NCBI RefSeq assembly: GCF_000801335.2
Contig: NZ_JSEH01000002.1
Location: 124,001-188,000 of the forward strand
Source: Desulfovibrio sp. TomC
Lineage (GTDB): Bacteria > Desulfobacterota > Desulfovibrionia > Desulfovibrionales > Desulfovibrionaceae
Direction of reading: 5' to 3'
DNA: 64,000 nt
Positions 1 through 64,000 of this stretch are shown here, one piece after another (position 1 is the first letter of the stretch; each line of letters begins with the position of its first letter). The position numbers and the translations under genes are program-made. Below the pieces are notes generated by a model. The model searched no databases. It was not told the origin of the DNA and saw only the letters and a list, made by a program, of their open reading frames with translations.

Positions 1-1
1 G

Positions 2-1312
2 GACGAAGTCGAACTCGTGCGGCTCGTGGCCCAGCGGCTGGATCGCACCCTGGCCCGGCTGGGAGCCGAAGCCGCCTTGGCCCGGGAACGCGAATTTTCC
101 GCCCTGCTCATGAACACTCTGCCCGGCGGGGTGGTGCGGCTCAACCGGGCCGGGGCCATTGTCTTTTGCAATCCCCGGGCTGCGGCTGTTCTCGAACTGC
201 AAAATCGCAATCTCGGCTCTCCCGCATACGACGATCCAGGTTTCGGGACGAGGGATGTGGACGGAGGACCCCTGGCTGCGGGTGAGCACCCTTTTGCCCG
301 GGTCCTGGCCACGGGCCGGCCGGTGTATGACATGGTGCTTTCCCTTGCCCGACCGGTGGGTGGCCGGCGTTTTGTCTCGATGAGCGCGGCTCCTCTGTTT
401 GCCCCGGACGGCGCGGTGGATGAAGTCGTGTTGAGCCTTGTCGACGTCACCGGCCAGAAGTCCATGGAGCGCCAATTGGCCCATGCCCTCAAGATGGAGT
501 CGCTTGGGCAACTCGCGGCCGGCATCGCTCACGAAATCAATACCCCGGTGCAGTATGTGGGCGGCAACCTGGAATTTCTGGGCAACACCTTTGGCCGTTT
601 GCTGGAACTGCTCGACAAACTGGCGGCTTCGGCTCTGGCCGGGCAGGGGGAGCCACAGGGGAATCAGCGCCTGGCCGAGGAACTGGCCGAGCTTCTTGGC
701 GACGAGGAATTGCGGTTTTTGCTGGAAGAAACGCCGGCCGCCATCCAGGAATCCAAGGAAGGCCTCGATCGGGTGGCTGCCATTGTCCTTTCCATGAAAC
801 GCTTTGCCCATCCGGGCAATGCGGCGGCCCTGCCTGTGGACGTGGCCCAGGCCGTGGCCGACACCCTGGCCGTTTCCCGCAGCGCCTGGAAGTTTGCAGC
901 CGACGTCAGCGTGGAAATTGACGCCGATGTGCCGCCGGTCCTGTTTGTTCCGGGCGATTTCAATCAGATTCTGCTCAACATTGTGGTCAACGCCGCCCAG
1001 GCCGTTGAGGAAAAGTTCGCTCCAACCGGCCGCAAGGGCCATATCGCCATCCGGGCGGCGCAAAGCGCCGGCGGCGTGGAACTGGTCATTGCCGATGATG
1101 GTCCCGGTATTCCGGCCGCCATCCGCCAGCGAATCTTCGATCCTTTTTTCACCACCAAGCCCGTGGGCAAGGGGACCGGGCAGGGCTTGGCCATTGTCCA
1201 CTCCCTTGTGGAGCGTCACAAGGCCGGGCTGGAGGTCCTCTCGAAGCCTGGGGAGGGGACCAGTTTCGTGTTGCGCCTGCCCGTGGCTGAGCAAGCCAAA
1301 ATCGGCCTCTGA
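2..1312 (+). CDS. PAS-domain sensor histidine kinase (5' end cut by window)
   Basis: The reading frame is open to the first base of the window, so the N-terminus lies outside; the first in-window start-like codon (GTG at 17) is inside a coiled stretch and is probably not the real start. Residues below count from that GTG. A PAS-like sensor region covers about residues 25-145. It is followed by a HisKA dimerisation helix with the phospho-acceptor His near residue 172 (GIAHEINTP), an N-box (NIVVNAAQA), G1 (DDGPGIP), F (FFTTK) and G2 (GTGQGLAI) boxes. This is a complete HATPase_c module ending in a normal stop, so it is a two-component sensor kinase that autophosphorylates from ATP. No receiver domain follows; its partner is unknown. 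The downstream gene starts 79 bp later on the same strand. Confidence 0.9.
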
Positions 1313-1391
1313 TCACGGTTGCAGGCGGTCGCGCCGGCGGGTATCCTGGCCTGCGGCGTCGTGGCCTTTTGGGGCGACGCCAGGAGGATAC

Positions 1392-3347
1392 ATGCCAACC
1401 GGAGCAACTCCCGTTGTTGCCACCTGCACCCGCGATTGTCCGAGCGCCTGCGGGCTTCTGGCCCATGTCGAAAACGGCCGGGTGGTCAAACTGACCGGCA
1501 ATCCCGACCACCCCGTCAACCTGGGCACGGTCTGCCGCAAAGTGCCGGCTTTTGTGCGCCGCATGAACAGCCCGCATCGGGTGCTCACGCCGCTTCGCCG
1601 CCGCAATGGTTCCTGGACGGCGGTTTCCTGGAAAGACGCCCTGGACGAGATGGCCGACCGGCTCAAGGATTGCGTGGAGCGGCTCGGGCCGGAGTCCATT
1701 CTCTATTATATGGGTTTCGGCGAGCGCACGGCGCTTAAAATCCTCAACGCCCGGTTTTTCGCCCATCTCGGAGGGGTCACCACCCTGCGCGGCACCTTGT
1801 GCGGCGGCACCGGCTACGCCGCCCAAAGCCTGGATTACGGTCCCCGCGTCTCCCACGATCCGGTCGATCTGGCCAATGCCCGCACCATCGTCTTGTGGGG
1901 CCGCAATCCCGCCGCCACCCAGTTCGGGCTTATGCCACACCTGCGTAAGGCCCGGCAGCGGGGCGCCAAGGTGGTGCTCATCGATCCGCGAAACAGCGAA
2001 TCGGCCGCCTTGGCCGACGTCCATATCCGGCCAAAGCCCGGCCGTGACGCTTTTCTGGCCCTGGCCGTGGCCAAATACATCATCGAGCAAGGCTGGCAGG
2101 ATCAGGAATTCCTGGCCAAACACACCGACAACCTGGAGGCCTTTTTTGACCTCCTGGCCCGGTTGTCCTTTGAGGAGTTGCTTGCGGCCTGCGATGTGGA
2201 GGCACTCGCCATTGACGCCCTGGCCCGCGACTACATCGTCGGACGGCCCACGGCCACGCTCCTGGGTTGGGGCCTGCACCGCTTCACCCTTGGCCATGAG
2301 ATGATCCGGGCCGTGGACGCTCTGGGCGCGGTTTCCGGCAACATCGGCATCCCTGGCGGCGGCGTGTCCCAGGGCTTCGAGGAATGGGGACCCTACGATC
2401 AGGTGTTGTGGGGCACGAACCTCCATCCGCCCCGGCGCACTTTTCTCATGCCGCAGATCGGCCGGGAAATCCTGGAAGCGTCCGATCCGCCCGTGGCCAT
2501 GGCCGTCATCTCCGCCGCCAACCCGGTGTGCATGGCCCCCAATTCCGATCTTGTGGCCCAGGCTCTGGACAGCGTGCCCTTTGTCGTGACCATGAACATG
2601 TTTTTAGACGACACGGCCGACCACGCCGACCTGTTTCTGCCCTGCGCCGCCTTTTACGAGCAGCGCGACATCGTGGCCAGCTTCGGCCACAACATGGTCG
2701 GGCCGCTTCTTCGGGCAGTCGATCCGCCGGGCGAGTGCCGCTCCCAGTTCGATATTTTCATGGATCTGGCCACGCGCTTCCCCTTTGCCGGCGAGTACGT
2801 CAAATCCGAAGAGGCATGGCTGCGTCTGCTTCTGCGGCCGCTCCTGGAAAAGGGCGTGGCCTGGGACGACCTGTGGCGCGGCCCGGTGCGCATCCCGGAC
2901 ACCCCGCTGGTTCCCTGGGCCGACGGCCGGTTCGACACGCCGTCCGGCCGCTTCCAGCTTTTGACCGAGGTCACGACTTGTGCCGACTGCCGCGATGCCG
3001 CCCGCTATCCCTACCATCTGCTGACGGTCGGCGGGGCGCGCCATCTGTGTTCCGAGCGCGAACCCGGCGACGGCGACGGCCCGGCCGATCTGTCCATGGC
3101 CTCCGAGGTGGCGCTGCGTCTGGGCATTGCCGACGGCAGCCCGGCCCGCCTGGTCAGTCCGCTTGGCAGCCTGATTGTGACCGTCCACCATGACGCGACC
3201 CTTCGCCCGGACGTCGTGACCTGTGCTCGTGGCGGCTGGCTCAAAGGCGGCCAGGGAATCAACCGGCTGATCCCGGACATGGTAAGCGAAGTCGGGCAGG
3301 GGACGCCGTATTACGAAGCCCGTGTGGATGTGGAGGCGCTGTCATGA
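1392..3347 (+). CDS. Molybdopterin-dependent oxidoreductase (4Fe-4S, Mo/W-bisMGD)
   Basis: The protein has 651 aa. The frame is open further upstream, but ATG 1392 has a strong AGGAGG at 1382-1387 and begins directly at the family N-terminus. C12, C16, C20 and C48 form the N-terminal 4Fe-4S motif (Cx3Cx3C...C), followed by the molybdopterin oxidoreductase core and a C-terminal molydopterin-dinucleotide binding region (from about residue 545). There is no twin-arginine signal, so it is probably cytoplasmic. Family members are acetylene hydratase-, formate dehydrogenase- or thiosulfate/polysulfide reductase-like; the substrate cannot be read from the sequence. No electron-transfer or membrane-anchor subunit follows, only a 4-bp-overlapping ABM-fold gene, so a stand-alone role is likely. 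Confidence 0.88.
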   Translation: MPTGATPVVATCTRDCPSACGLLAHVENGRVVKLTGNPDHPVNLGTVCRKVPAFVRRMNSPHRVLTPLRRRNGSWTAVSWKDALDEMADRLKDCVERLGPESILYYMGFGERTALKILNARFFAHLGGVTTLRGTLCGGTGYAAQSLDYGPRVSHDPVDLANARTIVLWGRNPAATQFGLMPHLRKARQRGAKVVLIDPRNSESAALADVHIRPKPGRDAFLALAVAKYIIEQGWQDQEFLAKHTDNLEAFFDLLARLSFEELLAACDVEALAIDALARDYIVGRPTATLLGWGLHRFTLGHEMIRAVDALGAVSGNIGIPGGGVSQGFEEWGPYDQVLWGTNLHPPRRTFLMPQIGREILEASDPPVAMAVISAANPVCMAPNSDLVAQALDSVPFVVTMNMFLDDTADHADLFLPCAAFYEQRDIVASFGHNMVGPLLRAVDPPGECRSQFDIFMDLATRFPFAGEYVKSEEAWLRLLLRPLLEKGVAWDDLWRGPVRIPDTPLVPWADGRFDTPSGRFQLLTEVTTCADCRDAARYPYHLLTVGGARHLCSEREPGDGDGPADLSMASEVALRLGIADGSPARLVSPLGSLIVTVHHDATLRPDVVTCARGGWLKGGQGINRLIPDMVSEVGQGTPYYEARVDVEALS

Positions 3348-3670
3348 TCGCGCGAGAATGGAAATGCCTGTGTCCGGGGAAGCACCGCGACGGATTTCTC
3401 AAGCATCTCTACGCCACCGGCGTGGCCGAGACCGCGGCGCTGCCGGGCTTTTGCGGCTACCAGATTCTGGAGCGGGAGCTTGAAGGCGAAATGGAAGTGA
3501 CGCTTGTCACCTACTGGACGTCGCTGGACGATGTGAAGACGTTTGCCGGCGAAGATATCGGGCGAGCGGTGCTGTATCCGGGGGATGAGGTGTACGAGAT
3601 CGTGCCGGAGACGGTGGTGCGGCATTCTGGCGTTGTGGGGGCGGGGTGGCCGGCGGCAATGCAGAAATAG
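3344..3670 (+). CDS. Antibiotic biosynthesis monooxygenase (ABM)-fold protein
   Basis: This is a 108-aa protein whose ATG overlaps the stop of the molybdenum enzyme (ATGA), so the two are probably translationally coupled. The pattern of an initial strand, a helix with GFCGYQILERE, then a strand with VTLVTYW and a short helix (DDVKTFAGEDI) fits the dimeric ferredoxin-like ABM / heme-degrading-monooxygenase fold. These small proteins act as monooxygenases, isomerases or stress-related heme-binding proteins; which one applies here is unknown. Coupling to the oxidoreductase suggests a shared substrate or an accessory role, which is inference. Confidence 0.75.
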   Translation: MIAREWKCLCPGKHRDGFLKHLYATGVAETAALPGFCGYQILERELEGEMEVTLVTYWTSLDDVKTFAGEDIGRAVLYPGDEVYEIVPETVVRHSGVVGAGWPAAMQK

Positions 3671-3916
3671 GCGCGGCCTCTCGACCAGCCTTAGAGATGC
3701 AGCGCCTAGCTGGAGATTCATTTTGTCAGCGCATCAAAGATGCCACTTGCGCCAAAGATAAGTTTTCCACCAAGTGAAAATAATAAAACTTCACAGTTGT
3801 TGTTTTTCTGGAAATTATTATTTATGTATTATTGTATGTAAATAGTCCATGGCTGTATTTTGTTGTATGTTGGTAAAATTTTTCTTCTTGCTTTGGTGCT
3901 GAAGGAGGTTTCTGGT
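3671..3916 (+). promoter_or_regulatory. AT-rich leader of the TIR-HEAT gene
   Basis: The 246 bp between the ABM gene and the TIR gene turn sharply AT-rich from about 3760. Several AT-only runs (3779-3840) could host a promoter, such as TATTAT near 3828, but no -35/-10 pair is convincing. No RNA gene or operator palindrome was seen. Confidence 0.35.
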
Positions 3917-5227
3917 ATGTCATATGAATATGATGTTGTGCTCTCATTTGCCGGTGAAGATCGAGAGTATGTTGGTAAAGTTGCAGAATGTTTGCGAGTA
4001 AGTAGTGTGAAAGTTTTTTATGATGAGTTTGAAAAAGTATCGCTGTGGGGTGCGAACTTGTATGATAGGCTGCATGATGTTTACTGTAACAAATCTATAT
4101 ATATGGTCATGTTTGTGTCTTCTTTTTATGTGGATAAAAAGTGGACAAATCATGAACGCGTTGCAGCTCAGGAGCGGGCATTCTCAGAAAAAAATAATGA
4201 GTATATTCTTCCTGCAAAATTTGATGACGCTATTGTTCCAGGCTTGCCTAGAACAATTGGATATATCGATTTGAGAAAATTGTCTCCAGATGAATTTGCT
4301 GGTTTGATCGTTGATAAAATTAATTGTTATATGCCTGCTGCTGCCCGAGAACTAGTTTTGATGTTGCGCTCAGGAAGTGCAGCTGTTCGGAAAACTGCAG
4401 CGTCTGAATTAGGGGTGTTTAGAAATGCAGCTGTTGTGAACGAGTTGACTTGTTCTGTTGAAGATGCTGATTTCGAAGTTCGACTGGCTGTTGTTAACTC
4501 TCTTTTTCAGATAGGCGGTGAGGGCATAGCCGATCTGTTGCTTAAGTTGTTGTCTGATAGTGATGAAAGGATTCGCGGGAAATCTATTCAGCTCTTGGGG
4601 CGTATGAATAAACGCGAACATATTCAGAATGTGTTGTATCTGTTTAATGATGAATCGATTTTTGTTCGAACGAAAACAGCAGAATATCTAGGGGGATGTG
4701 ATGATCCGACGGTTGTTCCAATGCTGGTTGGTATGATGAAAGACACTGATGTGAATGTTGCTTCGGCTGCAAGAGCTTCATTGAAGCAATTTGAGGATGA
4801 GGGAACTTTTCGATATATAGTGAATTTGCTGAATGATAAAGATGATATGGTTCGAGTTGATGCGTTAGAAATTTTGGAAGGTTTCGAAGAGATTTCCCCT
4901 TTTGAAGCTTTGATAGAGGCGTTGAAAGATTTTAGTCCGGTTGTGCGGAAAAGGGCTGTCAGAGCGATATGGTATGCTGATGATATTCGTGCTCTTCCTT
5001 TTTTATATAATGCTGTATGTGATGAAGATGTCGGTGTTGCAATGGCAGCGCTAGAATGTCTCGAGGACATTATTGAAGATCGATCTGTCGATGTTATAGA
5101 AAAAGCGACGGCTTCTGTTGATAGTAAAACTCTGTCTATTGTCGTTGATGCATTGGAAGAATTTGAAGAATCGTCAAATTTATCAATGTACATACAGCAT
5201 TGTCGTAAGTCGCGTGTTGATAATTGA
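3917..5227 (+). CDS. TIR-domain protein with C-terminal HEAT repeats
   Basis: The protein has 436 aa. ATG 3917 is chosen because AAGGAGG (3902-3908) lies at ideal spacing; the frame opens 57 bp upstream without a ribosome site. Residues 3-135 are a TIR domain: YDVVLSFAGEDREYV opens the fold, and the SSFYVDKKWTNHE segment places the likely NADase glutamate at E80. Residues about 150-430 are tandem HEAT/PBS-lyase-type repeats of about 31 aa (VRKTAASELG, VRLAVVNSLF, VRTKTAEYLG, VRVDALEILE, VRKRAVRAIW). Bacterial TIR effectors cleave NAD+ in antiphage immunity, and HEAT repeats suit target or partner sensing. Codon use is strongly AT-rich compared with both neighbours, a sign of horizontal acquisition. 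No Thoeris, CBASS or Argonaute partner is adjacent. Confidence 0.88.
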   Translation: MSYEYDVVLSFAGEDREYVGKVAECLRVSSVKVFYDEFEKVSLWGANLYDRLHDVYCNKSIYMVMFVSSFYVDKKWTNHERVAAQERAFSEKNNEYILPAKFDDAIVPGLPRTIGYIDLRKLSPDEFAGLIVDKINCYMPAAARELVLMLRSGSAAVRKTAASELGVFRNAAVVNELTCSVEDADFEVRLAVVNSLFQIGGEGIADLLLKLLSDSDERIRGKSIQLLGRMNKREHIQNVLYLFNDESIFVRTKTAEYLGGCDDPTVVPMLVGMMKDTDVNVASAARASLKQFEDEGTFRYIVNLLNDKDDMVRVDALEILEGFEEISPFEALIEALKDFSPVVRKRAVRAIWYADDIRALPFLYNAVCDEDVGVAMAALECLEDIIEDRSVDVIEKATASVDSKTLSIVVDALEEFEESSNLSMYIQHCRKSRVDN

Positions 5228-5245
5228 TAGTTTATTGTAAATAAA

Positions 5246-5276
5246 CCGCCCCGCTGCACTCGTGGCAGCAGGGCGG
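5246..5276 (-). terminator. Intrinsic terminator of the nif operon
   Basis: A 12-bp stem with one mismatch (arms 5246-5257 and 5265-5276) around a 7-nt loop is followed, on the minus strand, by a U-rich TTTATTTA stretch. It lies about 50 nt after the ferredoxin stop and also separates it from the convergent TIR gene. Confidence 0.75.
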
Positions 5277-5327
5277 CCTCTCTCCAAAAAATCCAATCCA
5301 AGCCAAGCGGCTGGCAAACCGTCGTAT

Positions 5328-5633
5328 CTAGGTGAACAAATAGTCTTCGCAGGCTTCGCCTTTTTCCAGGGCGTCGAGCAACTCATCCACTTTATCTTCG
5401 CTGTCGATCTCTTTGTACCACCAGTTGTTGGGCATAACGACCACAACCGGTCCGTCTTCGCACTGCTTCAGGCATCCGGTGCTGACCACCCGGGCGTCGA
5501 TGTCCCGGTCGAGGATGCCTTCTTCCATGTAGCCAAGCAGGTTGTGCGATCCCTTTTTGTGGCAGATGCCCTTGGCCTCGCCCTTGACGCGAAAGCTCGC
5601 GCAGACGTTGATCAGGTATTGCGGCTTTTCCAT
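5328..5633 (-). CDS. Thioredoxin-like [2Fe-2S] ferredoxin, last gene of the nif operon
   Basis: The 101-aa protein has the spacing of thioredoxin-fold 2Fe-2S ferredoxins: C11-x12-C24 and C54-x3-C58 (STGCLKQC), followed by a strand VVVVMPNNWWY. ATG 5633 is preceded by GAGGGAG; a longer frame to 5738 runs into the inter-gene hairpin and is discarded. Proteins of this family accompany nifK in diazotrophs (FeSII / Shethna-like or nif-associated ferredoxins) and are thought to carry electrons for, or protect, nitrogenase. It is 136 nt behind nifK, separated by a long hairpin, so its expression may be uncoupled from the structural genes. Confidence 0.88.
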   Translation of the reverse strand: MEKPQYLINVCASFRVKGEAKGICHKKGSHNLLGYMEEGILDRDIDARVVSTGCLKQCEDGPVVVVMPNNWWYKEIDSEDKVDELLDALEKGEACEDYLFT

Positions 5634-5702
5634 GTTCCGTGCGTCTCCCTCATGTTGCGTCCAATAGAAATCCGACAGAATTTGAACTGGTGGAAACTTT
5701 GT

Positions 5703-5758
5703 CCCGGTGTGATGTCCTCGAAAGGGCGGTTTGCGCACTTCGAGGACATCACACCGGG
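5703..5758. repeat. Perfect 20-bp inverted repeat between nifK and the ferredoxin gene
   Basis: Arms 5703-5722 and 5739-5758 are perfectly complementary over 20 bp with a 16-nt loop. On the transcribed strand the hairpin starts 11 nt after the nifK stop. There is no U-tract behind it, so it is more likely an intercistronic stabiliser or processing stem-loop than a terminator. Confidence 0.85.
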
Positions 5759-5769
5759 CGTATTCGCTG

Positions 5770-7155
5770 TTACAGCTGGAGTTCGAACCGGGTCTCGGGG
5801 GCGTCGCGGTCCAGACGGTTCAGAAGGGCTTCCAGGAACTTTTCCATCAGCCGCATGGCTCCGGAGTAGCCGACGGTGGGGAAGTACTGGTGGCCGACGC
5901 GGTCAAGGATCGGGAAGCCGTGGCGAATGAGCGGGATGTCCTCATCGCGGGCGATGTACTTCATGTAGGTGTTGCCAATGAGCAGATCGACCGGATCGTT
6001 TTTCACCCACTGGTGCAGCAGGAACATGTCCGCTTCGCCGCCGCACTTGAACTTGCAGTCGTAGGGCACGTCCTTGAGCAGTTCTGTCATGCGCTCTTCA
6101 AAGTACTTTCCGGGAGTGCCCGTGACCGTGTAGGCCGGGATCATGCCCAGGGTGATGCAGAACTCGACCAGGGCCAGAAGCTGATCCGGATCGCCGGCCA
6201 TGGCCACTTTCTTGCCGTAGAAGTACTGGCTGTAGTCGGAGAGAATGTCCACGACCTGGCCGCGCTCGAAGTTGATGGAGTCCGGCACGTCCTTGCCGGT
6301 CAGACGGCGCATCATGTCCACGAAGGCGTCGGTGGCCTTGAGGCCGATGGGCAGGGGCAGCACCTTGCCCGGAACCTTGAACTCGGAGTCGAGGTAGTTG
6401 ACCGCCTCGGTGGTGGCCCAGCGGCCAAGGCCGATGGTGGCGATGGAGTCGCCCATGGTGGCGATCTCGGCCGGCGTGGCTCCGGCGTTGGGGTACATCT
6501 CGTAGTGGCCGGTCAGCGGGCCGTTTAAGACGCCGTTGGTGTCGGGCACCATGGTGATGTCGATGCCCATCATGGAGGCCAGGCGGCGCATCTCGGCCAT
6601 GTCGGACGGTTCGCAAAAGCCCGGGATGATGTTGAGCTTGCCGTTGGGCGTACCGGTCTTTTTGACAAAGCCCTTGAGGATGCCCTTGACCATGTTGGCG
6701 TAGCCGGTGACATGGGTGCCGACGTAGCTCGGCGTGCTGGCATAGATGATGTGCTTGCCGTCGGGCACCTTGCCGTCGTCGATGGCCTTCTGGGAGATCT
6801 GGCGCAGATCGTCGCCGATGGTCTCGGAGAGGCAGGTGGTGTGGATGGCGATGACCGCAGGGTCATAGAGGGTGAAGATGTTGTCGATGGCCGTGATCAG
6901 GTTGGACTGACCGCCGAACACCGAGGAACCTTCGGTGAACGAGGAGGTCCCGGCCACGACCGGCTCCTTGTAGTGCCGGGTCAGGGCGGAGCGGTGGTAG
7001 GCGCAACAGCCCTGGGAACCGTGGCTGTGGGGGAAACATCCCTTGACGCCAAGGGCCGCGTACATGGCGCCGACAGGCTGGCAGGTCTTGGCCGGGTTGA
7101 CGGTGAGCGCGGAGCGTTCCTTGATCTCGCCGGTGGTATGTCTTAAGAGAGCCAT
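5770..7155 (-). CDS. nifK: Nitrogenase molybdenum-iron protein beta subunit
   Basis: This 461-aa NifK lacks the long N-terminal extension of the Azotobacter type. P-cluster ligands are visible at C25 (KTCQP), C50 (GSQGC) and C108 (TTCLS), with the same 25/58-residue spacing as the Azotobacter Cys70/95/153 set. It pairs with NifD as the alpha2-beta2 dinitrogenase and is encoded 33 nt behind it. The short form, together with the two PII genes inside the operon, is the arrangement known from methanogens, clostridia and Desulfovibrio. Sequence and length appear intact. Confidence 0.97.
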   Translation of the reverse strand: MALLRHTTGEIKERSALTVNPAKTCQPVGAMYAALGVKGCFPHSHGSQGCCAYHRSALTRHYKEPVVAGTSSFTEGSSVFGGQSNLITAIDNIFTLYDPAVIAIHTTCLSETIGDDLRQISQKAIDDGKVPDGKHIIYASTPSYVGTHVTGYANMVKGILKGFVKKTGTPNGKLNIIPGFCEPSDMAEMRRLASMMGIDITMVPDTNGVLNGPLTGHYEMYPNAGATPAEIATMGDSIATIGLGRWATTEAVNYLDSEFKVPGKVLPLPIGLKATDAFVDMMRRLTGKDVPDSINFERGQVVDILSDYSQYFYGKKVAMAGDPDQLLALVEFCITLGMIPAYTVTGTPGKYFEERMTELLKDVPYDCKFKCGGEADMFLLHQWVKNDPVDLLIGNTYMKYIARDEDIPLIRHGFPILDRVGHQYFPTVGYSGAMRLMEKFLEALLNRLDRDAPETRFELQL

Positions 7156-7188
7156 AATGCTTTCCTTTCTCGCAGATCGCGTTCGTTG

Positions 7189-8811
7189 CTAGGCCACGTA
7201 GGTGGCTTCGAGCTCGGGGCCGGTGGACTGCCAGGGGGCCTTGATAAGATTCCAGACCTTGGTGTTCACCATGCGGTCGATGTCGCGGTACCAGTTGATG
7301 GCTCCGTTGAACCCGGCGTAGGGACCGCCCATGTCGTAGTTGTGCAGCTGCTTCAGCGGAATGCCCATCTTCTGGACGATGTATTTTTCCTTGATGCCGG
7401 CGCAGAAGATGTCGGGCTTGTAGATCTCAAGGAGCTTTTCCGTCTCGTAGTGGTTGATGTCGTCGATGACCATGGCTTCTTTGCCCATGCCCTCGATCAT
7501 GCCCTCGTAGCCCTTGAAGTCGACGCCCTGCTCGTTGAGCTTGGCCATCTGCGCTTCGGTCTTGCGGGGCTTGAAGCGCTCGGGATCGGGGAGGATCTCC
7601 AGTTCTTCGATGTTGCGCGAGTCGGCGTCGACCTTGATGCTGGGCAGGACGTGCCGGCCTTCATAGTCGTCGCGGTGGGCGAACTCGTAGCCCGCGCCCA
7701 GGATCTTCATGCCGAGTTCCTTGAACAATTCCTGGTAGTGGTGGGCCCGGGAGCCGCCGACAAACAGCATGGCGGTCTTGCCTTCGGTGCGCGGCTTGAT
7801 TTCGTCCACGACCTTGTTGACGGCAACCAGTTCCTCGGCAATGACAGCCTCGACCCGGTCGATCAATTCCTGATCCTCGAAGTAGGCGGCCATGCGGCGT
7901 AGCGACTTTGCGGACGCTTCGGCCCCGATGAAGTTCACCTTGATCCAGGGAATGCCGAACTTGGTTTCCATCATCTCAGCCACGTAGTTCAGCGACCGGT
8001 GGCACATGACGGTGTTGAGGTCGGCGTTATGGGCCACCCGGAAATCCTGCACCGTGGAGTTGCCGGAGAAGGTGGCGACCAGGGTGAAGCCGCACTTTTC
8101 CAGAATACGCTCGATCTCGAAGGCATCGCCGCCGATGTTGTACTCGCCAAGCATGTTGACCTTGAACTTGCCTTCGATCGGAGTGGTGTCGTCCGTACCG
8201 ATGACATGCTTCATGATCTGGTTGTTGGCGATGTGGTGGCCGGCGGACTGGGACACGCCCTTGTAGCCTTCGCAGGAGTTGGCGAAGATGGTGATGCCGA
8301 GTTCTTCCTGCATGGTGCGGGCCACGGCGTGGATGTCGTCGCCAATAAGGCCCACCGGACAGGTGGAGAAGATGGAAATGGCCTTGGGATGGAAGGTGTC
8401 GTAGGCTTCCTGGATGGCCGCGCGCAGCTTCTTTTCACCGCCGAACACGATGTCGTGTTCGGTCATGTCCGTAGAGAAGGAGTAGGGGATGAAGTTTTCG
8501 CCGTCCGGGCCGGCCTCGGTCTGGTTGCGGCGGGTCAGCCAGGAATAGAAGCCGCAGCCGATGGGACCGTGGGTCAGGTTGACGATGTCCCGGGAAGGGC
8601 CGAGAACGACGCCCTTGCAGCCGGCGTAGGTGCAGCCGCGCTGGGTGATGATGCCGGGGATGGTGCGGACGTTGGACTGTATTTCAGGAATCGGTTCGCC
8701 CATTTCGGTGCCCGGGAGGATGGACTTGGCCCGCTTGCGCGCAACCTTGGTGGGCATCTTGGCGATCAATTCCTTCTTGATCTCTTCGACATTGGTGGGC
8801 TTGGTGCTCAT
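7189..8811 (-). CDS. nifD: Nitrogenase molybdenum-iron protein alpha chain
   Basis: The protein has 540 aa. Key residues are all present: P-cluster ligands C60, C86 and C151, FeMo-cofactor ligands C270 (NTVMCHRS) and H490 (KQLHNYDMGG). Compared with Azotobacter NifD it carries an insertion of about 50 residues near residues 380-435 (from the YEGRHVLPSIKVD region), typical of clostridial-type NifD. A molybdenum enzyme is inferred from these ligands; vnf/anf-type delta subunit genes are absent. nifE, nifN and nifB, needed for the cofactor, are not in the window. Confidence 0.97.
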   Translation of the reverse strand: MSTKPTNVEEIKKELIAKMPTKVARKRAKSILPGTEMGEPIPEIQSNVRTIPGIITQRGCTYAGCKGVVLGPSRDIVNLTHGPIGCGFYSWLTRRNQTEAGPDGENFIPYSFSTDMTEHDIVFGGEKKLRAAIQEAYDTFHPKAISIFSTCPVGLIGDDIHAVARTMQEELGITIFANSCEGYKGVSQSAGHHIANNQIMKHVIGTDDTTPIEGKFKVNMLGEYNIGGDAFEIERILEKCGFTLVATFSGNSTVQDFRVAHNADLNTVMCHRSLNYVAEMMETKFGIPWIKVNFIGAEASAKSLRRMAAYFEDQELIDRVEAVIAEELVAVNKVVDEIKPRTEGKTAMLFVGGSRAHHYQELFKELGMKILGAGYEFAHRDDYEGRHVLPSIKVDADSRNIEELEILPDPERFKPRKTEAQMAKLNEQGVDFKGYEGMIEGMGKEAMVIDDINHYETEKLLEIYKPDIFCAGIKEKYIVQKMGIPLKQLHNYDMGGPYAGFNGAINWYRDIDRMVNTKVWNLIKAPWQSTGPELEATYVA

Positions 8812-8863
8812 CTCGATGCTACCTCATTAGGTCTAAGGGGTCCGGGAACGTCCGCCGTGCCGG

Positions 8864-9238
8864 CTAGACGATAGCCGCTTCGCCGGCTTCGCCGGTCCTG
8901 ACCCGGACAGAGTCGGAGACGGGCATCACAAAGATTTTGCCGTCGCCGGCCTGGCCGGTCTTGTTGACGCTTATAAGGGCGTCCACAGCTTCTTTGACCT
9001 GATTGTCCGGGACCACGATTGAAATGATGCGCTTGGGATAGAGGCGGCCCTTGGTGCCAAGAAGCGCAATGGCTTCCTCATTTCCGGCCGCCGCGCCGTC
9101 AAGCACGGCCTGATTGACCAGACCTTTGCCGCGTCCGTAGCCTTCGCGGGCCACGAAGGCCGGGATGCCGGCGTCGGCCAGGGCCTTCTTGGTCTGATTC
9201 ATCTTGTTCATGCGGATAACCGCCATTATCTCCTGCAT
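8864..9238 (-). CDS. nifI2: Nitrogenase PII-like regulator NifI2
   Basis: The 124-aa GlnB-family protein starts MQEIMAVIRMNKMNQTKKAL and has the long T-loop region and C-terminal strand (GDGKIFVMPV). NifI2 with NifI1 binds nitrogenase directly and switches it off when ammonium is present (2-oxoglutarate/ATP-ADP sensing), as known in Methanococcus. It is 11 nt behind nifI1 and 52 nt ahead of nifD, the diagnostic H-I1-I2-D-K order. Post-translational control through NifI rather than DraT/DraG is therefore expected. Confidence 0.95.
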   Translation of the reverse strand: MQEIMAVIRMNKMNQTKKALADAGIPAFVAREGYGRGKGLVNQAVLDGAAAGNEEAIALLGTKGRLYPKRIISIVVPDNQVKEAVDALISVNKTGQAGDGKIFVMPVSDSVRVRTGEAGEAAIV

Positions 9239-9249
9239 GACGCGCCCCC

Positions 9250-9579
9250 TTAGGCTTCCTTGACGCCGGAGGAGATGGTGTACATCTCGCCAACCGGGCT
9301 GATGAAGATCTTGCCGTCGCCGAAGGCACCCTTGGAGCCGGTGCGGGCGGCTTCCATGATGGTCTTGATCACGAATTCCTTGTCGCTTTCTTCCACGACG
9401 CAGATCAGCATGACTTTGGGAATTTCGTCGTACTGGATCTCGCCGATCTTGATGCCGCGCTGTTTGCCGCGGCCAGCCACGTTGAACTTGGTGACTGCGG
9501 GGAAACCGGCATCCATCAGGGCAGCCAGGACTTCATCGGTCTTCTCGGGGCGGACGATTGCTCTCACCATGGTCAGCAT
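9250..9579 (-). CDS. nifI1: Nitrogenase PII-like regulator NifI1
   Basis: The 109-aa GlnB-family protein (MLTMVRAIVRPEKTDEV...) has a shortened T-loop (VAGRGKQRGIKIGEIQYDEIPK) and the conserved GDGKIFISPV strand with a YTISSG tail. It acts with NifI2 as a hetero-oligomer that inhibits dinitrogenase after ammonium addition. It begins 55 nt after nifH in the same operon. Confidence 0.95.
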   Translation of the reverse strand: MLTMVRAIVRPEKTDEVLAALMDAGFPAVTKFNVAGRGKQRGIKIGEIQYDEIPKVMLICVVEESDKEFVIKTIMEAARTGSKGAFGDGKIFISPVGEMYTISSGVKEA

Positions 9580-9634
9580 ATCGAATACTCCTTACGTGTG
9601 TGCGTATGTGTTGCGTTGCAGGTCGGCGGCAGGC

Positions 9635-10498
<864 letters not shown>

Positions 10499-10501
10499 TT
10501 A

Positions 10502-10517
10502 GGCAAGAGTCATGCCA
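10502..10517 (-). promoter_or_regulatory. Sigma-54 (-24/-12) promoter of the nif operon
   Basis: Read on the minus strand the 16-mer TGGCATGACTCTTGCC matches the sigma-54 consensus TGGCAYRNNNNTTGCW at every fixed position except the last. It lies about 43-58 nt upstream of the nifH start codon. This implies RpoN plus an enhancer-binding activator such as NifA. Confidence 0.85.
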
Positions 10518-10545
10518 GCGCTGGTATGTCGTGATGTGTTTGATT

Positions 10546-10558
10546 TAAATATTTGATA
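10546..10558 (-). promoter_or_regulatory. IHF-like binding site upstream of nifH
   Basis: On the minus strand TATCAAATATTTA fits the IHF consensus WATCAANNNNTTR completely. It sits about 30 bp upstream of the -24 box in an AT-rich stretch, the usual place for the DNA bend that brings an enhancer protein to sigma-54 polymerase. Confidence 0.6.
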
Positions 10559-10615
10559 TTAAATGATAATTTAGTTTCAAACAAATTCTCGATGCTGGCG
10601 GCAGGGCGGCTTCGA

Positions 10616-10648
10616 ACAAAATTGTCGGTCATGGCGCGACAAAATTGT
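10616..10648. promoter_or_regulatory. Twin ACAAAATTGT boxes, possible activator site of the nif promoter
   Basis: Two identical copies of ACAAAATTGT occur at 10616-10625 and 10639-10648, spaced 23 bp centre to centre, about two helix turns. The inner flanks also form TTGTCG-N9-CGACAA. The distance from the -24/-12 promoter (about 100-130 bp) suits an enhancer. No classical NifA site TGT-N10-ACA was found here. Confidence 0.45.
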
Positions 10649-10797
10649 TTGGTATTTGTGTAGGCTGTCGATGGCTTGTCGGGGTGGGGCGAAGCCGGGC
10701 TCCAGGGCCTGCGGTTTCAAACCTGCGCGGCACGCGACTGGCCTTCAGGGCTTTTGTCGTACTATTTTAGCAGGCTATGTATTTGAGCGGCTGGTGA

Positions 10798-10835
10798 CAA
10801 TGGCGCGACGCCGGGTCTTCGGCGTCGCGCCGTTG
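10798..10835 (-). terminator. Stem-loop downstream of tex
   Basis: A 15-bp stem with one G-U type mismatch (arms 10798-10812 and 10821-10835, 8-nt loop) lies about 90 nt after the tex stop. No U-tract follows on either strand, so it may be a Rho-assisted or imperfect terminator insulating tex from the nif promoter. Confidence 0.45.
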
Positions 10836-10922
10836 TTGTGGACGATGGGGAGTTTGCAAATTTGGGAAAATGTTGGATGAAGGAGCTTGCCCAGGACCAG
10901 CAACGGCTTGCCGCCCAGGGTG

Positions 10923-13073
10923 CTAGGCCCTGCCGCCCGCCTCGCCCAGAGGATCGCTTTTGAGACTCAGACTGATGCGTCCGCGCTCCCGATCGACCGC
11001 AAGGACGGTGACCAGCACTTCCTTGCCGACGCGCACCACTTTTGACGGGTCGGCCACGTAGGTGTCGGCCAGATGGCTCACATGGATCAGACCGTCGCGG
11101 TGGACGCCTATATCCACAAAGGCCCCGAAGCTGGCCACGTTGGTCACCAGCCCCGGCAGGCGCATCCCGGGCCGTAGATCGGCGATATCCTCCACGCCTT
11201 CGGCAAAGGAAAACGCATTGAAGGCCGGTCGGGGGTCACGGCCGGGACGGGCCAGTTCGGCCATGATGTCACTGAGCGTGGCGTCCCCCACGTCGTCGGA
11301 AACAAATTTCGCAACGTCGATGCGCGCCCGGGCTTCGGCATCGGCCACCAGCTCGGCCACGGCGCACCCCGCCTGGGCGGCCATACGCCCGACCAGGGCG
11401 TAGCGTTCAGGGTGCACGGCCGTGGCGTCCAGCACCGGCCCGCCGCGCAGCCGCAAAAACCCCGCCGCCTGCTCAAAGGCCTTGGGTCCCAGGCGTTTGA
11501 CCTTGCGCAACTCGGCCCGTGACCGAAATGGTCCATGTTCCAGCCGGTAGGCCAGGATGTTGGCGGCCAGCGACGGCCCCAGCCCGGAAACGAAGGCGAG
11601 GAGCTCCAGGCTGGCCGTATTGAGGTCCACGCCAACGGCGTTGACGCAGCTGGCCACCACCTCGTCGAGGGCCTGCTTGAGGGCCGTCTGGTCCACGTCA
11701 TGCTGGTATTGCCCGACCCCGATGGATTTGGGGTCGATTTTGACCAGTTCGGCCAGGGGGTCCATGAGGCGGCGGCCGATGCTCACTGCGCCGCGCACGG
11801 TCAGGTCCAGGTCGGGAAACTCCCGCCGGGCCACTTCCGAGGCTGAATAGATGGAGGCCCCGGCCTCGTTGACCATGATGACCGGCAACCCCAGACCAAG
11901 CCCGCCGACAAAACGTTCGGTCTCCCGGCCGGCCGTGCCGTTGCCGACCGCCACGGCCTGGATAGCGTATTTGGCGCACAACTCGCGCACGACGACCGCC
12001 GCCTCTTCGGCCTGGCGCGGCGAGCCGGTGGGATAGATGGCGGTATGGTGCAGCAGCGTCCCCTGAGCGTCGAGTACGGCCAGCTTGGCTCCGGTGCGAA
12101 AGCCCGGGTCCAGGGCCAGGACCCGGGACTGCCCCAGAGGGGCGGCCAGGAGCAGGTCGCGCAGATTGGCGGAAAAGACGCTGATGGCCTCGCTGTCGGC
12201 CCGAGTCTTGACCGCAGCGCGCAGTTCGTTTTCGAGCGACGGCCCAAGGAGGCGCTTGTAGCCATCCTCCACAGCCATGGCCACTTCCCTGCTGTCGGCC
12301 CTGTTGCCGGTGACGATCAGGCGATTGAGCAGGCCCAACGCTTCGGCCTCGGGCGGACGCAGACCGAGCGAGAGCACGCCCTCGCGCTCGCCGCGAAACA
12401 TGGCCAGCACCCGGTGCCCGGCAATGGCCCGCACCGCCTCGTCCCAGTCGAAGAAGTCCCGGAAATTGGCCCCGGCGGCTTCCTTGCCCTTGACCACCCG
12501 GGAGATGAAGCGGCTTCGCCGCGTGAACAGCTCGCGCACGGCCCCGCGCACCCGGGCGTCCTCGGTGACCATTTCGGCGATGATGTCCCGGGCTCCGGCC
12601 AGGGCGGCGTCGTTGTCCGCCACGCCCTTTTCCAGGTCAACGAAGCGTCGGGCTTCGTGTTGCGGATCAAGGCCCTGCTGCACCAGCAGGGCCTTCGCCA
12701 GCGGCTCCAGGCCGCGTTCCCGGGCCATGGCCGCCCGGGTCCGGCGTTTGGGTCGATAGGGAAGATAAAGGTCTTCCAGCCGGGCCATATCCGGGGCGTC
12801 GGCGATGGCCCGGGCCAGAGCGTCGGTCAGCAGATCGCGTTCGCCCAGGGAACCGAGAATAGCTTCCCGGCGCTTGTCGAGTTCGGTGAGCTGGGCCAGC
12901 CGATCCCGGATGGAGGCCACGGCCACTTCGTCCAGGGAGCCAGAGGCCTCCTTGCGGTAGCGGGCGATAAACGGAACGGTGGCCCCGTCCGCCAGCAATC
13001 GGGCCACGGCCGCCACCTGGGCGTCCTTAATGGAGAGTTCCTGGGCGAGAAGGCGGGCGTACTTTTCAATCAT
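10923..13073 (-). CDS. tex: RNA-binding transcriptional accessory protein Tex
   Basis: The 716-aa protein has the full Tex architecture: N-terminal helical Tex_N (MIEKYARLLAQELSIK...), a YqgF/RuvX-like domain (about 325-450, VLALDPGFRTGAKLAV), helix-hairpin-helix repeats (about 495-560) and a C-terminal S1 RNA-binding domain (about 640-710, GMRLPGLVTNVASFGAFVDIGVHRDGLIH read in part). Tex binds nucleic acids and influences transcription. It stands alone here; neighbours give no further information. Confidence 0.95.
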   Translation of the reverse strand: MIEKYARLLAQELSIKDAQVAAVARLLADGATVPFIARYRKEASGSLDEVAVASIRDRLAQLTELDKRREAILGSLGERDLLTDALARAIADAPDMARLEDLYLPYRPKRRTRAAMARERGLEPLAKALLVQQGLDPQHEARRFVDLEKGVADNDAALAGARDIIAEMVTEDARVRGAVRELFTRRSRFISRVVKGKEAAGANFRDFFDWDEAVRAIAGHRVLAMFRGEREGVLSLGLRPPEAEALGLLNRLIVTGNRADSREVAMAVEDGYKRLLGPSLENELRAAVKTRADSEAISVFSANLRDLLLAAPLGQSRVLALDPGFRTGAKLAVLDAQGTLLHHTAIYPTGSPRQAEEAAVVVRELCAKYAIQAVAVGNGTAGRETERFVGGLGLGLPVIMVNEAGASIYSASEVARREFPDLDLTVRGAVSIGRRLMDPLAELVKIDPKSIGVGQYQHDVDQTALKQALDEVVASCVNAVGVDLNTASLELLAFVSGLGPSLAANILAYRLEHGPFRSRAELRKVKRLGPKAFEQAAGFLRLRGGPVLDATAVHPERYALVGRMAAQAGCAVAELVADAEARARIDVAKFVSDDVGDATLSDIMAELARPGRDPRPAFNAFSFAEGVEDIADLRPGMRLPGLVTNVASFGAFVDIGVHRDGLIHVSHLADTYVADPSKVVRVGKEVLVTVLAVDRERGRISLSLKSDPLGEAGGRA

Positions 13074-13118
13074 GTGTGGAGAAACCTTTTTCAGTCTGTC
13101 GCCGACAGCAGGCGTTTA

Positions 13119-13379
13119 TTAATCCATGTCCGGGAAAATGATGGTTGTGACAAATTTGCCGTCCGGGCCAATGGCGACTTTGAGCATCCGTCCGCCGGTA
13201 TTGAGGATGCCGGTTTCCAGGGTAAAAACTTTGCCGTCAACGGAGTGCCACGCACCGACGTCATGTTTGGGTCTGTCGGTGTTCTTGTTTTTCTCGATGG
13301 TGTCCCATATCTCGCTTATATCTTGAGCATTTATTTCTAAAAAACACTGCATCAGCTTGTGAAAGTCTTTCGCGGCCAC
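13119..13379 (-). CDS. Small conserved-looking hypothetical protein
   Basis: This is an 86-aa acidic, soluble protein starting at GTG 13379 with GAGGTGA just upstream. It has no transmembrane segment and no recognised motif. An N-terminal helix (FHKLMQCFLEINAQDISEIWDTIEKN) leads into beta-rich sequence (GKVFTLETGILNTGGRMLKVAIGPDGKFVTTIIF). It is 45 bp upstream of tex on the same strand and may be cotranscribed with it. Function unknown. Confidence 0.65.
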   Translation of the reverse strand: MAAKDFHKLMQCFLEINAQDISEIWDTIEKNKNTDRPKHDVGAWHSVDGKVFTLETGILNTGGRMLKVAIGPDGKFVTTIIFPDMD

Positions 13380-13581
13380 GGCTTCACCTCGCGTGTGTTC
13401 TGACGTTATCCGACTCCATGGGGCTGTTTGGGTCTTTTCCCGGCTGTCTTCGCCTTCCTGTCTGGCCAGTCGTTGACGAACTTGCCGGGCGTCTCCTGGT
13501 CACGAGGCCTGTGCCTTTGTCCCAGGCGCTTTGGACGGAGCGCAAGCAATCCAGCCAGATGAGAATTCTTAGAAAAAATTC

Positions 13582-13595
13582 CTGGTCATGACCAG
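13582..13595. promoter_or_regulatory. Perfect 14-bp palindrome CTGGTCATGACCAG
   Basis: It is a perfect palindrome flanked almost symmetrically by AATT, 61 bp upstream of the SRPBCC gene, inside the 276-bp gap between two divergent genes. It could be an operator for either; no promoter boxes could be assigned. Confidence 0.4.
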
Positions 13596-13655
13596 TCAAT
13601 TGGACGCATATGGGAGGGCAGTCTGGCTTTCCCGCTGCGGTCCGAGGGGTATGGT

Positions 13656-14144
13656 ATGGTGCAATTTGATCTGGTCACGCTTTGGCGCATCGGCTCCGGC
13701 CTGACCGAAGTCTGGGACGCCATCACCCGGCCGGCGTCCTGGCCCCAATGGTGGCGCGGCTTGGAAGTTGCCGAGGAGTTGGACCGGGGCAGGGCGGACG
13801 GCATCGGAAACCGGCAGCGGTTCCAGTGGAAGGGGGCGCTGCCGTACCGGCTGACGACGGAACTGACGATCCGTCGGATCGACCCCCTGTCCATGATCCA
13901 GGGCGAAGCGTCAGGGGATGTGACGGGCACGGGGACCTGGCGGTTCGCCTGTGCAGACGGGATCACCCTGGTTCACCACGAGTGGCGGGTGCGCGCCACG
14001 GCTCCCCGGCTCAAGTTTCTGGCAAGCGTTGCCCGCCCGCTGGTCTGCTGGAATCACGGCCGGATCATGGCTTGGGGAGCCCAGGGACTGGCCCGTCATT
14101 TGGGGGCAACCTGCTTACGTGTGGAACGAAGGACTACGGCGTAA
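13656..14144 (+). CDS. SRPBCC-family (polyketide cyclase/START-like) protein
   Basis: The 162-aa protein shows the helix-grip pattern: an initial strand, then VWDAITRPASWPQWW with the usual W-P-x-WW signature, a central acidic loop (GIGNRQRF), long strands (LTTELTIRRIDP, GTGTWRFAC, TLVHHEWRV) and a C-terminal helix (HGRIMAWGAQGLARHL). Such proteins bind hydrophobic ligands; the ligand here is unknown. GAGGGG lies about 7 nt upstream of the ATG. The 3' end overlaps the convergent LolA-like gene by 11 bp. Confidence 0.8.
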   Translation: MVQFDLVTLWRIGSGLTEVWDAITRPASWPQWWRGLEVAEELDRGRADGIGNRQRFQWKGALPYRLTTELTIRRIDPLSMIQGEASGDVTGTGTWRFACADGITLVHHEWRVRATAPRLKFLASVARPLVCWNHGRIMAWGAQGLARHLGATCLRVERRTTA

Positions 14145-14757
14145 AAAAACGGTCGTCAAAGTGGACGTCGATTTGCAAGTCATCCATGAGCACTGCTTCG
14201 AGCAGCCTGTCTGCGGCGTCGTAGGTTCGTACCTGGAGCGGCAAAAACGTGTCTTTGTCGAGATTGAGGAGAAAGCGGTGCGTGCCATCCAGGGAGAAGC
14301 CATTCTGGCCTTCGATGCTGACCAGGATGGTCGATCTGCTCCCCAGCTTCTCTTCTCCCTGCACCGTCGCCTGCCCCTGGTTCTGGAGCAGGAGCGCCCG
14401 CCGCAGGAGCGCCCCAATGTCGGACTCGTTGACCTGATGGCCGGAGGGGCTTTTGATCAGCCGGCTGTCCGGACTCAGGGACAGGGCAAAGGCTTTGGAA
14501 ATGCCGAACGGCTGGAGGCGGACCCGGTTGGTCGTAGGGTCGTACACCAGGACCGCACCGTTATGCGGTCGGATGAAATCCATGCGGACGAAGCCGGGCT
14601 TCTTGAAGGAATACGCAATGATCTCGTTGGATTTACCGTGCATGACCCGCAGGGTAACACGGTAGGAAACCACGTTTTCGTAGCTTTGAAGCGCGGCGGT
14701 CACCATGTCGCGCGGCATGGACGCCAAACTTGCCAGGAGGGCGAGGGCACAGAGCAT
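14134..14757 (-). CDS. LolA-like / DUF1571-type exported outer-membrane lipoprotein-sorting protein
   Basis: The mature part (YENVVSYRVTLRVMHGKSNEIIAYSFKKPGFVRMDF...AVLVYDP...) has the antiparallel-strand pattern of LolA/LolB-type fold proteins, ending in VRTYDAADRLLEAVLMDDLQIDV. ATG 14757 gives 207 aa with a short hydrophobic N-terminus (LCALALLASLAS) but no basic n-region and no clear ribosome site, so the true start may lie slightly upstream. The role could be binding of lipoproteins or lipids in the periplasm. Confidence 0.7.
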   Translation of the reverse strand: MLCALALLASLASMPRDMVTAALQSYENVVSYRVTLRVMHGKSNEIIAYSFKKPGFVRMDFIRPHNGAVLVYDPTTNRVRLQPFGISKAFALSLSPDSRLIKSPSGHQVNESDIGALLRRALLLQNQGQATVQGEEKLGSRSTILVSIEGQNGFSLDGTHRFLLNLDKDTFLPLQVRTYDAADRLLEAVLMDDLQIDVHFDDRFFTP

Positions 14758-15133
14758 GGGGTGGGTATCCGGGGTACTGTATTTCGAAGCGCAGCGCCGG
14801 GCAGTGGCGCAGCCCCGACAGCGACGGACGTGCGACTCGGCCGGATTGCGGGAGCGACTTTTCCGTTTATGTTCGGAGAATACGGGAGAGCGGCAGGGCT
14901 GTCCAGGCGTCAAGAAGGCGGCAGTCTGTAGCCCGTACGCCCTCGACCGGGAATGCTGGACTGGACTCGGCAACAGAGAGCGCAGGGCGCTGCTTTTCAC
15001 GGATATTTGTTTGACCTGACACTCCTGGCCGGATTCCCTCTTTGAAGAAGGGCCTCGCCGCCCGCCAAACGCGCTCATGCCAAAGGATCCAATGCAGCCA
15101 ACGCATATATTTCCGACGTCTCGACAACTTGCG
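14758..15133. other. Intergenic region without recognisable features
   Basis: About 375 bp lie between the LolA-like gene and the small zinc-ribbon gene. Several frames are open, but none has a ribosome site or protein-like composition. No RNA gene, terminator or repeat was seen. Confidence 0.4.
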
Positions 15134-15298
15134 ATGAACACAGTCCACTTTGATCTTGCCGGGCAGGACGTTTTTTTATCCGGCGTCGTCGCCTGCGGTG
15201 AACTGCGTCTGTATCGCGCATCCGGGACCACCGACCCTGCTGCCGTGACCTGCCGACGCTGCCAGCGGACAAAGGTTTATCGAGCGGCCGTGAAGTGA
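15134..15298 (+). CDS. Small zinc-ribbon-like protein
   Basis: This is a 54-aa protein. An early His (TVHF), a Cys (VVACGEL) and a CxxC in AAVTCRRCQRTKVYR match a recurring small-protein pattern (H...CG...TTDP..VTCxRC) found in bacteria and phages, presumably a single zinc site. The start is uncertain: ATG 15134 gives the compact form, an in-frame ATG exists at 15092, and neither has a good ribosome site. It lies just outside the left attachment site. Confidence 0.5.
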   Translation: MNTVHFDLAGQDVFLSGVVACGELRLYRASGTTDPAAVTCRRCQRTKVYRAAVK

Positions 15299-15336
15299 CA
15301 TCGCAGAATTTGACATCGAAATGAGCCGCCAAAGAA

Positions 15337-15367
15337 AAAGGGCTGCGACTTTTGGTCACAACCCTTT
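15337..15367 (-). terminator. Original tRNA-Arg terminator stranded at the left attachment site
   Basis: The 13-bp stem (arms 15337-15349 and 15355-15367, two G-U pairs) is followed on the minus strand by a TTTTTCTTT tract. It follows the partial tRNA copy exactly as the terminator at 30676-30708 follows the intact tRNA, yet its sequence differs beyond the 65-bp repeat. This marks it as the pre-integration chromosomal flank. Confidence 0.75.
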
Positions 15368-15424
15368 GGAATCATTTGGTGGGCAATGTAGGATTCGAAC
15401 CTACGGCCTTTGGCTCCGGAGGCC
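15360..15424. other. Left attachment site (attL), partial tRNA-Arg copy
   Basis: These 65 bp are identical to 30701-30765. They span the tRNA 3' end including CCA, acceptor, T-arm, variable loop and the anticodon loop, then diverge. It is not a functional tRNA because the 5' half is absent. Confidence 0.92.
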
Positions 15425-15526
15425 TGCGGGCGACTTTCCGACATTTCCCGAAAGCCACTGAAACAACTAGAATTTTTATCCATACCTCTGTGCCTGATTC
15501 GGGCATAGCAGGACACTTTTACATTG

Positions 15527-15910
15527 CTACTTATCCGCCTTCTTATCCACTGCCCAAACAACTGCATCCGCATCATGACGGCATGGTCGGGATATCATCG
15601 TGCGTGGCCTGATCGTCGATCTGTTTGCCGGGGGCGGGGGCGCGCTGGGCTGTTCCCATTCAACGCTCATGGCTTCCGCAATTATTTTCAGCGTTGCCAC
15701 GCTGGGGCGTGCGTTGTTGGCCTCCATCTTTGCGTACGCCGGTTCGGAGATTCCCATGCGGCCGGCGACCTCGCGCGGCGAGAGCTTTAAATGCTCGCGC
15801 CAAGCGCGAATCAGGCTCCTACCGTGTTCGAGATGGAGGGTGACCACCTCATGGGGAATCCATATTTCCTCGTCAGGGCGGCCCCCAGGGGCAGCAGCAT
15901 CAGAAACCAT
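15527..15910 (-). CDS. XRE-family HTH protein, antitoxin-like
   Basis: The 127-aa protein has an N-terminal IWIPHEVVTLHLEHGRSL segment, then a classic lambda-repressor-type HTH (LSPREVAGRMGISEPAYAKMEANNARPSVATLKIIAEAM). This N-terminal-extension-plus-HTH layout is common in antitoxins paired with RelE/HigB toxins. No toxin follows it; its stop lies 103 bp from attL. The tail after the HTH is Pro/Arg-rich and may be out-of-family read-through. GAGGTAGG precedes the ATG. Confidence 0.75.
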   Translation of the reverse strand: MVSDAAAPGGRPDEEIWIPHEVVTLHLEHGRSLIRAWREHLKLSPREVAGRMGISEPAYAKMEANNARPSVATLKIIAEAMSVEWEQPSAPPPPANRSTIRPRTMISRPCRHDADAVVWAVDKKADK

Positions 15911-15913
15911 CGC

Positions 15914-15953
15914 CTACCTCGGCAAGAAAACCTTGTATGAGGTGTTCAGGGCC
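15914..15953 (-). pseudogene. 3' remnant of an XRE-HTH gene
   Basis: The minus strand encodes LAKALNTSYKVFL, identical to the C-terminus of the two intact 72-aa XRE genes at 16223-16441 and 17312-17530. Here it is joined directly to the 3' end of a HicB-like gene. The TAA stop of that HicB gene is created out of frame by this remnant, so this is a recombination scar. Confidence 0.8.
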
Positions 15954-16226
15954 TTAGCCAAGATTTCGGTCAAGAAAGGACAGGTCCACTTCAACAAAGG
16001 CCAGGAGGCCGCCTTCGGCCTCGGCCATCCCCAGTACGTCAGTGGCCGGGCTGGCCTGGGGGGCTTCGTCGGCATCGAAGAGGCAGGCTTCCACCGCCTC
16101 TTGGACGGCGGCAAGAGCTTCGTCCAGGGAGTCGCCGGAAGTGAAGCAGCCGGGCAGATCGGGGATGGTCACGCCGTAGCCCGTGCCGTCGTCGGTGTGC
16201 AGGATGGCCGGATAGGGACGTTTCAC
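15954..16226 (-). CDS. HicB-family antitoxin-like protein
   Basis: The 90-aa protein has the partial-RNase-H-fold HicB pattern: YPAILHTDDGTGYGVTIPDLPGCFTSGDSLDEALAAVQEAVE. It starts at GTG 16226, overlapping the stop of the upstream XRE gene (GTGA), so translation is coupled. No HicA toxin (about 60-80 aa with a catalytic His) is present next to it. Its C-terminal DNA-binding domain is missing; the gene ends at the junction with the XRE remnant, so it may be truncated. Confidence 0.8.
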   Translation of the reverse strand: MKRPYPAILHTDDGTGYGVTIPDLPGCFTSGDSLDEALAAVQEAVEACLFDADEAPQASPATDVLGMAEAEGGLLAFVEVDLSFLDRNLG

Positions 16227-16441
16227 AGAAAAACCTTGTACGAAGTGTTCAGGGCTTTGGCCAAACGCTCGGCCATGGCTTCGCCAATAGGACGCTTACC
16301 GGTTTCCATGGCGGAGATGTCTGCCTTGGTTACGTCGAGCATTACTGCAAGCTGTTCCTGGGTCAGCGCTTCGCGCCGTCGCATACCTCGCAAGATATTA
16401 CCCGGACCCATGTCAGGAGAGGTGTCGGTGATGCCGTACAT
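16223..16441 (-). CDS. XRE-family HTH protein (72 aa)
   Basis: The protein reads MYGITDTSPDMGPGNILRGM, followed by an HTH (LTQEQLAVMLDVTKADISAMETGKRPIGEAMAERLAKAL). It is a close paralogue of the gene at 17312-17530, with an identical C-terminus, and so arose by duplication within the element. It is translationally coupled to the HicB-like gene after it. It is probably an antitoxin-type or autoregulatory DNA-binding protein. Confidence 0.82.
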   Translation of the reverse strand: MYGITDTSPDMGPGNILRGMRRREALTQEQLAVMLDVTKADISAMETGKRPIGEAMAERLAKALNTSYKVFL

Positions 16442-16472
16442 GCGGCCCTCCTACAAGAAAACCCGACAAAAA

Positions 16473-16814
16473 TCACAGCACGGCATCCCGCGCCGCCCTT
16501 TCGGCTGCATCGACCACGAATTCGTTGAGGCTTTTGCCTTTGGCCTTGGCGGCGACGGCCAGAAGTCGATGGATTTCCGGAGACAGACGCAGCCGGAATT
16601 GCCCGGAGCAGGGCGTTTCAGGGGGTCTGCCTGCCTGGGCGCACAAGCCCAGATAATCCTCCACGGAATCGGCCAGGGCTTGCCGCAGTTCTTCGACCGA
16701 GCGGCCGGAGAAATGAATCACATCCCGGGTGCCTATCACCTGGCCGTGGAATTCATCGTCGCCGGGAATGAAATCAAAATATCCGGTGAAGCCCTTGTAA
16801 GTCATGGCGTTCAT
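16473..16814 (-). CDS. HicB-family antitoxin with C-terminal ribbon-helix-helix
   Basis: The 113-aa protein begins YKGFTGYFDFIPGDDEFHGQVIGTRDVIHFSGRSVEELRQALADSVEDYL, the HicB/PF05534 pattern. It ends with a RHH-like DNA-binding segment (FRLRLSPEIHRLLAVAAKAKGKSLNEFVVDAAERA). No HicA toxin is adjacent. Confidence 0.82.
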   Translation of the reverse strand: MNAMTYKGFTGYFDFIPGDDEFHGQVIGTRDVIHFSGRSVEELRQALADSVEDYLGLCAQAGRPPETPCSGQFRLRLSPEIHRLLAVAAKAKGKSLNEFVVDAAERAARDAVL

Positions 16815-16892
16815 CGTTTTGGCCCTGGCGCTACGGCCTGCACCCGATTTGTCGAGTCGGCAACGAGTGTCCTGTTGGGGATGGCATATCGG

Positions 16893-17279
16893 CTATTGGC
16901 AGGCCATTTCACGCCGGGCTGCGCGGATCAGGAAAGCGGAGCGGTTGAGGCCGCGTCCTTTGGCGGCGCGGTCGATTTCCTCAAGTGTTCCGGCGGGAAC
17001 CGTGATGTTCACCCGGACCGTGCGCTTATCCATGAACCCGAGATCCACATTGACCAAGGCCCACGCGGCATCCTTGTAAACCGGATCGTCCTTGTAGTGC
17101 TCCAGGCTGCTGGGAGCCGGCTTCTGGAAAGCGCCTTCAAGAATGAGTTCGACAGCTTCCGGGATGTTGCCCAGAGCTTCTTCCAGGGTGTCGCCGGCGG
17201 TGTTGCAGCCGGGGATGTCCGGCAGGGTAACGCCGTAGGCCTTGCCTTTTTCACTGAAGACAGCAGCGGGGAAATACAT
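16893..17279 (-). CDS. HicB-family antitoxin with ribbon-helix-helix (128 aa)
   Basis: YFPAAVFSEKGKAYGVTLPDIPGCNTAGDTLEEAL shows the HicB N-domain. RTVRVNITVPAGTLEEIDRAAKGRGLNRSAFLIRAARREM is a canonical RHH. Full length for the family. It is orphaned: no HicA-like frame lies on either side. It follows the XRE gene at 17312-17530 by 32 bp and is probably in the same transcript. Confidence 0.85.
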   Translation of the reverse strand: MYFPAAVFSEKGKAYGVTLPDIPGCNTAGDTLEEALGNIPEAVELILEGAFQKPAPSSLEHYKDDPVYKDAAWALVNVDLGFMDKRTVRVNITVPAGTLEEIDRAAKGRGLNRSAFLIRAARREMACQ

Positions 17280-17311
17280 AACGCCCTCCTGCCTCTGTCG
17301 ACTTTTTATTT

Positions 17312-17530
17312 CTACAGGAAAACCTTGTATGAGGTGTTCAGAGCCTTAGCCAAGCGCTCGGCCATGGCTTTGCCAATAGGACGCTTTCCTGTTTCCATTG
17401 CGGAGATATTGGCCTTCGTGGTTCCGATCTCTTCAGCCAGGCGTTCCTGGGTCAAGTCTTCGCGACGTCGCATGCCCCGCAAGATATTACCAGGACCCAT
17501 GTCGGGAAAGGTGTCGGCGATGCCGTACAT
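17312..17530 (-). CDS. XRE-family HTH protein (72 aa), paralogue of 16223-16441
   Basis: It has the same MYGIADTFPDMGPGNILRGMR opening and LAKALNTSYKVFL ending as its paralogue. The HTH (LTQERLAEEIGTTKANISAMETGKRPIG) differs mainly in the second and third helices, so operator specificity may have diverged. It is also related to the antitoxin at 17540-17872 (shared METGxRPIG core). It begins 9 bp after that gene. Confidence 0.82.
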   Translation of the reverse strand: MYGIADTFPDMGPGNILRGMRRREDLTQERLAEEIGTTKANISAMETGKRPIGKAMAERLAKALNTSYKVFL

Positions 17531-17539
17531 GCGGCCGTC

Positions 17540-17872
17540 CTACAAGAAAATCCGCCAGTTCATACCCAAGGCCTTGCCCAGTTTCTTGGCCATCTCCTTG
17601 CCAATGGGCCTCGTACCCCGTTCCATCCCGGAGATATGGGACTTGTGGACGCTGATGGCAGCCGCGAGCTGCACCTGGGTCATCTCGCGCAATCCGCGCG
17701 CGCCGGAAAGAATTTTCCCCGGCGTCGAGTCGGCAAAGAATTCCTCGGCAGGAATATTTGGTTCGGCAGCCTCTTCAATGGCCCGTGCCACAGCTTCTGC
17801 GCGATCCGCCGGAACGGCGGCGCTGACGATCACGTATCCGTCAGTACGGGGCGTTTTCGTGAGTTCCAACAT
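17540..17872 (-). CDS. XRE-family antitoxin of the RelE/HigB-like pair
   Basis: The 110-aa protein has an N-terminal beta-rich domain (residues 1-50) and a C-terminal HTH (MTQVQLAAAISVHKSHISGMERGTRPIGKEMAKKLGKAL). It overlaps the upstream toxin gene by 32 bp. Toxin-first order with an HTH antitoxin is the HigBA arrangement. It presumably neutralises the toxin and represses the shared promoter at 18135-18163. Confidence 0.85.
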   Translation of the reverse strand: MLELTKTPRTDGYVIVSAAVPADRAEAVARAIEEAAEPNIPAEEFFADSTPGKILSGARGLREMTQVQLAAAISVHKSHISGMERGTRPIGKEMAKKLGKALGMNWRIFL

Positions 17873-18128
17873 AGGTCACCTCCACCAGTATGGCTACACT
17901 GCCCTTGACCTGCCAAACGACCACATAAGTGGGGCGGCCCTTGTTCAGGTGGCAATGGTATATTTCGCCTCGCTGGTTTTTGAGTTTGCCAAAATGAGCC
18001 ATCGAGGGTTGCACTGGTCCTTCGAGAGCAATGAGCGCCCGCAAAGCGTCCAGGCGATTGCGGATGCGCTCGGGAAGTTTCGCGGCCTGCTTGGCAGCCT
18101 TGGGCGTAAGTTCAACTCTCCATACCAT
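17841..18128 (-). CDS. RelE/HigB-like toxin
   Basis: The 95-aa protein has the RelE/ParE fold signature: VWRVELTPKAAKQAAKLPERIRNRLDALRALI, a basic central strand, GEIYHCHLNKGRPTYVVVWQV, and a final strand VTYVGTHENAPY. RelE/HigB toxins are ribosome-dependent mRNases; the exact catalytic set is not certain here. It is the only obvious toxin in the eight-gene minus-strand array and its first gene. Confidence 0.82.
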   Translation of the reverse strand: MVWRVELTPKAAKQAAKLPERIRNRLDALRALIALEGPVQPSMAHFGKLKNQRGEIYHCHLNKGRPTYVVVWQVKGSVAILVEVTYVGTHENAPY

Positions 18129-18134
18129 GGTTTG

Positions 18135-18163
18135 CAGGTAGTCATTTACTGGCTACCTGTCAA
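18135..18163 (-). promoter_or_regulatory. Promoter and operator of the toxin-antitoxin array
   Basis: On the minus strand a perfect -35 TTGACA (18158-18163) is followed by a weak -10 near 18135-18140. The spacer is spanned by an inverted repeat CAGGTAG-N11-CTACCTG (18135-18159), a fitting operator for autorepression by the HTH antitoxin. The toxin ATG is 7 bp further on. Confidence 0.65.
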
Positions 18164-18170
18164 CGCCGCC

Positions 18171-18394
18171 CTCTTGACGCCCCCGGCCCGCCTCATGCAC
18201 GTTTGGTCAACCAATTTTGTGAGGCGTCCTGCCGCCTTGATCCGGTCCCAAGCCGGAACAATAGAGCGGGCTTTTTGCATTTGTCGCCCATGCACCTCCC
18301 TTCGGGGTGGGGCAATGAATTGGCGGTATGACGTCCGGGTGTCCGCGAGGCCCCGGCTGCTCGTAAGGCAGGGGAGCGTCATGCCGCCTTTTTT
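18171..18394 (+). ncRNA. C4-antisense-like structured RNA, copy 1
   Basis: This is the first of two related leader modules. It ends in an intrinsic terminator: arms 18322-18333 and 18377-18388 pair over 12 bp, followed by six T. An upstream segment (18292-18299, GCACCTCC) is perfectly complementary to the Shine-Dalgarno region of the next gene (18417-18424), and 18308-18316 is perfectly complementary to 18395-18403. The two pairs are in antisense order, as in the a'/b' and a''/b'' segments of phage P1 C4 RNA. The 5' end and promoter are not certain. Confidence 0.65.
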
Positions 18395-18427
18395 ATTGCC
18401 CCAATCCCAACCTTACGGAGGTGCGCC

Positions 18428-18877
18428 ATGAACAGTCTTTCCCCCAACCTGACCATCGTCGCGGGACGTCCGGTCGTCTCCAGCCTCACTGTGGCCGCGC
18501 ATTTCGGCAAAGAGCATAAGAATGTTCTGCGGGATATCCGGGAACTCCTTGCCCATTTGCCCGACGAACTATGTGCGCTCAATTTTGAGCGCACGCAGGA
18601 TGATTGCGTCCTCTTGACGCCCTCGGCCCGCCTCGGGCATGGTTGGCGTCCCTACAGTACGTGGCGTCCTGCCGCCACCGCCGTCCCTTCCCAGGGGGCA
18701 GCGAAAGAGCGGGATTTATTGTTTCGTCGCCCATGCGCCTCCCCTTTGGGGAAGGGCTCGTATTGGCGGCGGCATGACGTCCGGGTGTCCGCGAGGCCCC
18801 GGCTGCGTACTGCAGGGGAGCGTCATGCCGTCGCCTTTTTTCGTGCCCAAATCCCAACAGTACGAGGTGCATCATGA
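18428..18877 (+). pseudogene. Truncated Rha-family regulator with read-through into AntA
   Basis: Residues 1-57 are a phage Rha N-terminus (NLTIVAGRPVVSSLTVAAHFGKEHKNVLRDIRELL). The similarity ends abruptly at the boundary with the second structured-RNA copy (about 18611). The open frame then runs, without protein-like character, through that RNA and stops at TGA 18875-18877, overlapping the AntA start (ATGA). The full Rha C-terminal half is gone. The frame may survive because it couples translation to AntA, like icd in P1. ATG 18428 has GGAGGTG upstream. Confidence 0.75.
18612..18841 (+). ncRNA. C4-antisense-like structured RNA, copy 2
   Basis: It is a diverged repeat of 18171-18394: nearly identical at both ends (TTGACGCCCTCGGCCCGCCT and the terminator region), variable in the middle. 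The terminator stem is 15 bp with one mismatch (18765-18779 with 18821-18835), then six T. The segment ATGCGCCTC (18733-18741) can pair, with one G-U, with GAGGTGCAT (18864-18872), which holds the ribosome site of AntA. Confidence 0.65.
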
Positions 18878-19629
18878 CCAGACTCATCCCCATCCACTCC
18901 GGCCAGCTGGCCGGCGAAGTCGTCCAGACCATCTGTGCCCGTGACCTGCACGCTTTCCTGGAAGTCGAAACCCGGTTCGATGATTGGATCCGGCGTCGAA
19001 TCGAGGAGTACGGCTTCGTCGAAAATCAAGATTTTGTAGCAGGGGATTTTTCCTCAAAATTGAGGAAAAATGGGCGAGGCCGGCCGGCCATCGACTACCA
19101 CCTGTCCATCGACATGGCCAAGGAACTGGCCATGGTCGAAAAGACCGACAAGGGCCGGCAGGCCCGCCGCTACTTCATCGACTGCGAACGCCGGGCCAAG
19201 GCCGCTGCGCACCTCGCCTTGGGGCCTCAAACCCCATCCCACCCCGCCGAAAGCCCGTTGCTCATCCTGGAAGGCGAACTGGCCCGCATCCGGGCCAACG
19301 TCGCTTTTTTCAAGGACATGGCCGTGGTGCTCAACACCCTGGCCTTCACCCGCGACGCCGACGCATTTTCCAGAAGCATGGCCGGCGCGCTGAGGGACAT
19401 CGCCCAAAGCAGCAGCGACATGCTCGGGCGGGTCGCCGCGGACGTGGGCCAAGTGCGCGGCCGGACGCTGGCAGCCGTCCAAACTGCCCTGGCTGTCGGT
19501 CTGGTCAGTCCGGCCGATGCCGCAGCTCGATCCGCCAAGGCAGCAAAAGCGGCCCGGGCGCGTTGGGACAAGGAACGGGATAAGAAAGCCGCCACGCCTA
19601 AAGGCAGGAAGGGCGGCACTGTGCATTAG
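18874..19629 (+). CDS. AntA/AntB-type phage antirepressor
   Basis: The 251-aa protein has the AntA domain at residues 1-110 (LHAFLEVETRFDDWIRRRIEEYGFVENQDFV, then RPAIDYHLSIDMAKELAMVEKTDKGRQARRYFIDCE), as in P1 Ant. The C-terminus is helical and ends in a Lys/Arg-rich tail. Antirepressors inactivate the phage repressor and trigger lytic growth. The start codon overlaps the stop of the upstream Rha-derived frame, and a terminator lies 33 bp upstream, so expression is probably tightly controlled by RNA. Confidence 0.88.
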   Translation: MTRLIPIHSGQLAGEVVQTICARDLHAFLEVETRFDDWIRRRIEEYGFVENQDFVAGDFSSKLRKNGRGRPAIDYHLSIDMAKELAMVEKTDKGRQARRYFIDCERRAKAAAHLALGPQTPSHPAESPLLILEGELARIRANVAFFKDMAVVLNTLAFTRDADAFSRSMAGALRDIAQSSSDMLGRVAADVGQVRGRTLAAVQTALAVGLVSPADAAARSAKAAKAARARWDKERDKKAATPKGRKGGTVH

Positions 19630-19695
19630 CAGGGAGATTCCGCCCCGGCCGGTGGCTTTTGGGCCGGCCGGGGCGGGATAGCTAAGGGGGAGCGT

Positions 19696-20664
19696 ATGGC
19701 CACGCCACGAAACCGGCGCCCTGAATCCGGGCCGGCAGACCTGACAGGGATGCTGCTGCGCAATGTGCCGCCGCACAACCTTGACGCCGAGCAGGCCGTG
19801 CTTGGCGGGGTGCTTATCAAACCATCGATCCTGGACAAACTGGGGATCGAACTGCGCCGTGTGGATTTTTACGATCCCAGCCACCAGATGATCTGGGACG
19901 CGATGGTGGGCCTGTGGCGTGAAAACAAGCCAGTGGATCTGATCACCTTGGCTACCGCGCTGACTGCCGCCGGGCAGCTCGAGAAAGCCGGCGGCCCGGC
20001 CTACCTGGGCCAACTGGCCGGCTGCATCCTTTCGGCCGCCAACACCCTGCACCATGCCGGCATTATGCGGGCCATGTCCAAGCGCCGGTCAATGGCGGTC
20101 ATGGGCCGGCGCATCATCGAAATTGCCTACGATCCGGAGCGTGATCCGGCCGAGTTTGTGTCCATTGCCCAGACGGCGTCCGATGCGGTGCTCAAGGACC
20201 GGCTGGATACCCACGGCGAGACGCCGGATGAATTTCTGGACCCGTACACCGCGTACCTGGAGAAGCTCGAAGAGTCGGGCGGCGGCGGCGTTTCCACGCC
20301 GTTTTGGAAGCTCAACGGGCTTATACGCTCGTTCATGCCCGGGGAAATGATTGTCGTCGGGGCCCGGCCAAGCCACGGCAAGACGGCCCTGGCCCTGACC
20401 TTTGCCGAACACGCTATCGGGCTTGGGCATCCGACCGGGATTTTCTCCCTGGAGATGGGCAGGCATCAGCTGCTTAACCGCATGTTTTCCTCTGGGGCCG
20501 GGGTGGCGGCCCAGCGATTCCGGGACGGCAAATTTTCCGACGAGGACTGGTCCAGGATTTACGATCACTGCCAGCGCATGAAGCAGATGCCGCTTCGCAT
20601 CTACGACAAGCCGGCGCGCAAACCTTCCGACATCCGGGCCGCCTACGCCTACGAGCTGGTGTGA
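19696..20664 (+). CDS. DnaB-like replicative helicase, C-terminally truncated
   Basis: The protein has 322 aa, against about 450 for the family. The N-terminal DnaB domain is complete (VPPHNLDAEQAVLGGVL...), the Walker A motif is present (GARPSHGKTAL) and so is the following FSLEM motif. The frame stops before the Walker B, H3/H4 and arginine-finger regions, so it cannot be an active helicase alone. The stop is 9 bp before the terminase start, as if a deletion joined replication and packaging genes. AGGGGGAGCG lies just upstream of ATG 19696. Confidence 0.82.
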   Translation: MATPRNRRPESGPADLTGMLLRNVPPHNLDAEQAVLGGVLIKPSILDKLGIELRRVDFYDPSHQMIWDAMVGLWRENKPVDLITLATALTAAGQLEKAGGPAYLGQLAGCILSAANTLHHAGIMRAMSKRRSMAVMGRRIIEIAYDPERDPAEFVSIAQTASDAVLKDRLDTHGETPDEFLDPYTAYLEKLEESGGGGVSTPFWKLNGLIRSFMPGEMIVVGARPSHGKTALALTFAEHAIGLGHPTGIFSLEMGRHQLLNRMFSSGAGVAAQRFRDGKFSDEDWSRIYDHCQRMKQMPLRIYDKPARKPSDIRAAYAYELV

Positions 20665-20673
20665 GGAGGGATT

Positions 20674-22305
20674 ATGGCTGGCAGCCGGCGGACATCGGGA
20701 CTCATGGCAAAGGATGGGCGGTCGATCATGACCGACTTCCTGACCAAGGTGCAGACGGTGGTCCAGACGACAGAGCAGGCCCCCCCCGGAGGGGTGGGGG
20801 GGTGGGCCTGTCAGAAGGGGGTGGTGCTCGACCGGGGCCCCTTCTCCTTCTCCCGTCACGAATGTCTGCAGGAGCCGTATTCCGACGATCATCCCCGCCA
20901 GGTCGAAATGAAGTGCGCCCAGATGGGCAACACCACCCGGGCCATTTTGCGGGCGTTCTGGTGCGCCCTGTTCATGCCCTTTGTCGGCATCCTGTACCTG
21001 TTCCCGTCGTCCAAGGGCTCGGGCGACTTCTCGCGGACCCGCGTCGGGCCGCTGGTGGACCGTAACGCTGATACCCTGGGCAAGTGGGTGCAGAACACCG
21101 ACTCCATCGGCGTCAAGCAGGTGCGGGGCAAAAACCTGCTGTTTCGCGGCACGAAGTCCACGGAAGGGTTGCGCTCGGACCCGGTGGACTTCGTGATCTA
21201 CGACGAATTTGACCTGTTTCCGGCCGGAATCGACGCGGTGGCCCGGGAGCGCATGGCCCACTCGGACCACAAGTGGGAGCATTTCCTGTCCAACCCGACC
21301 CTGCCGGATTTCGGGATTGACCGCCTGTACCAGCTCACGGACCAGCGGCGCTGGCTGCTCAAGTGCCCGGCCTGCGGCGGCTGGACCGATCCGGTGGACG
21401 AGTGGGAAGCGGCGGCCTCTCCCCGGGAGCGTGGGGTGCCGGACCTTTTGTGGGAGCTGTCGGACGGGACGGTGGTGCTGCGGTGCATGCGCTGCCGCGA
21501 CGGCGTGCTGCATCCGGCCCAAGGCGAGTGGGTGGCGCGCAAGCCCGGGGTGGCGGACTGGCGCGGCTACCAGTACAGCCAGCTCTTTTCGCAGTATGTG
21601 ACCCCGGCGGAAATTCTCTCGCAGTACCGCACCACGCTTAGCATGTCCGCGTTTTACAACTACAAGCTCGGGCTGGCCTACGTCGAGGCGGATTGCCGCA
21701 TCACCAAGGAGGAAGTGCTGGCCCTGTGCGGTTCCCACGGCATTGCCGCCTCGGACCAGGGGCCGTGCTGCATGGGGGTGGACCAGGGCAAAGGGCTGCA
21801 TGTGGTCATCGGGCGGCGGGACGGCACCATCATCCACCTTGGCGAGTACCGGGATTTCGAGGAGCTTGATGGGTTGATGCGGCAGTTTAACGTGTCGCGG
21901 TGCGTTATCGACGGCATGCCCGAGACGCGCAAGGCCCGTGAGTTTGCAGCGCGTTTCCCGGGTCGGGTGTTCCTCAACTGGTACAGCCCGCACCAGAAGG
22001 GGGCCTATGCCTGGAACGAGGAGAAACTGCAGGTGTCGGTCAACCGGACGGAAAGCATGGACGCGGCCCATGAAGCCCTGACCGGAAAACGGCTGGTGCT
22101 GCCCAGACATTGCGGCCCGGTGGACGTGTTCGCTTCGCACTGCGCCGCGACGGCCAAGAAGCTGGAAGAAGACGAAGAGACGGGGAGCAGGACCTACACC
22201 TGGGTCAAGCTCGGGCCGGACCATTTTCGGCATGCGCTCAACTACTGGGGCATTGCGGCGGATTTCGCCAGCAACAGTTTTTATGCGGGGATGAACTTGC
22301 AATGA
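20674..22305 (+). CDS. Phage terminase large subunit (GpA-like)
   Basis: The 543-aa protein carries FSFSRHECLQEPYSDDHPRQVEMKCAQMG with a degenerate Walker A region and a Walker B VDFVIYDEFD. It also has a Cys-rich zinc-like insertion (KCPACGGW...RCMRCRDG, about residues 229-272) and a C-terminal nuclease region with acidic residues (GVDQGKG, CVIDGMPETRKA). It packages DNA into proheads. ATG 20674 has GAGGAGG at 20663-20669; homology begins only about residue 50, so residues 1-40 may be fusion-derived. No small terminase subunit is obvious nearby. Confidence 0.88.
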   Translation: MAGSRRTSGLMAKDGRSIMTDFLTKVQTVVQTTEQAPPGGVGGWACQKGVVLDRGPFSFSRHECLQEPYSDDHPRQVEMKCAQMGNTTRAILRAFWCALFMPFVGILYLFPSSKGSGDFSRTRVGPLVDRNADTLGKWVQNTDSIGVKQVRGKNLLFRGTKSTEGLRSDPVDFVIYDEFDLFPAGIDAVARERMAHSDHKWEHFLSNPTLPDFGIDRLYQLTDQRRWLLKCPACGGWTDPVDEWEAAASPRERGVPDLLWELSDGTVVLRCMRCRDGVLHPAQGEWVARKPGVADWRGYQYSQLFSQYVTPAEILSQYRTTLSMSAFYNYKLGLAYVEADCRITKEEVLALCGSHGIAASDQGPCCMGVDQGKGLHVVIGRRDGTIIHLGEYRDFEELDGLMRQFNVSRCVIDGMPETRKAREFAARFPGRVFLNWYSPHQKGAYAWNEEKLQVSVNRTESMDAAHEALTGKRLVLPRHCGPVDVFASHCAATAKKLEEDEETGSRTYTWVKLGPDHFRHALNYWGIAADFASNSFYAGMNLQ

Positions 22306-22958
22306 AGCTGGAAGCCTATGTCGAGCCGGTGAGCGGGCTGACGCGGATTCGGGACAGGGAGACCGGGATGCGGTTCACCCGGGTGGTGGCCGGGCTGTGC
22401 TGGCCCAAGGGGACCACGCCGGGTGCTGTGGTGGCCCTGGCCGAGGACGTGGCCGCCGATCCTGTAGATGGCTACCGCACGTTGCGGCTGGTGGACTACG
22501 AGTCCCACGCGGACGTGGAACGCCTCCTGGAGCTGGCGGCGGATGCGGCCCCCCTGGTGGGGGAGTGGGCCGGCCGCTCGGCGATAACGGTCTGGGTGGG
22601 CAACCCCTTCCACCCGTACGCCAAGCGGTTGCGGACGTTTAATGAGCGCCTGACGGCCAAGGGGCGGCCGCGCATCACCCTGCGCCCCGCCCCCGGGGTG
22701 GGGGCAGGGGGGCAGCTCCACGCCGACCTGGCTCCCTACCTGACGGCCCGGGTGGTGGGGCGCTCGGCCCTGGTTCTGGGCCGGCAGGACCTGGTTGCCC
22801 AGGTGGAGGATGCCGGCCGGGACATCCGGCGGCATATCGAGGATTTTCCGGCGGTGGCCGCATTGCTGTGGGGCATTGCCTACTGCGACGAACGCAAGCC
22901 GGCTATCGGGCGCAGGCAAACCCGGTCGGGTTCGGCCGATACTGTGGCGGGGTATTGA
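22302..22958 (+). CDS. Hypothetical phage protein (218 aa)
   Basis: It starts at ATG 22302, overlapping the terminase stop (ATGA). The protein is soluble and Ala/Arg-rich, with EAYVEPVSGLTRIRDRETGMRFTRVVAGLCWP at the start and an alternating helix/strand pattern afterwards. No motif was recognised. Its tight coupling to the terminase suggests a packaging or DNA-metabolism role, which is inference. Confidence 0.7.
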   Translation: MKLEAYVEPVSGLTRIRDRETGMRFTRVVAGLCWPKGTTPGAVVALAEDVAADPVDGYRTLRLVDYESHADVERLLELAADAAPLVGEWAGRSAITVWVGNPFHPYAKRLRTFNERLTAKGRPRITLRPAPGVGAGGQLHADLAPYLTARVVGRSALVLGRQDLVAQVEDAGRDIRRHIEDFPAVAALLWGIAYCDERKPAIGRRQTRSGSADTVAGY

Positions 22959-22959
22959 A

Positions 22960-23169
22960 ATGGCGAAGCGCGACGTTAATGTGCTGGGGAGCAAAGAAGA
23001 GATTTGTAACGTACTTGGTATTGGACATCGACGGTTCAAACGATACTTCGGACAGGAGACATGTCCAATGCCGGTACGCTTTGATGGGTTTTCTTATGTC
23101 GCCGACAGGAGTGAGCTATTGACTTGGTGGCGTACATACACAGGGCAAGAAGGTAGTGCCATGAAATAA
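22960..23169 (+). CDS. Small HTH (HTH_17/Nu1-like) protein
   Basis: The 69-aa protein has GSKEEICNVLGIGHRRFKRYFGQETCPMPVRFDGFSYVADRSELLTWWRTY, a winged HTH layout like excisionases or the Nu1 small terminase DNA-binding domain. It begins one base after the preceding stop. It is more AT-rich than its neighbours. Its position after the large terminase makes a small-terminase or regulatory role possible. Confidence 0.6.
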   Translation: MAKRDVNVLGSKEEICNVLGIGHRRFKRYFGQETCPMPVRFDGFSYVADRSELLTWWRTYTGQEGSAMK

Positions 23170-23237
23170 TGTCAAGAAAAATCTTCATTGCCATTCTATA
23201 CAATCTTCGCTTCATTCCCCCATTACTCCCCCACCAT

Positions 23238-23261
23238 CCCTGACCGCTCGCGTGGTCAGGG
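23238..23261. repeat. Hairpin in the 214-bp gap before the lysin
   Basis: CCCTGACC and GGTCAGGG (23238-23245, 23254-23261) form a perfect 8-bp stem with an 8-nt loop. No T-tract follows. It may be a weak terminator for the terminase transcript or an operator. Confidence 0.5.
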
Positions 23262-23351
23262 ATAAACCCATGGTACGGTTTGGCCTGCGAAAAGCGGGTC
23301 GCCAACCACACTTTTCATTGTTCCCTGTATCCATCGCCCTCTCCTGACCCT

Positions 23352-23395
23352 GGACATGGCGGCCGCCACTCAAGGAGGCCGCCATGTCCTTTTTT
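23352..23395 (+). terminator. Intrinsic terminator that contains the lysin start codon
   Basis: Arms 23352-23364 and 23377-23389 are perfectly complementary over 13 bp with a 12-nt loop, followed by six T (23390-23395). The loop holds AAGGA of the ribosome site, and the descending arm holds the ATG (23384) of the transglycosylase, whose second to fifth codons are the end of the stem and the U-tract. Both transcription and translation of the lysin could be blocked. Confidence 0.8.
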
Positions 23396-23941
23396 GTTGC
23401 TACTGAAGAACAGGTTCTCCAGATCGCGCATGAAGCGGCCAGCCGGCACGGGCTGCCGCCGCTCATGGTCCAGTCCGTCATCCAGGTCGAATCCGGGGGC
23501 GACGTCTGGGCCTGGAACCCTGAGCCACGCTACCGCTGGTTCTGGGACGTCCGGGCGGGCAAGCCGTTTCGCCCTGTCTCCGCCGCCGAACTGGCGGCCA
23601 AGGCACCGCCCAAGGATTTCAAAGCCTATCCGGGCGTGGACCCGGACGCCGAGTGGTGGGGCCAGCAGGCGTCCTGGGGCCTGATGCAGCCCATGGGGGC
23701 CGTGGCCCGGGAGCGCGGATTCACGGGCCGGTTCCTGAACGCCCTGCATGATCCGGTGGCCAACGTGGACATCGGGTGCAAGCACCTGGCTGCCTACGCC
23801 AAGAGCTACCTCGGCAAATACGGCTGGGCGGGCGTGCTTCGGGCCTACAACGGCGGCCCTTACGCTGCCGTGCACAATACCAATCCCGGATACCCGGCCA
23901 GGGTCTCCGCCCTCATCGACGGAGGGCTGCCCCATGCCTAG
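23384..23941 (+). CDS. Lytic transglycosylase (SLT-type endolysin)
   Basis: The 185-aa protein starts MSFFVATEEQVLQIAHEAASRHGLPPLMVQSVIQVESGGD; the glutamate in VESGG (about residue 38) is the expected catalytic acid. GLMQPM, NVDIGCKHLAAY and LRAYNGG complete the SLT/GEWL signature. It cleaves peptidoglycan in host lysis. There is no signal peptide, so a holin would be needed. An insertion around residues 45-90 separates the ES and GLMQ motifs. It is the first gene of the lysis cassette. Confidence 0.9.
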   Translation: MSFFVATEEQVLQIAHEAASRHGLPPLMVQSVIQVESGGDVWAWNPEPRYRWFWDVRAGKPFRPVSAAELAAKAPPKDFKAYPGVDPDAEWWGQQASWGLMQPMGAVARERGFTGRFLNALHDPVANVDIGCKHLAAYAKSYLGKYGWAGVLRAYNGGPYAAVHNTNPGYPARVSALIDGGLPHA

Positions 23942-24464
23942 CCCCCTGGAATGGCTGCGGCATCGCTGCAACCCGCTGCATGTGTTTTGCCGGCTGAAGG
24001 ATCTCGGATTTTCCGAGGCCGTTGCCCGGCGCAGTTGTGCGGTCTGGGAGTGGTTTTACACCCGGCCACGTGTGGCGCTGGTCGCCCTGGTCACAGCGAT
24101 GGTGCTGTTCTCCTGCCAGTCGGCCCGGGCCGGGCATGACCACCTGGAGAAGTTCTATCAGGGCATCTGGTGCGCCGAGGCTGGCGGGGTGCTGGAGACA
24201 CGGCCGCGCGACGGGCTGCGGGTGGATTGCGAGACGGCAACCCATGCCGTGGAATTCGATTTCGCCAGCAAGTGGGCGGAATCCATAGGCCAGTCCCTGG
24301 CCTATGCCGGGGCCACGGGCAAGCGGGCCGGGATCGTCCTGATCCTGGAACAGCCCGGCGACATCCGGTTTCTCGACAAGCTCCGGTTCACCATCGCGGC
24401 AAGCGGCCTGCCCATTGACGTCTGGGTCATGGGGGCGGGTGTGGAGGTGGGCGATGGACGCTAA
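23934..24464 (+). CDS. Prophage membrane-anchored or exported protein of the lysis cassette
   Basis: The 176-aa protein overlaps the lysin by 8 bp. One hydrophobic segment (VALVALVTAMVLFSCQSARA, residues 43-62) is followed by a globular domain (GIWCAEAGGVLETRPRDGLRVDCETATHAVEFDFASKWAESIGQSLAYAGATGKRAGIVLILE). The TATHAVEFDFASKWAEAIGQ-type core recurs in phage genomes as a conserved protein of unknown function with nuclease-fold-like strands. Spanin-like location, unproven function. Confidence 0.72.
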   Translation: MPSPLEWLRHRCNPLHVFCRLKDLGFSEAVARRSCAVWEWFYTRPRVALVALVTAMVLFSCQSARAGHDHLEKFYQGIWCAEAGGVLETRPRDGLRVDCETATHAVEFDFASKWAESIGQSLAYAGATGKRAGIVLILEQPGDIRFLDKLRFTIAASGLPIDVWVMGAGVEVGDGR

Positions 24465-24933
24465 GGCGTTGGCGCTCGGCTTGGTCAAGTCCAAGACGGC
24501 CTGGGGCGGCGTGGGGCAGTGGCTTCTGACGGCCGTTTTGGCCGCGCTGGCCTCGGGCCAGCCGCTTTTCGTTTGGTTCGGCGTGGACAAGGCCTCCGCG
24601 CAAGGCATTCGCCTGGATGCTCCGGTGCTTTTCGCCGTGGCCACGGCCCTGCTGGGGCTGGTGCTGTGGGGCCGCAAGACGGCCCGGGGTCCGTTGGGTG
24701 AGGCGGGGACAGAGGCTGCACAGCAGTATGGCAGCCTGCTTAAAGATTTTCAGCGCCATGTTGAGCAAGCCACCCCTGCATACCCTGCGTCGCCGCAGCC
24801 CCTAACGACGAGCGCCGACGTGGCCGCCGCTGTCTTCGGCCCTGCCGCTCTCCGCTGGCCCGAGCAGCGGTCCGCAGCCGATCCAAAACTCAAAATCGAG
24901 GGGAAGACCCTGGAGCAAGGAGCAACGTCATGA
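24454..24933 (+). CDS. Putative holin-like membrane protein
   Basis: The 159-aa protein has two predicted membrane segments (WLLTAVLAALASGQPLFVWFGV and VLFAVATALLGLVLWG), then a polar tail. It overlaps the previous gene by 11 bp, with GGAGGTGG before the ATG. Two membrane helices and a place in the lysis cassette fit a class-II holin. The length is on the large side. Confidence 0.6.
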   Translation: MDAKALALGLVKSKTAWGGVGQWLLTAVLAALASGQPLFVWFGVDKASAQGIRLDAPVLFAVATALLGLVLWGRKTARGPLGEAGTEAAQQYGSLLKDFQRHVEQATPAYPASPQPLTTSADVAAAVFGPAALRWPEQRSAADPKLKIEGKTLEQGATS

Positions 24934-25184
24934 AGCGGTACGCCTCCCTTATCCTGATCGCCGTGCTGGTCATCGTCATGGGCGGTTGTGCCGGCATGGC
25001 CCCTGTATCCGTTGATGCCCTGGAGAGCCAGGCGTCCGGCGTTGTCGCGGCGCTGGAGGCGTTGCCCGCTGTCCCGGCCGACGCCAAGACCCAGGCCCAG
25101 GTGGACGGCTGGAAGCAGTGGCTGGTGTATCTGGCCAAGGTCGGTTCCACTGTGGCGGTGGCTGCGGTCAAGGCAGGGATGTGA
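24930..25184 (+). CDS. Small lipoprotein of the lysis cassette
   Basis: The 84-aa protein has a signal MKRYASLILIAVLVIVMGGC with a lipobox cysteine at residue 20. The mature part is short and helical, ending with a second hydrophobic stretch (VGSTVAVAAVKAGM). It overlaps the holin-like gene by 4 bp. Phage lysis lipoproteins of this size often act as the outer-membrane spanin; this one is a candidate. Confidence 0.72.
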   Translation: MKRYASLILIAVLVIVMGGCAGMAPVSVDALESQASGVVAALEALPAVPADAKTQAQVDGWKQWLVYLAKVGSTVAVAAVKAGM

Positions 25185-25185
25185 C

Positions 25186-26094
25186 GTGAAGATCCTCTCC
25201 ATTGACGGCGGCGGCATGAAGGGGCTGGTTCCGGCCCTGGTGCTGGCCGCATTCGAAGCCAGCACCGGGCAGGCCGTTGCCGGGCATTTCGACCTCATCG
25301 CCGGAACGTCCACCGGGGGCATCCTTGCCCTGGGGCTGGCCGCCGGCATCCCGGCCGTCCGCATGGCCGAATTCTATCTGGAGCGGGGGCCGGCCATCTT
25401 CAGCCAAACCTTAAAGCAACGCTTGAAGTCTTTGGGTGGCATAGCTGACGAACTCTATGATGCCGGGGAGTTGGAGGTGGCCCTGTCCGATGTGTTCGGG
25501 GACCGTCTGCTTTCATCGACTAATACTCGGGCCATGGCCGTGGCCTACGACATCGAGGCCCGGGAGGTGGTGCTTTTTACGTCCTGGGGCGGTCGGGATG
25601 ACTACCGGCTGGCCGACGTGGGCCGGGCGACCTCGGCTGCGCCGACATTTTTTGAACCCTTTGCCATCACCAGCCTGTCCGGACGGGTGACGCCTTGCAT
25701 TGACGGGGGCGTGGTGGCCAACAACCCGGCGCGGCTGGCCCTGCTGGCCGCGATGGGGATGGATTCCCGCCTGGACGGCTTCGCCCTGATTTCCCTGGGA
25801 ACCGGCCGTTGTGAAAAGCCCATTTTGTTCGAGGCGGCCCGGTCCTACGGACTGGCCCAGTGGGCACCGCAGCTGGTTGACGTCATGTTCTCGGGACAGT
25901 CCGAACTGGTGCATCAGGACTGCAAGGCCAGTCTGGCCGGGCAGTATGTCCGGCTCCAGGCCGAGCTTCCCGGTGTGGTGGACATGGACGCCACGGATGC
26001 CGGTTCCCTGGCAGTCCTGAAGCTCGCGGCCAAGCGGCTGGCTGAAAGCCCTGAGGCCGCCCGGGCCCTGGCCCTGGTGGGGGCGACGGCATGA
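25186..26094 (+). CDS. Patatin-like phospholipase
   Basis: The 302-aa protein starts at GTG 25186. All patatin features are present: the oxyanion-hole glycine loop (DGGGMKG), the nucleophile elbow GTSTG, and the catalytic Asp in DGG (IDGGVVANNPARLAL). These enzymes hydrolyse membrane phospholipids, and CBASS CapV effectors and patatin-like toxins share the fold. Here it lies inside the lysis cassette, one base after the lipoprotein and overlapping the next gene by 4 bp, so a role in envelope breakdown is plausible. A host-killing or superinfection role is the alternative. No cyclase gene is nearby. Confidence 0.9.
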   Translation: MKILSIDGGGMKGLVPALVLAAFEASTGQAVAGHFDLIAGTSTGGILALGLAAGIPAVRMAEFYLERGPAIFSQTLKQRLKSLGGIADELYDAGELEVALSDVFGDRLLSSTNTRAMAVAYDIEAREVVLFTSWGGRDDYRLADVGRATSAAPTFFEPFAITSLSGRVTPCIDGGVVANNPARLALLAAMGMDSRLDGFALISLGTGRCEKPILFEAARSYGLAQWAPQLVDVMFSGQSELVHQDCKASLAGQYVRLQAELPGVVDMDATDAGSLAVLKLAAKRLAESPEAARALALVGATA

Positions 26095-26339
26095 CCAAGG
26101 ATGAGATTCAGTCGTGGGTCCGCGAGGCGGCCGGTGAAGCCGTTGCCGATGCCCTGAAGGCCGCAAACATTGTCGATGGCCCCACCCATCTGAAGCACCA
26201 TCAATTCATCGAGGATTTTTGCTGTACCTATGGCCAGGTCAAGAAGGCCGGCATCACCGCCATTGTCACCGTAGTGGTGACGGGTGTGATTGCCCTGCTG
26301 GTTCTCGGGTTTACGCATTGGTCGGGGAAGGGGGCCTGA
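26091..26339 (+). CDS. Small single-span membrane protein
   Basis: The 82-aa protein has a polar N-terminus with a His-rich HLKHHQFIEDF motif and one C-terminal membrane segment (AGITAIVTVVVTGVIALLVLGF). It overlaps the patatin by 4 bp. This HxxHHxFI-plus-TM layout recurs in phage lysis regions; it could be a holin or antiholin. Confidence 0.65.
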   Translation: MTKDEIQSWVREAAGEAVADALKAANIVDGPTHLKHHQFIEDFCCTYGQVKKAGITAIVTVVVTGVIALLVLGFTHWSGKGA

Positions 26340-26340
26340 C

Positions 26341-27762
26341 ATGGCTGACGAACGTCTGCCGGCCCTGGCCAGGGAGCTGTCTTCCCAATTTGACGAAGAC
26401 AGGCGCGACCGGGAACCGCTCGAAAAGCGGTGGCTGGAAGACTACCGCCTGTACATGGGCATCTACGATCCCGAAATCGAAACGGAAATCAAAAAGGGGC
26501 GCAGCCGGCTGTTCATGCGCCAGGCCAAGGTCAAGACGGATACCGTGGTGGCCCGGCTTATGGACATTCTCTTTCCCCGGGCCGGGGACCGGAACTGGGA
26601 TTTGCAGCCCACGCCCGAACCGACGCTTGATGCGACGTTCATGGCCTACGTCGATTTTGTCCGCACATCGCTGGGCGAGGACCCGGTTGAGGAAGACTAC
26701 TTCTGCAATGTCTGGCTGCTGGGCGACCAGATTATCAAGGCCGTGCGCACACCGATGCGCGGCGTCGAATTTCCCTTCCAGATTTTTTCCATCGAAAAAG
26801 ACGAGTCCGGGCTTTGCGGCCAGGGCATTCCGCGCATCATGCGCGATCCGCACCGGGCCTACAATGCCACCATCCGCAGCATGATGGACAATGCGGCCCT
26901 GACCTCGGGTCCGATCGTCGGCATCAACATCGAGGCATTGCGCCAGGGCGAAGACCCTGACGACCTCTATGCACGCCGGATTCTCAAGTTCGATGACGGC
27001 AAGGACATGCGGGAAGCGCTCATCTTCTGGCAGGCCCAGAGCCATACCAGCGAGTTCCTGGCCATGGCCAAGCATTTTGAGGACGTCCAGGACGTGCTGA
27101 CCGTGCCGCGCTGGGTGCATGGCGACGGCAATGTGTCCGACGCGGCCAAAACGCTTGGCGGGCTGTCCATGCTGATGGGGGCCATGAGCATCAATCTCGC
27201 CGAGATGGTCAAGACCTTCGACGACGACGTGACCAGCCAGTTCATCACCGCCCTCTATTTCTGGAACATGGACTTCAATTCCCGCGGCGACATCAAGGGC
27301 GATTTCAACGTGGTGGCCACCGGCTCCACGGCGCTCATGCAGAAGGAAGTCCAGTCGCAACGGCTTATGCAGTTCCTGTCCCTGGCCTCCCAGCCGGAGC
27401 TGGCCGGCATGATCAACTTTGCGGAACTGCTCAAGGAAATCGCCGTGTCCATGCAGGTGCCGGCCAAGCTCGTCAACGACGAGGCCACCATCCGGCAGAA
27501 CCAGCAGCGCCAGATGGTCATGCAGGTCCAGGCCGAGCAGCAGTCGAAGCTGGAAACGCTGCTTAATGAAATGCACTCGCGCGGTATCGCGCCGGATGTT
27601 TCGTTGCAGCATCTGCTGGCCCGGGTGCTTGAACAGGCAGCCGGGGGCCAGGACGCAGCCGGTCCCGGGCAGCCGGCGGCAGTCGCCGGGATGCCCGGTG
27701 CGGGCTGGATGACTCAAGCCCTGCCGGCGGGATCGGAAGGGGAACCTGGGAGGGCGGCGTGA
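26341..27762 (+). CDS. Phage portal protein (P22-like), possibly internally deleted
   Basis: The protein has 473 aa. EKRWLEDYRLYMGIYDPEIE, DTVVARLMDILFPRAGDRNWDLQPTPEP, then GVEFPFQIFSIEKD, the YNATIRSMMDNAALTSGP region and a C-terminal helical Gln-rich barrel (RQNQQRQMVMQVQAEQQSKL) match long portal proteins. P22-type portals are about 600-750 aa. The junction around residues 105-135 (FMAYVDF...EDYFCNVWLLG) appears compressed, so an internal deletion is possible. It starts at ATG 26341, one base after the previous stop. Confidence 0.8.
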   Translation: MADERLPALARELSSQFDEDRRDREPLEKRWLEDYRLYMGIYDPEIETEIKKGRSRLFMRQAKVKTDTVVARLMDILFPRAGDRNWDLQPTPEPTLDATFMAYVDFVRTSLGEDPVEEDYFCNVWLLGDQIIKAVRTPMRGVEFPFQIFSIEKDESGLCGQGIPRIMRDPHRAYNATIRSMMDNAALTSGPIVGINIEALRQGEDPDDLYARRILKFDDGKDMREALIFWQAQSHTSEFLAMAKHFEDVQDVLTVPRWVHGDGNVSDAAKTLGGLSMLMGAMSINLAEMVKTFDDDVTSQFITALYFWNMDFNSRGDIKGDFNVVATGSTALMQKEVQSQRLMQFLSLASQPELAGMINFAELLKEIAVSMQVPAKLVNDEATIRQNQQRQMVMQVQAEQQSKLETLLNEMHSRGIAPDVSLQHLLARVLEQAAGGQDAAGPGQPAAVAGMPGAGWMTQALPAGSEGEPGRAA

Positions 27763-28097
27763 AGCAACTCGCCAGCATGGAACTGACCAAGGCCGAACGG
27801 AAACACGAGTCCGGCCTTGCGCCTGCCGCAGTGGATGAAAAACGGCAATTCCCCTGGGGTCTGTCGGTCAATCTCGACAAGACGGCGCTGAAAAAACTCG
27901 GCCGTACCGTCGGTGATTTTACGGCCGGCGGGTACGTGTTCCTGCTCTGCAAGGCCAAGGTCAGCCGCATCAATATTGAGGAAGCGGAAAGCAGCTCGGA
28001 AGGGCGTGTGGCCTTGCAGATCGAAGCCATGGATCTGCAGACCGAAGACGACAAGGCGGCGGCTGCGTTGCAGAAGGTCTACGGCCATGGCGATTGA
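27759..28097 (+). CDS. Capsid staple-like phage structural protein
   Basis: The 112-aa protein overlaps the portal gene by 4 bp. LASMELTKAERK, the PWGLSVNLDKTALKKLG core, a beta-rich middle (VFLLCKAKVSRINIEEAES) and the VALQIEAMDL ending fit the small head-decoration/staple proteins encoded next to portals in several podo- and siphoviruses. Assignment is from pattern memory only. Confidence 0.6.
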   Translation: MKQLASMELTKAERKHESGLAPAAVDEKRQFPWGLSVNLDKTALKKLGRTVGDFTAGGYVFLLCKAKVSRINIEEAESSSEGRVALQIEAMDLQTEDDKAAAALQKVYGHGD

Positions 28098-28332
28098 TAC
28101 ACGGACAGAATGCACGGCCAGGATCGCCAACAGCCGGTTTGATCCGTGCTGGCAGGCGGTCATGGACTTGGTCGAAATCGACCTGGAGCGTCTCCGCAGC
28201 AGACTGGAGACTGCCGTCGAAGCTGATGTGAAGCACCTGCAGGGGCGGATTTACCAGCTCAGGCAGCTTCGCAAGGCCATGATCGGCAGCCCCAGGGACG
28301 ATGCCGCCAACCGGCCAGGCCGGAGCGAATAA
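28087..28332 (+). CDS. Small helical phage protein
   Basis: This 81-aa protein overlaps the staple-like gene by 11 bp. MAIDTRTECTARIANSRFDPCW is followed by a predicted long helix (VEIDLERLRSRLETAVEADVKHLQGRIYQLRQLRKAM). No motif was recognised; a head-assembly accessory role would fit its place. Confidence 0.65.
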   Translation: MAIDTRTECTARIANSRFDPCWQAVMDLVEIDLERLRSRLETAVEADVKHLQGRIYQLRQLRKAMIGSPRDDAANRPGRSE

Positions 28333-28400
28333 TACGGCACCTCGCAAGAGGCCCGAAAGTCCAGGCCCGGTCAACGGCACCTGGAATGATGGAGGCAGAC

Positions 28401-29045
28401 ATGAGCGAGCAAAGCGACAGCGCGGTCGAAGAGAAAGCCTTTGACAGCGTGTACGGGGATGCGGGCAGCGGCGCGGACAGCGACGCCCCGATTGTGCAGC
28501 CGCAAGACCAGGACAACGCCGCCGGCACGCAGGGCCTTGCGGCCGGGGGACCGGATGGCGGCGACGAAGATCCGGACGGCGACGATGATCCCGGGCAGGA
28601 TCCTGATGCCGATGCGGACGACGACGATCCTGCCCTGGCCGATCCTGCGCAGTTGCGCGGGCACGCCAGAACAACCGCAGGCCGTTTGGCCGCCGCCAAG
28701 GCCGAGAAGGAACGCATCGAGGCCGAGAACCAACGGCTCCAGGACGAACTGGAGGCAGCCAGGTCCGGTCGGCCCGATTCCAAGGCTGCCGGCGGCGACA
28801 CGGCCGCATCGGACAAACCGGCATTGGTGGAAATCCCCGAGGATCTCAAACACGATGTGGAAGAGTTCGACCAGCAGTTCCCCGAATTGTCGCCGTTGCT
28901 GCGCACGGCCGGCCCCCAAGGCGACCGGCTGCGGCGCGTGCTGCGGGATTCCGGTGCGGACATCGCAGGGATCATGGCCGAGAACATGCGGCTGCAGGCC
29001 CTGGTACCCGAAGAAGAAAACCGCGAGGAGGTTTCCCATGGCTGA
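28401..29045 (+). CDS. Scaffold-like acidic phage protein
   Basis: The 214-aa protein has a very acidic, low-complexity N-terminus (Asp/Gly-rich, residues 15-75), then a coiled coil (AAAKAEKERIEAENQRLQDELEAA) and a helical C-terminus. This is the usual look of head scaffolds encoded after the portal. The major capsid gene that should follow is absent. GGAGG at 28391-28395 supports ATG 28401. Possibly C-terminally shortened. Confidence 0.65.
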   Translation: MSEQSDSAVEEKAFDSVYGDAGSGADSDAPIVQPQDQDNAAGTQGLAAGGPDGGDEDPDGDDDPGQDPDADADDDDPALADPAQLRGHARTTAGRLAAAKAEKERIEAENQRLQDELEAARSGRPDSKAAGGDTAASDKPALVEIPEDLKHDVEEFDQQFPELSPLLRTAGPQGDRLRRVLRDSGADIAGIMAENMRLQALVPEEENREEVSHG

Positions 29046-29445
29046 GTCGCTCAAAATTGTCATAGAGTCCGTGCAAAACGGGGTGGTTGTCGATGCCAGC
29101 GGACGACGTATGGTTTACGAGCTGTGCCCGGGCCGACGCACTCAGGCGATGCATGATCTGTTGCTGGAACTGGCGGGAATCCTGGCCGCCCGTCTGGAGG
29201 TCCGGATTGAAGTGCGGGACAGGGATGGCGAGGAAGCGCCTGTTGAGGAAAGACCTGTGAAGTTGTCCCTGACCCAGGAGGATGTTGAAACGCTGTACGG
29301 TATCCCCCACAAAACCCTGGAGGACTGGCGGTGCTCCGGCAAGGGGCCTCGCTACATCAAGCCCGGTAAGCGTGTTTATTATCTGCGTGAGGACATTGAG
29401 GCTTTTATGAATGCCAGTGCGGTGGTCACAACCGGAAGGGTCTAG
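29038..29445 (+). CDS. HTH_17 (excisionase-like) domain protein
   Basis: The 135-aa protein overlaps the scaffold-like gene by 8 bp. Its last 55 residues form an HTH_17/AlpA-type winged helix (LTQEDVETLYGIPHKTLEDWRCSGKGPRYIKPGKRVYYLREDIEAF). Residues 1-75 are an unrelated beta/alpha segment. Facing the integrase with a 4-bp tail overlap, it may act as excisionase, though its transcription belongs to the structural strand. Confidence 0.7.
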   Translation: MAESLKIVIESVQNGVVVDASGRRMVYELCPGRRTQAMHDLLLELAGILAARLEVRIEVRDRDGEEAPVEERPVKLSLTQEDVETLYGIPHKTLEDWRCSGKGPRYIKPGKRVYYLREDIEAFMNASAVVTTGRV

Positions 29446-30611
29446 CTGTCATGATCAGGATCGAGCAGGGCATTGTCAATAATCGTCAATTTTTGCCGCT
29501 GACTGCTGGGAATGAGGTGTGCATAACGGATAGTCATCTCGATGCGTTTGTGACGCATGAGTCCCATAAGTTCATAGAGCGTGACCTGTCCGGATTGTGC
29601 CAACCAAGACGCAAACGTATGTCGTATCGTGTGAAAGCGTACGCGCCTTTTCGGATCGGTCAGCCCTTTATTGAAGCCCAGTTCGTCCACCACACGGTCG
29701 AAGGTTTCGGAAATGCCGTGCAGGATCGGGCCGCCGTTTTCCGACTGAAATACATGTTCACCCGGCAATCGTGGATAGGCGTACAATATGGCCAGAATGT
29801 CATTCGAAGCCTGTACGGTCTGCGCTTCGCCGCCTTTGGCAATGATGTGGATAACGCCGGCGGGTTTATCCAGATCCTGGCCACGAATGCCGAAAATTTC
29901 CGTCGCGCGCAGTCCGGTTTTAAGCGAGAGCAGCACCATGTCGTGAAGTTGCCGGGATCGCGGCCGCAAGGCGTCAAGCAGCAATCTGGCCTCCCGCCGC
30001 GTCAGGTAGCGGGTGGCCAGGTTGTCGGCTCGCGGCAATTTGAAAGATCCGTGACGCCTGATAGCGAATGGATTCTCTCCCTTCCAGAGGGCAACTTCAG
30101 TGGCGTGGTTGACTGCCCGTCGCAGCAATCCGAAACAATGCCGCACGGTTTGAGGCGACATCTGCCGGCGCAGGGACGTTTTGACATCCCAAAGCATTTG
30201 CAGGGTGATACTGCCAATGGGGACCGCGTCGAGGAGCGCTTTGAGGTGTTTCTCGTAACGATTTTTTTCCGGAGCAATATGTTTGGCTTCTGCCTCACCC
30301 CACTGGAAATAGCGGGCTATGGCCGTGCCAACTGTGCAGCTCCGTGGTTCGGCCGAGGCGGCAGTAGGGCTTTCCCGGTTATCAGGCCCCTGCGACTTAT
30401 CCGACTTATCCGTAAGTTGCTTGCGGACCTCGTTGGCATAGGCGGCCCGGATGCCGTCCGAGTGCCAGCCCACGGTATGCCAGTGGGCTTTTCCTTGGGC
30501 GTCCGTGTACCAGACGACGTAGCAGCGGTCCGGCCCATAGGAGCAGGTTCGCGCGTTACTTTCCCGATAAAACACGCCCTTATGGCGCGTCTTGAGATAC
30601 TTTCCGGCCAT
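29442..30611 (-). CDS. int: Tyrosine-type site-specific integrase
   Basis: The protein has 389 aa. The N-terminal arm-binding part includes KTRHKGVFYRESNARTCSYGPDRCYVVWYTDAQGK, a core-binding domain sits around residues 90-200, and the catalytic domain has Arg in TGLRATEI, HTIRH (H-x-x-R) and the nucleophile Tyr in MTIRYAHL. It recombines the 65-bp att sites in tRNA-Arg. It lies 89 bp from attR and is transcribed away from the tRNA. It appears full length. Confidence 0.95.
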   Translation of the reverse strand: MAGKYLKTRHKGVFYRESNARTCSYGPDRCYVVWYTDAQGKAHWHTVGWHSDGIRAAYANEVRKQLTDKSDKSQGPDNRESPTAASAEPRSCTVGTAIARYFQWGEAEAKHIAPEKNRYEKHLKALLDAVPIGSITLQMLWDVKTSLRRQMSPQTVRHCFGLLRRAVNHATEVALWKGENPFAIRRHGSFKLPRADNLATRYLTRREARLLLDALRPRSRQLHDMVLLSLKTGLRATEIFGIRGQDLDKPAGVIHIIAKGGEAQTVQASNDILAILYAYPRLPGEHVFQSENGGPILHGISETFDRVVDELGFNKGLTDPKRRVRFHTIRHTFASWLAQSGQVTLYELMGLMRHKRIEMTIRYAHLIPSSQRQKLTIIDNALLDPDHDS

Positions 30612-30675
30612 GGTTCCGGGATAGCGCGGGGGAAGAATTTTGGGAAGCTACTTATCCAAAACTTATCCGTCAACG

Positions 30676-30700
30676 CAAAAAGGGTTACGGCGTTAACCGT

Positions 30701-30708
<8 letters not shown>
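30676..30708 (-). terminator. Terminator of tRNA-Arg supplied by the element
   Basis: A perfect 12-bp stem (30679-30690 and 30697-30708) with a 6-nt loop is followed by TTTTT on the minus strand, just beyond the tRNA 3' end. Its outer part differs from the matching terminator at 15337-15367, showing that the element replaced it on integration. Confidence 0.8.
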
Positions 30709-30794
<86 letters not shown>

Positions 30795-30805
30795 AAAGAA
30801 AGATA

Positions 30806-30834
30806 CACTTACGCCCCAGTCTGATCGCTGTCAA
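30806..30834 (-). promoter_or_regulatory. Putative promoter of tRNA-Arg
   Basis: On the minus strand TTGACA (30829-30834) is followed after 17 bp by TAAGTG (30806-30811). The predicted start is a few bases before the tRNA 5' end. The -10 is weak. Confidence 0.5.
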
Positions 30835-30882
30835 CAACAACCTGATTTGGGCAGCACTTTTTCAGGCAGCCAACCCGGGGCG

Positions 30883-32382
30883 TCAGCCGGCCTGGGCCGC
30901 TTCCAGAGGCATTTCGCTAGCGCGGGATACGCCCCCAAGGGCCGTGCATACCTGATTGCGCCCCAGATGTTTGGCCTGGTACAAGGCCTTGTCCGCCTTT
31001 TCCAGCAACTCCTTGCGCTTGGTCAGCGCCCCGGGCAGGATGGTGGCCACGCCAATTGACACGGTGATGGCGAAGGGTTCGCCGTCATGGACGAACTGGG
31101 CCTCGGCAATCAAGCCGCGCAGACGCTCGGCCAGCAGGCGCGAGTGCTCCTCGACGGTCTGGGGCAAGATGACCACGAATTCCTCGCCGCCATACCGGGC
31201 CGTGAAATCCGTACTGCGCAGGGTGTCGGACAGGATGCGTCCGACCTCGCGCAACACGTGGTCGCCGACCAGATGGCCGTAGCGGTCATTAATGCCCTTG
31301 AAATGGTCGATATCAATCATGAGCAGGCTCATGGGGTGGTGGTAGCGCTGATGGCGGCGCAGCTCGTCGATGAGGCGTTCGTCAAAGGCCCGACGGTTAT
31401 GGATGCGGGTCAGGCCGTCATGGTCGGCCCGGATTTTGACCTGACTGAACAGGGCGGCATTTTTAAGGGCCAGGGCAAGATGGTTGATGGAAGCGTAAAG
31501 CGCCTGGACCTGATCCTTGCCCAGCGGCCGCCCCTTGGCCCGGTATAGGACGAGCAGGCCGAACATTTGTCCGCCGGCCCGCAGCGGCAAGGTGATGAGT
31601 TCCTCGGGAGCGGCCGGTATGCCGACAGGAGCGTGATCCGGCGCGCCCTCCAGAAAGCTGGCCTTGTAGCTGTGAATGGGCTTGCCGGCGATTTTTGCCG
31701 CCTGGAACAGGAGCTGCTCGGTCCAGTGTTGTTCGGCGGCCTGTTCCATGTCGGGTTCGAGGAAGAGTTCCGCTTCCAGGTTTTCGGTGTCGCCGGTCTG
31801 CCAGAACGCGCCCATAAGCCCGTGCAGGGGCAGGAGCAGTTGCAGATCCTCCCGGGCGTTGTCCAGGATGACAACAGGGTCCAGCGATTCGCTGGCCCGG
31901 CTCAGGATGCGGTTTAAAAACAGCACCAAATCGGTCTTTCGGGCGAGCAGCTCCCGTTCGAGCATGATCTCGCGGGTCATGCGGAAAATATCGTCGTACA
32001 GGCTTTTGACTTCCTTGGCCCGAAAGATGACGTCGCGCACTTTCTTGTCGGTGAGCGGCTCGGAAATGGCGGAGAGAAACCCATTCTCCAGGACTTCCTC
32101 GAAATCGGCCACAGACTGGGACGCGCCAAGAACCAGGACGCGCTGGGGAATCTCCCACTCCTCAATGCCTTTGCGGGTGTCCGGCGGCAGGGCGTCCCAA
32201 CCGTCCTTGACCACAAAGATGACCAGAGGGGTGGCCCGGGCGATGTCGCGCTCGGTGGGATGGGAACCGATAGGCCAGTTGCGAAGGACGTAGCCTGAGC
32301 CCAGGGCCGTGGAAACAGCTGTCCCGGCTTCGTCGGCAAGGCCGATGCCCCATACCTGTTCGGGTCGCAATCCGCGCGTCAT
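30883..32382 (-). CDS. GAF-GGDEF diguanylate cyclase
   Basis: The protein has 499 aa. ATG 32382 is chosen for its AGGAGG; an upstream extension has none. Residues about 10-125 look like a degenerate receiver domain, 190-335 a GAF-type sensor, and 345-485 a GGDEF domain with an active GGEEF and a product-inhibition I-site RSTD five residues before it. It should make c-di-GMP from two GTP in response to an unknown signal. It is transcribed toward the tRNA. Confidence 0.92.
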   Translation of the reverse strand: MTRGLRPEQVWGIGLADEAGTAVSTALGSGYVLRNWPIGSHPTERDIARATPLVIFVVKDGWDALPPDTRKGIEEWEIPQRVLVLGASQSVADFEEVLENGFLSAISEPLTDKKVRDVIFRAKEVKSLYDDIFRMTREIMLERELLARKTDLVLFLNRILSRASESLDPVVILDNAREDLQLLLPLHGLMGAFWQTGDTENLEAELFLEPDMEQAAEQHWTEQLLFQAAKIAGKPIHSYKASFLEGAPDHAPVGIPAAPEELITLPLRAGGQMFGLLVLYRAKGRPLGKDQVQALYASINHLALALKNAALFSQVKIRADHDGLTRIHNRRAFDERLIDELRRHQRYHHPMSLLMIDIDHFKGINDRYGHLVGDHVLREVGRILSDTLRSTDFTARYGGEEFVVILPQTVEEHSRLLAERLRGLIAEAQFVHDGEPFAITVSIGVATILPGALTKRKELLEKADKALYQAKHLGRNQVCTALGGVSRASEMPLEAAQAG

Positions 32383-32507
32383 GACAAGCCTCCTTGGGTC
32401 ATGGACAGGAAGAAGATTCCTATCGGAAGTCCCATATGCAAAAGAGAGGCCATGGCAAATAAATAGAGCCATTTGACAACCGGCCACGGGTGTGGCTCCC
32501 TCACCGG

Positions 32508-34181
32508 ATGCACACGCAACGCATTTTTGGCACCCTTGATCCGTTCATCGAATCCAGCGACATCATGGGCCGCAAGGTGGCCAATGCCGCCTTTTTGGAC
32601 GCATTGATGCGGGCCGACCCGTATGACGCCTACCATTTTTTCATGCCGTCCAAGCACGAACGCATGAAACAGGAAACACTCCTGGCCGGGCGTTATCCCC
32701 AGGCGGCCGGGCGGGGCGCGTTCAAAGTTCTGACGCGCCAGGACCTGCCGCAAGCCTTGGCCGACACCGAGTACGCCGTCTTTCATCTCTCCGACTGCAT
32801 AACGGCCCAGGCCCGGTTGGCCGCCGCCCGAAACGCCCTGGCCCGGTCGATCTTTCCCATTACCGGAACCACGCATTCACTCAGCAACGCTGTGTTTCAG
32901 CGGGATTTCTTGGCCCATCTCTGGCCCGGCACCACCCGGCGCGACGCCATTGTGACCACCTCGACGGCCGGCCGGGAAGCGGTGGCCGCGATCTTTGCCA
33001 GTCTGCGCCAGGGCTACGGCCTTTCCCCCGAGGCCTATCCTGCCCCCGAACTGGCCCATATCCCTTTAGGCGTTGATCCCGGCGACTGGTCGCGCCTGGA
33101 AGGGGAGGCCAGAAATAAGGCCCGGGCTGACTACGGCATCGACCCCGAGGCCACGGTGCTGCTGGTTTTCGGGCGTATCTCCCACAGTTCCAAAATGGAC
33201 CTGCTGCCGCTTTTCCGGGCCGTGCAGCGGCTCATCGCCGCCGACGTCGACGTGTCGCGGCTCACCCTCGTCGTTGCCGGCTGGACCGACAGCGACGACG
33301 ACAAGGACCAATTCCTGGTTACTCTGGCTAATCTGGCCGCCAATATCGGGCTGGCGCTGGTCCTGGTCCGCCGTCCGGACGAAGCGGCCAAGCGCCGGCT
33401 GTTCGGGCTGGCCGACGTGTTCGTGTCCCTGGCCGACAATCCGCAGGAAACCTTTGGCCTGACGTTGCTCGAAGCCATGGCCGCCGCGCTGCCGGTTGTC
33501 GCCTCGGATTACGACGGCTACCGCGACATCGTGGAGGAGGGCCGCACGGGCCTGCTGTTGCCCAGCCTGGGGCCTCCGGAGACCGGGCTGCGTGACGTGC
33601 TGGCTCCGCTTGGGTATGATAACCACACCCATCTGCGGCTGGCTCAGTCCCTGGCCGTCAGCATCCCGGCCCTGGCCGCAGCCCTGGCCGATCTGATCCG
33701 CAACCCCGGGCGCGGCCGGGCCATGGGGCAGGCCGGACGGGAACGGGCGCTTGGCCGGTTCACCTGGGACGTCTGCATCGACCGGCATCTTGCGCTGTGG
33801 GAGCGCCTTGGCCGCGAACCGGTTGCCGACCGGGAGCAATTGGCCCGGGTGCGCCATCCCCTGACCCTGGCTTACGGCGAAGTCTTTGCCGGCTATCCGA
33901 CGGCCCGGCTGACCGATGAAATGTGTCTGGTCTGGACCAGGACCGGGCAGGCGGTCTATCATCGGCAGGATTTCCCCGTTATTTATCAGGAACTCGACGG
34001 GGAAATCCGGCCCGAGGCCCTTCGGGTTCTGGTCTTTCTGGCCCGGGGCGGCTGTCCCGGACTCACGTTGGCTAGGCGGCTGGCCGCCGCCGTATCCGGC
34101 CTCAACCCCCAGGCCGCGACATGGCATGTGCTGTGGGCGCTCAAACAGGATTTGCTGGAAGTGCAAAAGGAGTCTCTATGA
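32508..34181 (+). CDS. GT4-type glycosyltransferase
   Basis: The 557-aa protein has a Rossmann-like N-domain and a GT-B C-domain with VLLVFGRISHSSKMDLLPLF, the acceptor/nucleotide-sugar motif ETFGLTLLEAMAAALPVVASDYDGYRDIVEEGRTGLL, and a C-terminal extension (about 430-557) of unknown role. Family members move a sugar onto lipid, protein or polysaccharide; donor and acceptor are unknown. The frame also allows GTG 32490; neither start has a clear ribosome site. The stop overlaps the rsmA start. Confidence 0.82.
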   Translation: MHTQRIFGTLDPFIESSDIMGRKVANAAFLDALMRADPYDAYHFFMPSKHERMKQETLLAGRYPQAAGRGAFKVLTRQDLPQALADTEYAVFHLSDCITAQARLAAARNALARSIFPITGTTHSLSNAVFQRDFLAHLWPGTTRRDAIVTTSTAGREAVAAIFASLRQGYGLSPEAYPAPELAHIPLGVDPGDWSRLEGEARNKARADYGIDPEATVLLVFGRISHSSKMDLLPLFRAVQRLIAADVDVSRLTLVVAGWTDSDDDKDQFLVTLANLAANIGLALVLVRRPDEAAKRRLFGLADVFVSLADNPQETFGLTLLEAMAAALPVVASDYDGYRDIVEEGRTGLLLPSLGPPETGLRDVLAPLGYDNHTHLRLAQSLAVSIPALAAALADLIRNPGRGRAMGQAGRERALGRFTWDVCIDRHLALWERLGREPVADREQLARVRHPLTLAYGEVFAGYPTARLTDEMCLVWTRTGQAVYHRQDFPVIYQELDGEIRPEALRVLVFLARGGCPGLTLARRLAAAVSGLNPQAATWHVLWALKQDLLEVQKESL

Positions 34182-35014
34182 CGAGCCGGCAACGTGCCCA
34201 GGCGTCCGAGGGCCGGACCGGCGAGGCCTATGCCCCGGCCAAACGGAGCCTTGGGCAGAATTTTCTGGTCGATCCCAACATCGCAGCCAAGATCGTGTCC
34301 CGCCTGGGCATCACGGCAAAGGACACGGTTCTTGAAATCGGGCCGGGCCGGGGGGCGTTGTCCGGGGCTATCCTGGCCGCCGGCCCCCGGACCTATCTGG
34401 CCCTGGAAAAGGACCGGGAACTGGCTGCGCGTCTGCCCCTGGCCCATCCCGGAGCGCATCCGGCCCTGGTTGATGCCTTGCGCCTGGACTGGAGCCGGCT
34501 TGACCGGCTGCCCGGGATCAAGCTCATCGGCAATCTTCCCTATAATATCGCCTCGCCGTTGCTCTGGGACATTTGCTCCGGGTCGGCGCTGTTTGGGCGG
34601 GGCGTCTTTATGGTGCAGCATGAGGTGGCGCTGCGGTTGTGCGCCGCTCCGGGAGGCCGGCAGTATGGAGCCCTGACCGCCTGGACATCGGCTTTTGCCC
34701 GACTGGAATACGGCTTCAAGGTGCCGCCAACAGTTTTTCGGCCCCAGCCCAAGGTGGATTCCGCAGTGGTGGTGGTCACGCCGCTGCCGGTTGCAGAGCG
34801 TCCGGATGATCCGGCGAGCCTCTCCGCGCTGCTGAAGAAGCTTTTTTCCTTACGTCGGAAACAGTTAGCCGGTATTTTGAAACCGTATTGGACGGACTCG
34901 TTGCCGCAGGCCTGTGCCGACCTTGGCATTGATGGCAGGGACCGGCCCGAAGTTTTGTCGCCGAAGCAACTCAGCGCCCTGGCCAAATTGCTCAAAACGC
35001 GCCAGTCCCCTTGA
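34178..35014 (+). CDS. rsmA: 16S rRNA (adenine1518/1519-N6)-dimethyltransferase
   Basis: The 278-aa protein has the KsgA/RsmA hallmarks: KRSLGQNFLVDPNIAAKIV, SAM motif I VLEIGPGRGALSGAI, catalytic motif IV NLPYNIASPLL, and VPPTVFRPQPKVDSAVV. It dimethylates two adenines in the 3' helix of 16S rRNA during 30S maturation. ATG 34178 overlaps the previous stop; AAAGGAG lies 6 nt upstream. Confidence 0.96.
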   Translation: MTSRQRAQASEGRTGEAYAPAKRSLGQNFLVDPNIAAKIVSRLGITAKDTVLEIGPGRGALSGAILAAGPRTYLALEKDRELAARLPLAHPGAHPALVDALRLDWSRLDRLPGIKLIGNLPYNIASPLLWDICSGSALFGRGVFMVQHEVALRLCAAPGGRQYGALTAWTSAFARLEYGFKVPPTVFRPQPKVDSAVVVVTPLPVAERPDDPASLSALLKKLFSLRRKQLAGILKPYWTDSLPQACADLGIDGRDRPEVLSPKQLSALAKLLKTRQSP

Positions 35015-35225
35015 CTTTGCGCCTGAAATCGATTTTTGTTTGCCCACTCGTGCGCATCGCGTCTTGCCGGCTGCGGCAGCGCACCAGGGGCAGGAGGGCT
35101 GTCCTCGCCGCGGGGAGGCGAGGGGGGACGTCCCTGTTGACGTGTATGGATTGATGCGTCGGAGAGGTTCGGGAGCATTGCGCCGCCGCAGGGTCGGGGG
35201 CGATTAACAGAGGAGGAGAGGACTG

Positions 35226-35498
35226 ATGACCAAGGCTGATCTGGTTGGAAAAATTGCCGAAAAGACCGGGCTGACCAAAGCCAATGCCGAGCGGGCGCTT
35301 AATGCCTTTATTGAGGCCATTGAAGAGACGCTGGTTGGCGAAGGTAAAATCACGCTGACGGGTTTTGGCACCTTTATGGTTGATGAGCGCAAGGCCCGCA
35401 CCGGCCGCAACCCTCGCACCGGTGCCGAGATCAACATCCCGGCTTCCAAAGTAGTCAAATTTCGGCCGGGCAAGTTGCTGAAAGACGCCATCCAATAA
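35226..35498 (+). CDS. HU-family nucleoid DNA-binding protein
   Basis: The 90-aa protein is a full-length HU: MTKADLVGKIAEKTGLTKANAERALNAFIEAI, GFGTFMVDERKARTGRNPRTGAEINIPASKVVKFRPGKLLKDAI, with the DNA-intercalating proline arm (RNPRTG). It bends DNA and compacts the nucleoid. AGGAGGAG precedes the ATG. The 211-bp upstream gap holds a small hairpin (35103-35123) and the palindrome GGGACGTCCC (35126-35135 region), possibly control elements. Confidence 0.95.
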   Translation: MTKADLVGKIAEKTGLTKANAERALNAFIEAIEETLVGEGKITLTGFGTFMVDERKARTGRNPRTGAEINIPASKVVKFRPGKLLKDAIQ

Positions 35499-35519
35499 CC
35501 ACTCTCGGGAGAAGTTTCC

Positions 35520-35702
35520 ATGTTACACGGTGAAACCGTCCACAGCCCTTTGCCCCAGGATCTCCCCTGGTGGCAGCCTGATCATTTCGTTTTTTTCAGC
35601 GTGCTCTATCTGGTGCTTTTCATCATTGCCTCGGGCATGGGCTATTGCGTGTACAAGGCGTACTTGGATACCAAGAACGCTCCGGCTCACGGCCACCACT
35701 AA
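35520..35702 (+). CDS. Small membrane protein (60 aa)
   Basis: It has one membrane segment (FVFFSVLYLVLFIIASGMGYCVY), a Trp-rich N-terminus and a His-rich tail ending HGHH. It begins 21 bp after the HU gene. No family was recognised with confidence; the size and topology resemble small respiratory-complex subunits. It is followed by a strong terminator, so it closes the HU transcript. Confidence 0.65.
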   Translation: MLHGETVHSPLPQDLPWWQPDHFVFFSVLYLVLFIIASGMGYCVYKAYLDTKNAPAHGHH

Positions 35703-35731
35703 ACCGTTGCCTGGTCACGGAAATCTGCCGC

Positions 35732-35761
35732 CGCCCGGTTCGCGCCGGGCGGTTTCTTTTG
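35732..35761 (+). terminator. Intrinsic terminator after the HU/small membrane protein genes
   Basis: CCGCCCGG (35732-35739) pairs perfectly with CCGGGCGG (35746-35753), followed by TTTCTTTT. Confidence 0.85.
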
Positions 35762-35780
35762 GCACTCCCAAGGCTGACGC

Positions 35781-35809
35781 TTGACAGTGGCGCGTCGCTC
35801 GGGTAAAAA
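35781..35809 (+). promoter_or_regulatory. Sigma-70 promoter of rpsU
   Basis: A perfect -35 TTGACA (35781-35786), a 17-bp spacer and -10 TAAAAA (35804-35809) lie 47 bp upstream of the rpsU start. This is the clearest sigma-70 promoter in the window. Confidence 0.75.
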
Positions 35810-35855
35810 CACCGTCTTTGCCGCTAGGGAATTTTCCAAAGAGGGGGTGATGTAA

Positions 35856-36056
35856 ATGCCCGGTGTCTATCTTGACGAATCCGACAACTTTGATGTGGCG
35901 CTTCGCCGCTTCAAGAAGCAGGTCGAAAAATCCGGGATTCTCTCCGAGCTGAAGAAACGTCAGCACTTTGAGAAACCCAGCGTCATGCGTAAGAAGAAAA
36001 AGGCCGCCGCCCGCAAACGGCTGCTTAAGAAAATGCGCAAAATCAATATGATGTAA
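35856..36056 (+). CDS. rpsU: 30S ribosomal protein S21
   Basis: The 66-aa protein has [41 protein letters not shown] and a basic tail, the S21 pattern. It starts translation complexes on the 30S subunit. GAGGGGGTGA precedes the ATG. The stop overlaps the yqeY start by one base. Confidence 0.97.
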
Positions 36057-36502
36057 TGAATCTACAAGCCCGAATCGAATCCGACGCGCTGGCCGCCATG
36101 AAGGCCAAGGATGCCCTTACCCTGGGCGTTTTGCGAATGCTCAAGGCAGCCGCGAAAACGCTTCAGGTGGAGCTTCGCCGGCCTTTGACCGATGACGAGT
36201 TTTTTAGCGTCATGGCCAAGCAGGTCAAGCAGCGTCGGGAGTCCATCGATCTGTTCGCCAAGGCGAACCGGGCTGATCTGGTCGAAAAAGAGGAGCGGGA
36301 GTTGGGCGTCTTGTCTGCCTACCTTCCCGCTCCCCTGACCGACGACGAGCTTGCCGCCGCCGTCAACGCCGCCGTGGCCGAACTTGCCGCCAGCACCATG
36401 AAGGACATGGGAAAGGTCGTGCAGTCGGTTCTGGCCGCTCACAAGGGGCGGGTCGACGGCAAGCGAGTCAGCGACGCTGTCAAGGCGCGCCTCGCTTCCT
36501 GA
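36056..36502 (+). CDS. GatB/YqeY domain protein
   Basis: The 148-aa helical protein ([32 protein letters not shown]... ELGVLSAYLPAPLTDDEL...MGKVVQSVLAAHKGRVDGKRVSDAVKARL) is the stand-alone YqeY homologue of the GatB tail domain, thought to touch tRNA. It commonly sits behind rpsU, as here. Confidence 0.92.
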   Translation: MNLQARIESDALAAMKAKDALTLGVLRMLKAAAKTLQVELRRPLTDDEFFSVMAKQVKQRRESIDLFAKANRADLVEKEERELGVLSAYLPAPLTDDELAAAVNAAVAELAASTMKDMGKVVQSVLAAHKGRVDGKRVSDAVKARLAS

Positions 36503-36530
36503 CTCCTCCCGCATCCACCCCCATTTTTCT

Positions 36531-38864
36531 ATGGAATCCAGAACCCTTTCGTTGCTGGAGTTTCCGAAGGTTTTGGAACGTCTGGCCCAACTGGCCGCGT
36601 CCGAACCAGCCGCCGCCGCCTGTCGGGCCATAGTCCCGCTGGGCGACGTTTCGCTTGTGGCCAGGGAACAGCAAAAACTGGCTGAAGCGCTGCATCTGCG
36701 CCGGGACCGGGCCATTGTGTTTACGGCCTTCCCGGACATCGAACCGCTTTTCCCCATCCTCGACAGCGAGCGCCGGGTCCTCGACCTCGATGCCCTGGCG
36801 GCCTTGTTTCACGTCCTGTCCCGGGTGGCCGAACTGCGAGCGGCCCTGGGCCAGCCGGCGCCCGGCGACGAGGGCGCATCCGTGCTTGGGGCCATTGTCG
36901 CGGCCACGCCCTGGGCCAAAAAGACCCAGGCGGCCCTGGCCCGGTGTCTGGCTCCCGACGGACGGCTGCGCGACGAAAGTTCGCCCGAGCTCTTTTCCGT
37001 GCGCCAGGAAATCCGCACGATCAATCAGACGATCCTGACCAAGGTCAAGGAGTTCGTCTCCGAGCGCGAGATGGGACCGCTTTTGCAAGACGACTACGTC
37101 ACCATCTCGTCGGACCGCTACGTCCTGCCGCTTCGGGCCAATTTCAAGGGCCGGGTTCCCGGCATCATCCACGACTATTCCCAGACCGGGGAAACCATCT
37201 ACGTGGAACCGTTTTTTCTGGTGGAGATCAACAACCGCCTCCAGGAACTCAAAAACGAGGAGCGCGAGGCCGAGGCCCGGGTCATGGCCTTTTTAACCGG
37301 TCTGGCCCGTGATGAACGCCGCGAGATCATAGCCTCCTACCGGCTGCTGGTGGATTGCGACGTGTTGTGGGCCAAGGCGGCCCTGTGCGACGCCCTGGGC
37401 GGCACCTTGCCGGACGTGGCCGGCGGCCATGCCGTCCAGCTCCTGGCCGCCCGCCATCCGCTGTTGGCTCTGGCCGCTTCCGGCCCGGTGGTGGCCCAGG
37501 ATCTGGTCCTGGATAAGGACCAGCGGGCGCTCATTGTCACCGGCGCCAATGCCGGCGGCAAAACCGTGTGCCTCAAAACCTTGGGCCTTTTGGCCGCCAT
37601 GGCCCTGTCCGGCCTGCCCGTGCCGGCCGGGGAGGGCAGCAGCCTGCCCTTTTTCCGCAAGATTTTCGTCTTTCTCGGCGACGAGCAGAGCCTGGAAGAC
37701 CATCTCTCCACCTTTACGGCCCAGATCCGGCATCTGTCGCGGGTGTGGCCCGCCATCGACGCCGACACCCTGGTGCTTCTCGACGAATTCGGGGCCGGCA
37801 CCGACCCGTCCCAGGGCGCGGCTCTGGCCCAGTCCGTGGTGGACGGACTGCTGGAGCGGGGGGCCTATCTCGCTGCCGCCACCCATTTCCCGGCGCTTAA
37901 GGCCTACGGCCTGTCCCGGCCCGGGGTGCGCGCCGCCTGCATGCTGTTTGACCCGGCCACCAAAAAGCCGCTGTATCGCCTGGCCTACGATCAGGTCGGG
38001 GCGTCCATTGCCCTGGACGTGGCCCGGGAGCATGGCCTGCCCGAGGATATTCTGGACCGGGCCCACCGCTACCTGCTGCTCGACGGCAGCGATACCGGGC
38101 AGGTTTTCGACCGCTTAAACGAGCTGGCCCTGTGCCGCGAACGCGAACTGGAAGACATCGCCGCCAAGCGGCTGGTCGAAGAACAGCGCATCCAAAAGCT
38201 CAAGGACAACTTGAGAAAAGCCCAGGACAAGCTGGTCGAGGAGATCCGCGAACTGTCCCGGGATATCGTGCGCCGCCACGAAGCCGGACGTCTTGGCCGC
38301 AAGGAAGCCCAAAAGGCCCTTGCCGATGTCCGGAAAAGACTTATTGATGAGAGCAACGAATTGACTGGCGACCGGACAACCGATGCGCCGGTGGTTCCTT
38401 TTGATCTGGCGTCGCTTGCCCCGGGCGATACGGTCCTGGTCCTGAGTTGGAACAAACCGGCTATTGTGCGGGAAAAAGACCTCAAGCGGCAGGCCGCCAA
38501 GGTCGATATAGGCGGTGTGAGCCTGTGGGTTGGCGTGGCCGATCTGGCGGTTGGCGCGAAACCGGCCAAGGTTTCCGGGGGCACGGTCCTGGCCGTGGCC
38601 GCGTCCGACGCGGTCCGGGGGTCGGGGCTGGTCCTTGATTTGCGCGGGATGCGGGCGGATGCGGCCGAGAGCGAATTGGCCGCCTTTGTCGACAATGCCC
38701 TGCTTCGCGGCCACGGCGAACTGGAGATCATCCACGGCCGCGGCACCGGAGCCCTTCGCCGGGAGGTCCACCGGATGCTCAAGGAGCATCCCCAGGTGGC
38801 GGCATTTTCCCTGGCCCCGGAGGATCGCGGCGGCGACGGCATGACCATGGTGACGCTCAAATAA
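36531..38864 (+). CDS. mutS2: Endonuclease MutS2
   Basis: The 777-aa protein lacks the mismatch-recognition domain of MutS. It has a clamp/core region, the ABC-type ATPase with Walker A GANAGGKTVCLKTLG and Walker B LVLLDEFGAGTDPSQGAAL, a coiled-coil (about 505-620) and a C-terminal Smr nuclease domain (LDLRGMRADAAESELAAF...IIHGRGTGALRREVHRML). It acts on branched DNA and, in some species, collided ribosomes. It is 28 bp behind yqeY. Confidence 0.95.
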   Translation: MESRTLSLLEFPKVLERLAQLAASEPAAAACRAIVPLGDVSLVAREQQKLAEALHLRRDRAIVFTAFPDIEPLFPILDSERRVLDLDALAALFHVLSRVAELRAALGQPAPGDEGASVLGAIVAATPWAKKTQAALARCLAPDGRLRDESSPELFSVRQEIRTINQTILTKVKEFVSEREMGPLLQDDYVTISSDRYVLPLRANFKGRVPGIIHDYSQTGETIYVEPFFLVEINNRLQELKNEEREAEARVMAFLTGLARDERREIIASYRLLVDCDVLWAKAALCDALGGTLPDVAGGHAVQLLAARHPLLALAASGPVVAQDLVLDKDQRALIVTGANAGGKTVCLKTLGLLAAMALSGLPVPAGEGSSLPFFRKIFVFLGDEQSLEDHLSTFTAQIRHLSRVWPAIDADTLVLLDEFGAGTDPSQGAALAQSVVDGLLERGAYLAAATHFPALKAYGLSRPGVRAACMLFDPATKKPLYRLAYDQVGASIALDVAREHGLPEDILDRAHRYLLLDGSDTGQVFDRLNELALCRERELEDIAAKRLVEEQRIQKLKDNLRKAQDKLVEEIRELSRDIVRRHEAGRLGRKEAQKALADVRKRLIDESNELTGDRTTDAPVVPFDLASLAPGDTVLVLSWNKPAIVREKDLKRQAAKVDIGGVSLWVGVADLAVGAKPAKVSGGTVLAVAASDAVRGSGLVLDLRGMRADAAESELAAFVDNALLRGHGELEIIHGRGTGALRREVHRMLKEHPQVAAFSLAPEDRGGDGMTMVTLK

Positions 38865-39151
38865 GGCGTTTTGGGCCGTTTCGGCGGTCTGTTTGGTTTT
38901 GCCGGCTGGGAGCCGGGGCAACGACTCTGGTGTAGGCTGTATTGCCGGGTTGTTTTCGGCGACCGGGGAATGGCTGGGACGTTTTGCCGGGCAACCGGCG
39001 GATGTGCGGCGGCCGGGCGAGACGGCCGGATGTTGCGAAAAAAACTGCATTTACCCTCCTTCCGCTTTGCGGGCATGCCGCCTTTGCGGCTGGAGGAGAC
39101 GACGGGGGCCATGCGAGTGACCGACAAGGGTGATCCCGCCGGCCGGGCGCG

Positions 39152-40874
39152 ATGAAAAACGATTCCGGCGTGGTGGCGGCGGTCAAGGCCCGGGCCAATA
39201 TCGTCGAAATCGTTGGGCGTTACGTCAACCTGCGGCCTGTCGGCAGCCGGCTGGTTGGACCGTGCCCATTCCATCAGGAGACCAAGGGATCGTTTAACGT
39301 CCATCCCGACAAGGGTTTTTTCCACTGTTTCGGGTGTCAGGCCTCGGGGGACGTGATTGATTTTTATTGCCGTATAAACGGCCTGGAGTTTCGTGAGGGC
39401 CTGGAGCGGCTGGCTTCCGAACTGGGAGTGGATCTCGGCCGGGTGCGCAGCGATCCCCGGGCGGCGGCCAAAAAGCAGGCCCGCGACGCCTGTCTGGCCA
39501 TGCACGAGCTGGCCGACCGGTATTTTCGTCATCTTCTGGGCCAGGGCGAGGGCCGTGTTGCCAGGGAATACCTGGAAAAACGCGGGGTCAGTCCCGAGAT
39601 GATCGAGCGGTTTGCCCTGGGGGTCAGTCCCGAGGGGTGGCAGGGGTTGCAAAGCGTCCTGCGTTCGCGCGGATTTGACGACGACGGCGCGGTCACGGCC
39701 GGGCTGCTCACCCTGGGGAAAAACGGCCGGACCTGGGACCGGTTTCGCGGCCGGCTCATGTTCCCCATCCGCGACGGCGGCGGCCGGGTCATAGCCTTTG
39801 GCGGGCGGACCATGGGAGACGGCGATCCCAAGTACTTAAACAGCGCGGAAACGCCGATTTATACCAAGGGCCAGAACCTATACGGGCTTTTCGAGGCCCG
39901 GCCGGTGATGGCCAAGACACGGCGGGCGCTTTTGACCGAAGGCTACCTCGACGTCATTACGCTGCATCAGTACGGCTATGGCGAGGCCTGCGGCGTGCTC
40001 GGCACGGCCATGACCCATGAGCAGGCCCGGCGGCTGTCCGGGTTCGCTCCCCGGGTCGATCTGGTGTTTGACGGCGACCCGCCGGGACGCAAGGCCGCGC
40101 TTCGGGCTGCCCAGATGCTCTTAACCCTGGGCGGGGCCTGCCGGGTGGTGCCTTTGCCTGACGGCGAGGATGTGGACAGCCTGCTCCACGCCGCCGGTCG
40201 GGAAGGGTTTGAAGCGTGTCTGGCCCGGGCCGAGGACGGGTTGGGGTTTTGTCTGCGCATGGTGCGCGACGCTTTTTCGCCCAAGGAGATCATCACCTGG
40301 GCGATGGAATTTCTGGGCGGTCTGGCCGACGACGGCCTACGGGCTGTCTTTGTCCCGCGGGTGGCGTCAGGCCTTGGCCTGGCCGAGGTGGAGCTGCGGC
40401 GGATGCTGTCCGCGCCCGGCAAAAGGCCGCCCAGCGGCAATGTGGCGGCCGGCAGCGCGCCGCATCGCCCCCAGACCTTGGAACTGTCGTCCCGGGATGC
40501 CCAGATGTTGTCTTTTGCCGTGCGCCGTCCCGACTATGCCCCGTCTCTGGTCGAACAGGGACTGGCCGGGATGCTGGACAGTGCTGCGGCCCGGGATTTT
40601 TTCGCCAAGCTCGCCGGGGGGACCCCTGACGAGCCGGCTCCACGTTTGAGCGAAGCCGAAACGGCGTTTTGGACCAAGGCGCAGCTGGAGCCTGCCCTTG
40701 CTGACGAGGAAGCAGCCGCTTTTTTTGAGGAAATTTGCATATTTCTCCATGAGGCACGGGAAAACGACCGTCGGAGGGCCATCATGGAAGCCATCCGACG
40801 GGCGCAGCAACAGGGAGCAAGCGACGAAGCCCTGCGGCTTCTCGGGGAACTACAGGCCCTTTCCGGGAGGGGAG

Positions 40875-40882
<8 letters not shown>
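39152..40882 (+). CDS. dnaG: DNA primase
   Basis: The 576-aa protein has an N-terminal CHC2 zinc finger (CPFH...FHCFGC), the RNA-polymerase core with [16 protein letters not shown], and Toprim ([31 protein letters not shown]). The C-terminal helicase-interaction part is short. It makes RNA primers at the fork. The 287-bp gap upstream holds no convincing gene and probably the promoter of the dnaG-rpoD operon. Its end overlaps rpoD by 8 bp. Confidence 0.96.
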
Positions 40883-42641
<1,759 letters not shown>

Positions 42642-42690
42642 GAGCTGGCCGGCGGCGGCAAGACGCCGGCAAACAGGCTGCTTGTATCGA

Positions 42691-42727
42691 CGTCCCCCGG
42701 TCCTTGGCGACCGGGGGACGTTTTTTT
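42691..42727 (+). terminator. Intrinsic terminator of dnaG-rpoD
   Basis: A perfect 12-bp stem (42691-42702 with 42709-42720) with a 6-nt loop is followed by seven T. Confidence 0.92.
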
Positions 42728-42850
42728 GTAAGGGCAGCTGACAAAATGGGAACAATCACGCCTGCGGCAACGGCCGAATTGTCAGGGCAAAGTTCAAGAA
42801 ACCGGATGGATGGTGTCATAGCGAACCGAACAGGTTCTCATTCGACGTGT

Positions 42851-43576
42851 TCAACGCTCCACGCCTGACGCCCGGTGTGACTCGGTCAGATAGTCTTCAA
42901 GAATTGCGACGAGCTCCTCGGCGGGCCGGCCGATCTCCTTGCTCGAGAGCGTCAGATCGTAGCCGGTTGAGAGCCTGGAGAAAAGCAGCGTCTGGACCAT
43001 GAGGCCCACTGTCCCCGTGCCGGCGAAACCGGCCGGAATATCGAGACCAGCAAACCCGGACCAGAGTGAGGGCGGGGTCTGATTTACGAGCAGGGCCGGA
43101 TTGCGGGAAAACACACGTCGGCTAAGTGGCGTAAGCCTGAGTCGCCGCAAGACCCACGAGAAGAGCAGGCCGCCTTCATAGGGTCGCTCGTAGATCAAGT
43201 ACTGCATCAAGGTGGGAGGCATGCCCTCCAGATATCGATTATAACTGTTGAGTCGGATGCCAACCATAGTGTTTGTCGCGAACGAATACGTGCCGACTGC
43301 CTGAACATCAGGCCAGGGAATACGCACACTTCCTTGGTCGTATTGAAATTCCAGACCTTCGGGAGTGATCCTCAACGAGACGGTCTTTGGACTTCCAAAC
43401 CTCTTGAGAATCAGCACAATGGCGAAAAGGGCGATGGGTAGGGAAATTATGGTGTTGCGAATCGGTTGGTCGATGTGCAGGCGGTACATGAGCAGGGCCG
43501 TGAAGGCCAGGCAGACGACAAGGAGGAACCAGTATTTTTTCTCTCTCGGGGCGATAGCGAGGGATTGCCATGCCAT
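42851..43576 (-). CDS. Membrane protein of unknown function (STM3941-like)
   Basis: The 241-aa protein has two adjacent membrane segments near the N-terminus (YWFLLVVCLAFTALLMY and NTIISLPIALFAIVLIL). A PH-like beta domain follows (TVSLRITPEGLEFQYDQGSVRIPWPDVQAVGTYSF), the pattern of STM3941-type proteins. Function unknown. It is the minus-strand neighbour of the LOG gene but 75 bp apart. Confidence 0.72.
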   Translation of the reverse strand: MAWQSLAIAPREKKYWFLLVVCLAFTALLMYRLHIDQPIRNTIISLPIALFAIVLILKRFGSPKTVSLRITPEGLEFQYDQGSVRIPWPDVQAVGTYSFATNTMVGIRLNSYNRYLEGMPPTLMQYLIYERPYEGGLLFSWVLRRLRLTPLSRRVFSRNPALLVNQTPPSLWSGFAGLDIPAGFAGTGTVGLMVQTLLFSRLSTGYDLTLSSKEIGRPAEELVAILEDYLTESHRASGVER

Positions 43577-43651
43577 GCCGGTTGCTCCATAGGAACGTGC
43601 TGGCCTGTCGGGGCGTGTCCGGTGGTTGCCATTGGGACCGGCCCCGCCGGT

Positions 43652-44308
43652 CTAAATAATCACGTGCCGCCGGATATACGTCACTGCCTCTTCCGGGGTG
43701 TCGAGCACCGTAAAAAGCTCCAGGTCGTCGGCCGAGACATAGCCTTTGTCCAGAAGCGTCCCCTTGAACCAGTCAAGCAGCCCGCCCCAGAAATCCTTGC
43801 CCATGAAAATGATGGGGAAGGGCTTGATGCGCCGGGTCTGGATGAGCACCAAGGCCTCGCTGACCTCGTCAAGGGTGCCGAAGCCGCCGGGCATGGCGAT
43901 GTAGGCCATGGCGTATTTGATGAACATGAGCTTGCGGATGAAAAAATAGCGGTAGTCGCTGCGGATGGTCAGGTACTTGTTGGGCTGCTGCTCCAGGGGC
44001 AGATGGATGTGCAGGCCGACCGATTCGCCGCCGGCCTCGTTGGCCCCCTTGTTGGCCGCTTCCATGAGCCCGGGGCCGCCGCCGGTGATGACCGAATAGC
44101 CGGCCCGGCAGAGCATATCGGCCAGTTTCGTGGTCTCCTGGTAGATGGGATCGTCAGGCAGCGCCCGGGCCGAGCCGAAAATGGACACAGCGGGTTTGAG
44201 GTCGCCGAGCTGCTCGAATCCATCTACGATCTCGGCCATAATCTTGAAAAGCCGCCAGGATTCGGACATGGACAGGTCGTTTATGAGATACTGGCGCGAA
44301 GCAGGCAT
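43652..44308 (-). CDS. LOG-family Rossmann-fold nucleotide-binding protein
   Basis: The 218-aa protein has VSIFGSARALPDDPIY, the SVITGGGPGLMEAANKGA loop, and PGGFGTLDEVSEAL, the lysine-decarboxylase-like PGGxGTxxE motif of cytokinin-activating phosphoribohydrolases. Such proteins cleave nucleoside monophosphates, but bacterial members are often of unknown role. Confidence 0.92.
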   Translation of the reverse strand: MPASRQYLINDLSMSESWRLFKIMAEIVDGFEQLGDLKPAVSIFGSARALPDDPIYQETTKLADMLCRAGYSVITGGGPGLMEAANKGANEAGGESVGLHIHLPLEQQPNKYLTIRSDYRYFFIRKLMFIKYAMAYIAMPGGFGTLDEVSEALVLIQTRRIKPFPIIFMGKDFWGGLLDWFKGTLLDKGYVSADDLELFTVLDTPEEAVTYIRRHVII

Positions 44309-44468
44309 AAAGGCTCCTTTGGTCGGGGTGGGGGCAGGTCTTCTCAGCGGCGTCGAAAGAGGGTAATTGGTGTTTACGGTGAAGGCATGACGCTCTCGCC
44401 GCTACTTGCCCGCTTGGGCGAGGTTAATCAAGACGTGGCCGGCTGCCCGGCCAATCTCCGGAGGCTTC

Positions 44469-46076
44469 ATGAAGGTCAAGTTCCTCGGCGCGGCCGGCAC
44501 TGTCACCGGTTCCTGCCATTGCATCGAAACTGCCGCCGCCCGGTTCGCCATCGACTGCGGCATGCACCAGGGCAACGAAACCATCGAGCGCCGAAACCTC
44601 GATACCTCGATCTACGATCCACGCCACATGGATTTTTTTATCCTGACCCACGCCCACATCGACCACACGGGACTCTTGCCGCGCATGGTCAAGACCGGCT
44701 TTTCCGGCAAGATCTACTGCACGCCGCCCACCCGGGATTTGCTCGGCATCATGCTTGAGGACAGCGCCCATATCCAGGAAATGGAAGCCGAGTGGGCCAG
44801 CCGCAAAAGCCGCCGGCATGGCGGGCGGGTGGTAGAGGCCCTTTACACCCAGGCCGACGCCCAGGCTGCGACCGATTTGCTCGTCCCCGTGCCCTACGGC
44901 CAGCCCTTTTCCCCGGCCCCGGGCATCACGGCCATTTACCACGACGCAGGGCACATCCTCGGTTCGGCCTTTATCGAGCTGACCCTGGAGGAAGACGGCA
45001 AGCGTACCCGGATGCTCTTTTCCGGCGACCTTGGCCGTCCCGACCAATTGCTGGTCAGCGATCCGGACAAGCCAGTCGACACCGATTACCTGTTCCTGGA
45101 AGGCACCTACGGCGACCGCGACCATAAAAACGTGGACGACAGCCGCGAGGAACTGGCCGAGGCCATCCGGATCAGCTATGAGCGCGGGGGCAAGGTCATC
45201 ATTCCGGCCTTTGCCGTGGAGCGCACCCAGGAGATCCTTTTCTGCTTGCACAAGCTGCTCAAGGAGGGCCGGATACCATCCGACATGCCGGTCTACGTGG
45301 ACAGCCCCCTGGCCATCAAGGCAACCGAGATTTTCAAGCGCAATCCCAGCTATCTCGACGAGGAGACGCGGGCCTATATCGACCGGGGCGAGGACCCGCT
45401 GTCCCTGCCCAATCTGCGCTTTACCCTGTCAACCGATCAGTCCCGGGAGATTAACGACCGGTCCGGTCCGGCCATCGTCATCGCCGCCAGCGGCATGTGC
45501 AACGCCGGGCGGATCAAGCACCACCTGCGCCACAACCTGTGGCGGCCCGAGGCCAGCATCGTGTTTGTCGGGTTCCAGGCCATGGGCACGCCCGGTCGCA
45601 AGATCGTGGACGGGGCGAAAAAAATCCGCATCCTGGGCGAGGAAGTGGCGGTCAATGCCCGCATCTTCACCATCGGCGGCTTTTCCTCCCACGCCGGGCA
45701 GAGCCAGATCCTCACCTGGCTGTCACACTTCAAGGTCAACCATCCCCAGGTGTTTTTGGTTCACGGCGAACAGAAGGCGCTGGATACCCTGGCCGGGCTT
45801 GTGCGGCAGCAGTTCGGGCTCAAGGTGCGTATTCCCCAGTATCTGGAAGAATACACCCTGACGCCCGGAGTCGAACCGACGGTGGCGGTGGACGAGGAAA
45901 AGGCCCGCCCGCATATCGATTGGGCGGTGCTTTTCACCGAGATGGAGGGCCGCCTGTCCCGGATGCGGGAACACACCACAGCGTTGGCCGGACGACCGGT
46001 CGAGGAACAGGCGGAAATGCGCCAGCGGCTTTTGGCCCTGGACCGGGAGTTGCTGGAGCTGCTCTCGGAGATGTGA
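44469..46076 (+). CDS. Beta-CASP metallo-beta-lactamase ribonuclease
   Basis: The 535-aa protein carries the zinc-site motif ILTHAHIDHTG, later His/Asp ligands (YHDAGHILGSA, FSGDLGR) and beta-CASP motifs (PAFAVERTQEIL; ASGMCNAGRIKHHL; GGFSSHAGQSQIL). These enzymes process RNA, as do RNase J/CPSF-like proteins. ATG 44469 has CGGAGG; the frame is open 63 bp further upstream. The C-terminal 70 residues form a helical tail. Confidence 0.92.
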   Translation: MKVKFLGAAGTVTGSCHCIETAAARFAIDCGMHQGNETIERRNLDTSIYDPRHMDFFILTHAHIDHTGLLPRMVKTGFSGKIYCTPPTRDLLGIMLEDSAHIQEMEAEWASRKSRRHGGRVVEALYTQADAQAATDLLVPVPYGQPFSPAPGITAIYHDAGHILGSAFIELTLEEDGKRTRMLFSGDLGRPDQLLVSDPDKPVDTDYLFLEGTYGDRDHKNVDDSREELAEAIRISYERGGKVIIPAFAVERTQEILFCLHKLLKEGRIPSDMPVYVDSPLAIKATEIFKRNPSYLDEETRAYIDRGEDPLSLPNLRFTLSTDQSREINDRSGPAIVIAASGMCNAGRIKHHLRHNLWRPEASIVFVGFQAMGTPGRKIVDGAKKIRILGEEVAVNARIFTIGGFSSHAGQSQILTWLSHFKVNHPQVFLVHGEQKALDTLAGLVRQQFGLKVRIPQYLEEYTLTPGVEPTVAVDEEKARPHIDWAVLFTEMEGRLSRMREHTTALAGRPVEEQAEMRQRLLALDRELLELLSEM

Positions 46077-46089
46077 GCCGGGGGAGCGG

Positions 46090-46121
46090 GCGCGGCTTCG
46101 GGAATAGTCCCGGGGCCGCGC
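46090..46121. terminator. Bidirectional stem-loop between convergent genes
   Basis: GCGCGGC and GCCGCGC enclose CGGGA and TCCCG with a 2x2 internal loop and an ATAG tip. It lies between the beta-CASP gene and infA, which converge. There is no T-tract, so termination is likely but not certain. Confidence 0.5.
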
Positions 46122-46146
46122 CGCCCGCCGATGGGGGTGGGCGGCG

Positions 46147-46365
46147 TTACTTGAGGCGGTAGGTGATGCGGCCGCGGGTGAGGTCATAGGGCGAAAGCTC
46201 GACCTTGACCCGGTCGCCGGGCAGAATGCGGATGTAGAACTTGCGCATTTTGCCGGAAATGTGGGCCAGTACTTCGTGCCCGTTTTCCAGCTCGACGCGG
46301 AACATGGCGTTGGGCAGTGCTTCCTGCACCACGCCGTCAACCTCGATTGCGCCTTCTTTGGCCAT
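46147..46365 (-). CDS. infA: Translation initiation factor IF-1
   Basis: The 72-aa protein ([72 protein letters not shown], shown here only as family evidence in part: [11 protein letters not shown]-like and [14 protein letters not shown] cores) is a canonical S1/OB-fold IF-1. It occupies the 30S A-site during initiation. ATG 46365 has AGGAGG upstream. Confidence 0.97.
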
Positions 46366-46544
46366 AATCAGTATCCTCCTGACGGCGCGCCGGATGGGCA
46401 CGGCCGTTCTGGTCGCGTTGTCGTGAACGTAGTACAATAGTCGTTTCTTCTAGAGATGGCAAGGGGCAGGGCGCGGATGTGCGCACAGTCCTTGCCGCGC
46501 CCCTGGCTTTCGGACTATAGACTGAGAAAAAAGGATAAACTGCC

Positions 46545-47744
46545 GTGCTTACGCGCCCTCAACTCGAAAAATACGCCGACGTCCTCGTCTGGGGACTGAC
46601 CACCTCGCGCACCGAGCCCTACAAGCCCGGCGACGTCATTCTGGTCCAGTATGAATTGGCCGCCCTCAAACTGGCCGAGGCCGTCTACGCCAAGCTTCTG
46701 GCCCGGGGGCTCAATCCCGTGCCCCGTCTGGCGCTTACCCCGACCATGGAAACCGCCTTTTACGCCACGGCCGACGAGGCCCAGTTGGTATTTCAGGCCC
46801 CGGGCCAGGTCGAGCTCAACGAAAATCTGCACGGCGCCATGCATCTGCTGGCCCCGGACAGCCTCATGCACTTAAGCGGCATCGACCCCAAACGTATTGC
46901 TACGGCTGCCCTGGCCCGAAAACCCCTGCGCGACATCCTGGTCGGCCGGGAGGAGAAGGGCGAATTCGGCTGGACGTTATGTCTGTATCCCACCGCCGAA
47001 CTGGCCGGCAAAGCCGGCATGACGAAAAAGGAATACGCCGCCCAGGTCGTGTCGGCCTGCTTTCTCAAGGACGCCGATCCGGTGGGGCGCTGGCGCAAAC
47101 TGTATGACGAAGCCCGGGAGATCAAGGCCTGGCTGGGGAGTCTTGCGGCCGAATACCTGCATGTCGAGTCCGACAATGTGGACCTCAAGGTTACGCCCGG
47201 GGCCAGACGTCGCTGGCTGGGACTGTCCGGCCACAACATCCCGAGTTTCGAGATCTTCACCTCCCCGGATTGGCGCGGCACCTCCGGGCGGTACTATGCC
47301 GACCAACCCTCGTACCGCAGCGGCAATCTCGTTCGCGGCGTGCGTCTGACCTTTGCCGATGGTCAGGTGACGGAAATCGCGGCCGAGCAGGGGGAGTCGT
47401 TTGTGCGCAAACAGCTGGCCATGGACCCGGGGGCCTCGCGCCTGGGCGAATTTTCCCTGACCGATCGGCGTTTTTCCCGCATCGACCGCTTCATGGCCAA
47501 CACCCTCTATGACGAAAATTTCGGCGGACCGAACGGGAACTGCCACGTCGCCGTGGGAAGCTCCTATTCCGACACCTACGCCGGTGATCCATCTGGTCTT
47601 GATGCCGCCAAAAAGGCCGCCCTGGGGTTTAATGATTCGGCCCTGCACTGGGATCTGGTCAACACCGAAGCCAAGCGCGTGCGTGCCCATCTGGCCGACG
47701 GCAGCGATGTGACCATTTATGAAAACGGACAGTTTGCATATTGA
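46545..47744 (+). CDS. M29-family aminopeptidase
   Basis: The 399-aa protein matches aminopeptidase II/PepS: an N-domain with LEKYADVLVWGLT, and catalytic metal/acid residues in GVRLTFADGQVTEIAAEQGE, GEFSLTDRRFSRIDRFMANTLYDEN and GNCHVAVGSSY...DSALHWDLVN. It removes N-terminal residues from peptides using two metals. The start is GTG 46545 with AAGGA about 10 nt upstream. Confidence 0.92.
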   Translation: MLTRPQLEKYADVLVWGLTTSRTEPYKPGDVILVQYELAALKLAEAVYAKLLARGLNPVPRLALTPTMETAFYATADEAQLVFQAPGQVELNENLHGAMHLLAPDSLMHLSGIDPKRIATAALARKPLRDILVGREEKGEFGWTLCLYPTAELAGKAGMTKKEYAAQVVSACFLKDADPVGRWRKLYDEAREIKAWLGSLAAEYLHVESDNVDLKVTPGARRRWLGLSGHNIPSFEIFTSPDWRGTSGRYYADQPSYRSGNLVRGVRLTFADGQVTEIAAEQGESFVRKQLAMDPGASRLGEFSLTDRRFSRIDRFMANTLYDENFGGPNGNCHVAVGSSYSDTYAGDPSGLDAAKKAALGFNDSALHWDLVNTEAKRVRAHLADGSDVTIYENGQFAY

Positions 47745-47823
47745 CGCCTGAGGCAATGCGCCGTAATCGCGGCAAAGACGCGGCTTGATGATCGGTTCGC
47801 GAGGACGTTTTAAGGAGATGGGT

Positions 47824-48309
47824 ATGCGCAAACTGGCGGTGTTGGCAGTTGTGGTGGCGGTGATGGCGCTGGCCGGTCTGGTCCAGGCCGGGTCCAAGGC
47901 CAATCCCGATCTCAAAGGTTGGGAGCGTGGCGGGGAGTACGACAGGCTTTTCGATGCCAAGGAAGCCGACGCCATCAAGGGGCGGGTGGTCAAAATTTAC
48001 GATATCGTGCCGTCGCCGGGAATGGCCACGGGGATTGCGCTTCAGGTCGAGGACAAAAAGGATAAGACCCTGGAGGTTGTTCATCTGGGACCCAAGGATT
48101 TTGTTGATTTGTCTTCCATCGGTCTCAAGGAGGGCGATCAGGTCAAGGTGGCGGGTGTCTGGGCTGAATTTGACGGGCAGGATGTGCTGCTTGCCGTCAA
48201 GGTCAAAAAGGGTGAAGATAGCCAACTCAAGGTTCGTCGCACCAAAGACGGCTTTCCCTTTTGGAGTATGACCCCTGAGGAGCGACTGCGAGAAACCTCC
48301 GGGGACTAG
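47824..48309 (+). CDS. Exported hypothetical protein
   Basis: The 161-aa protein has a clear signal peptide (MRKLAVLAVVVAVMALAGLVQA) and a periplasmic beta-rich domain that resembles an OB-like fold (IKGRVVKIYDIVPSPGMATGIALQVEDKKDKTLEVVHLGP, then GLKEGDQVKVAGVWAEFDGQDVLLAV). AAGGAG at 47812-47817 supports ATG 47824. Function unknown; magnetosome- or DUF5666-like binding domains look similar. Confidence 0.72.
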   Translation: MRKLAVLAVVVAVMALAGLVQAGSKANPDLKGWERGGEYDRLFDAKEADAIKGRVVKIYDIVPSPGMATGIALQVEDKKDKTLEVVHLGPKDFVDLSSIGLKEGDQVKVAGVWAEFDGQDVLLAVKVKKGEDSQLKVRRTKDGFPFWSMTPEERLRETSGD

Positions 48310-48428
48310 TTTTTTTTGTGTCGCCTCGGATCTGTCTTGCGTTTTGCATGCCGTTTTCGATAGAAGGTTTTTAAGAGATGTACTTTGCCGCCAACGGTGC
48401 GGCCACACTATAAACGGGAGCTTGCCGC

Positions 48429-48905
48429 ATGGAGGAAACCCTCAAGAAACAGGATGCCGAACTGCTTCAGCTCGTCACGTTCAGTATTGGCGAGGAAGAA
48501 TTCGGCGTTGATATCCTCAGCGTGCAGGAGATCATCCGCATGATGGATATCACCAAGGTCCCGCGCGCCCCTGACTTCGTCGAGGGCGTCATCAACCTGC
48601 GGGGCAAGGTTATTCCCATTATCGATCTCAGGCGTCGCTTTGGCCTGTCTACCCGCGACCACGACAAGCACACCCGCATTATTGTCATTGAGATCAATAA
48701 TATGATCGTGGGGTTTGTGGTCGATTCCGTCTCCGAGGTGCTGCGCATACCCGCCAGCACGGTGGAACCGCCGCCACCGGTGGTTTCCGGCCTGGAGTCC
48801 GAATACATCAGCGGCGTGGGCAAGCTTGAGGATCGGTTGCTTATCCTTTTGGATCTCAACAAGCTGCTTTCCGGCGAAGAACGCGACATGCTCGGTTCCT
48901 TCTAG
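48429..48905 (+). CDS. cheW: Chemotaxis coupling protein CheW
   Basis: The 158-aa protein is a single CheW domain: QLVTFSIGEEEFGVDILSVQEIIRMMDITKVPRAPDFVEGVINLRGKVIPIIDLRRRFGL and LDLNKLLSGEE. It bridges receptors and CheA. No other chemotaxis gene is in the window. GGGAGCTTGCCGC lies upstream. Confidence 0.94.
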   Translation: MEETLKKQDAELLQLVTFSIGEEEFGVDILSVQEIIRMMDITKVPRAPDFVEGVINLRGKVIPIIDLRRRFGLSTRDHDKHTRIIVIEINNMIVGFVVDSVSEVLRIPASTVEPPPPVVSGLESEYISGVGKLEDRLLILLDLNKLLSGEERDMLGSF

Positions 48906-49020
48906 GCTGCATCCGGCGTGGCTCGTCAGCGTCAGGAGTGGCGAGTCAGACGATTTGTGCGGCAGCGTCCTATCGTGTTCGACCGGCAGATTGGGCCGGC
49001 GAAGCGCAGATTGATGTCAC

Positions 49021-49048
49021 GGCCGTCGTCACAGGTGTGACGGCGGCC
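49021..49048 (+). terminator. Stem-loop between cheW and mfd
   Basis: A 12-bp stem with one G-U pair (49021-49032 with 49037-49048) and an AGGT tetraloop lies about 115 nt after cheW and 28 nt before mfd. There is no U-tract. Confidence 0.45.
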
Positions 49049-49076
49049 ATCCCGTATTTCCCCCACGAGGCCTGTC

Positions 49077-52000
49077 TTGTCCCGCATTCCCTCCCCATTG
49101 TCTGATCTCCTGGCTGGAACCGATTCCGCTTCCGTCTATAAAAGCGGTCCGGCCACGCTGGCCTTCCTGGCGGCCGAGTCCCTGGCCCGGGGCCAGTCCG
49201 CCGTGGTGGTCGCTCCCGGGTTGCACGAGCTGTCCCGCATAGCCGCCCTGCTCGAACTCCTGGCCCCGCCCGCGCCAGGCACCCTTTGGGGCGCGCCCTA
49301 TGCCATGTTGCCGTCGTATGCCCCGGGGCGGCCAAGCGGGGCGTTTTGGGCCCGTCGCATGGCCTTTCTGGCCTTTGCCGCCATGGGCCGCGGGCCGCGG
49401 GTGCTCCTGGTCTCGGCCGACAACCTGCTCCCCAAATGGCCGCCGCTGCGCGCCCTGGAGGGCAACATCCTGAATGTGGCCCTGGGCGAGGAACTCCCCC
49501 GGGATCTCATTGCCGAGCAGGTCGTCTTGTGGGGCTACAAGCGTTCCCCCATGGTCACCAATCCCGGGGAATTCGCCCTTCGCGGCGACATCCTCGACAT
49601 TTTTCCGCCGGGCTACGACAGCCCGCTGCGCCTGGAGTTTTTCGGCGACACGGTCGAGGCCATTCGCCGGTTTGACGCCGGGACCCAGCGGTCTCTGGCC
49701 GAACTGACCGAGGCCGCCTTGCTGCCGGCCGCCCCGGCAGTGCTCTCGGACACCTTCATGGACGAGGCGCGCACCTTGTGGGAGTCCATTGCCGGCACCG
49801 GCGAACTCCACCGGACGGCCAAGCAGCACCTGGAGACCTGCCTGGAAGCTCGTGACGGCGGCATCTGGCCGGGAATGTTTTACGAAAAACCCGTGGAACT
49901 GTCCGCCTGGTTTCCCGAAGACGCCGCCTACATCGTGTGCGATCCCACCAAGGTCAAAGAACGCCTGGAGGAAGCCGAACACGCCTGGCGGCGTTTTTTT
50001 GAGGCCGAAACCAAGGAACGCGGCCATCCCTGGCCGAACTCCCGGGTGCTGTGGCCGGAGAACATGGCCCGCAAGTCCCTGGTGGCCGGCCGGCGCATCC
50101 TGTTTGAGGATCTGGTTATGGGCCGGGGGCGCCATGGTCCGGATCTGCCGGAAAAGGCCGTCGAGCGCTTCGGCGACATTTTCTGGAAACCCGGCTCGGA
50201 CAAACGCCCATGGACCACCCTGGTGGCGGCGCTCAAGGAGTGGAACGGCCAGGGCCAGACCGTCCTGTCGTTTCATGGCGAGCGGTCGCGCAAGAAATTT
50301 CTGCAGATGATCGAACCCGAGGGCTTGGTCTTTCGCACCAGCTACTCCCCGGGGGAGACCGGTCTTTTTGCCCTGCTTTCGTCGCTTCGCCACGGCATGG
50401 AACTGTCCTGGCGCGACACCCGCATCCTGGCCGAGGATATACTCCACCCCGAAGCATCCAAAGCCGGGGCAGAGCAGGGCAGCAAGAAGGATTTCAAGGG
50501 GCTGGCCTCTTTTGACGACATCAGGTCCGGCGATCTGGTGGTCCATCGCGACTACGGCGTGGCCACCTTCGAGGGATTGACCCGTATGACCGTGGACGCC
50601 ACGGGCGGCGATTATCTGCTGCTGGTCTTTGCCGACGAGGACAAGCTCTACCTGCCGGCCGACCGGCTGGGGCTCATGCAACGCTACAAAGGCCCCGAAG
50701 GCATCTCGCCGCCGCTTGATCGTCTGGGCGGCGCGCGCTGGAAATCCGTGCGCGAACGGGCCAAGAAGGCCATTGAGCGCATTGCCGCCGATCTGGTCGA
50801 AATGTACGCCTACCGGCAGGTGGCCAAGGGCTATGCCTACGGTCCGACCAACGAACTCTATTTGGAGTTCGAGGCCACTTTCGGCTTTGAGGAGACGCCG
50901 GATCAGGAGCGGGCCATTGCCGAAGTCCTGGCCGATATGGAACGCCCCGAGCCTATGGACCGGCTGGTCTGCGGCGACGTGGGCTTTGGCAAGACCGAAG
51001 TGGCCCTTCGCGCCGCCTTCCGGGCCGTGCTCGACGGCAAACAGGTGGCCATGCTGTGTCCGACCACCGTGTTGGCCGAACAGCACTACCAGAATTTTGC
51101 TTCCCGCCTGGAAGGGTTTCCGGTGCGCGTGGAGATGCTCTCGCGTTTTGTTTCTCCCAAGCGGCGCAAGGTGGTCCTGGAATCCGTGGCCCGGGGGCAG
51201 GTCGATATCCTGATCGGCACCCACCGCATCCTGTCTTCCGACGTGACCATCCCCAACATCGGTCTGCTCATTCTCGATGAAGAACAGCGGTTTGGCGTCA
51301 AGCACAAGGAACGCCTCAAGGCCTTTAAAAAGAACATCGACGCTTTGACCCTGACCGCCACGCCCATCCCGCGCACCCTGCAGCTGTCGTTGTCCGGGGT
51401 GCGCGGGCTGTCGGTCATCGAGACCCCGCCGGTGGACCGCAAGACCGTGGACACGGCGCTCATCGAGCGCGACGAGGGGCTTTTGCGCGAGGTCATAAAA
51501 CGCGAGCTGGAGCGCCAGGGGCAGGTGTTTTGGGTGCACAACCGGGTGCAGGGCCTGGAGGACGTAACAGCCTACGTCAAGACCCTGGCTCCCGAGGCCA
51601 AGGTGGCCATGGCCCACGGCCAGATGTCGGAAACCGCCCTGGAAGAGGCCATGCACGGCTTCTGGCATGGCGAGACCGATATTCTCGTGTGCACCTCGAT
51701 CATCGAATCGGGTCTGGATTTTCCCCGGGCCAATACCCTTATCGTGGACAACGCCCACATGTTCGGCTTGGGCCAGCTCTACCAGCTGCGCGGCCGGGTG
51801 GGGCGATCACCCCGGCAGGCCTTTGCCTATTTCGTGGTGCCAAGCATCGAAAAAGTGCCGGAACTGGCCCGAAAGCGTCTGCGCGTGATTCTCGACATGG
51901 ACTATCTCGGGGCCGGGTTCCAGGTGGCCATGGAAGATCTGCGCCTGCGCGGGGCCGGCAACATCCTGGGCGAGGCCCAGTCGGGCCATATCGCCCGCAT

Positions 52001-52526
52001 CGGCCTGGACATGTTTCTGGAAATGCTGTCCGAAGAAGTGCGCCGGCTCAAGGGCGAGCCGCTCAAGGAGCGCACCGAACCGGAACTGACCCTGGGACTG
52101 GCTGCCCGCATTCCGGAACGCTATGTGCCTGAGGCCTCCGACCGGTTGCGGCTGTACAAGGCCTTGTCAACGGCCCGCACCGAAGAGGGGTTGGCCGAAC
52201 TGGCGGCTGAAATGCGGGACCGGTTTGGACCGCCGCCGCCGGAAGTGGACAATTTCCTGGCGGTCCTGGGGGTCAAGCAGGTGCTCGCCCGCCTGGGAGT
52301 GGTCAAGGCGGAAATTACCCCGACAAAGCTGACCGTCTCCTTTGAGGGCGACGGCGTGGTCGTGACCACACAACGTCTGGTGGCCTTTGTGGGAGAACGA
52401 GACGGGCTGCGGCTGTTGCCGCCAGGAAAAATCGTCATGCCCCTGGACCAGAGTCTGCCCCTTCCCGACGCCCTGGCCGCCTGGGCCAGGGAACTGGCCG
52501 GTCTTGGCGATGAGGCGGCCGCGTGA
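49077..52526 (+). CDS. mfd: Transcription-repair coupling factor
   Basis: The 1149-aa protein is a full Mfd: an N-terminal UvrB-homology region, the RNA-polymerase-interaction domain (about 480-560, SGDLVVHRDYGVATFEGL), a RecG-like translocase (GDVGFGKTEVALRAAF, LDEEQRFGVKHKERLK, TATPIPRTLQLSLSG, TSIIESGLDFPRANTLIV, QLRGRVGRS) and the C-terminal TRCF domain. It removes stalled RNA polymerase and recruits UvrA. The start is TTG 49077 with GAGG 7 nt upstream. It heads the operon that runs to glyS. Confidence 0.96.
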   Translation: MSRIPSPLSDLLAGTDSASVYKSGPATLAFLAAESLARGQSAVVVAPGLHELSRIAALLELLAPPAPGTLWGAPYAMLPSYAPGRPSGAFWARRMAFLAFAAMGRGPRVLLVSADNLLPKWPPLRALEGNILNVALGEELPRDLIAEQVVLWGYKRSPMVTNPGEFALRGDILDIFPPGYDSPLRLEFFGDTVEAIRRFDAGTQRSLAELTEAALLPAAPAVLSDTFMDEARTLWESIAGTGELHRTAKQHLETCLEARDGGIWPGMFYEKPVELSAWFPEDAAYIVCDPTKVKERLEEAEHAWRRFFEAETKERGHPWPNSRVLWPENMARKSLVAGRRILFEDLVMGRGRHGPDLPEKAVERFGDIFWKPGSDKRPWTTLVAALKEWNGQGQTVLSFHGERSRKKFLQMIEPEGLVFRTSYSPGETGLFALLSSLRHGMELSWRDTRILAEDILHPEASKAGAEQGSKKDFKGLASFDDIRSGDLVVHRDYGVATFEGLTRMTVDATGGDYLLLVFADEDKLYLPADRLGLMQRYKGPEGISPPLDRLGGARWKSVRERAKKAIERIAADLVEMYAYRQVAKGYAYGPTNELYLEFEATFGFEETPDQERAIAEVLADMERPEPMDRLVCGDVGFGKTEVALRAAFRAVLDGKQVAMLCPTTVLAEQHYQNFASRLEGFPVRVEMLSRFVSPKRRKVVLESVARGQVDILIGTHRILSSDVTIPNIGLLILDEEQRFGVKHKERLKAFKKNIDALTLTATPIPRTLQLSLSGVRGLSVIETPPVDRKTVDTALIERDEGLLREVIKRELERQGQVFWVHNRVQGLEDVTAYVKTLAPEAKVAMAHGQMSETALEEAMHGFWHGETDILVCTSIIESGLDFPRANTLIVDNAHMFGLGQLYQLRGRVGRSPRQAFAYFVVPSIEKVPELARKRLRVILDMDYLGAGFQVAMEDLRLRGAGNILGEAQSGHIARIGLDMFLEMLSEEVRRLKGEPLKERTEPELTLGLAARIPERYVPEASDRLRLYKALSTARTEEGLAELAAEMRDRFGPPPPEVDNFLAVLGVKQVLARLGVVKAEITPTKLTVSFEGDGVVVTTQRLVAFVGERDGLRLLPPGKIVMPLDQSLPLPDALAAWARELAGLGDEAAA

Positions 52527-54199
52527 GGCTGGCCCTTGTCCGGGCGTTGCGGGCCGTCCTCTGCCTGGGCCTGACCGCCGGGTTGCTTGGCGGCTGCCTG
52601 TGGGACCAGCTGGACGAGGCCGGGGTGGTGGCCGTAGTGGGCGGCTCGCCCATTCGCCTGGCTGAACTGGAGGCGCGATACGATCTCGGCCGACTGGGCC
52701 TGCCGCAGGTGGACAATCCAGCGGTGGAGGAACTGCGCCGCGAGTATGGGGCTTCACTGGCCGAATTGATCGTGGCCCGGCTGGTGGGCCAGGAACTGGA
52801 CCGACGGAAGCTGGCTCTTTCCGCCCCGGAGCTTGCTGCCGCAGAAGAGGCTGTGCGGGCCGATTATCCGGGCGACGCCTTTGACGCCATACTCCTTGAG
52901 GAACATATTGACCTGCCGCATTGGCGGGAAATGCTGGCTGATCGGCTGCGCCTGGAGAAATTCACCCGGGATGTCCTGCGTCCTAACGTCCGGGTGGGCG
53001 TTTCCGAGGCAGCCAATTATTACAAAGAACACCTCGACGCCTTCACCCGACCGGCTTCGGTGCGGCTCCTGGTGGTGAACGGTCGGGATGCCGAAAGCGT
53101 CAAGGCGGCCTTGGTTGCAGTCCGCAAGGCCGATACACCCCAGAACACCGCCGGTGTCCATGAGGTCGTCCTGCCCGAATCCGGGCTGCCGCCAGCTTGG
53201 CGGGAGGCTTTGAAAGCGCGCAAGCCCGGCGAGGCAACACAGCCTCTGGCGGATGGGCATGACTTTCTGGGCTTGGTGCTGGTTGCGCGCCTGCCTGCCG
53301 CAGTCCTGGACCCAGCCAAGGCCTATGTCCGGGTTGAGTCCATGCTGACAACGGAAAAGCTGGCCAAGGCTTTTGATGCCTGGTTGGCCGAGGCCCTGGC
53401 CGGGGCGACCATCCGGGTCAACCGCCGCCTGTTCTCGGAAGGGCAGCCGGCCGATGCCGTGGCGGGCCAGGATGCGGCCAATGCCGACCAGGCGGAACGG
53501 CATGCCGCCAGATCCCAGAGGCAGGCCAGCGACGCGCTTGCGGACTCGGCCCGCAAGGTCCTGGCCGAAAAACAGGCCCCCCCCCCGACAGAGGGGCAGC
53601 AGCCGACACCGCCTGCGCCTGAAGTTGTCCCGGCTGCGGACATGCCCCGGTCGCCCGGAATCGAGGAGACCTCGTCCCCGGTTGCGCCGCCGGTTCCCGA
53701 AGCGCCGGCCGTCCAGACGCCGCCAGCCCCGTTGTCGGCGGAGCAGCCGGGTGTGGTGGCAGAGCAGCCGCCGGCCGCTGTCCCGCCACTTTCAGACAAT
53801 GTTTTGCCGGGAGAACCAGAGCGTGGCGGGACGCCGGTCGGGGCTCCCGATCCGACCCTCGCTTCCGGTTCGCCTGAGGCATCGGTCCCGGCCGCCCCGG
53901 CGACCCAGGCAGGGGCCGCCCCAGCCGGATCCTCCCCCCCGCCGGTTGCTGGACAATCCCAATCCGGCCCGGGAGAAGTTGAATTCAACGCGGTCAAGGC
54001 GAGCTGGATATTGTATATCGTGGACGACGGGCGAGAAGAGCGGGTGTATCTCAAACCCGGCAAGCCCCACCGCATTGCCTACGCCCGTCGGCTGACCGTG
54101 CGGCTTGGCAGTCCGAGCGAAGTGGCCTATCGTGCCGGATCCCGGGAAGAGACCGTGGAAGTCGGGAAAAAAGAGAGCCGTGTGCTGGAATTTCCCTGA
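52523..54199 (+). CDS. SurA-like lipoprotein with Pro/Ala-rich linker and RodZ-type C-terminal domain
   Basis: The 558-aa protein starts at GTG overlapping the mfd stop (GTGA). It has a signal and lipobox (LTAGLLGGC, Cys 25), a SurA_N-like region (VVAVVGGSPIRLAELEARYD...ELIVARLVGQELDRRKL) and a parvulin-like domain (VRLLVVNGRDAESV...). A long Pro/Ala linker covers about 350-490. The C-terminal beta domain (about 491-558: KASWILYIVDDGREERVYLKPGKPHRI...LRLGSPSEV-like, ending SRVLEF) closely resembles the DUF4115 domain of the RodZ-like protein two genes downstream. It is probably a periplasmic chaperone or isomerase. Confidence 0.8.
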   Translation: MRLALVRALRAVLCLGLTAGLLGGCLWDQLDEAGVVAVVGGSPIRLAELEARYDLGRLGLPQVDNPAVEELRREYGASLAELIVARLVGQELDRRKLALSAPELAAAEEAVRADYPGDAFDAILLEEHIDLPHWREMLADRLRLEKFTRDVLRPNVRVGVSEAANYYKEHLDAFTRPASVRLLVVNGRDAESVKAALVAVRKADTPQNTAGVHEVVLPESGLPPAWREALKARKPGEATQPLADGHDFLGLVLVARLPAAVLDPAKAYVRVESMLTTEKLAKAFDAWLAEALAGATIRVNRRLFSEGQPADAVAGQDAANADQAERHAARSQRQASDALADSARKVLAEKQAPPPTEGQQPTPPAPEVVPAADMPRSPGIEETSSPVAPPVPEAPAVQTPPAPLSAEQPGVVAEQPPAAVPPLSDNVLPGEPERGGTPVGAPDPTLASGSPEASVPAAPATQAGAAPAGSSPPPVAGQSQSGPGEVEFNAVKASWILYIVDDGREERVYLKPGKPHRIAYARRLTVRLGSPSEVAYRAGSREETVEVGKKESRVLEFP

Positions 54200-54372
54200 C
54201 CCTTCCGTCCGGACGGGCTTGGGCCGTGATTGCCTGGGGTGGCAAAAATGTTTATAGGCCCCGGATGCGCGGCCGCGTCGCTCTGGGAGGAGATTGGAAC
54301 GACCGCGCGAGTTTCCGGGGCGTCGCCGGACAGGTGCGACGTGTCCTTTGCACGCAGCCTGCCAGTTCTACC

Positions 54373-55392
54373 ATGGAGGACACATTGCCGCATCTGCCTA
54401 AATTTTTCTGTGCGTTGGCACTTCTGGCCGCCCTGGCCGCACCGGCCGCACCGACCAGAGCCGCTGAACTGGTGGACCGGGTGGTGGCGGTGGTCAATGG
54501 CAAGCTCATCACCTTGTTTGACGTCAATACCCAGGTGGTGGATCTGGTCGCGCGCACGCAGGGTGTGACGCTCAAGCCAGGAGACCCCCGTGGAGACGAA
54601 TTGCGCCGACAGGTGCTTGAAAGCATGATCACCGATCTGCTGATCGAACAAGAAGCGAACAAGCTGAAAGTGAATGTTTCTGAAACGGAAATCGATTCCC
54701 AAATCGACGAGTTAAAGAAAAAGAACAGCCTCACGCAGCAGCAGCTTGTGACAGAACTGGCCAAGGAAGGAATGACACTGAAGCAGTTCCGCGAAAAGAT
54801 GCGTACTGATAGCATCAAGAAACGTCTGCTGGGATTTATGGTGCATCGCAAGGTGTTGGTCACCGATGATGAGATCCGTGATTACTACGAAAAGAATAAG
54901 GACAACCTGTCCACAACAAAATCGGTGCTTGGCCCGAAAGTCTCCGGTGGGTTGGGATTTATCATGGTCCCGTCCAAGAAGCAGGCCGAAGAACTGCGTG
55001 ACAAGATCAATTCCGGTTCCATGACCTTTGCTGATGCTGCCAAGAAATTTTCCATCGGTCCCGGCCGGGATCAGGGCGGTGATCTTGGCGATGTGCAGGC
55101 CAAGGATCTGGCCGCCCCACTGCAGGCTGCCCTGTCGGCTGCGCCGGCCGGACAGGTCAGCGAGCCGGTCATGCTTGATGGCAAGGCCGTGCTGCTCATG
55201 CAACGCTCGGCCCAGGCCGCGCCGGCCAAGCCGGCCAAACCGGCCGCGCCTGCTGTCGCCGCCGGCGGCGCATCCTTTGAGGCAGCCAAAGACCAGATTC
55301 AGGAACTGTTGTACAAGCAGAAGTTTGATAAACTCTTTCAGGATTATATCGACAATCTGCGGTCCAAGGCCGTGATCGAAGTCAAGCTGTAG
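54373..55392 (+). CDS. SurA-like periplasmic peptidyl-prolyl isomerase/chaperone
   Basis: The 339-aa protein has a signal peptide (FFCALALLAALAAPAAPTRA), SurA_N (VDRVVAVVNGKLITLFDVNTQV...) and one parvulin domain (VSGGLGFIMVPSKKQAEELRDKINSGSMTFADAAKKFSIGPGRDQGGDLGDV). It assists outer-membrane protein folding. ATG 54373 has no ribosome site. TTG 54385, four codons in, has GGAGGA at the right distance and gives a better signal-peptide n-region, so TTG may be the real start. It follows the lipoprotein gene by 173 bp. Confidence 0.88.
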   Translation: MEDTLPHLPKFFCALALLAALAAPAAPTRAAELVDRVVAVVNGKLITLFDVNTQVVDLVARTQGVTLKPGDPRGDELRRQVLESMITDLLIEQEANKLKVNVSETEIDSQIDELKKKNSLTQQQLVTELAKEGMTLKQFREKMRTDSIKKRLLGFMVHRKVLVTDDEIRDYYEKNKDNLSTTKSVLGPKVSGGLGFIMVPSKKQAEELRDKINSGSMTFADAAKKFSIGPGRDQGGDLGDVQAKDLAAPLQAALSAAPAGQVSEPVMLDGKAVLLMQRSAQAAPAKPAKPAAPAVAAGGASFEAAKDQIQELLYKQKFDKLFQDYIDNLRSKAVIEVKL

Positions 55393-55459
55393 GACTTTCG
55401 ATCCGGTCGTCCGGGAGTCCTCCCGCTCCCGGCGTGGCGGGCATAGAGGAGTTTTTTAT

Positions 55460-56896
55460 ATGGATTTGCGCGAGCTAGGGACGATGCTGCGTGAGGAGCG
55501 GGAGCGACAAGGCCTGTCTCTCGACACTGTGGCCGATAAGATCAAGATATCGCGATCCTGTCTTGCCGCCATCGAAGAGGGCAACGAACGTGCGTTGCCC
55601 CATCCGGTGTATGCCAAGGGGTTCATCAAAAACTACGCCAAGATTCTTGGCGTGGATCAGGACGAGTTTACAGCACAGTTATCAAGCCTTTATCAGCTGG
55701 AAGAGCCGGGACACGGCCGCGAGAGCACGCTGAACGCCGATATTGCGGACGAGGATTGCGGCTGTTCCATGCGTTCCGACGCACCTCGGCCGCCGGTCAA
55801 ATTGCTGGCCCTGGGTGTGGTTGGCCTCTTGCTCGTGGTGGGTATCGTCTGGTTTGTGCTGCGCGCGGTCTTTTCCACTTCCCAGGGCGAAGCGCCGGAT
55901 ACGCCGGCGGCTCTTTCCGGTGCATCCGCCAAACCGGCCTCGCCGCCTGCCCTGGAATCCGCCGCGCCAGCGCCGGTTGTTGCGCCAGCGCCGGTCTTGC
56001 CGGCTACGCCACCGGCTCCTGCGGTTCCGGTCGCGGTGACGCCCACGGTGCCGGCCCCTCCCGGTGTTGGTCCGACGCCTGCCGAGCCGGCCAGACCGGC
56101 CCAGGAGACGCCCCAGAACGGGGCGTTGACCCTTGAGGACAAGGCCACCCAGGATATTGCCGTCAGCGGTCCCACCGCTCCGGTTCCGGCCGTGCCGTCG
56201 GCTCCTGAAGCAGCCCCGACGGCTCCGGCCGCGCCGACCCAGGCGGCGACAGCTGCGACCAAGACGTTTACCGTGGGCGAATCCGGCCCCCATGTTGTCG
56301 CCATCGTGGCCAATGAACGCTGCTGGCTGCAGGCCGGGGCTGACGGCGGCTCCATGCACGAGACCATGTTGGAAAAAGGCGACACCTTCACCGGGCGCTT
56401 CGCCGACTATCTCCTGGTGCGCCTGGGGAATGCCGGCGCGGTGGAAATCCATTTCGACAATAAGCTCTACCCGCTGCAGGCCGGCAAGGGGTCGGTCAAA
56501 ACCCTCAAATTCGTTGCCAAAAAGACGGACGCGGCCTCGCCTGCTCCGGTTGGGGCCGCACCGGTGACGACCCCACCGCCTGCAACCACTTCAGCTGCAA
56601 CCACTTCGGCCGTGCCTGCTGTTGCGGCGGTCCCTCAAACCCCGGTCGCCGAGGGGACGCCGGGCGGGAAGACCGTCGAGGTTTTCGGTCAGGACGGCAG
56701 TTGGGTCATTGTCAGCCCGGATAAGGCTCCGTCCAAGGAAATCTACGTCAAAAAAGGCCAGAGCATCAGCTTTCCCTTTAACGAGAAAATCGAGATCAAA
56801 CTCGGCAATCCGAGCAGCGTCGTCTTTCGCTACGACGGCAAGGAGACGCCGGTCAGCACCGAGAAGGGCGGCAGTAAGATCATCCGCTTCCCGTAA
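55460..56896 (+). CDS. RodZ-like HTH membrane protein with two DUF4115-type domains
   Basis: The 478-aa protein has an N-terminal cytoplasmic HTH (LGTMLREERERQGLSLDTVADKIKISRSCLAAIEEGNERALPHPVYAKGFIKNYAKILGV), one membrane helix (LLALGVVGLLLVVGIVWFVLRAVF, about 113-137) and a Pro/Ala linker. Two periplasmic beta domains follow, at about 270-355 and 405-478, each ending in a KxLKF or KIIRF strand. RodZ links MreB to the envelope; the second beta domain is an extra compared with usual RodZ. GAGGAG precedes the ATG. Confidence 0.85.
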   Translation: MDLRELGTMLREERERQGLSLDTVADKIKISRSCLAAIEEGNERALPHPVYAKGFIKNYAKILGVDQDEFTAQLSSLYQLEEPGHGRESTLNADIADEDCGCSMRSDAPRPPVKLLALGVVGLLLVVGIVWFVLRAVFSTSQGEAPDTPAALSGASAKPASPPALESAAPAPVVAPAPVLPATPPAPAVPVAVTPTVPAPPGVGPTPAEPARPAQETPQNGALTLEDKATQDIAVSGPTAPVPAVPSAPEAAPTAPAAPTQAATAATKTFTVGESGPHVVAIVANERCWLQAGADGGSMHETMLEKGDTFTGRFADYLLVRLGNAGAVEIHFDNKLYPLQAGKGSVKTLKFVAKKTDAASPAPVGAAPVTTPPPATTSAATTSAVPAVAAVPQTPVAEGTPGGKTVEVFGQDGSWVIVSPDKAPSKEIYVKKGQSISFPFNEKIEIKLGNPSSVVFRYDGKETPVSTEKGGSKIIRFP

Positions 56897-57065
56897 TCTC
56901 GTTTGCGATGCCGCGGCGCGGCTTCAAGGCTGCTTTGATGCTGGAGATTGTCGCCCCGATCAGGCGGTTGCCGTTTGGTCGGGGCGAAACATGTAAGGTT
57001 GGCTGTGATGCCGCTTTTCCGGGTTACCTGGGACCCGCGGCTGGCCCAAGGATGCGCGCAACGGC

Positions 57066-57812
57066 ATGGAGTTTTGCGAACAGGCCCTGGTGCTGACCGT
57101 ACGACGGTTTCGGGAAATCGACGCCTGGGTGCGGCTGTTGTCGCCGGTGCGTGGGGTCTACACCGCGTTCGCCTTCGGGGGCATGAAAAGCCGCCGCCGG
57201 TTCCTGGGCTGTCTTGATCCGCTCAACCACGTCCGGTTCAAGGTGCGGCGTTCGGGCTACAAAGGCTACCACTGCCTGACCGAAGGCCGCCTGCTCGACG
57301 CCCCAAGCCAGCTGCGCGTCAATCCGCAGCGCCTGGGCATGGCTGTCAATTGTTTGAAATTTTTTGAGGCCGTGCCCGTCAGTTCCCAGGGCGCGGCTGA
57401 GGCATATGGCCTGGTGCGCGCGATGCTGGCGGCTTTGGACGGCGCGGAGGCTCCGTCGCCTCTTTTCCCGTTGCTGTTTCGGGCCAAAATGACGTTTCTC
57501 CACGGCCTGATGCCCGAGTGCGGCGTCTGCGCGGCCTGCGGCGGCACGCTTGGCCGCGGGGCCGTGTGCCATGTGGAGGAAGGCAAGATTTTGTGCCCGG
57601 ACTGCCGGACCGCCACGGTGGGCGGGGTGCGTCTGCCCCTTGGCTGTGAGGCGCTTTCGCTCCTGGAAGCGGCCGTGGGACAGAGCCCGGCCTGCTGGGT
57701 CAGCTGTCGGCCCGAGCCGGCGGCGGCCCGGGAGTTTTCCCGGGCGGTGGACCTGCTTGTGCGCTATCACATGGGATTGGCCTGGGAACAGGGCGGATTC
57801 GTGCGGGCTTGA
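57066..57812 (+). CDS. recO: DNA repair protein RecO
   Basis: The 248-aa protein has an OB fold (ALVLTVRRFREIDAWVRLLSPVRGVYTAFAFGGMKSRRRFLGCLDPLNHV) and a helical C-domain with a zinc finger (CGVCAACGG...CHVEEGKILCPDC). It loads RecA with RecR on SSB-coated gaps. It lies between the RodZ-like gene and glyQ in the same direction. Confidence 0.93.
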   Translation: MEFCEQALVLTVRRFREIDAWVRLLSPVRGVYTAFAFGGMKSRRRFLGCLDPLNHVRFKVRRSGYKGYHCLTEGRLLDAPSQLRVNPQRLGMAVNCLKFFEAVPVSSQGAAEAYGLVRAMLAALDGAEAPSPLFPLLFRAKMTFLHGLMPECGVCAACGGTLGRGAVCHVEEGKILCPDCRTATVGGVRLPLGCEALSLLEAAVGQSPACWVSCRPEPAAAREFSRAVDLLVRYHMGLAWEQGGFVRA

Positions 57813-57902
57813 TCCGTCCGGAAGGCGCACCTCGGGCCGCATACCCCAACGCATCGCCGCGCCCGGCCCGGCTGGCGGCGAAACCTTGAAATTGGAGCGA
57901 GC

Positions 57903-58775
57903 ATGTATTTTCAGGATGTCATCTTGACGCTGCAAAACTTCTGGGCCAAATCCGGCTGCCTCGTGGTCCAGCCCTACGACAGCGAAGTCGGCGCCGGCAC
58001 CTTCAATCCGGCCACATTTTTCCGGGTCATCGGTCCCGAACCCTGGAAGGCTGCTTATGTCCAGCCTTCCCGCCGCCCGACCGACGGCCGTTACGGAGAA
58101 AATCCCAACCGCCTGCAGCATTATTACCAGTTCCAGGTGATCCTGAAGCCCTCGCCGGACAACATCCAGGACCTCTACCTGCAAAGTCTGGCCGCGATCG
58201 GACTTTCCGCTTCGGACCACGACGTGCGCTTCGTCGAAGACGACTGGGAATCCCCCACCCTTGGGGCCTGGGGCCTGGGCTGGGAAGTCTGGGTCGACGG
58301 CATGGAAGCCACCCAGTTCACCTACTTCCAGCAGGTGGGCGGCATTGATCTGTCGCCGGTATCCGTAGAGATCACCTATGGCCTGGAACGCATTACCATG
58401 TATCTGCAGCAGAAGGATTCCGTCTACGATTTGGACTGGAACGAGGACGTGACCTACGGCCAGGTGTTCCAGCGCGGCGAATACGAGCATTCGCGCTACA
58501 ATTTCGAGGAATCCGACGCGGCCATGTTGCTGGCTCATTTCAATGCCTGCGAAAAGGAATGCAAACGGCTGTGCGAACTGGGCCTGCCCTGGCCGGCCTA
58601 CGACTACTGCTTGAAGTGTTCCCACGCCTTCAACATGCTTGAAGCCCGGGGGGCCATCTCCATCACCGAGCGCACGGGCTATATCGGCCGGGTGCGCAAT
58701 CTGGCCTCCTCCCTGGCCCGGCTTTACGCCGCCCAGCGCACGGAACTCGGCTATCCTCTTCTGAATAAAAGCTAA
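57903..58775 (+). CDS. glyQ: Glycyl-tRNA synthetase alpha subunit
   Basis: The 290-aa protein ([85 protein letters not shown], known family opening) is a class-II catalytic subunit of the heterotetrameric enzyme. It forms glycyl-adenylate and, with GlyS, charges tRNA-Gly. Confidence 0.97.
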
Positions 58776-58787
58776 AGGACGCAAGCC

Positions 58788-60881
58788 ATGTCCCATTTTT
58801 TGTTTGAGATCGGATTTGAGGAAATGCCGGCCCGGTTCCTCTCGGGCTTGACCGACGAGGTGAAAAGCCTGTTTGCCGAGGCCCTGACCCAGGCCAAGGT
58901 CGCATGCGGCCCGGTGGCCGCCTTTGCCACGCCGCGCCGGCTGGTGGTGAGTGTGGCCGACATCGCCGCGCGCGCCCGCCAGGAAGAGGAAGTCGTCACC
59001 GGTCCGCCCGAGCGGGTGGGCTACGACGCCTCGGGCAACCCGACCCCGGCTGCGGCCGGCTTTGCCAAGGGCCAGGGCTGCGACGTGGCCGACGTCTTTG
59101 TCATGGAGACGGGCAAGGGCCGGTATCTGGCTTTGCGCAAAAACACCGGCGGCGAGGCCACCCTGGACCTCTTGCCCGGCATCTGCCTGGAAGCCGTCAA
59201 GAAGCTTTCCTTCCCCAAGCGGATGCGCTGGGGCAGCCGGGAGTTTGCCTTTGGTCGGCCGGTGCACTGGTTTCTGGCCCTCTTCGATGACACGATTGTG
59301 CCCTTTGAACTCGACGGCATCGTTTCCGGCCGCCAGACCCGGGGCCAGCGCATCATGGGTCCCGGCCCCTTTGACGTGCCAACGGCGGCGGACTATTTCA
59401 CCATCATCCGCGACCAGGGCAAGGTCGTCCTCGACGCCCGGGAACGCGAAAGCATTGTGCGCACCCAGGCTGAGGCCCTGGCCAAGGAAGCCGGCGGCAC
59501 AGCGGTCATCAGCCCCTCGCTGCTGGTCGAAGTGACGGGCCTGACCGAGCATCCGGTGGTGCTTATGGGCCAGATCGACCGCAAGTTCCTGGATGTGCCC
59601 CGCGAAGTGCTCATCACCAGCATGGAGAGCCACCAGAAGAGCTTTGCCGTGGAAGACGGCAAGGGCGGCTTGCTCCCCGTGTTTCTGACCACGCTCGGCC
59701 TCGTCCCGGGCAATGTCGAACTGGTGCGCCGGGGCTGGCAGCGGGTCTTGACCGCCCGGTTGGAAGACGCCCGGTTTTTCTGGGAAGCCGACCTGGGCAC
59801 CGATCTTGAGACCTGGCACAAGAAGCTTGAGAGCGTCGTCTTTCTGGCCGGGCTTGGCTCCATGCGCGACAAATCGCGTCGGCTGGAGCGGTTGTGCGGC
59901 GTCATTGCCGAGAAGGCCGGCAAGCCCGAGATCATGCTCGAAGCCTCCCAGGCCGGCGGGTTGGCCAAGGTGGACCTCGTGTCCGACATGGTGGGCGAAT
60001 TCGCCGAGCTGCAAGGCATCATGGGCGGCATCTACGTACGGCGCAAAGGCCAGTCCAAGACCGTGTCCCGGGCCGTGGCCGAGCAGTACCTGCCGGCTGG
60101 TCCCGACAGCCCCGTGCCGGCCAGTCTGGCCGGAGCCATTTTGTCGATCGCGGACAAGGCCGACACCCTGGCCGGGTGTTTCGGCCTGGACATGGCCCCC
60201 ACCGGCGCGGCCGACCCGTACGCCCTGCGCCGGGCGGCCCTTGGCATCTGCCGCATCGTGATCGAACATGATTTGCGCCTGGATCTCATGGAACTGCTGC
60301 AAGGGGCCATCGACGGTTACAGCGACGTCAAGTTCAAGGTGGATCGCACCCACGTGCTGGCCAAGCTGCTCGACTTCTTCGGCCAGCGCCTCAAGGCGTA
60401 TTTCGCCGGTCAGGGCTACGACACCCTGGTGGTGGAGGCGGGCATTGGCGCGTCCTATACCGATATCGCCTCCCTGGCCGCCCGCATGGCTGCCCTGGCC
60501 ACCTTTGCCGCCAAGCCGGATTTCGGGCAGGCGGTGTTGACCTTTAAACGCGCGGCCAACATCATCCGCAAACAGGGCGTCGGGGCCGGAGTGCCGCTGA
60601 CCGGGACGATCAAGGCCGAGCTCTTGGAAGAGCCGGCGGAGAAGGACCTGGCGACGGTCTGCACGGATGTGTTCCCCCGCTTTGATGCGCTGTTTGCAAG
60701 CGGCGACTACGCTGCGGTGCTCGAACTGCTCTATGAGCTGCGGCCGTCTGTGGACGCCTTTTTCGACAATATCATGGTCATGTGCGACGACATGGATATG
60801 CGGCTTAACCGCCTCAATCTGCTTAAATCGTTGGTTGACCGTCTGGGCCGGGTGGCGGATTTCGCCGCCTTGCAGGTCTAG
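58788..60881 (+). CDS. glyS: Glycyl-tRNA synthetase beta subunit
   Basis: The 697-aa protein (MSHFLFEIGFEEMPARFLSGL...; FATPRRLVVSV; RFGR-like RPVHWFLALFDD; ESHQKSFAVED) is full length, including the C-terminal anticodon-binding DALR-type domain. It follows glyQ by 12 bp. Confidence 0.97.
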   Translation: MSHFLFEIGFEEMPARFLSGLTDEVKSLFAEALTQAKVACGPVAAFATPRRLVVSVADIAARARQEEEVVTGPPERVGYDASGNPTPAAAGFAKGQGCDVADVFVMETGKGRYLALRKNTGGEATLDLLPGICLEAVKKLSFPKRMRWGSREFAFGRPVHWFLALFDDTIVPFELDGIVSGRQTRGQRIMGPGPFDVPTAADYFTIIRDQGKVVLDARERESIVRTQAEALAKEAGGTAVISPSLLVEVTGLTEHPVVLMGQIDRKFLDVPREVLITSMESHQKSFAVEDGKGGLLPVFLTTLGLVPGNVELVRRGWQRVLTARLEDARFFWEADLGTDLETWHKKLESVVFLAGLGSMRDKSRRLERLCGVIAEKAGKPEIMLEASQAGGLAKVDLVSDMVGEFAELQGIMGGIYVRRKGQSKTVSRAVAEQYLPAGPDSPVPASLAGAILSIADKADTLAGCFGLDMAPTGAADPYALRRAALGICRIVIEHDLRLDLMELLQGAIDGYSDVKFKVDRTHVLAKLLDFFGQRLKAYFAGQGYDTLVVEAGIGASYTDIASLAARMAALATFAAKPDFGQAVLTFKRAANIIRKQGVGAGVPLTGTIKAELLEEPAEKDLATVCTDVFPRFDALFASGDYAAVLELLYELRPSVDAFFDNIMVMCDDMDMRLNRLNLLKSLVDRLGRVADFAALQV

Positions 60882-60963
60882 CGGCGGCTTAAACTGCTTG
60901 ACAGGGTTGGGCCTTTGATTTAGCAAACCCTGCTTCAGCGAACATTTCACGGAGGAACGATCC

Positions 60964-61233
60964 TTGGCCAATCATAAATCTGCCATCAAGCGGCATCGTC
61001 AAAACCTCTTGGCTCGGGCTCGTAACCGGGCGGTCAAGACGCGTGTGCGTAACGTCATCAAGGCCGTGCGCGCCGCCCTGGTTGGCGGGGATGTTGCCAC
61101 TGCCGAAGCGGCCCTGCTCACCGCCACCAAGGTGCTGGACAAGGCTGCCACCAAAAAGATCATTCACTGGAAGGCTGCGGCGCGGAACATCTCGCGCCTG
61201 ACCACGGCCGTCAACAAGACCAAGACGGCCTAG
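60964..61233 (+). CDS. rpsT: 30S ribosomal protein S20
   Basis: The 89-aa basic protein ([35 protein letters not shown]...) starts at TTG 60964 with GGAGGAA upstream. TTG starts are well known for S20, where they serve autoregulation. A strong terminator follows. Confidence 0.96.
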
Positions 61234-61257
61234 CTTTCCGGTATTCTTGGCTTTTCC

Positions 61258-61290
61258 AAAGCCCGCTGCGGTGTTCCGTAGCGGGCTTTT
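61258..61290 (+). terminator. Intrinsic terminator of rpsT
   Basis: GCCCGCTGCGG (61261-61271) pairs with CCGTAGCGGGC (61276-61286) with one G-U and extends by AAA/TTT, followed by TTTT. Confidence 0.9.
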
Positions 61291-61468
61291 GGTGTTTTTC
61301 CCGGCGGGGCCAGCCTTGGCGCGTGGGGTCGGACGGCCGGCCAGGGCAGCCGTTGCCTGGGGGTGGGTCTTGTGTGCGGCTGTGGCTACGGGGCTGGCGA
61401 GAGGCCATCCGGTTGTCGGGGCTGCCCCCGGGACCGGCTGACAGGGAGACCGGCCTTGGGCTATGCTG

Positions 61469-61564
61469 GGCGTTGCCCGGTCCTGGCGTCTCGGCGCGGG
61501 CTGGTGTTTACGGGGTGGGGTCGATTGTCCCCTGCGCTATGGGTGGCGTTGCCCGGTCCTGGCG
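61469..61564. repeat. Short direct repeat in the gap after rpsT
   Basis: The 20-mer GGCGTTGCCCGGTCCTGGCG occurs at 61469-61488 and 61545-61564, each preceded by a CTATG-like word. The 350-bp gap otherwise holds only the rpsT terminator and the ribosome site of the next gene. Purpose unknown; it may be a local slippage duplication. Confidence 0.6.
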
Positions 61565-61583
61565 ACCGGTCTGGAGGGTCTTT

Positions 61584-62120
61584 ATGGCACATGTGCTTTG
61601 GCTTCTGGTTGGCGTGCTGGCAGTGGTGGTTTTGGATCTGGGAGCAGGCCTGTCCGGACAGACGGCCGTGGCCCTGGCCTTGGGGCAGGGCGGGTATCAC
61701 CGGGCGGCAACCGAGGCCGAAAAGACCCTGGACCGGGTGCTGCGGCTGTCGGAAAAAGACCCCGATCTGGTTGCATTTCTCCTGGCTACGCCGCAGTACA
61801 AGGCCAGGGCCGGCAAGGACTATGGGCGGTATGTAACGCCCCGGTTGCGCACGGACTTGGCGGCCCTAGAGCGGGCGACCGTTGCCGAGAACTGCCAGGG
61901 CAAGTATCTCGACGGCGAATTGTGCGGGCTGGATTACAATCCATTGACCTGCGCCCAGGACCTGGCTGACGGGGCGTATCTGTACCAGACGGCGTCCTCT
62001 GGCGACGGCCGGGCGGAGATCAGTTACAAGTGGCCGGGCGAGAAAGACAGTCTCGGCCGTTTTACCCTGGTCCAGGACGGCGGCGTGTGGAAGATTGATG
62101 CAGTGACCTGCCTGCCCTAG
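61584..62120 (+). CDS. Exported hypothetical protein (DUF3828-like)
   Basis: The 178-aa protein has an N-terminal hydrophobic signal or anchor (AHVLWLLVGVLAVVVLDLGAGLSG), then a helix-rich domain and a C-terminal strand pair ending FTLVQDGGVWKIDAVTC, as in small periplasmic DUF3828-type proteins. Three Cys could form disulfides. GGAGGG supports ATG 61584; the open frame upstream of it is non-protein-like. Confidence 0.7.
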   Translation: MAHVLWLLVGVLAVVVLDLGAGLSGQTAVALALGQGGYHRAATEAEKTLDRVLRLSEKDPDLVAFLLATPQYKARAGKDYGRYVTPRLRTDLAALERATVAENCQGKYLDGELCGLDYNPLTCAQDLADGAYLYQTASSGDGRAEISYKWPGEKDSLGRFTLVQDGGVWKIDAVTCLP

Positions 62121-62255
62121 CCCGGGGCAGAGAGGGGCAACGCATCCCTCCTTCGTTTGGCTGGGAAGCGGGCAGCGCCGGTCTTGTCTGGCGTGACATT
62201 TGGGCGACCGTTGCCTGAAATCGTGTGTTTGTGAAACGAGCGTGTGTGCCCACCG

Positions 62256-62828
62256 ATGAAGACCTTCATTGTCTCGGATATTTACGGCCTGACCCCGGTA
62301 GTTGAGGCCTTTGCCGGGCAGCTTGACCGGCAGGCCGTCGTCCTCTCTCCGTGGGACGGCGAGGGCTGCCCCTTTGCCACGGAACAGGAGGCGCACGCGG
62401 CTTTTGTAGCCGGCGAAGGCGTGGCCGGGTTTGCGGCCAGGGTTACGGCGGCGGCGGGGGGGGAGCCGGCTTTTCTGGTGGGCTTTAGCGCCGGGGCCAC
62501 GGCGGTCTGGCTGCACGCGGCCGGGGCGGGCTGCCATCCGGACAGCCGGGCCGTGCTCTTTTACGGCTCCCGGATTCGCAACCATCTTGATGCGCGGCCG
62601 CGCTGCCGGGTGCAGGCGATTTTTGCCGAGGTCGAAGCCGCGTTTGACCCGAAGACGATCATCGCGCGGATGGCATCGGAGAATGTTGCCGTGCATATCG
62701 GGCCAGGGGCGGCCCATGGTTTTATGAACCCGCTGTCGCCGGGGTACTGTGAGGATTTTTTTCGAAAGTATAGGGAGATGGTGCGACAACAATACGTGGG
62801 CTGGACGCGCCGCCATGGGGCAGGTTAA
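62256..62828 (+). CDS. Alpha/beta hydrolase (dienelactone-hydrolase-like)
   Basis: The 190-aa protein has the nucleophile elbow GFSAGA (Ser about residue 86), a FYGSRIR strand and AHGFMNP, with the expected catalytic His near residue 160. The acid is probably in the VEAAFDP region. It is short for the fold and lacks a cap domain. Substrate unknown. ATG 62256 was chosen over 62244 to match the strand start (MKTFIVSD). Confidence 0.8.
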   Translation: MKTFIVSDIYGLTPVVEAFAGQLDRQAVVLSPWDGEGCPFATEQEAHAAFVAGEGVAGFAARVTAAAGGEPAFLVGFSAGATAVWLHAAGAGCHPDSRAVLFYGSRIRNHLDARPRCRVQAIFAEVEAAFDPKTIIARMASENVAVHIGPGAAHGFMNPLSPGYCEDFFRKYREMVRQQYVGWTRRHGAG

Positions 62829-62921
62829 GCGCCGTGGCGCTTGTGCGCGACGTTGCGGCTCTTTAGATGTGGTTTTGTTCTGGGCGCTTGAGGCACCGCA
62901 GGGAAGTCCCAACGGCCTGGA

Positions 62922-63965
62922 TCAACCAAGGCGCAACCGTGCCTTTCCGTCCTCTTCCTCGACCACCCGCCCAATGACCGCCGCCAGATCGCCGGCATCT
63001 TCCAGCATCTGTCGGGCCGCCGCCACTTTCTCTTCCGGCACGGCCAGCACCAGCCCGCCGGACGTCTGGGCGTCGAAGACCAGATCGCAGCGGATGGGGT
63101 CCAGCCCGGCCGCCATGGCAACCGTGCCGGCGCAGTAGCGCTTGTTGGCGAAACTGCCGGCCGGCAGCATCCCATAGCCGGCCAGTTCCACGGCTTGCGG
63201 CAGGAACGGAATGTCGGCCAGCCGCAATTCCACGGCAACCCCGGACGCTGCCGCCATCTCCAGCACATGACCGCCCAGGCCAAATCCCGTCACATCCGTG
63301 GCCGCCTTGAGACCCAGTTCCCGGATCACCCGGCCGCCAGCGGCGTTCAAGCGCCCGGCCCAGGTAAATAAGAGCTCCTCCAGCGCAACTTTGTCGCCGA
63401 AATCGCCCTTGATAGCCGTAGCGATGACGCCGGTGCCGATGGGTTTGGTCAAAAGGAGCACGTCGCCGGGAACAAGGCCCGTGTTGGAGGCGAAATGGTC
63501 GGCATCGACCAGCCCGGACACGGCCAGCCCGTACTTGATCTCCTTGTCCTCAACGCTGTGCCCGCCGGCCGGCACGGCCCCGGCTTCCAGCACCGCATCC
63601 AACCCGCCGCGCAGGATTTCCCCCAAAATAGCGGTGTCCATGGTCTTGGCCGGAAAACAGACGATGTTCATGGCCGCCAGCGGCACCCCGCCCATGGCGT
63701 AGACGTCGGACAGGGCATTGACCGCGGCGATGCGTCCGAACTTGTAGGGATCGTTAACGATGGGCGTGAAGAAGTCCACCGTCTGCACCAGCCCCCGGCC
63801 GTCTGGAAGACGCACTATGGCGGCGTCCTCGTTGACTCCCTGGCCGGTGAGCAGGCGCGGATCGGAAATATGGGGCAGGCCCCGCAAGACAGCTTCCAGG
63901 TCCCCTGGAGCGATCTTGGCCGCTCAGCCGGCGGCGGTGACGGTCTTGACCAGTTCGACGGTCAT
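62922..63965 (-). CDS. selD: Selenide, water dikinase (selenoprotein; in-frame UGA at codon 14)
   Basis: Conventional reading gives only a frame from 63887, missing the catalytic N-terminus. Reading from ATG 63965 gives MTVELVKTVTAAG, then TGA (63924-63926), then AAKIAPGDLEAVLRGLP. The UGA falls exactly at the catalytic Cys/Sec of SelD (G-[C/U]-x-x-K), and a SECIS-like hairpin follows at 63892-63911. The product is then 347 aa, the usual SelD length, with the ATP-grasp-like AIRS folds intact (DVTGFGLGGH, DAQTSGGLV). It makes selenophosphate for Sec-tRNA. GGAG lies 5 nt before the ATG. Confidence 0.93.
63892..63911 (-). promoter_or_regulatory. Candidate SECIS element of selD
   Basis: On the minus strand TCCAGG-GGA-CCTGGA forms a perfect 6-bp stem, extended by GC/GC around a bulged A. 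The stem begins 12 nt after the UGA and the loop is about 20-23 nt from it, within the spacing of bacterial SECIS hairpins. Confidence 0.7.
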
Positions 63966-64000
63966 TGTTGCTCCTCTTTCTCCTGGGTGATGGCCAGCAA
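63962..64000 (-). CDS. 3' end of an upstream gene overlapping selD
   Basis: A frame open to the window edge ends LLAITQEKEEQQ with TGA at 63962-63964, overlapping the selD ATG (ATGA). Only 12 residues are visible, so the product cannot be named; a selenium-metabolism partner would be expected by context. Confidence 0.45.
   Translation of the reverse strand: MLAITQEKEEQQ

Follow-up and report, generated by a model that had tools for sequence, protein, structure and literature searches.

Two classical cases of phage immunity are based on RNA, namely C4 of phage P1 and CI of phage P4. In the cited passages, C4 of P1 and P7 appears as a three-stem RNA with a loop complementary to a ribosome site, placed in an antirepressor operon and involved in heteroimmunity (PMC5320573, PMC12197685, PMC8198154); it uses two antisense loops, a' and b', and is cut by RNase P 5' of its stem P1 (PMC5320573). 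For P4, the portion of the literature cited here describes CI as complementary to one upstream and one downstream site (seqA and seqC), and termination by CI is reported (PMC4825925). IsrK of the Gifsy-1 prophage, as far as the cited sections go, is both a small and a messenger RNA, with translational coupling to the downstream anrP gene (PMC4825925, PMC12197685). Here, we describe a doubled RNA element from Desulfovibrio sp. TomC and argue that each copy is likely a phage immunity RNA that works like P1 C4 and P4 CI. It would thus repress, whereas IsrK activates.

Two RNA elements ahead of a Rha fragment and an AntA gene

The window, that is, the whole stretch of DNA analysed, comprises 64,000 nt of Desulfovibrio sp. 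TomC (contig NZ_JSEH01000002.1, positions 124,001-188,000; genome size 5.07 Mb). Self-comparison of the locus revealed two copies of a repeat with 76.7% identity over 283 nt (E 2.8e-37), copy 1 preceding a Rha fragment and copy 2 an AntA gene, and a search of the 5.07 Mb genome with copy 1 returned just these two places. According to Pfam, the Rha fragment corresponds to positions 1-42 of 91 of PF09669, and the second gene encodes a PF08346 protein. The original prediction of two diverged copies before a truncated Rha gene and an AntA gene is therefore borne out, as is its claim that the Rha frame reads through copy 2 and ends in an ATGA overlap: the frame at 18428-18877 terminates over the AntA start at 18874.

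Downstream of AntA follow a DnaB-type helicase frame and then a terminase frame (Pfam), for which reason we take the region for a prophage. The helicase frame (window 19696-20674) stops after DnaB_C positions 1-120 of 255 and lies immediately next to the terminase frame, so the prophage may carry a deletion. On the minus strand, window 15954-18128 holds a run of small toxin-antitoxin-like genes, including two HTH ORFs with near-identical starts (16223-16441 and 17312-17530) and, by eye, HicB-like ORFs; an HTH gene and a ParE/YafQ-like ORF (ParE and YafQ both below the Pfam cut-off) lie beside the RNA. A tRNA gene is found at window 30721-30794, also on the minus strand (Rfam, 75.2 bits).

As read from its sequence, each copy runs from a promoter through a site A close to where the RNA starts, and then through hairpins and a three-stem hairpin (stems P1, P2 and P3) to a site C over a ribosome site. 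The outer stem of the three-stem hairpin and its U-run form an intrinsic terminator, and the predicted antisense element is the loop of the third stem, CTCGTAAGG in copy 1 and CGTACTG in copy 2. The features of the locus are as follows.

18174..18179, plus strand: -35 element TTGACG of RNA 1, a TTGAC-type hexamer upstream of site A; the -10 region near 18197-18202 is weak
18215..18223, plus strand: site A of RNA 1, TTTTGTGAG; pairing with its own loop by wobbles only, weak (-5.0 kcal/mol)
18322..18394, plus strand: RNA 1 core; P1 18322-18333 with 18377-18388, P2 with GNRA loop 18335-18356, P3 18357-18371, U-run 18389-18394
18360..18368, plus strand: antisense loop 1, CTCGTAAGG, the loop of stem P3
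18406..18421, plus strand: site C of RNA 1, CCCAA and CCTTACG running into the Shine-Dalgarno sequence GGAGG; 7 Watson-Crick pairs with loop 1 (-11.3 kcal/mol)
18428..18877, plus strand: truncated Rha reading frame, running through RNA 2, with its stop in an ATGA over the AntA start
18614..18619, plus strand: -35 element TTGACG of RNA 2; -10-like CATGGT near 18638-18643
18655..18661, plus strand: site A of RNA 2, CAGTACG; 7 Watson-Crick pairs with loop 2 (-12.1 kcal/mol)
18765..18841, plus strand: RNA 2 core; P1 18765-18779 with 18821-18835, P2 18781-18802, P3 18803-18815, U-run 18836-18841
18806..18812, plus strand: antisense loop 2, CGTACTG, the loop of stem P3
18853..18867, plus strand: site C of RNA 2, CCCAA and CAGTACG running into GAGG; -10.6 kcal/mol with loop 2, -8.3 with loop 1
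18874..19629, plus strand: AntA antirepressor gene (PF08346, E 1.5e-26), whose C-terminal part is common to Rha and AntA proteins of related phages

Both copies thus possess a terminator-type hairpin with a U6 run; from run to ATG there are 33 nt in copy 1 and 32 nt in copy 2, close to the 33-40 bp predicted between intrinsic terminator and start codon. The stretch that opens with CTCTTGAC is a conserved -35 element and so probably lies outside the RNA. Predicted duplexes within the window suggest loop 2 to be selective, as it favours its own partners (A2 -12.1 and C2 -10.6 kcal/mol) over those of copy 1 (C1 -4.4, A1 -3.3), and loop 1 to be less so (C1 -11.3, C2 -8.3, A2 -8.0, A1 -5.0). Because its own site A pairs by wobbles only, copy 1 is possibly part-decayed or recombined.

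A widespread RNA family and its relation to C4 and c4-2

A DNA search found relatives, some of them short matches, in 12 of 199 genomes of the bacterial family. From 11 MAFFT-aligned sequences, in which 97.1% of cells were paired and 10 of 22 pairs changed on both sides, we built a covariance model of the core hairpin, R1; RNA 1 and RNA 2, both part of its seed, score 88.4 and 80.2 bits. R1 matched 76 times in 33 of 288 family genomes and in 7 of 297 genomes of the phylum, five of the latter lying outside the family with weaker matches, and two of the matches being near threshold. All 13 other genomes listed for the genus of the window lack an R1 match, which fits a prophage element. Pattern scans added 11 stretches of viral contigs, some identical in DNA to loci of genome G088, and 17 stretches of genome contigs, among them Desulfovibrio piger ATCC 29098, in which one contig bears copies in spaced pairs, Candidatus Bilophila faecipullorum and Mailhella; a distant blastn comparison of copy 1 with the phage record collection gave no match. 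Of the 97 R1 hits, 94 were entered (the other three, L025 twice and L028 once, duplicated places found in other loci), seven more collapsed as duplicates to leave 87 elements, and five from outside the family were set aside, so that the main counts refer to 82 elements.

The 81 distinct rows of an alignment fitted to the model showed changes on both sides at 19 of the 22 P1, P2 and P3 pairs and 98.0% of cells paired, as compared to 30-47% when the rows were slid. A GNRA loop caps P2 in 81 of 82 elements, and equally many end in a U-run of at least 4. In 53 of 60 elements (55 with two at 28 nt), a TTGAC-type -35 element precedes site A by 40-45 nt, as opposed to 3 of 60 in a control window, suggesting that site A lies at or just after the transcription start. 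Site A is followed by a short hairpin (stem of at least 4 in 53/57 elements; 28% when shuffled), and variable hairpins fill the space between this and the core. Site C overlaps an SD-like AGG in 50 of 54 cases. The motif CCCAA or CCAAA precedes 29 of 60 A sites and 36 of 54 C sites, and by eye a similar CCCAA-type motif is present in the loop of the second leader hairpin; it is perhaps a protein site. The idea that all elements keep one particular frame open across the RNA was considered and rejected, as the three frames were open in 20, 19 and 9 of 54 elements, against 0.137 per frame in shuffled sequence.

How does this family relate to the described ones? The original prediction called the window RNAs C4-like and proposed a search with the Rfam C4 model as a check; with E up to 10, neither C4 nor c4-2 matched anywhere in the window. 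C4 (RF01695) likewise failed to appear at E up to 3 in 11 loci of relatives, where lower-scoring matches of the same clan are hidden, and in four loci (L004, L010, L024 and L046) cmscan at this threshold found neither C4 nor c4-2. c4-2 (RF02944) was matched among relatives by locus L053 (44.6 bits; cut-off 41), which lies outside the bacterial family and scores 30.5 bits with R1, and by L096 (36.6) and L047 (32.8) inside it. In 199 genomes of the class, c4-2 found five places, all short of its cut-off, two of which R1 also hits; searching three genomes more closely yielded one more place in common with R1 (three in all, one in G132 and two in G195, scoring 32.6-39). Across the phylum, 2 of 297 genomes matched, one over the cut-off. 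Genome G551, home of L053, did not emerge from the c4-2 genome search even when searched alone, a result that speaks against the c4-2 link but may be put down to the first stage of this search, in which 150 of 354 candidates were scored. The cmscan label of RF02944 is clan CL00128, which we take to be the C4 clan, and the same-clan link to the window RNAs comes only through the relatives that match c4-2.

With c4-2, the RNAs have in common the three-stem plan, a second stem capped by a tetraloop, a loop on the third stem and U's where the model ends; the window copies stay below its gathering cut-off, whereas the GNRA loop and U-run counts above agree with its structure. Three c4-2-like elements (L100, L101 and L102) have 7-8 nt matches both upstream and downstream, as here. 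By eye, their segment after stem 3 seems to pair too, whereas this segment is mostly a constant GGGGA here. For nine elements that either were found by c4-2 or lie beyond the bacterial family, own upstream matches beat all 10000 permutations, but downstream matches did not (714 reach the observed value).

Like C4, the window RNAs have three stems and a stem-3 loop complementary to the ribosome site of a downstream antirepressor operon. Unlike C4, which as cited uses two antisense loops, only their stem-3 loop is variable, and a second antisense loop a' on stem 2 is probably absent, judging from the nearly universal GNRA loop of P2. The layout resembles that of P4 CI, in that complementary sites flank the RNA within its own leader for 48 of 70 distinct loops; copy 2 has both, and copy 1 has site A by wobbles only. 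Taken together, the window RNA probably works like C4/c4-2 and P4 CI and is probably of the same clan; we assign it to neither Rfam family, C4 or c4-2, and regard it as a further variation on the C4/c4-2/P4-CI theme. Searches of an open-licence library listed no report of such RNAs, and an earlier mention is possible.

Downstream genes and stacked copies

Homology searches, with the labels of the query genes checked by Pfam domains, assigned a downstream gene to 56 of 82 elements, the hits starting 30 to 1478 nt after the core. Antirepressors account for 32 (21 of BRO-N type, 6 Rha, 3 AntA and 2 of the P22 antirepressor type) and primases for 24, the latter being a further parallel to P4; copies in stacks or double hairpins can count one gene twice, and many of the other 26 elements have little downstream DNA. 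When 73 of 80 downstream proteins were compared with Pfam and PHROGs, the first genes comprised, by Pfam, 6 Rha, 3 AntA, 2 P22_AR_N, 2 Bro-N and 5 Toprim_3 among the 73.

The doubling had been thought unusual, but two cores start within 1.5 kb of each other in 10 of 66 loci. Two of these (L008 and L086) are double hairpins, in which two full sets of P1, P2 and P3 at distances of 77 and 80 nt have one A and one C in common; by eye, the match is with the first loop. Among the spaced double loci tested, 6 of 9 have a start codon between the copies and a frame open through RNA 2 (the window, L062, L010, L076, L007 and L087, the last two from one genome), for which the chance is ~0.02 as a product over six loci, two of them from one genome. 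Five of the six frames overlap the next start, with ATGA in the window and L062; the remaining three loci (L042, L082 and L094) have no ATG start in such a frame. Truncation of the upstream gene is evident in the window and in L062 and, by eye, in L076 and L010. In L082, two cores (1963-3002) lack both a site C match of 6 and a nearby gene start and are possible stand-alone antisense RNAs. Two further loci, L061 and L064, are AntA cassettes with loops CGTACTG and CGTTCTG.

One alternative that we regard as possible, while leaning against it, is that copy 1 and the Rha fragment are the decaying remnant of a cassette replacement and that only copy 2 with AntA works. Rha does lack the rest of its domain, site A of copy 1 is weak, and a phage contig (L062) shows the reverse order of the window, an AntA fragment with its RNA followed by an intact Rha gene with the same C-terminal part as AntA of the window. 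Yet copy 1 retains its -35 element, structure, U-run and matching site C, and the upstream frame is open across the second RNA in six of the nine spaced double loci tested. Stacks might instead be layered immunity cassettes, in which an incoming module of RNA plus N-terminal antirepressor domain lands between the resident cassette and the constant C-terminal domain. With the upstream frame left open as far as the following start codon, ribosomes that get past RNA 1 would then unfold the RNA 2 terminator and feed the downstream gene, giving a two-lock switch that remembers earlier immunity types; we rate this as rather unlikely.

Loop pairing, specificity and proposed control

The immunity reading of the individual copies draws on the match between the P3 loop and its two sites. 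The 82 elements carry 70 distinct loops, and in this set, unselected for loop matches, at least 7 Watson-Crick pairs were found between loop and C for 41 of 70 loops (best of 10000 permutations, 11) and between loop and A for 58 of 70 (best, 14). At a threshold of 6 pairs, 48 of 70 loops match both A and C, 12 A only, 6 C only (including window copy 1) and 4 neither; in the stretch searched, 16 thus lack a C match of at least 6 and 10 an A match. Some A-only cases are the double hairpins of L008 and L086, in which by eye C lies beyond the stretch searched. For the 48 elements, own as compared to swapped partners gave z -20.0 for loop-C and z -23.8 for loop-A, values inflated because this set was preselected for matches of 6 or more in A and C. 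That all 48 have a 6-mer common to A and C is largely a result of both matching one short loop.

Loop and sites also change fast. In 8 pairs out of 57 elements that are 0-5% different elsewhere (mean 1.8% in the rest), A differs at 16.7% of positions (11/66), the loop at 18.3% (11/60) and C at 13.8% (9/65), the pairs not being independent; this comparison, not reduced by loop, replaced an earlier one restricted to distinct loops. We read this as co-evolving immunity specificity, as for C4 of P1 and P7, whose heteroimmunity is treated in the cited part of PMC12197685; the co-evolution of loop, A and C suggests that the RNA sets this specificity.

Structure, complementarity of the loop to A and C, promoter position and gene context are all properties of the sequences at hand, and together they suggest how the RNA may act. 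The terminator ahead of the gene, together with the position of A close to the 5' end and of C over the ribosome site, suggests control of both transcription and translation. Transcription would start just before site A, and many transcripts would end at the P1 terminator, giving a short RNA that displays the variable P3 loop. Acting in trans, as we infer, this loop would pair with site C and so cover the ribosome site of the next gene, the antirepressor, and would pair with site A of nascent transcripts, favouring termination as at P4 seqA, while the open frame would couple the two genes. The prophage antirepressor would thereby stay off, and an incoming phage of the same type would be blocked.

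In predicted folds, the 5' arm of stem P1 pairs elsewhere before its 3' arm exists. Its main partner is the segment after site A in 15 of 48 elements (0.83 in copy 2), which may be an antiterminator; own versus swapped partners gave a modest z -4.5 for this pairing and z -2.3 for a control with the other arm (48 elements). An antiterminator common to all elements was rejected, the main partner in the others lying ~50 nt further on. Predicted folding often prefers other partners of P1, whose mean probability is 0.32 (48 elements).

These folds bear on a purely cis-acting leader switch, in which the loop would pair with A or C of its own transcript as pseudoknots, without any free antisense RNA, and choose between termination and read-through or hide the ribosome site. 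Pairing in trans and in cis are not separated by the sequence evidence: loop, A and C lie in one transcript, and the pairing of the P1 5' arm with the post-A segment, as just described, would suit such a switch. Its antiterminator signal is modest when held against the control, however, and a cis switch needs no diversification, yet loop, A and C change fast and 70 distinct loops occur among the 82 elements. Immunity specificity fits this better, and we consider a cis-only switch unlikely.

Finally, the antisense segments originally proposed, 18292-18299 acting on the ribosome site (18417-18424) and 18308-18316 on the post-terminator stretch (18395-18403), are very improbable as such: both complementarities are exact letter for letter in copy 1 and occur in its minimum-energy fold, but over 48 elements own partners scored z -1.9 (own best in 2/48) and z -3.1 (1/48), against -20.0 and -23.8 for loop-C and loop-A in this set preselected for loop matches, so that no own-versus-swapped specificity is kept and the conserved pairing is that of the stem-3 loop with A and C. 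What stands of the prediction is its general idea, a doubled C4-type RNA of three stems whose loop can pair with an antirepressor's ribosome site, the second copy lying inside an open frame that ends in ATGA.

We thus favour immunity RNAs working like those of P1 and P4, now in Desulfovibrio-type bacteria, where one RNA family whose typical members lack an Rfam match precedes both antirepressors, as in P1, and primases, as in P4, and displays dozens of different loops, each set of targets varying along with its loop. If these RNAs act in trans, they would constitute RNA-coded heteroimmunity readable directly from sequence, and the change of specificities would become testable, including through stacked cassettes. 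Should the cassettes indeed be layered, a phage would keep its older RNA specificity upstream while expressing the new one.
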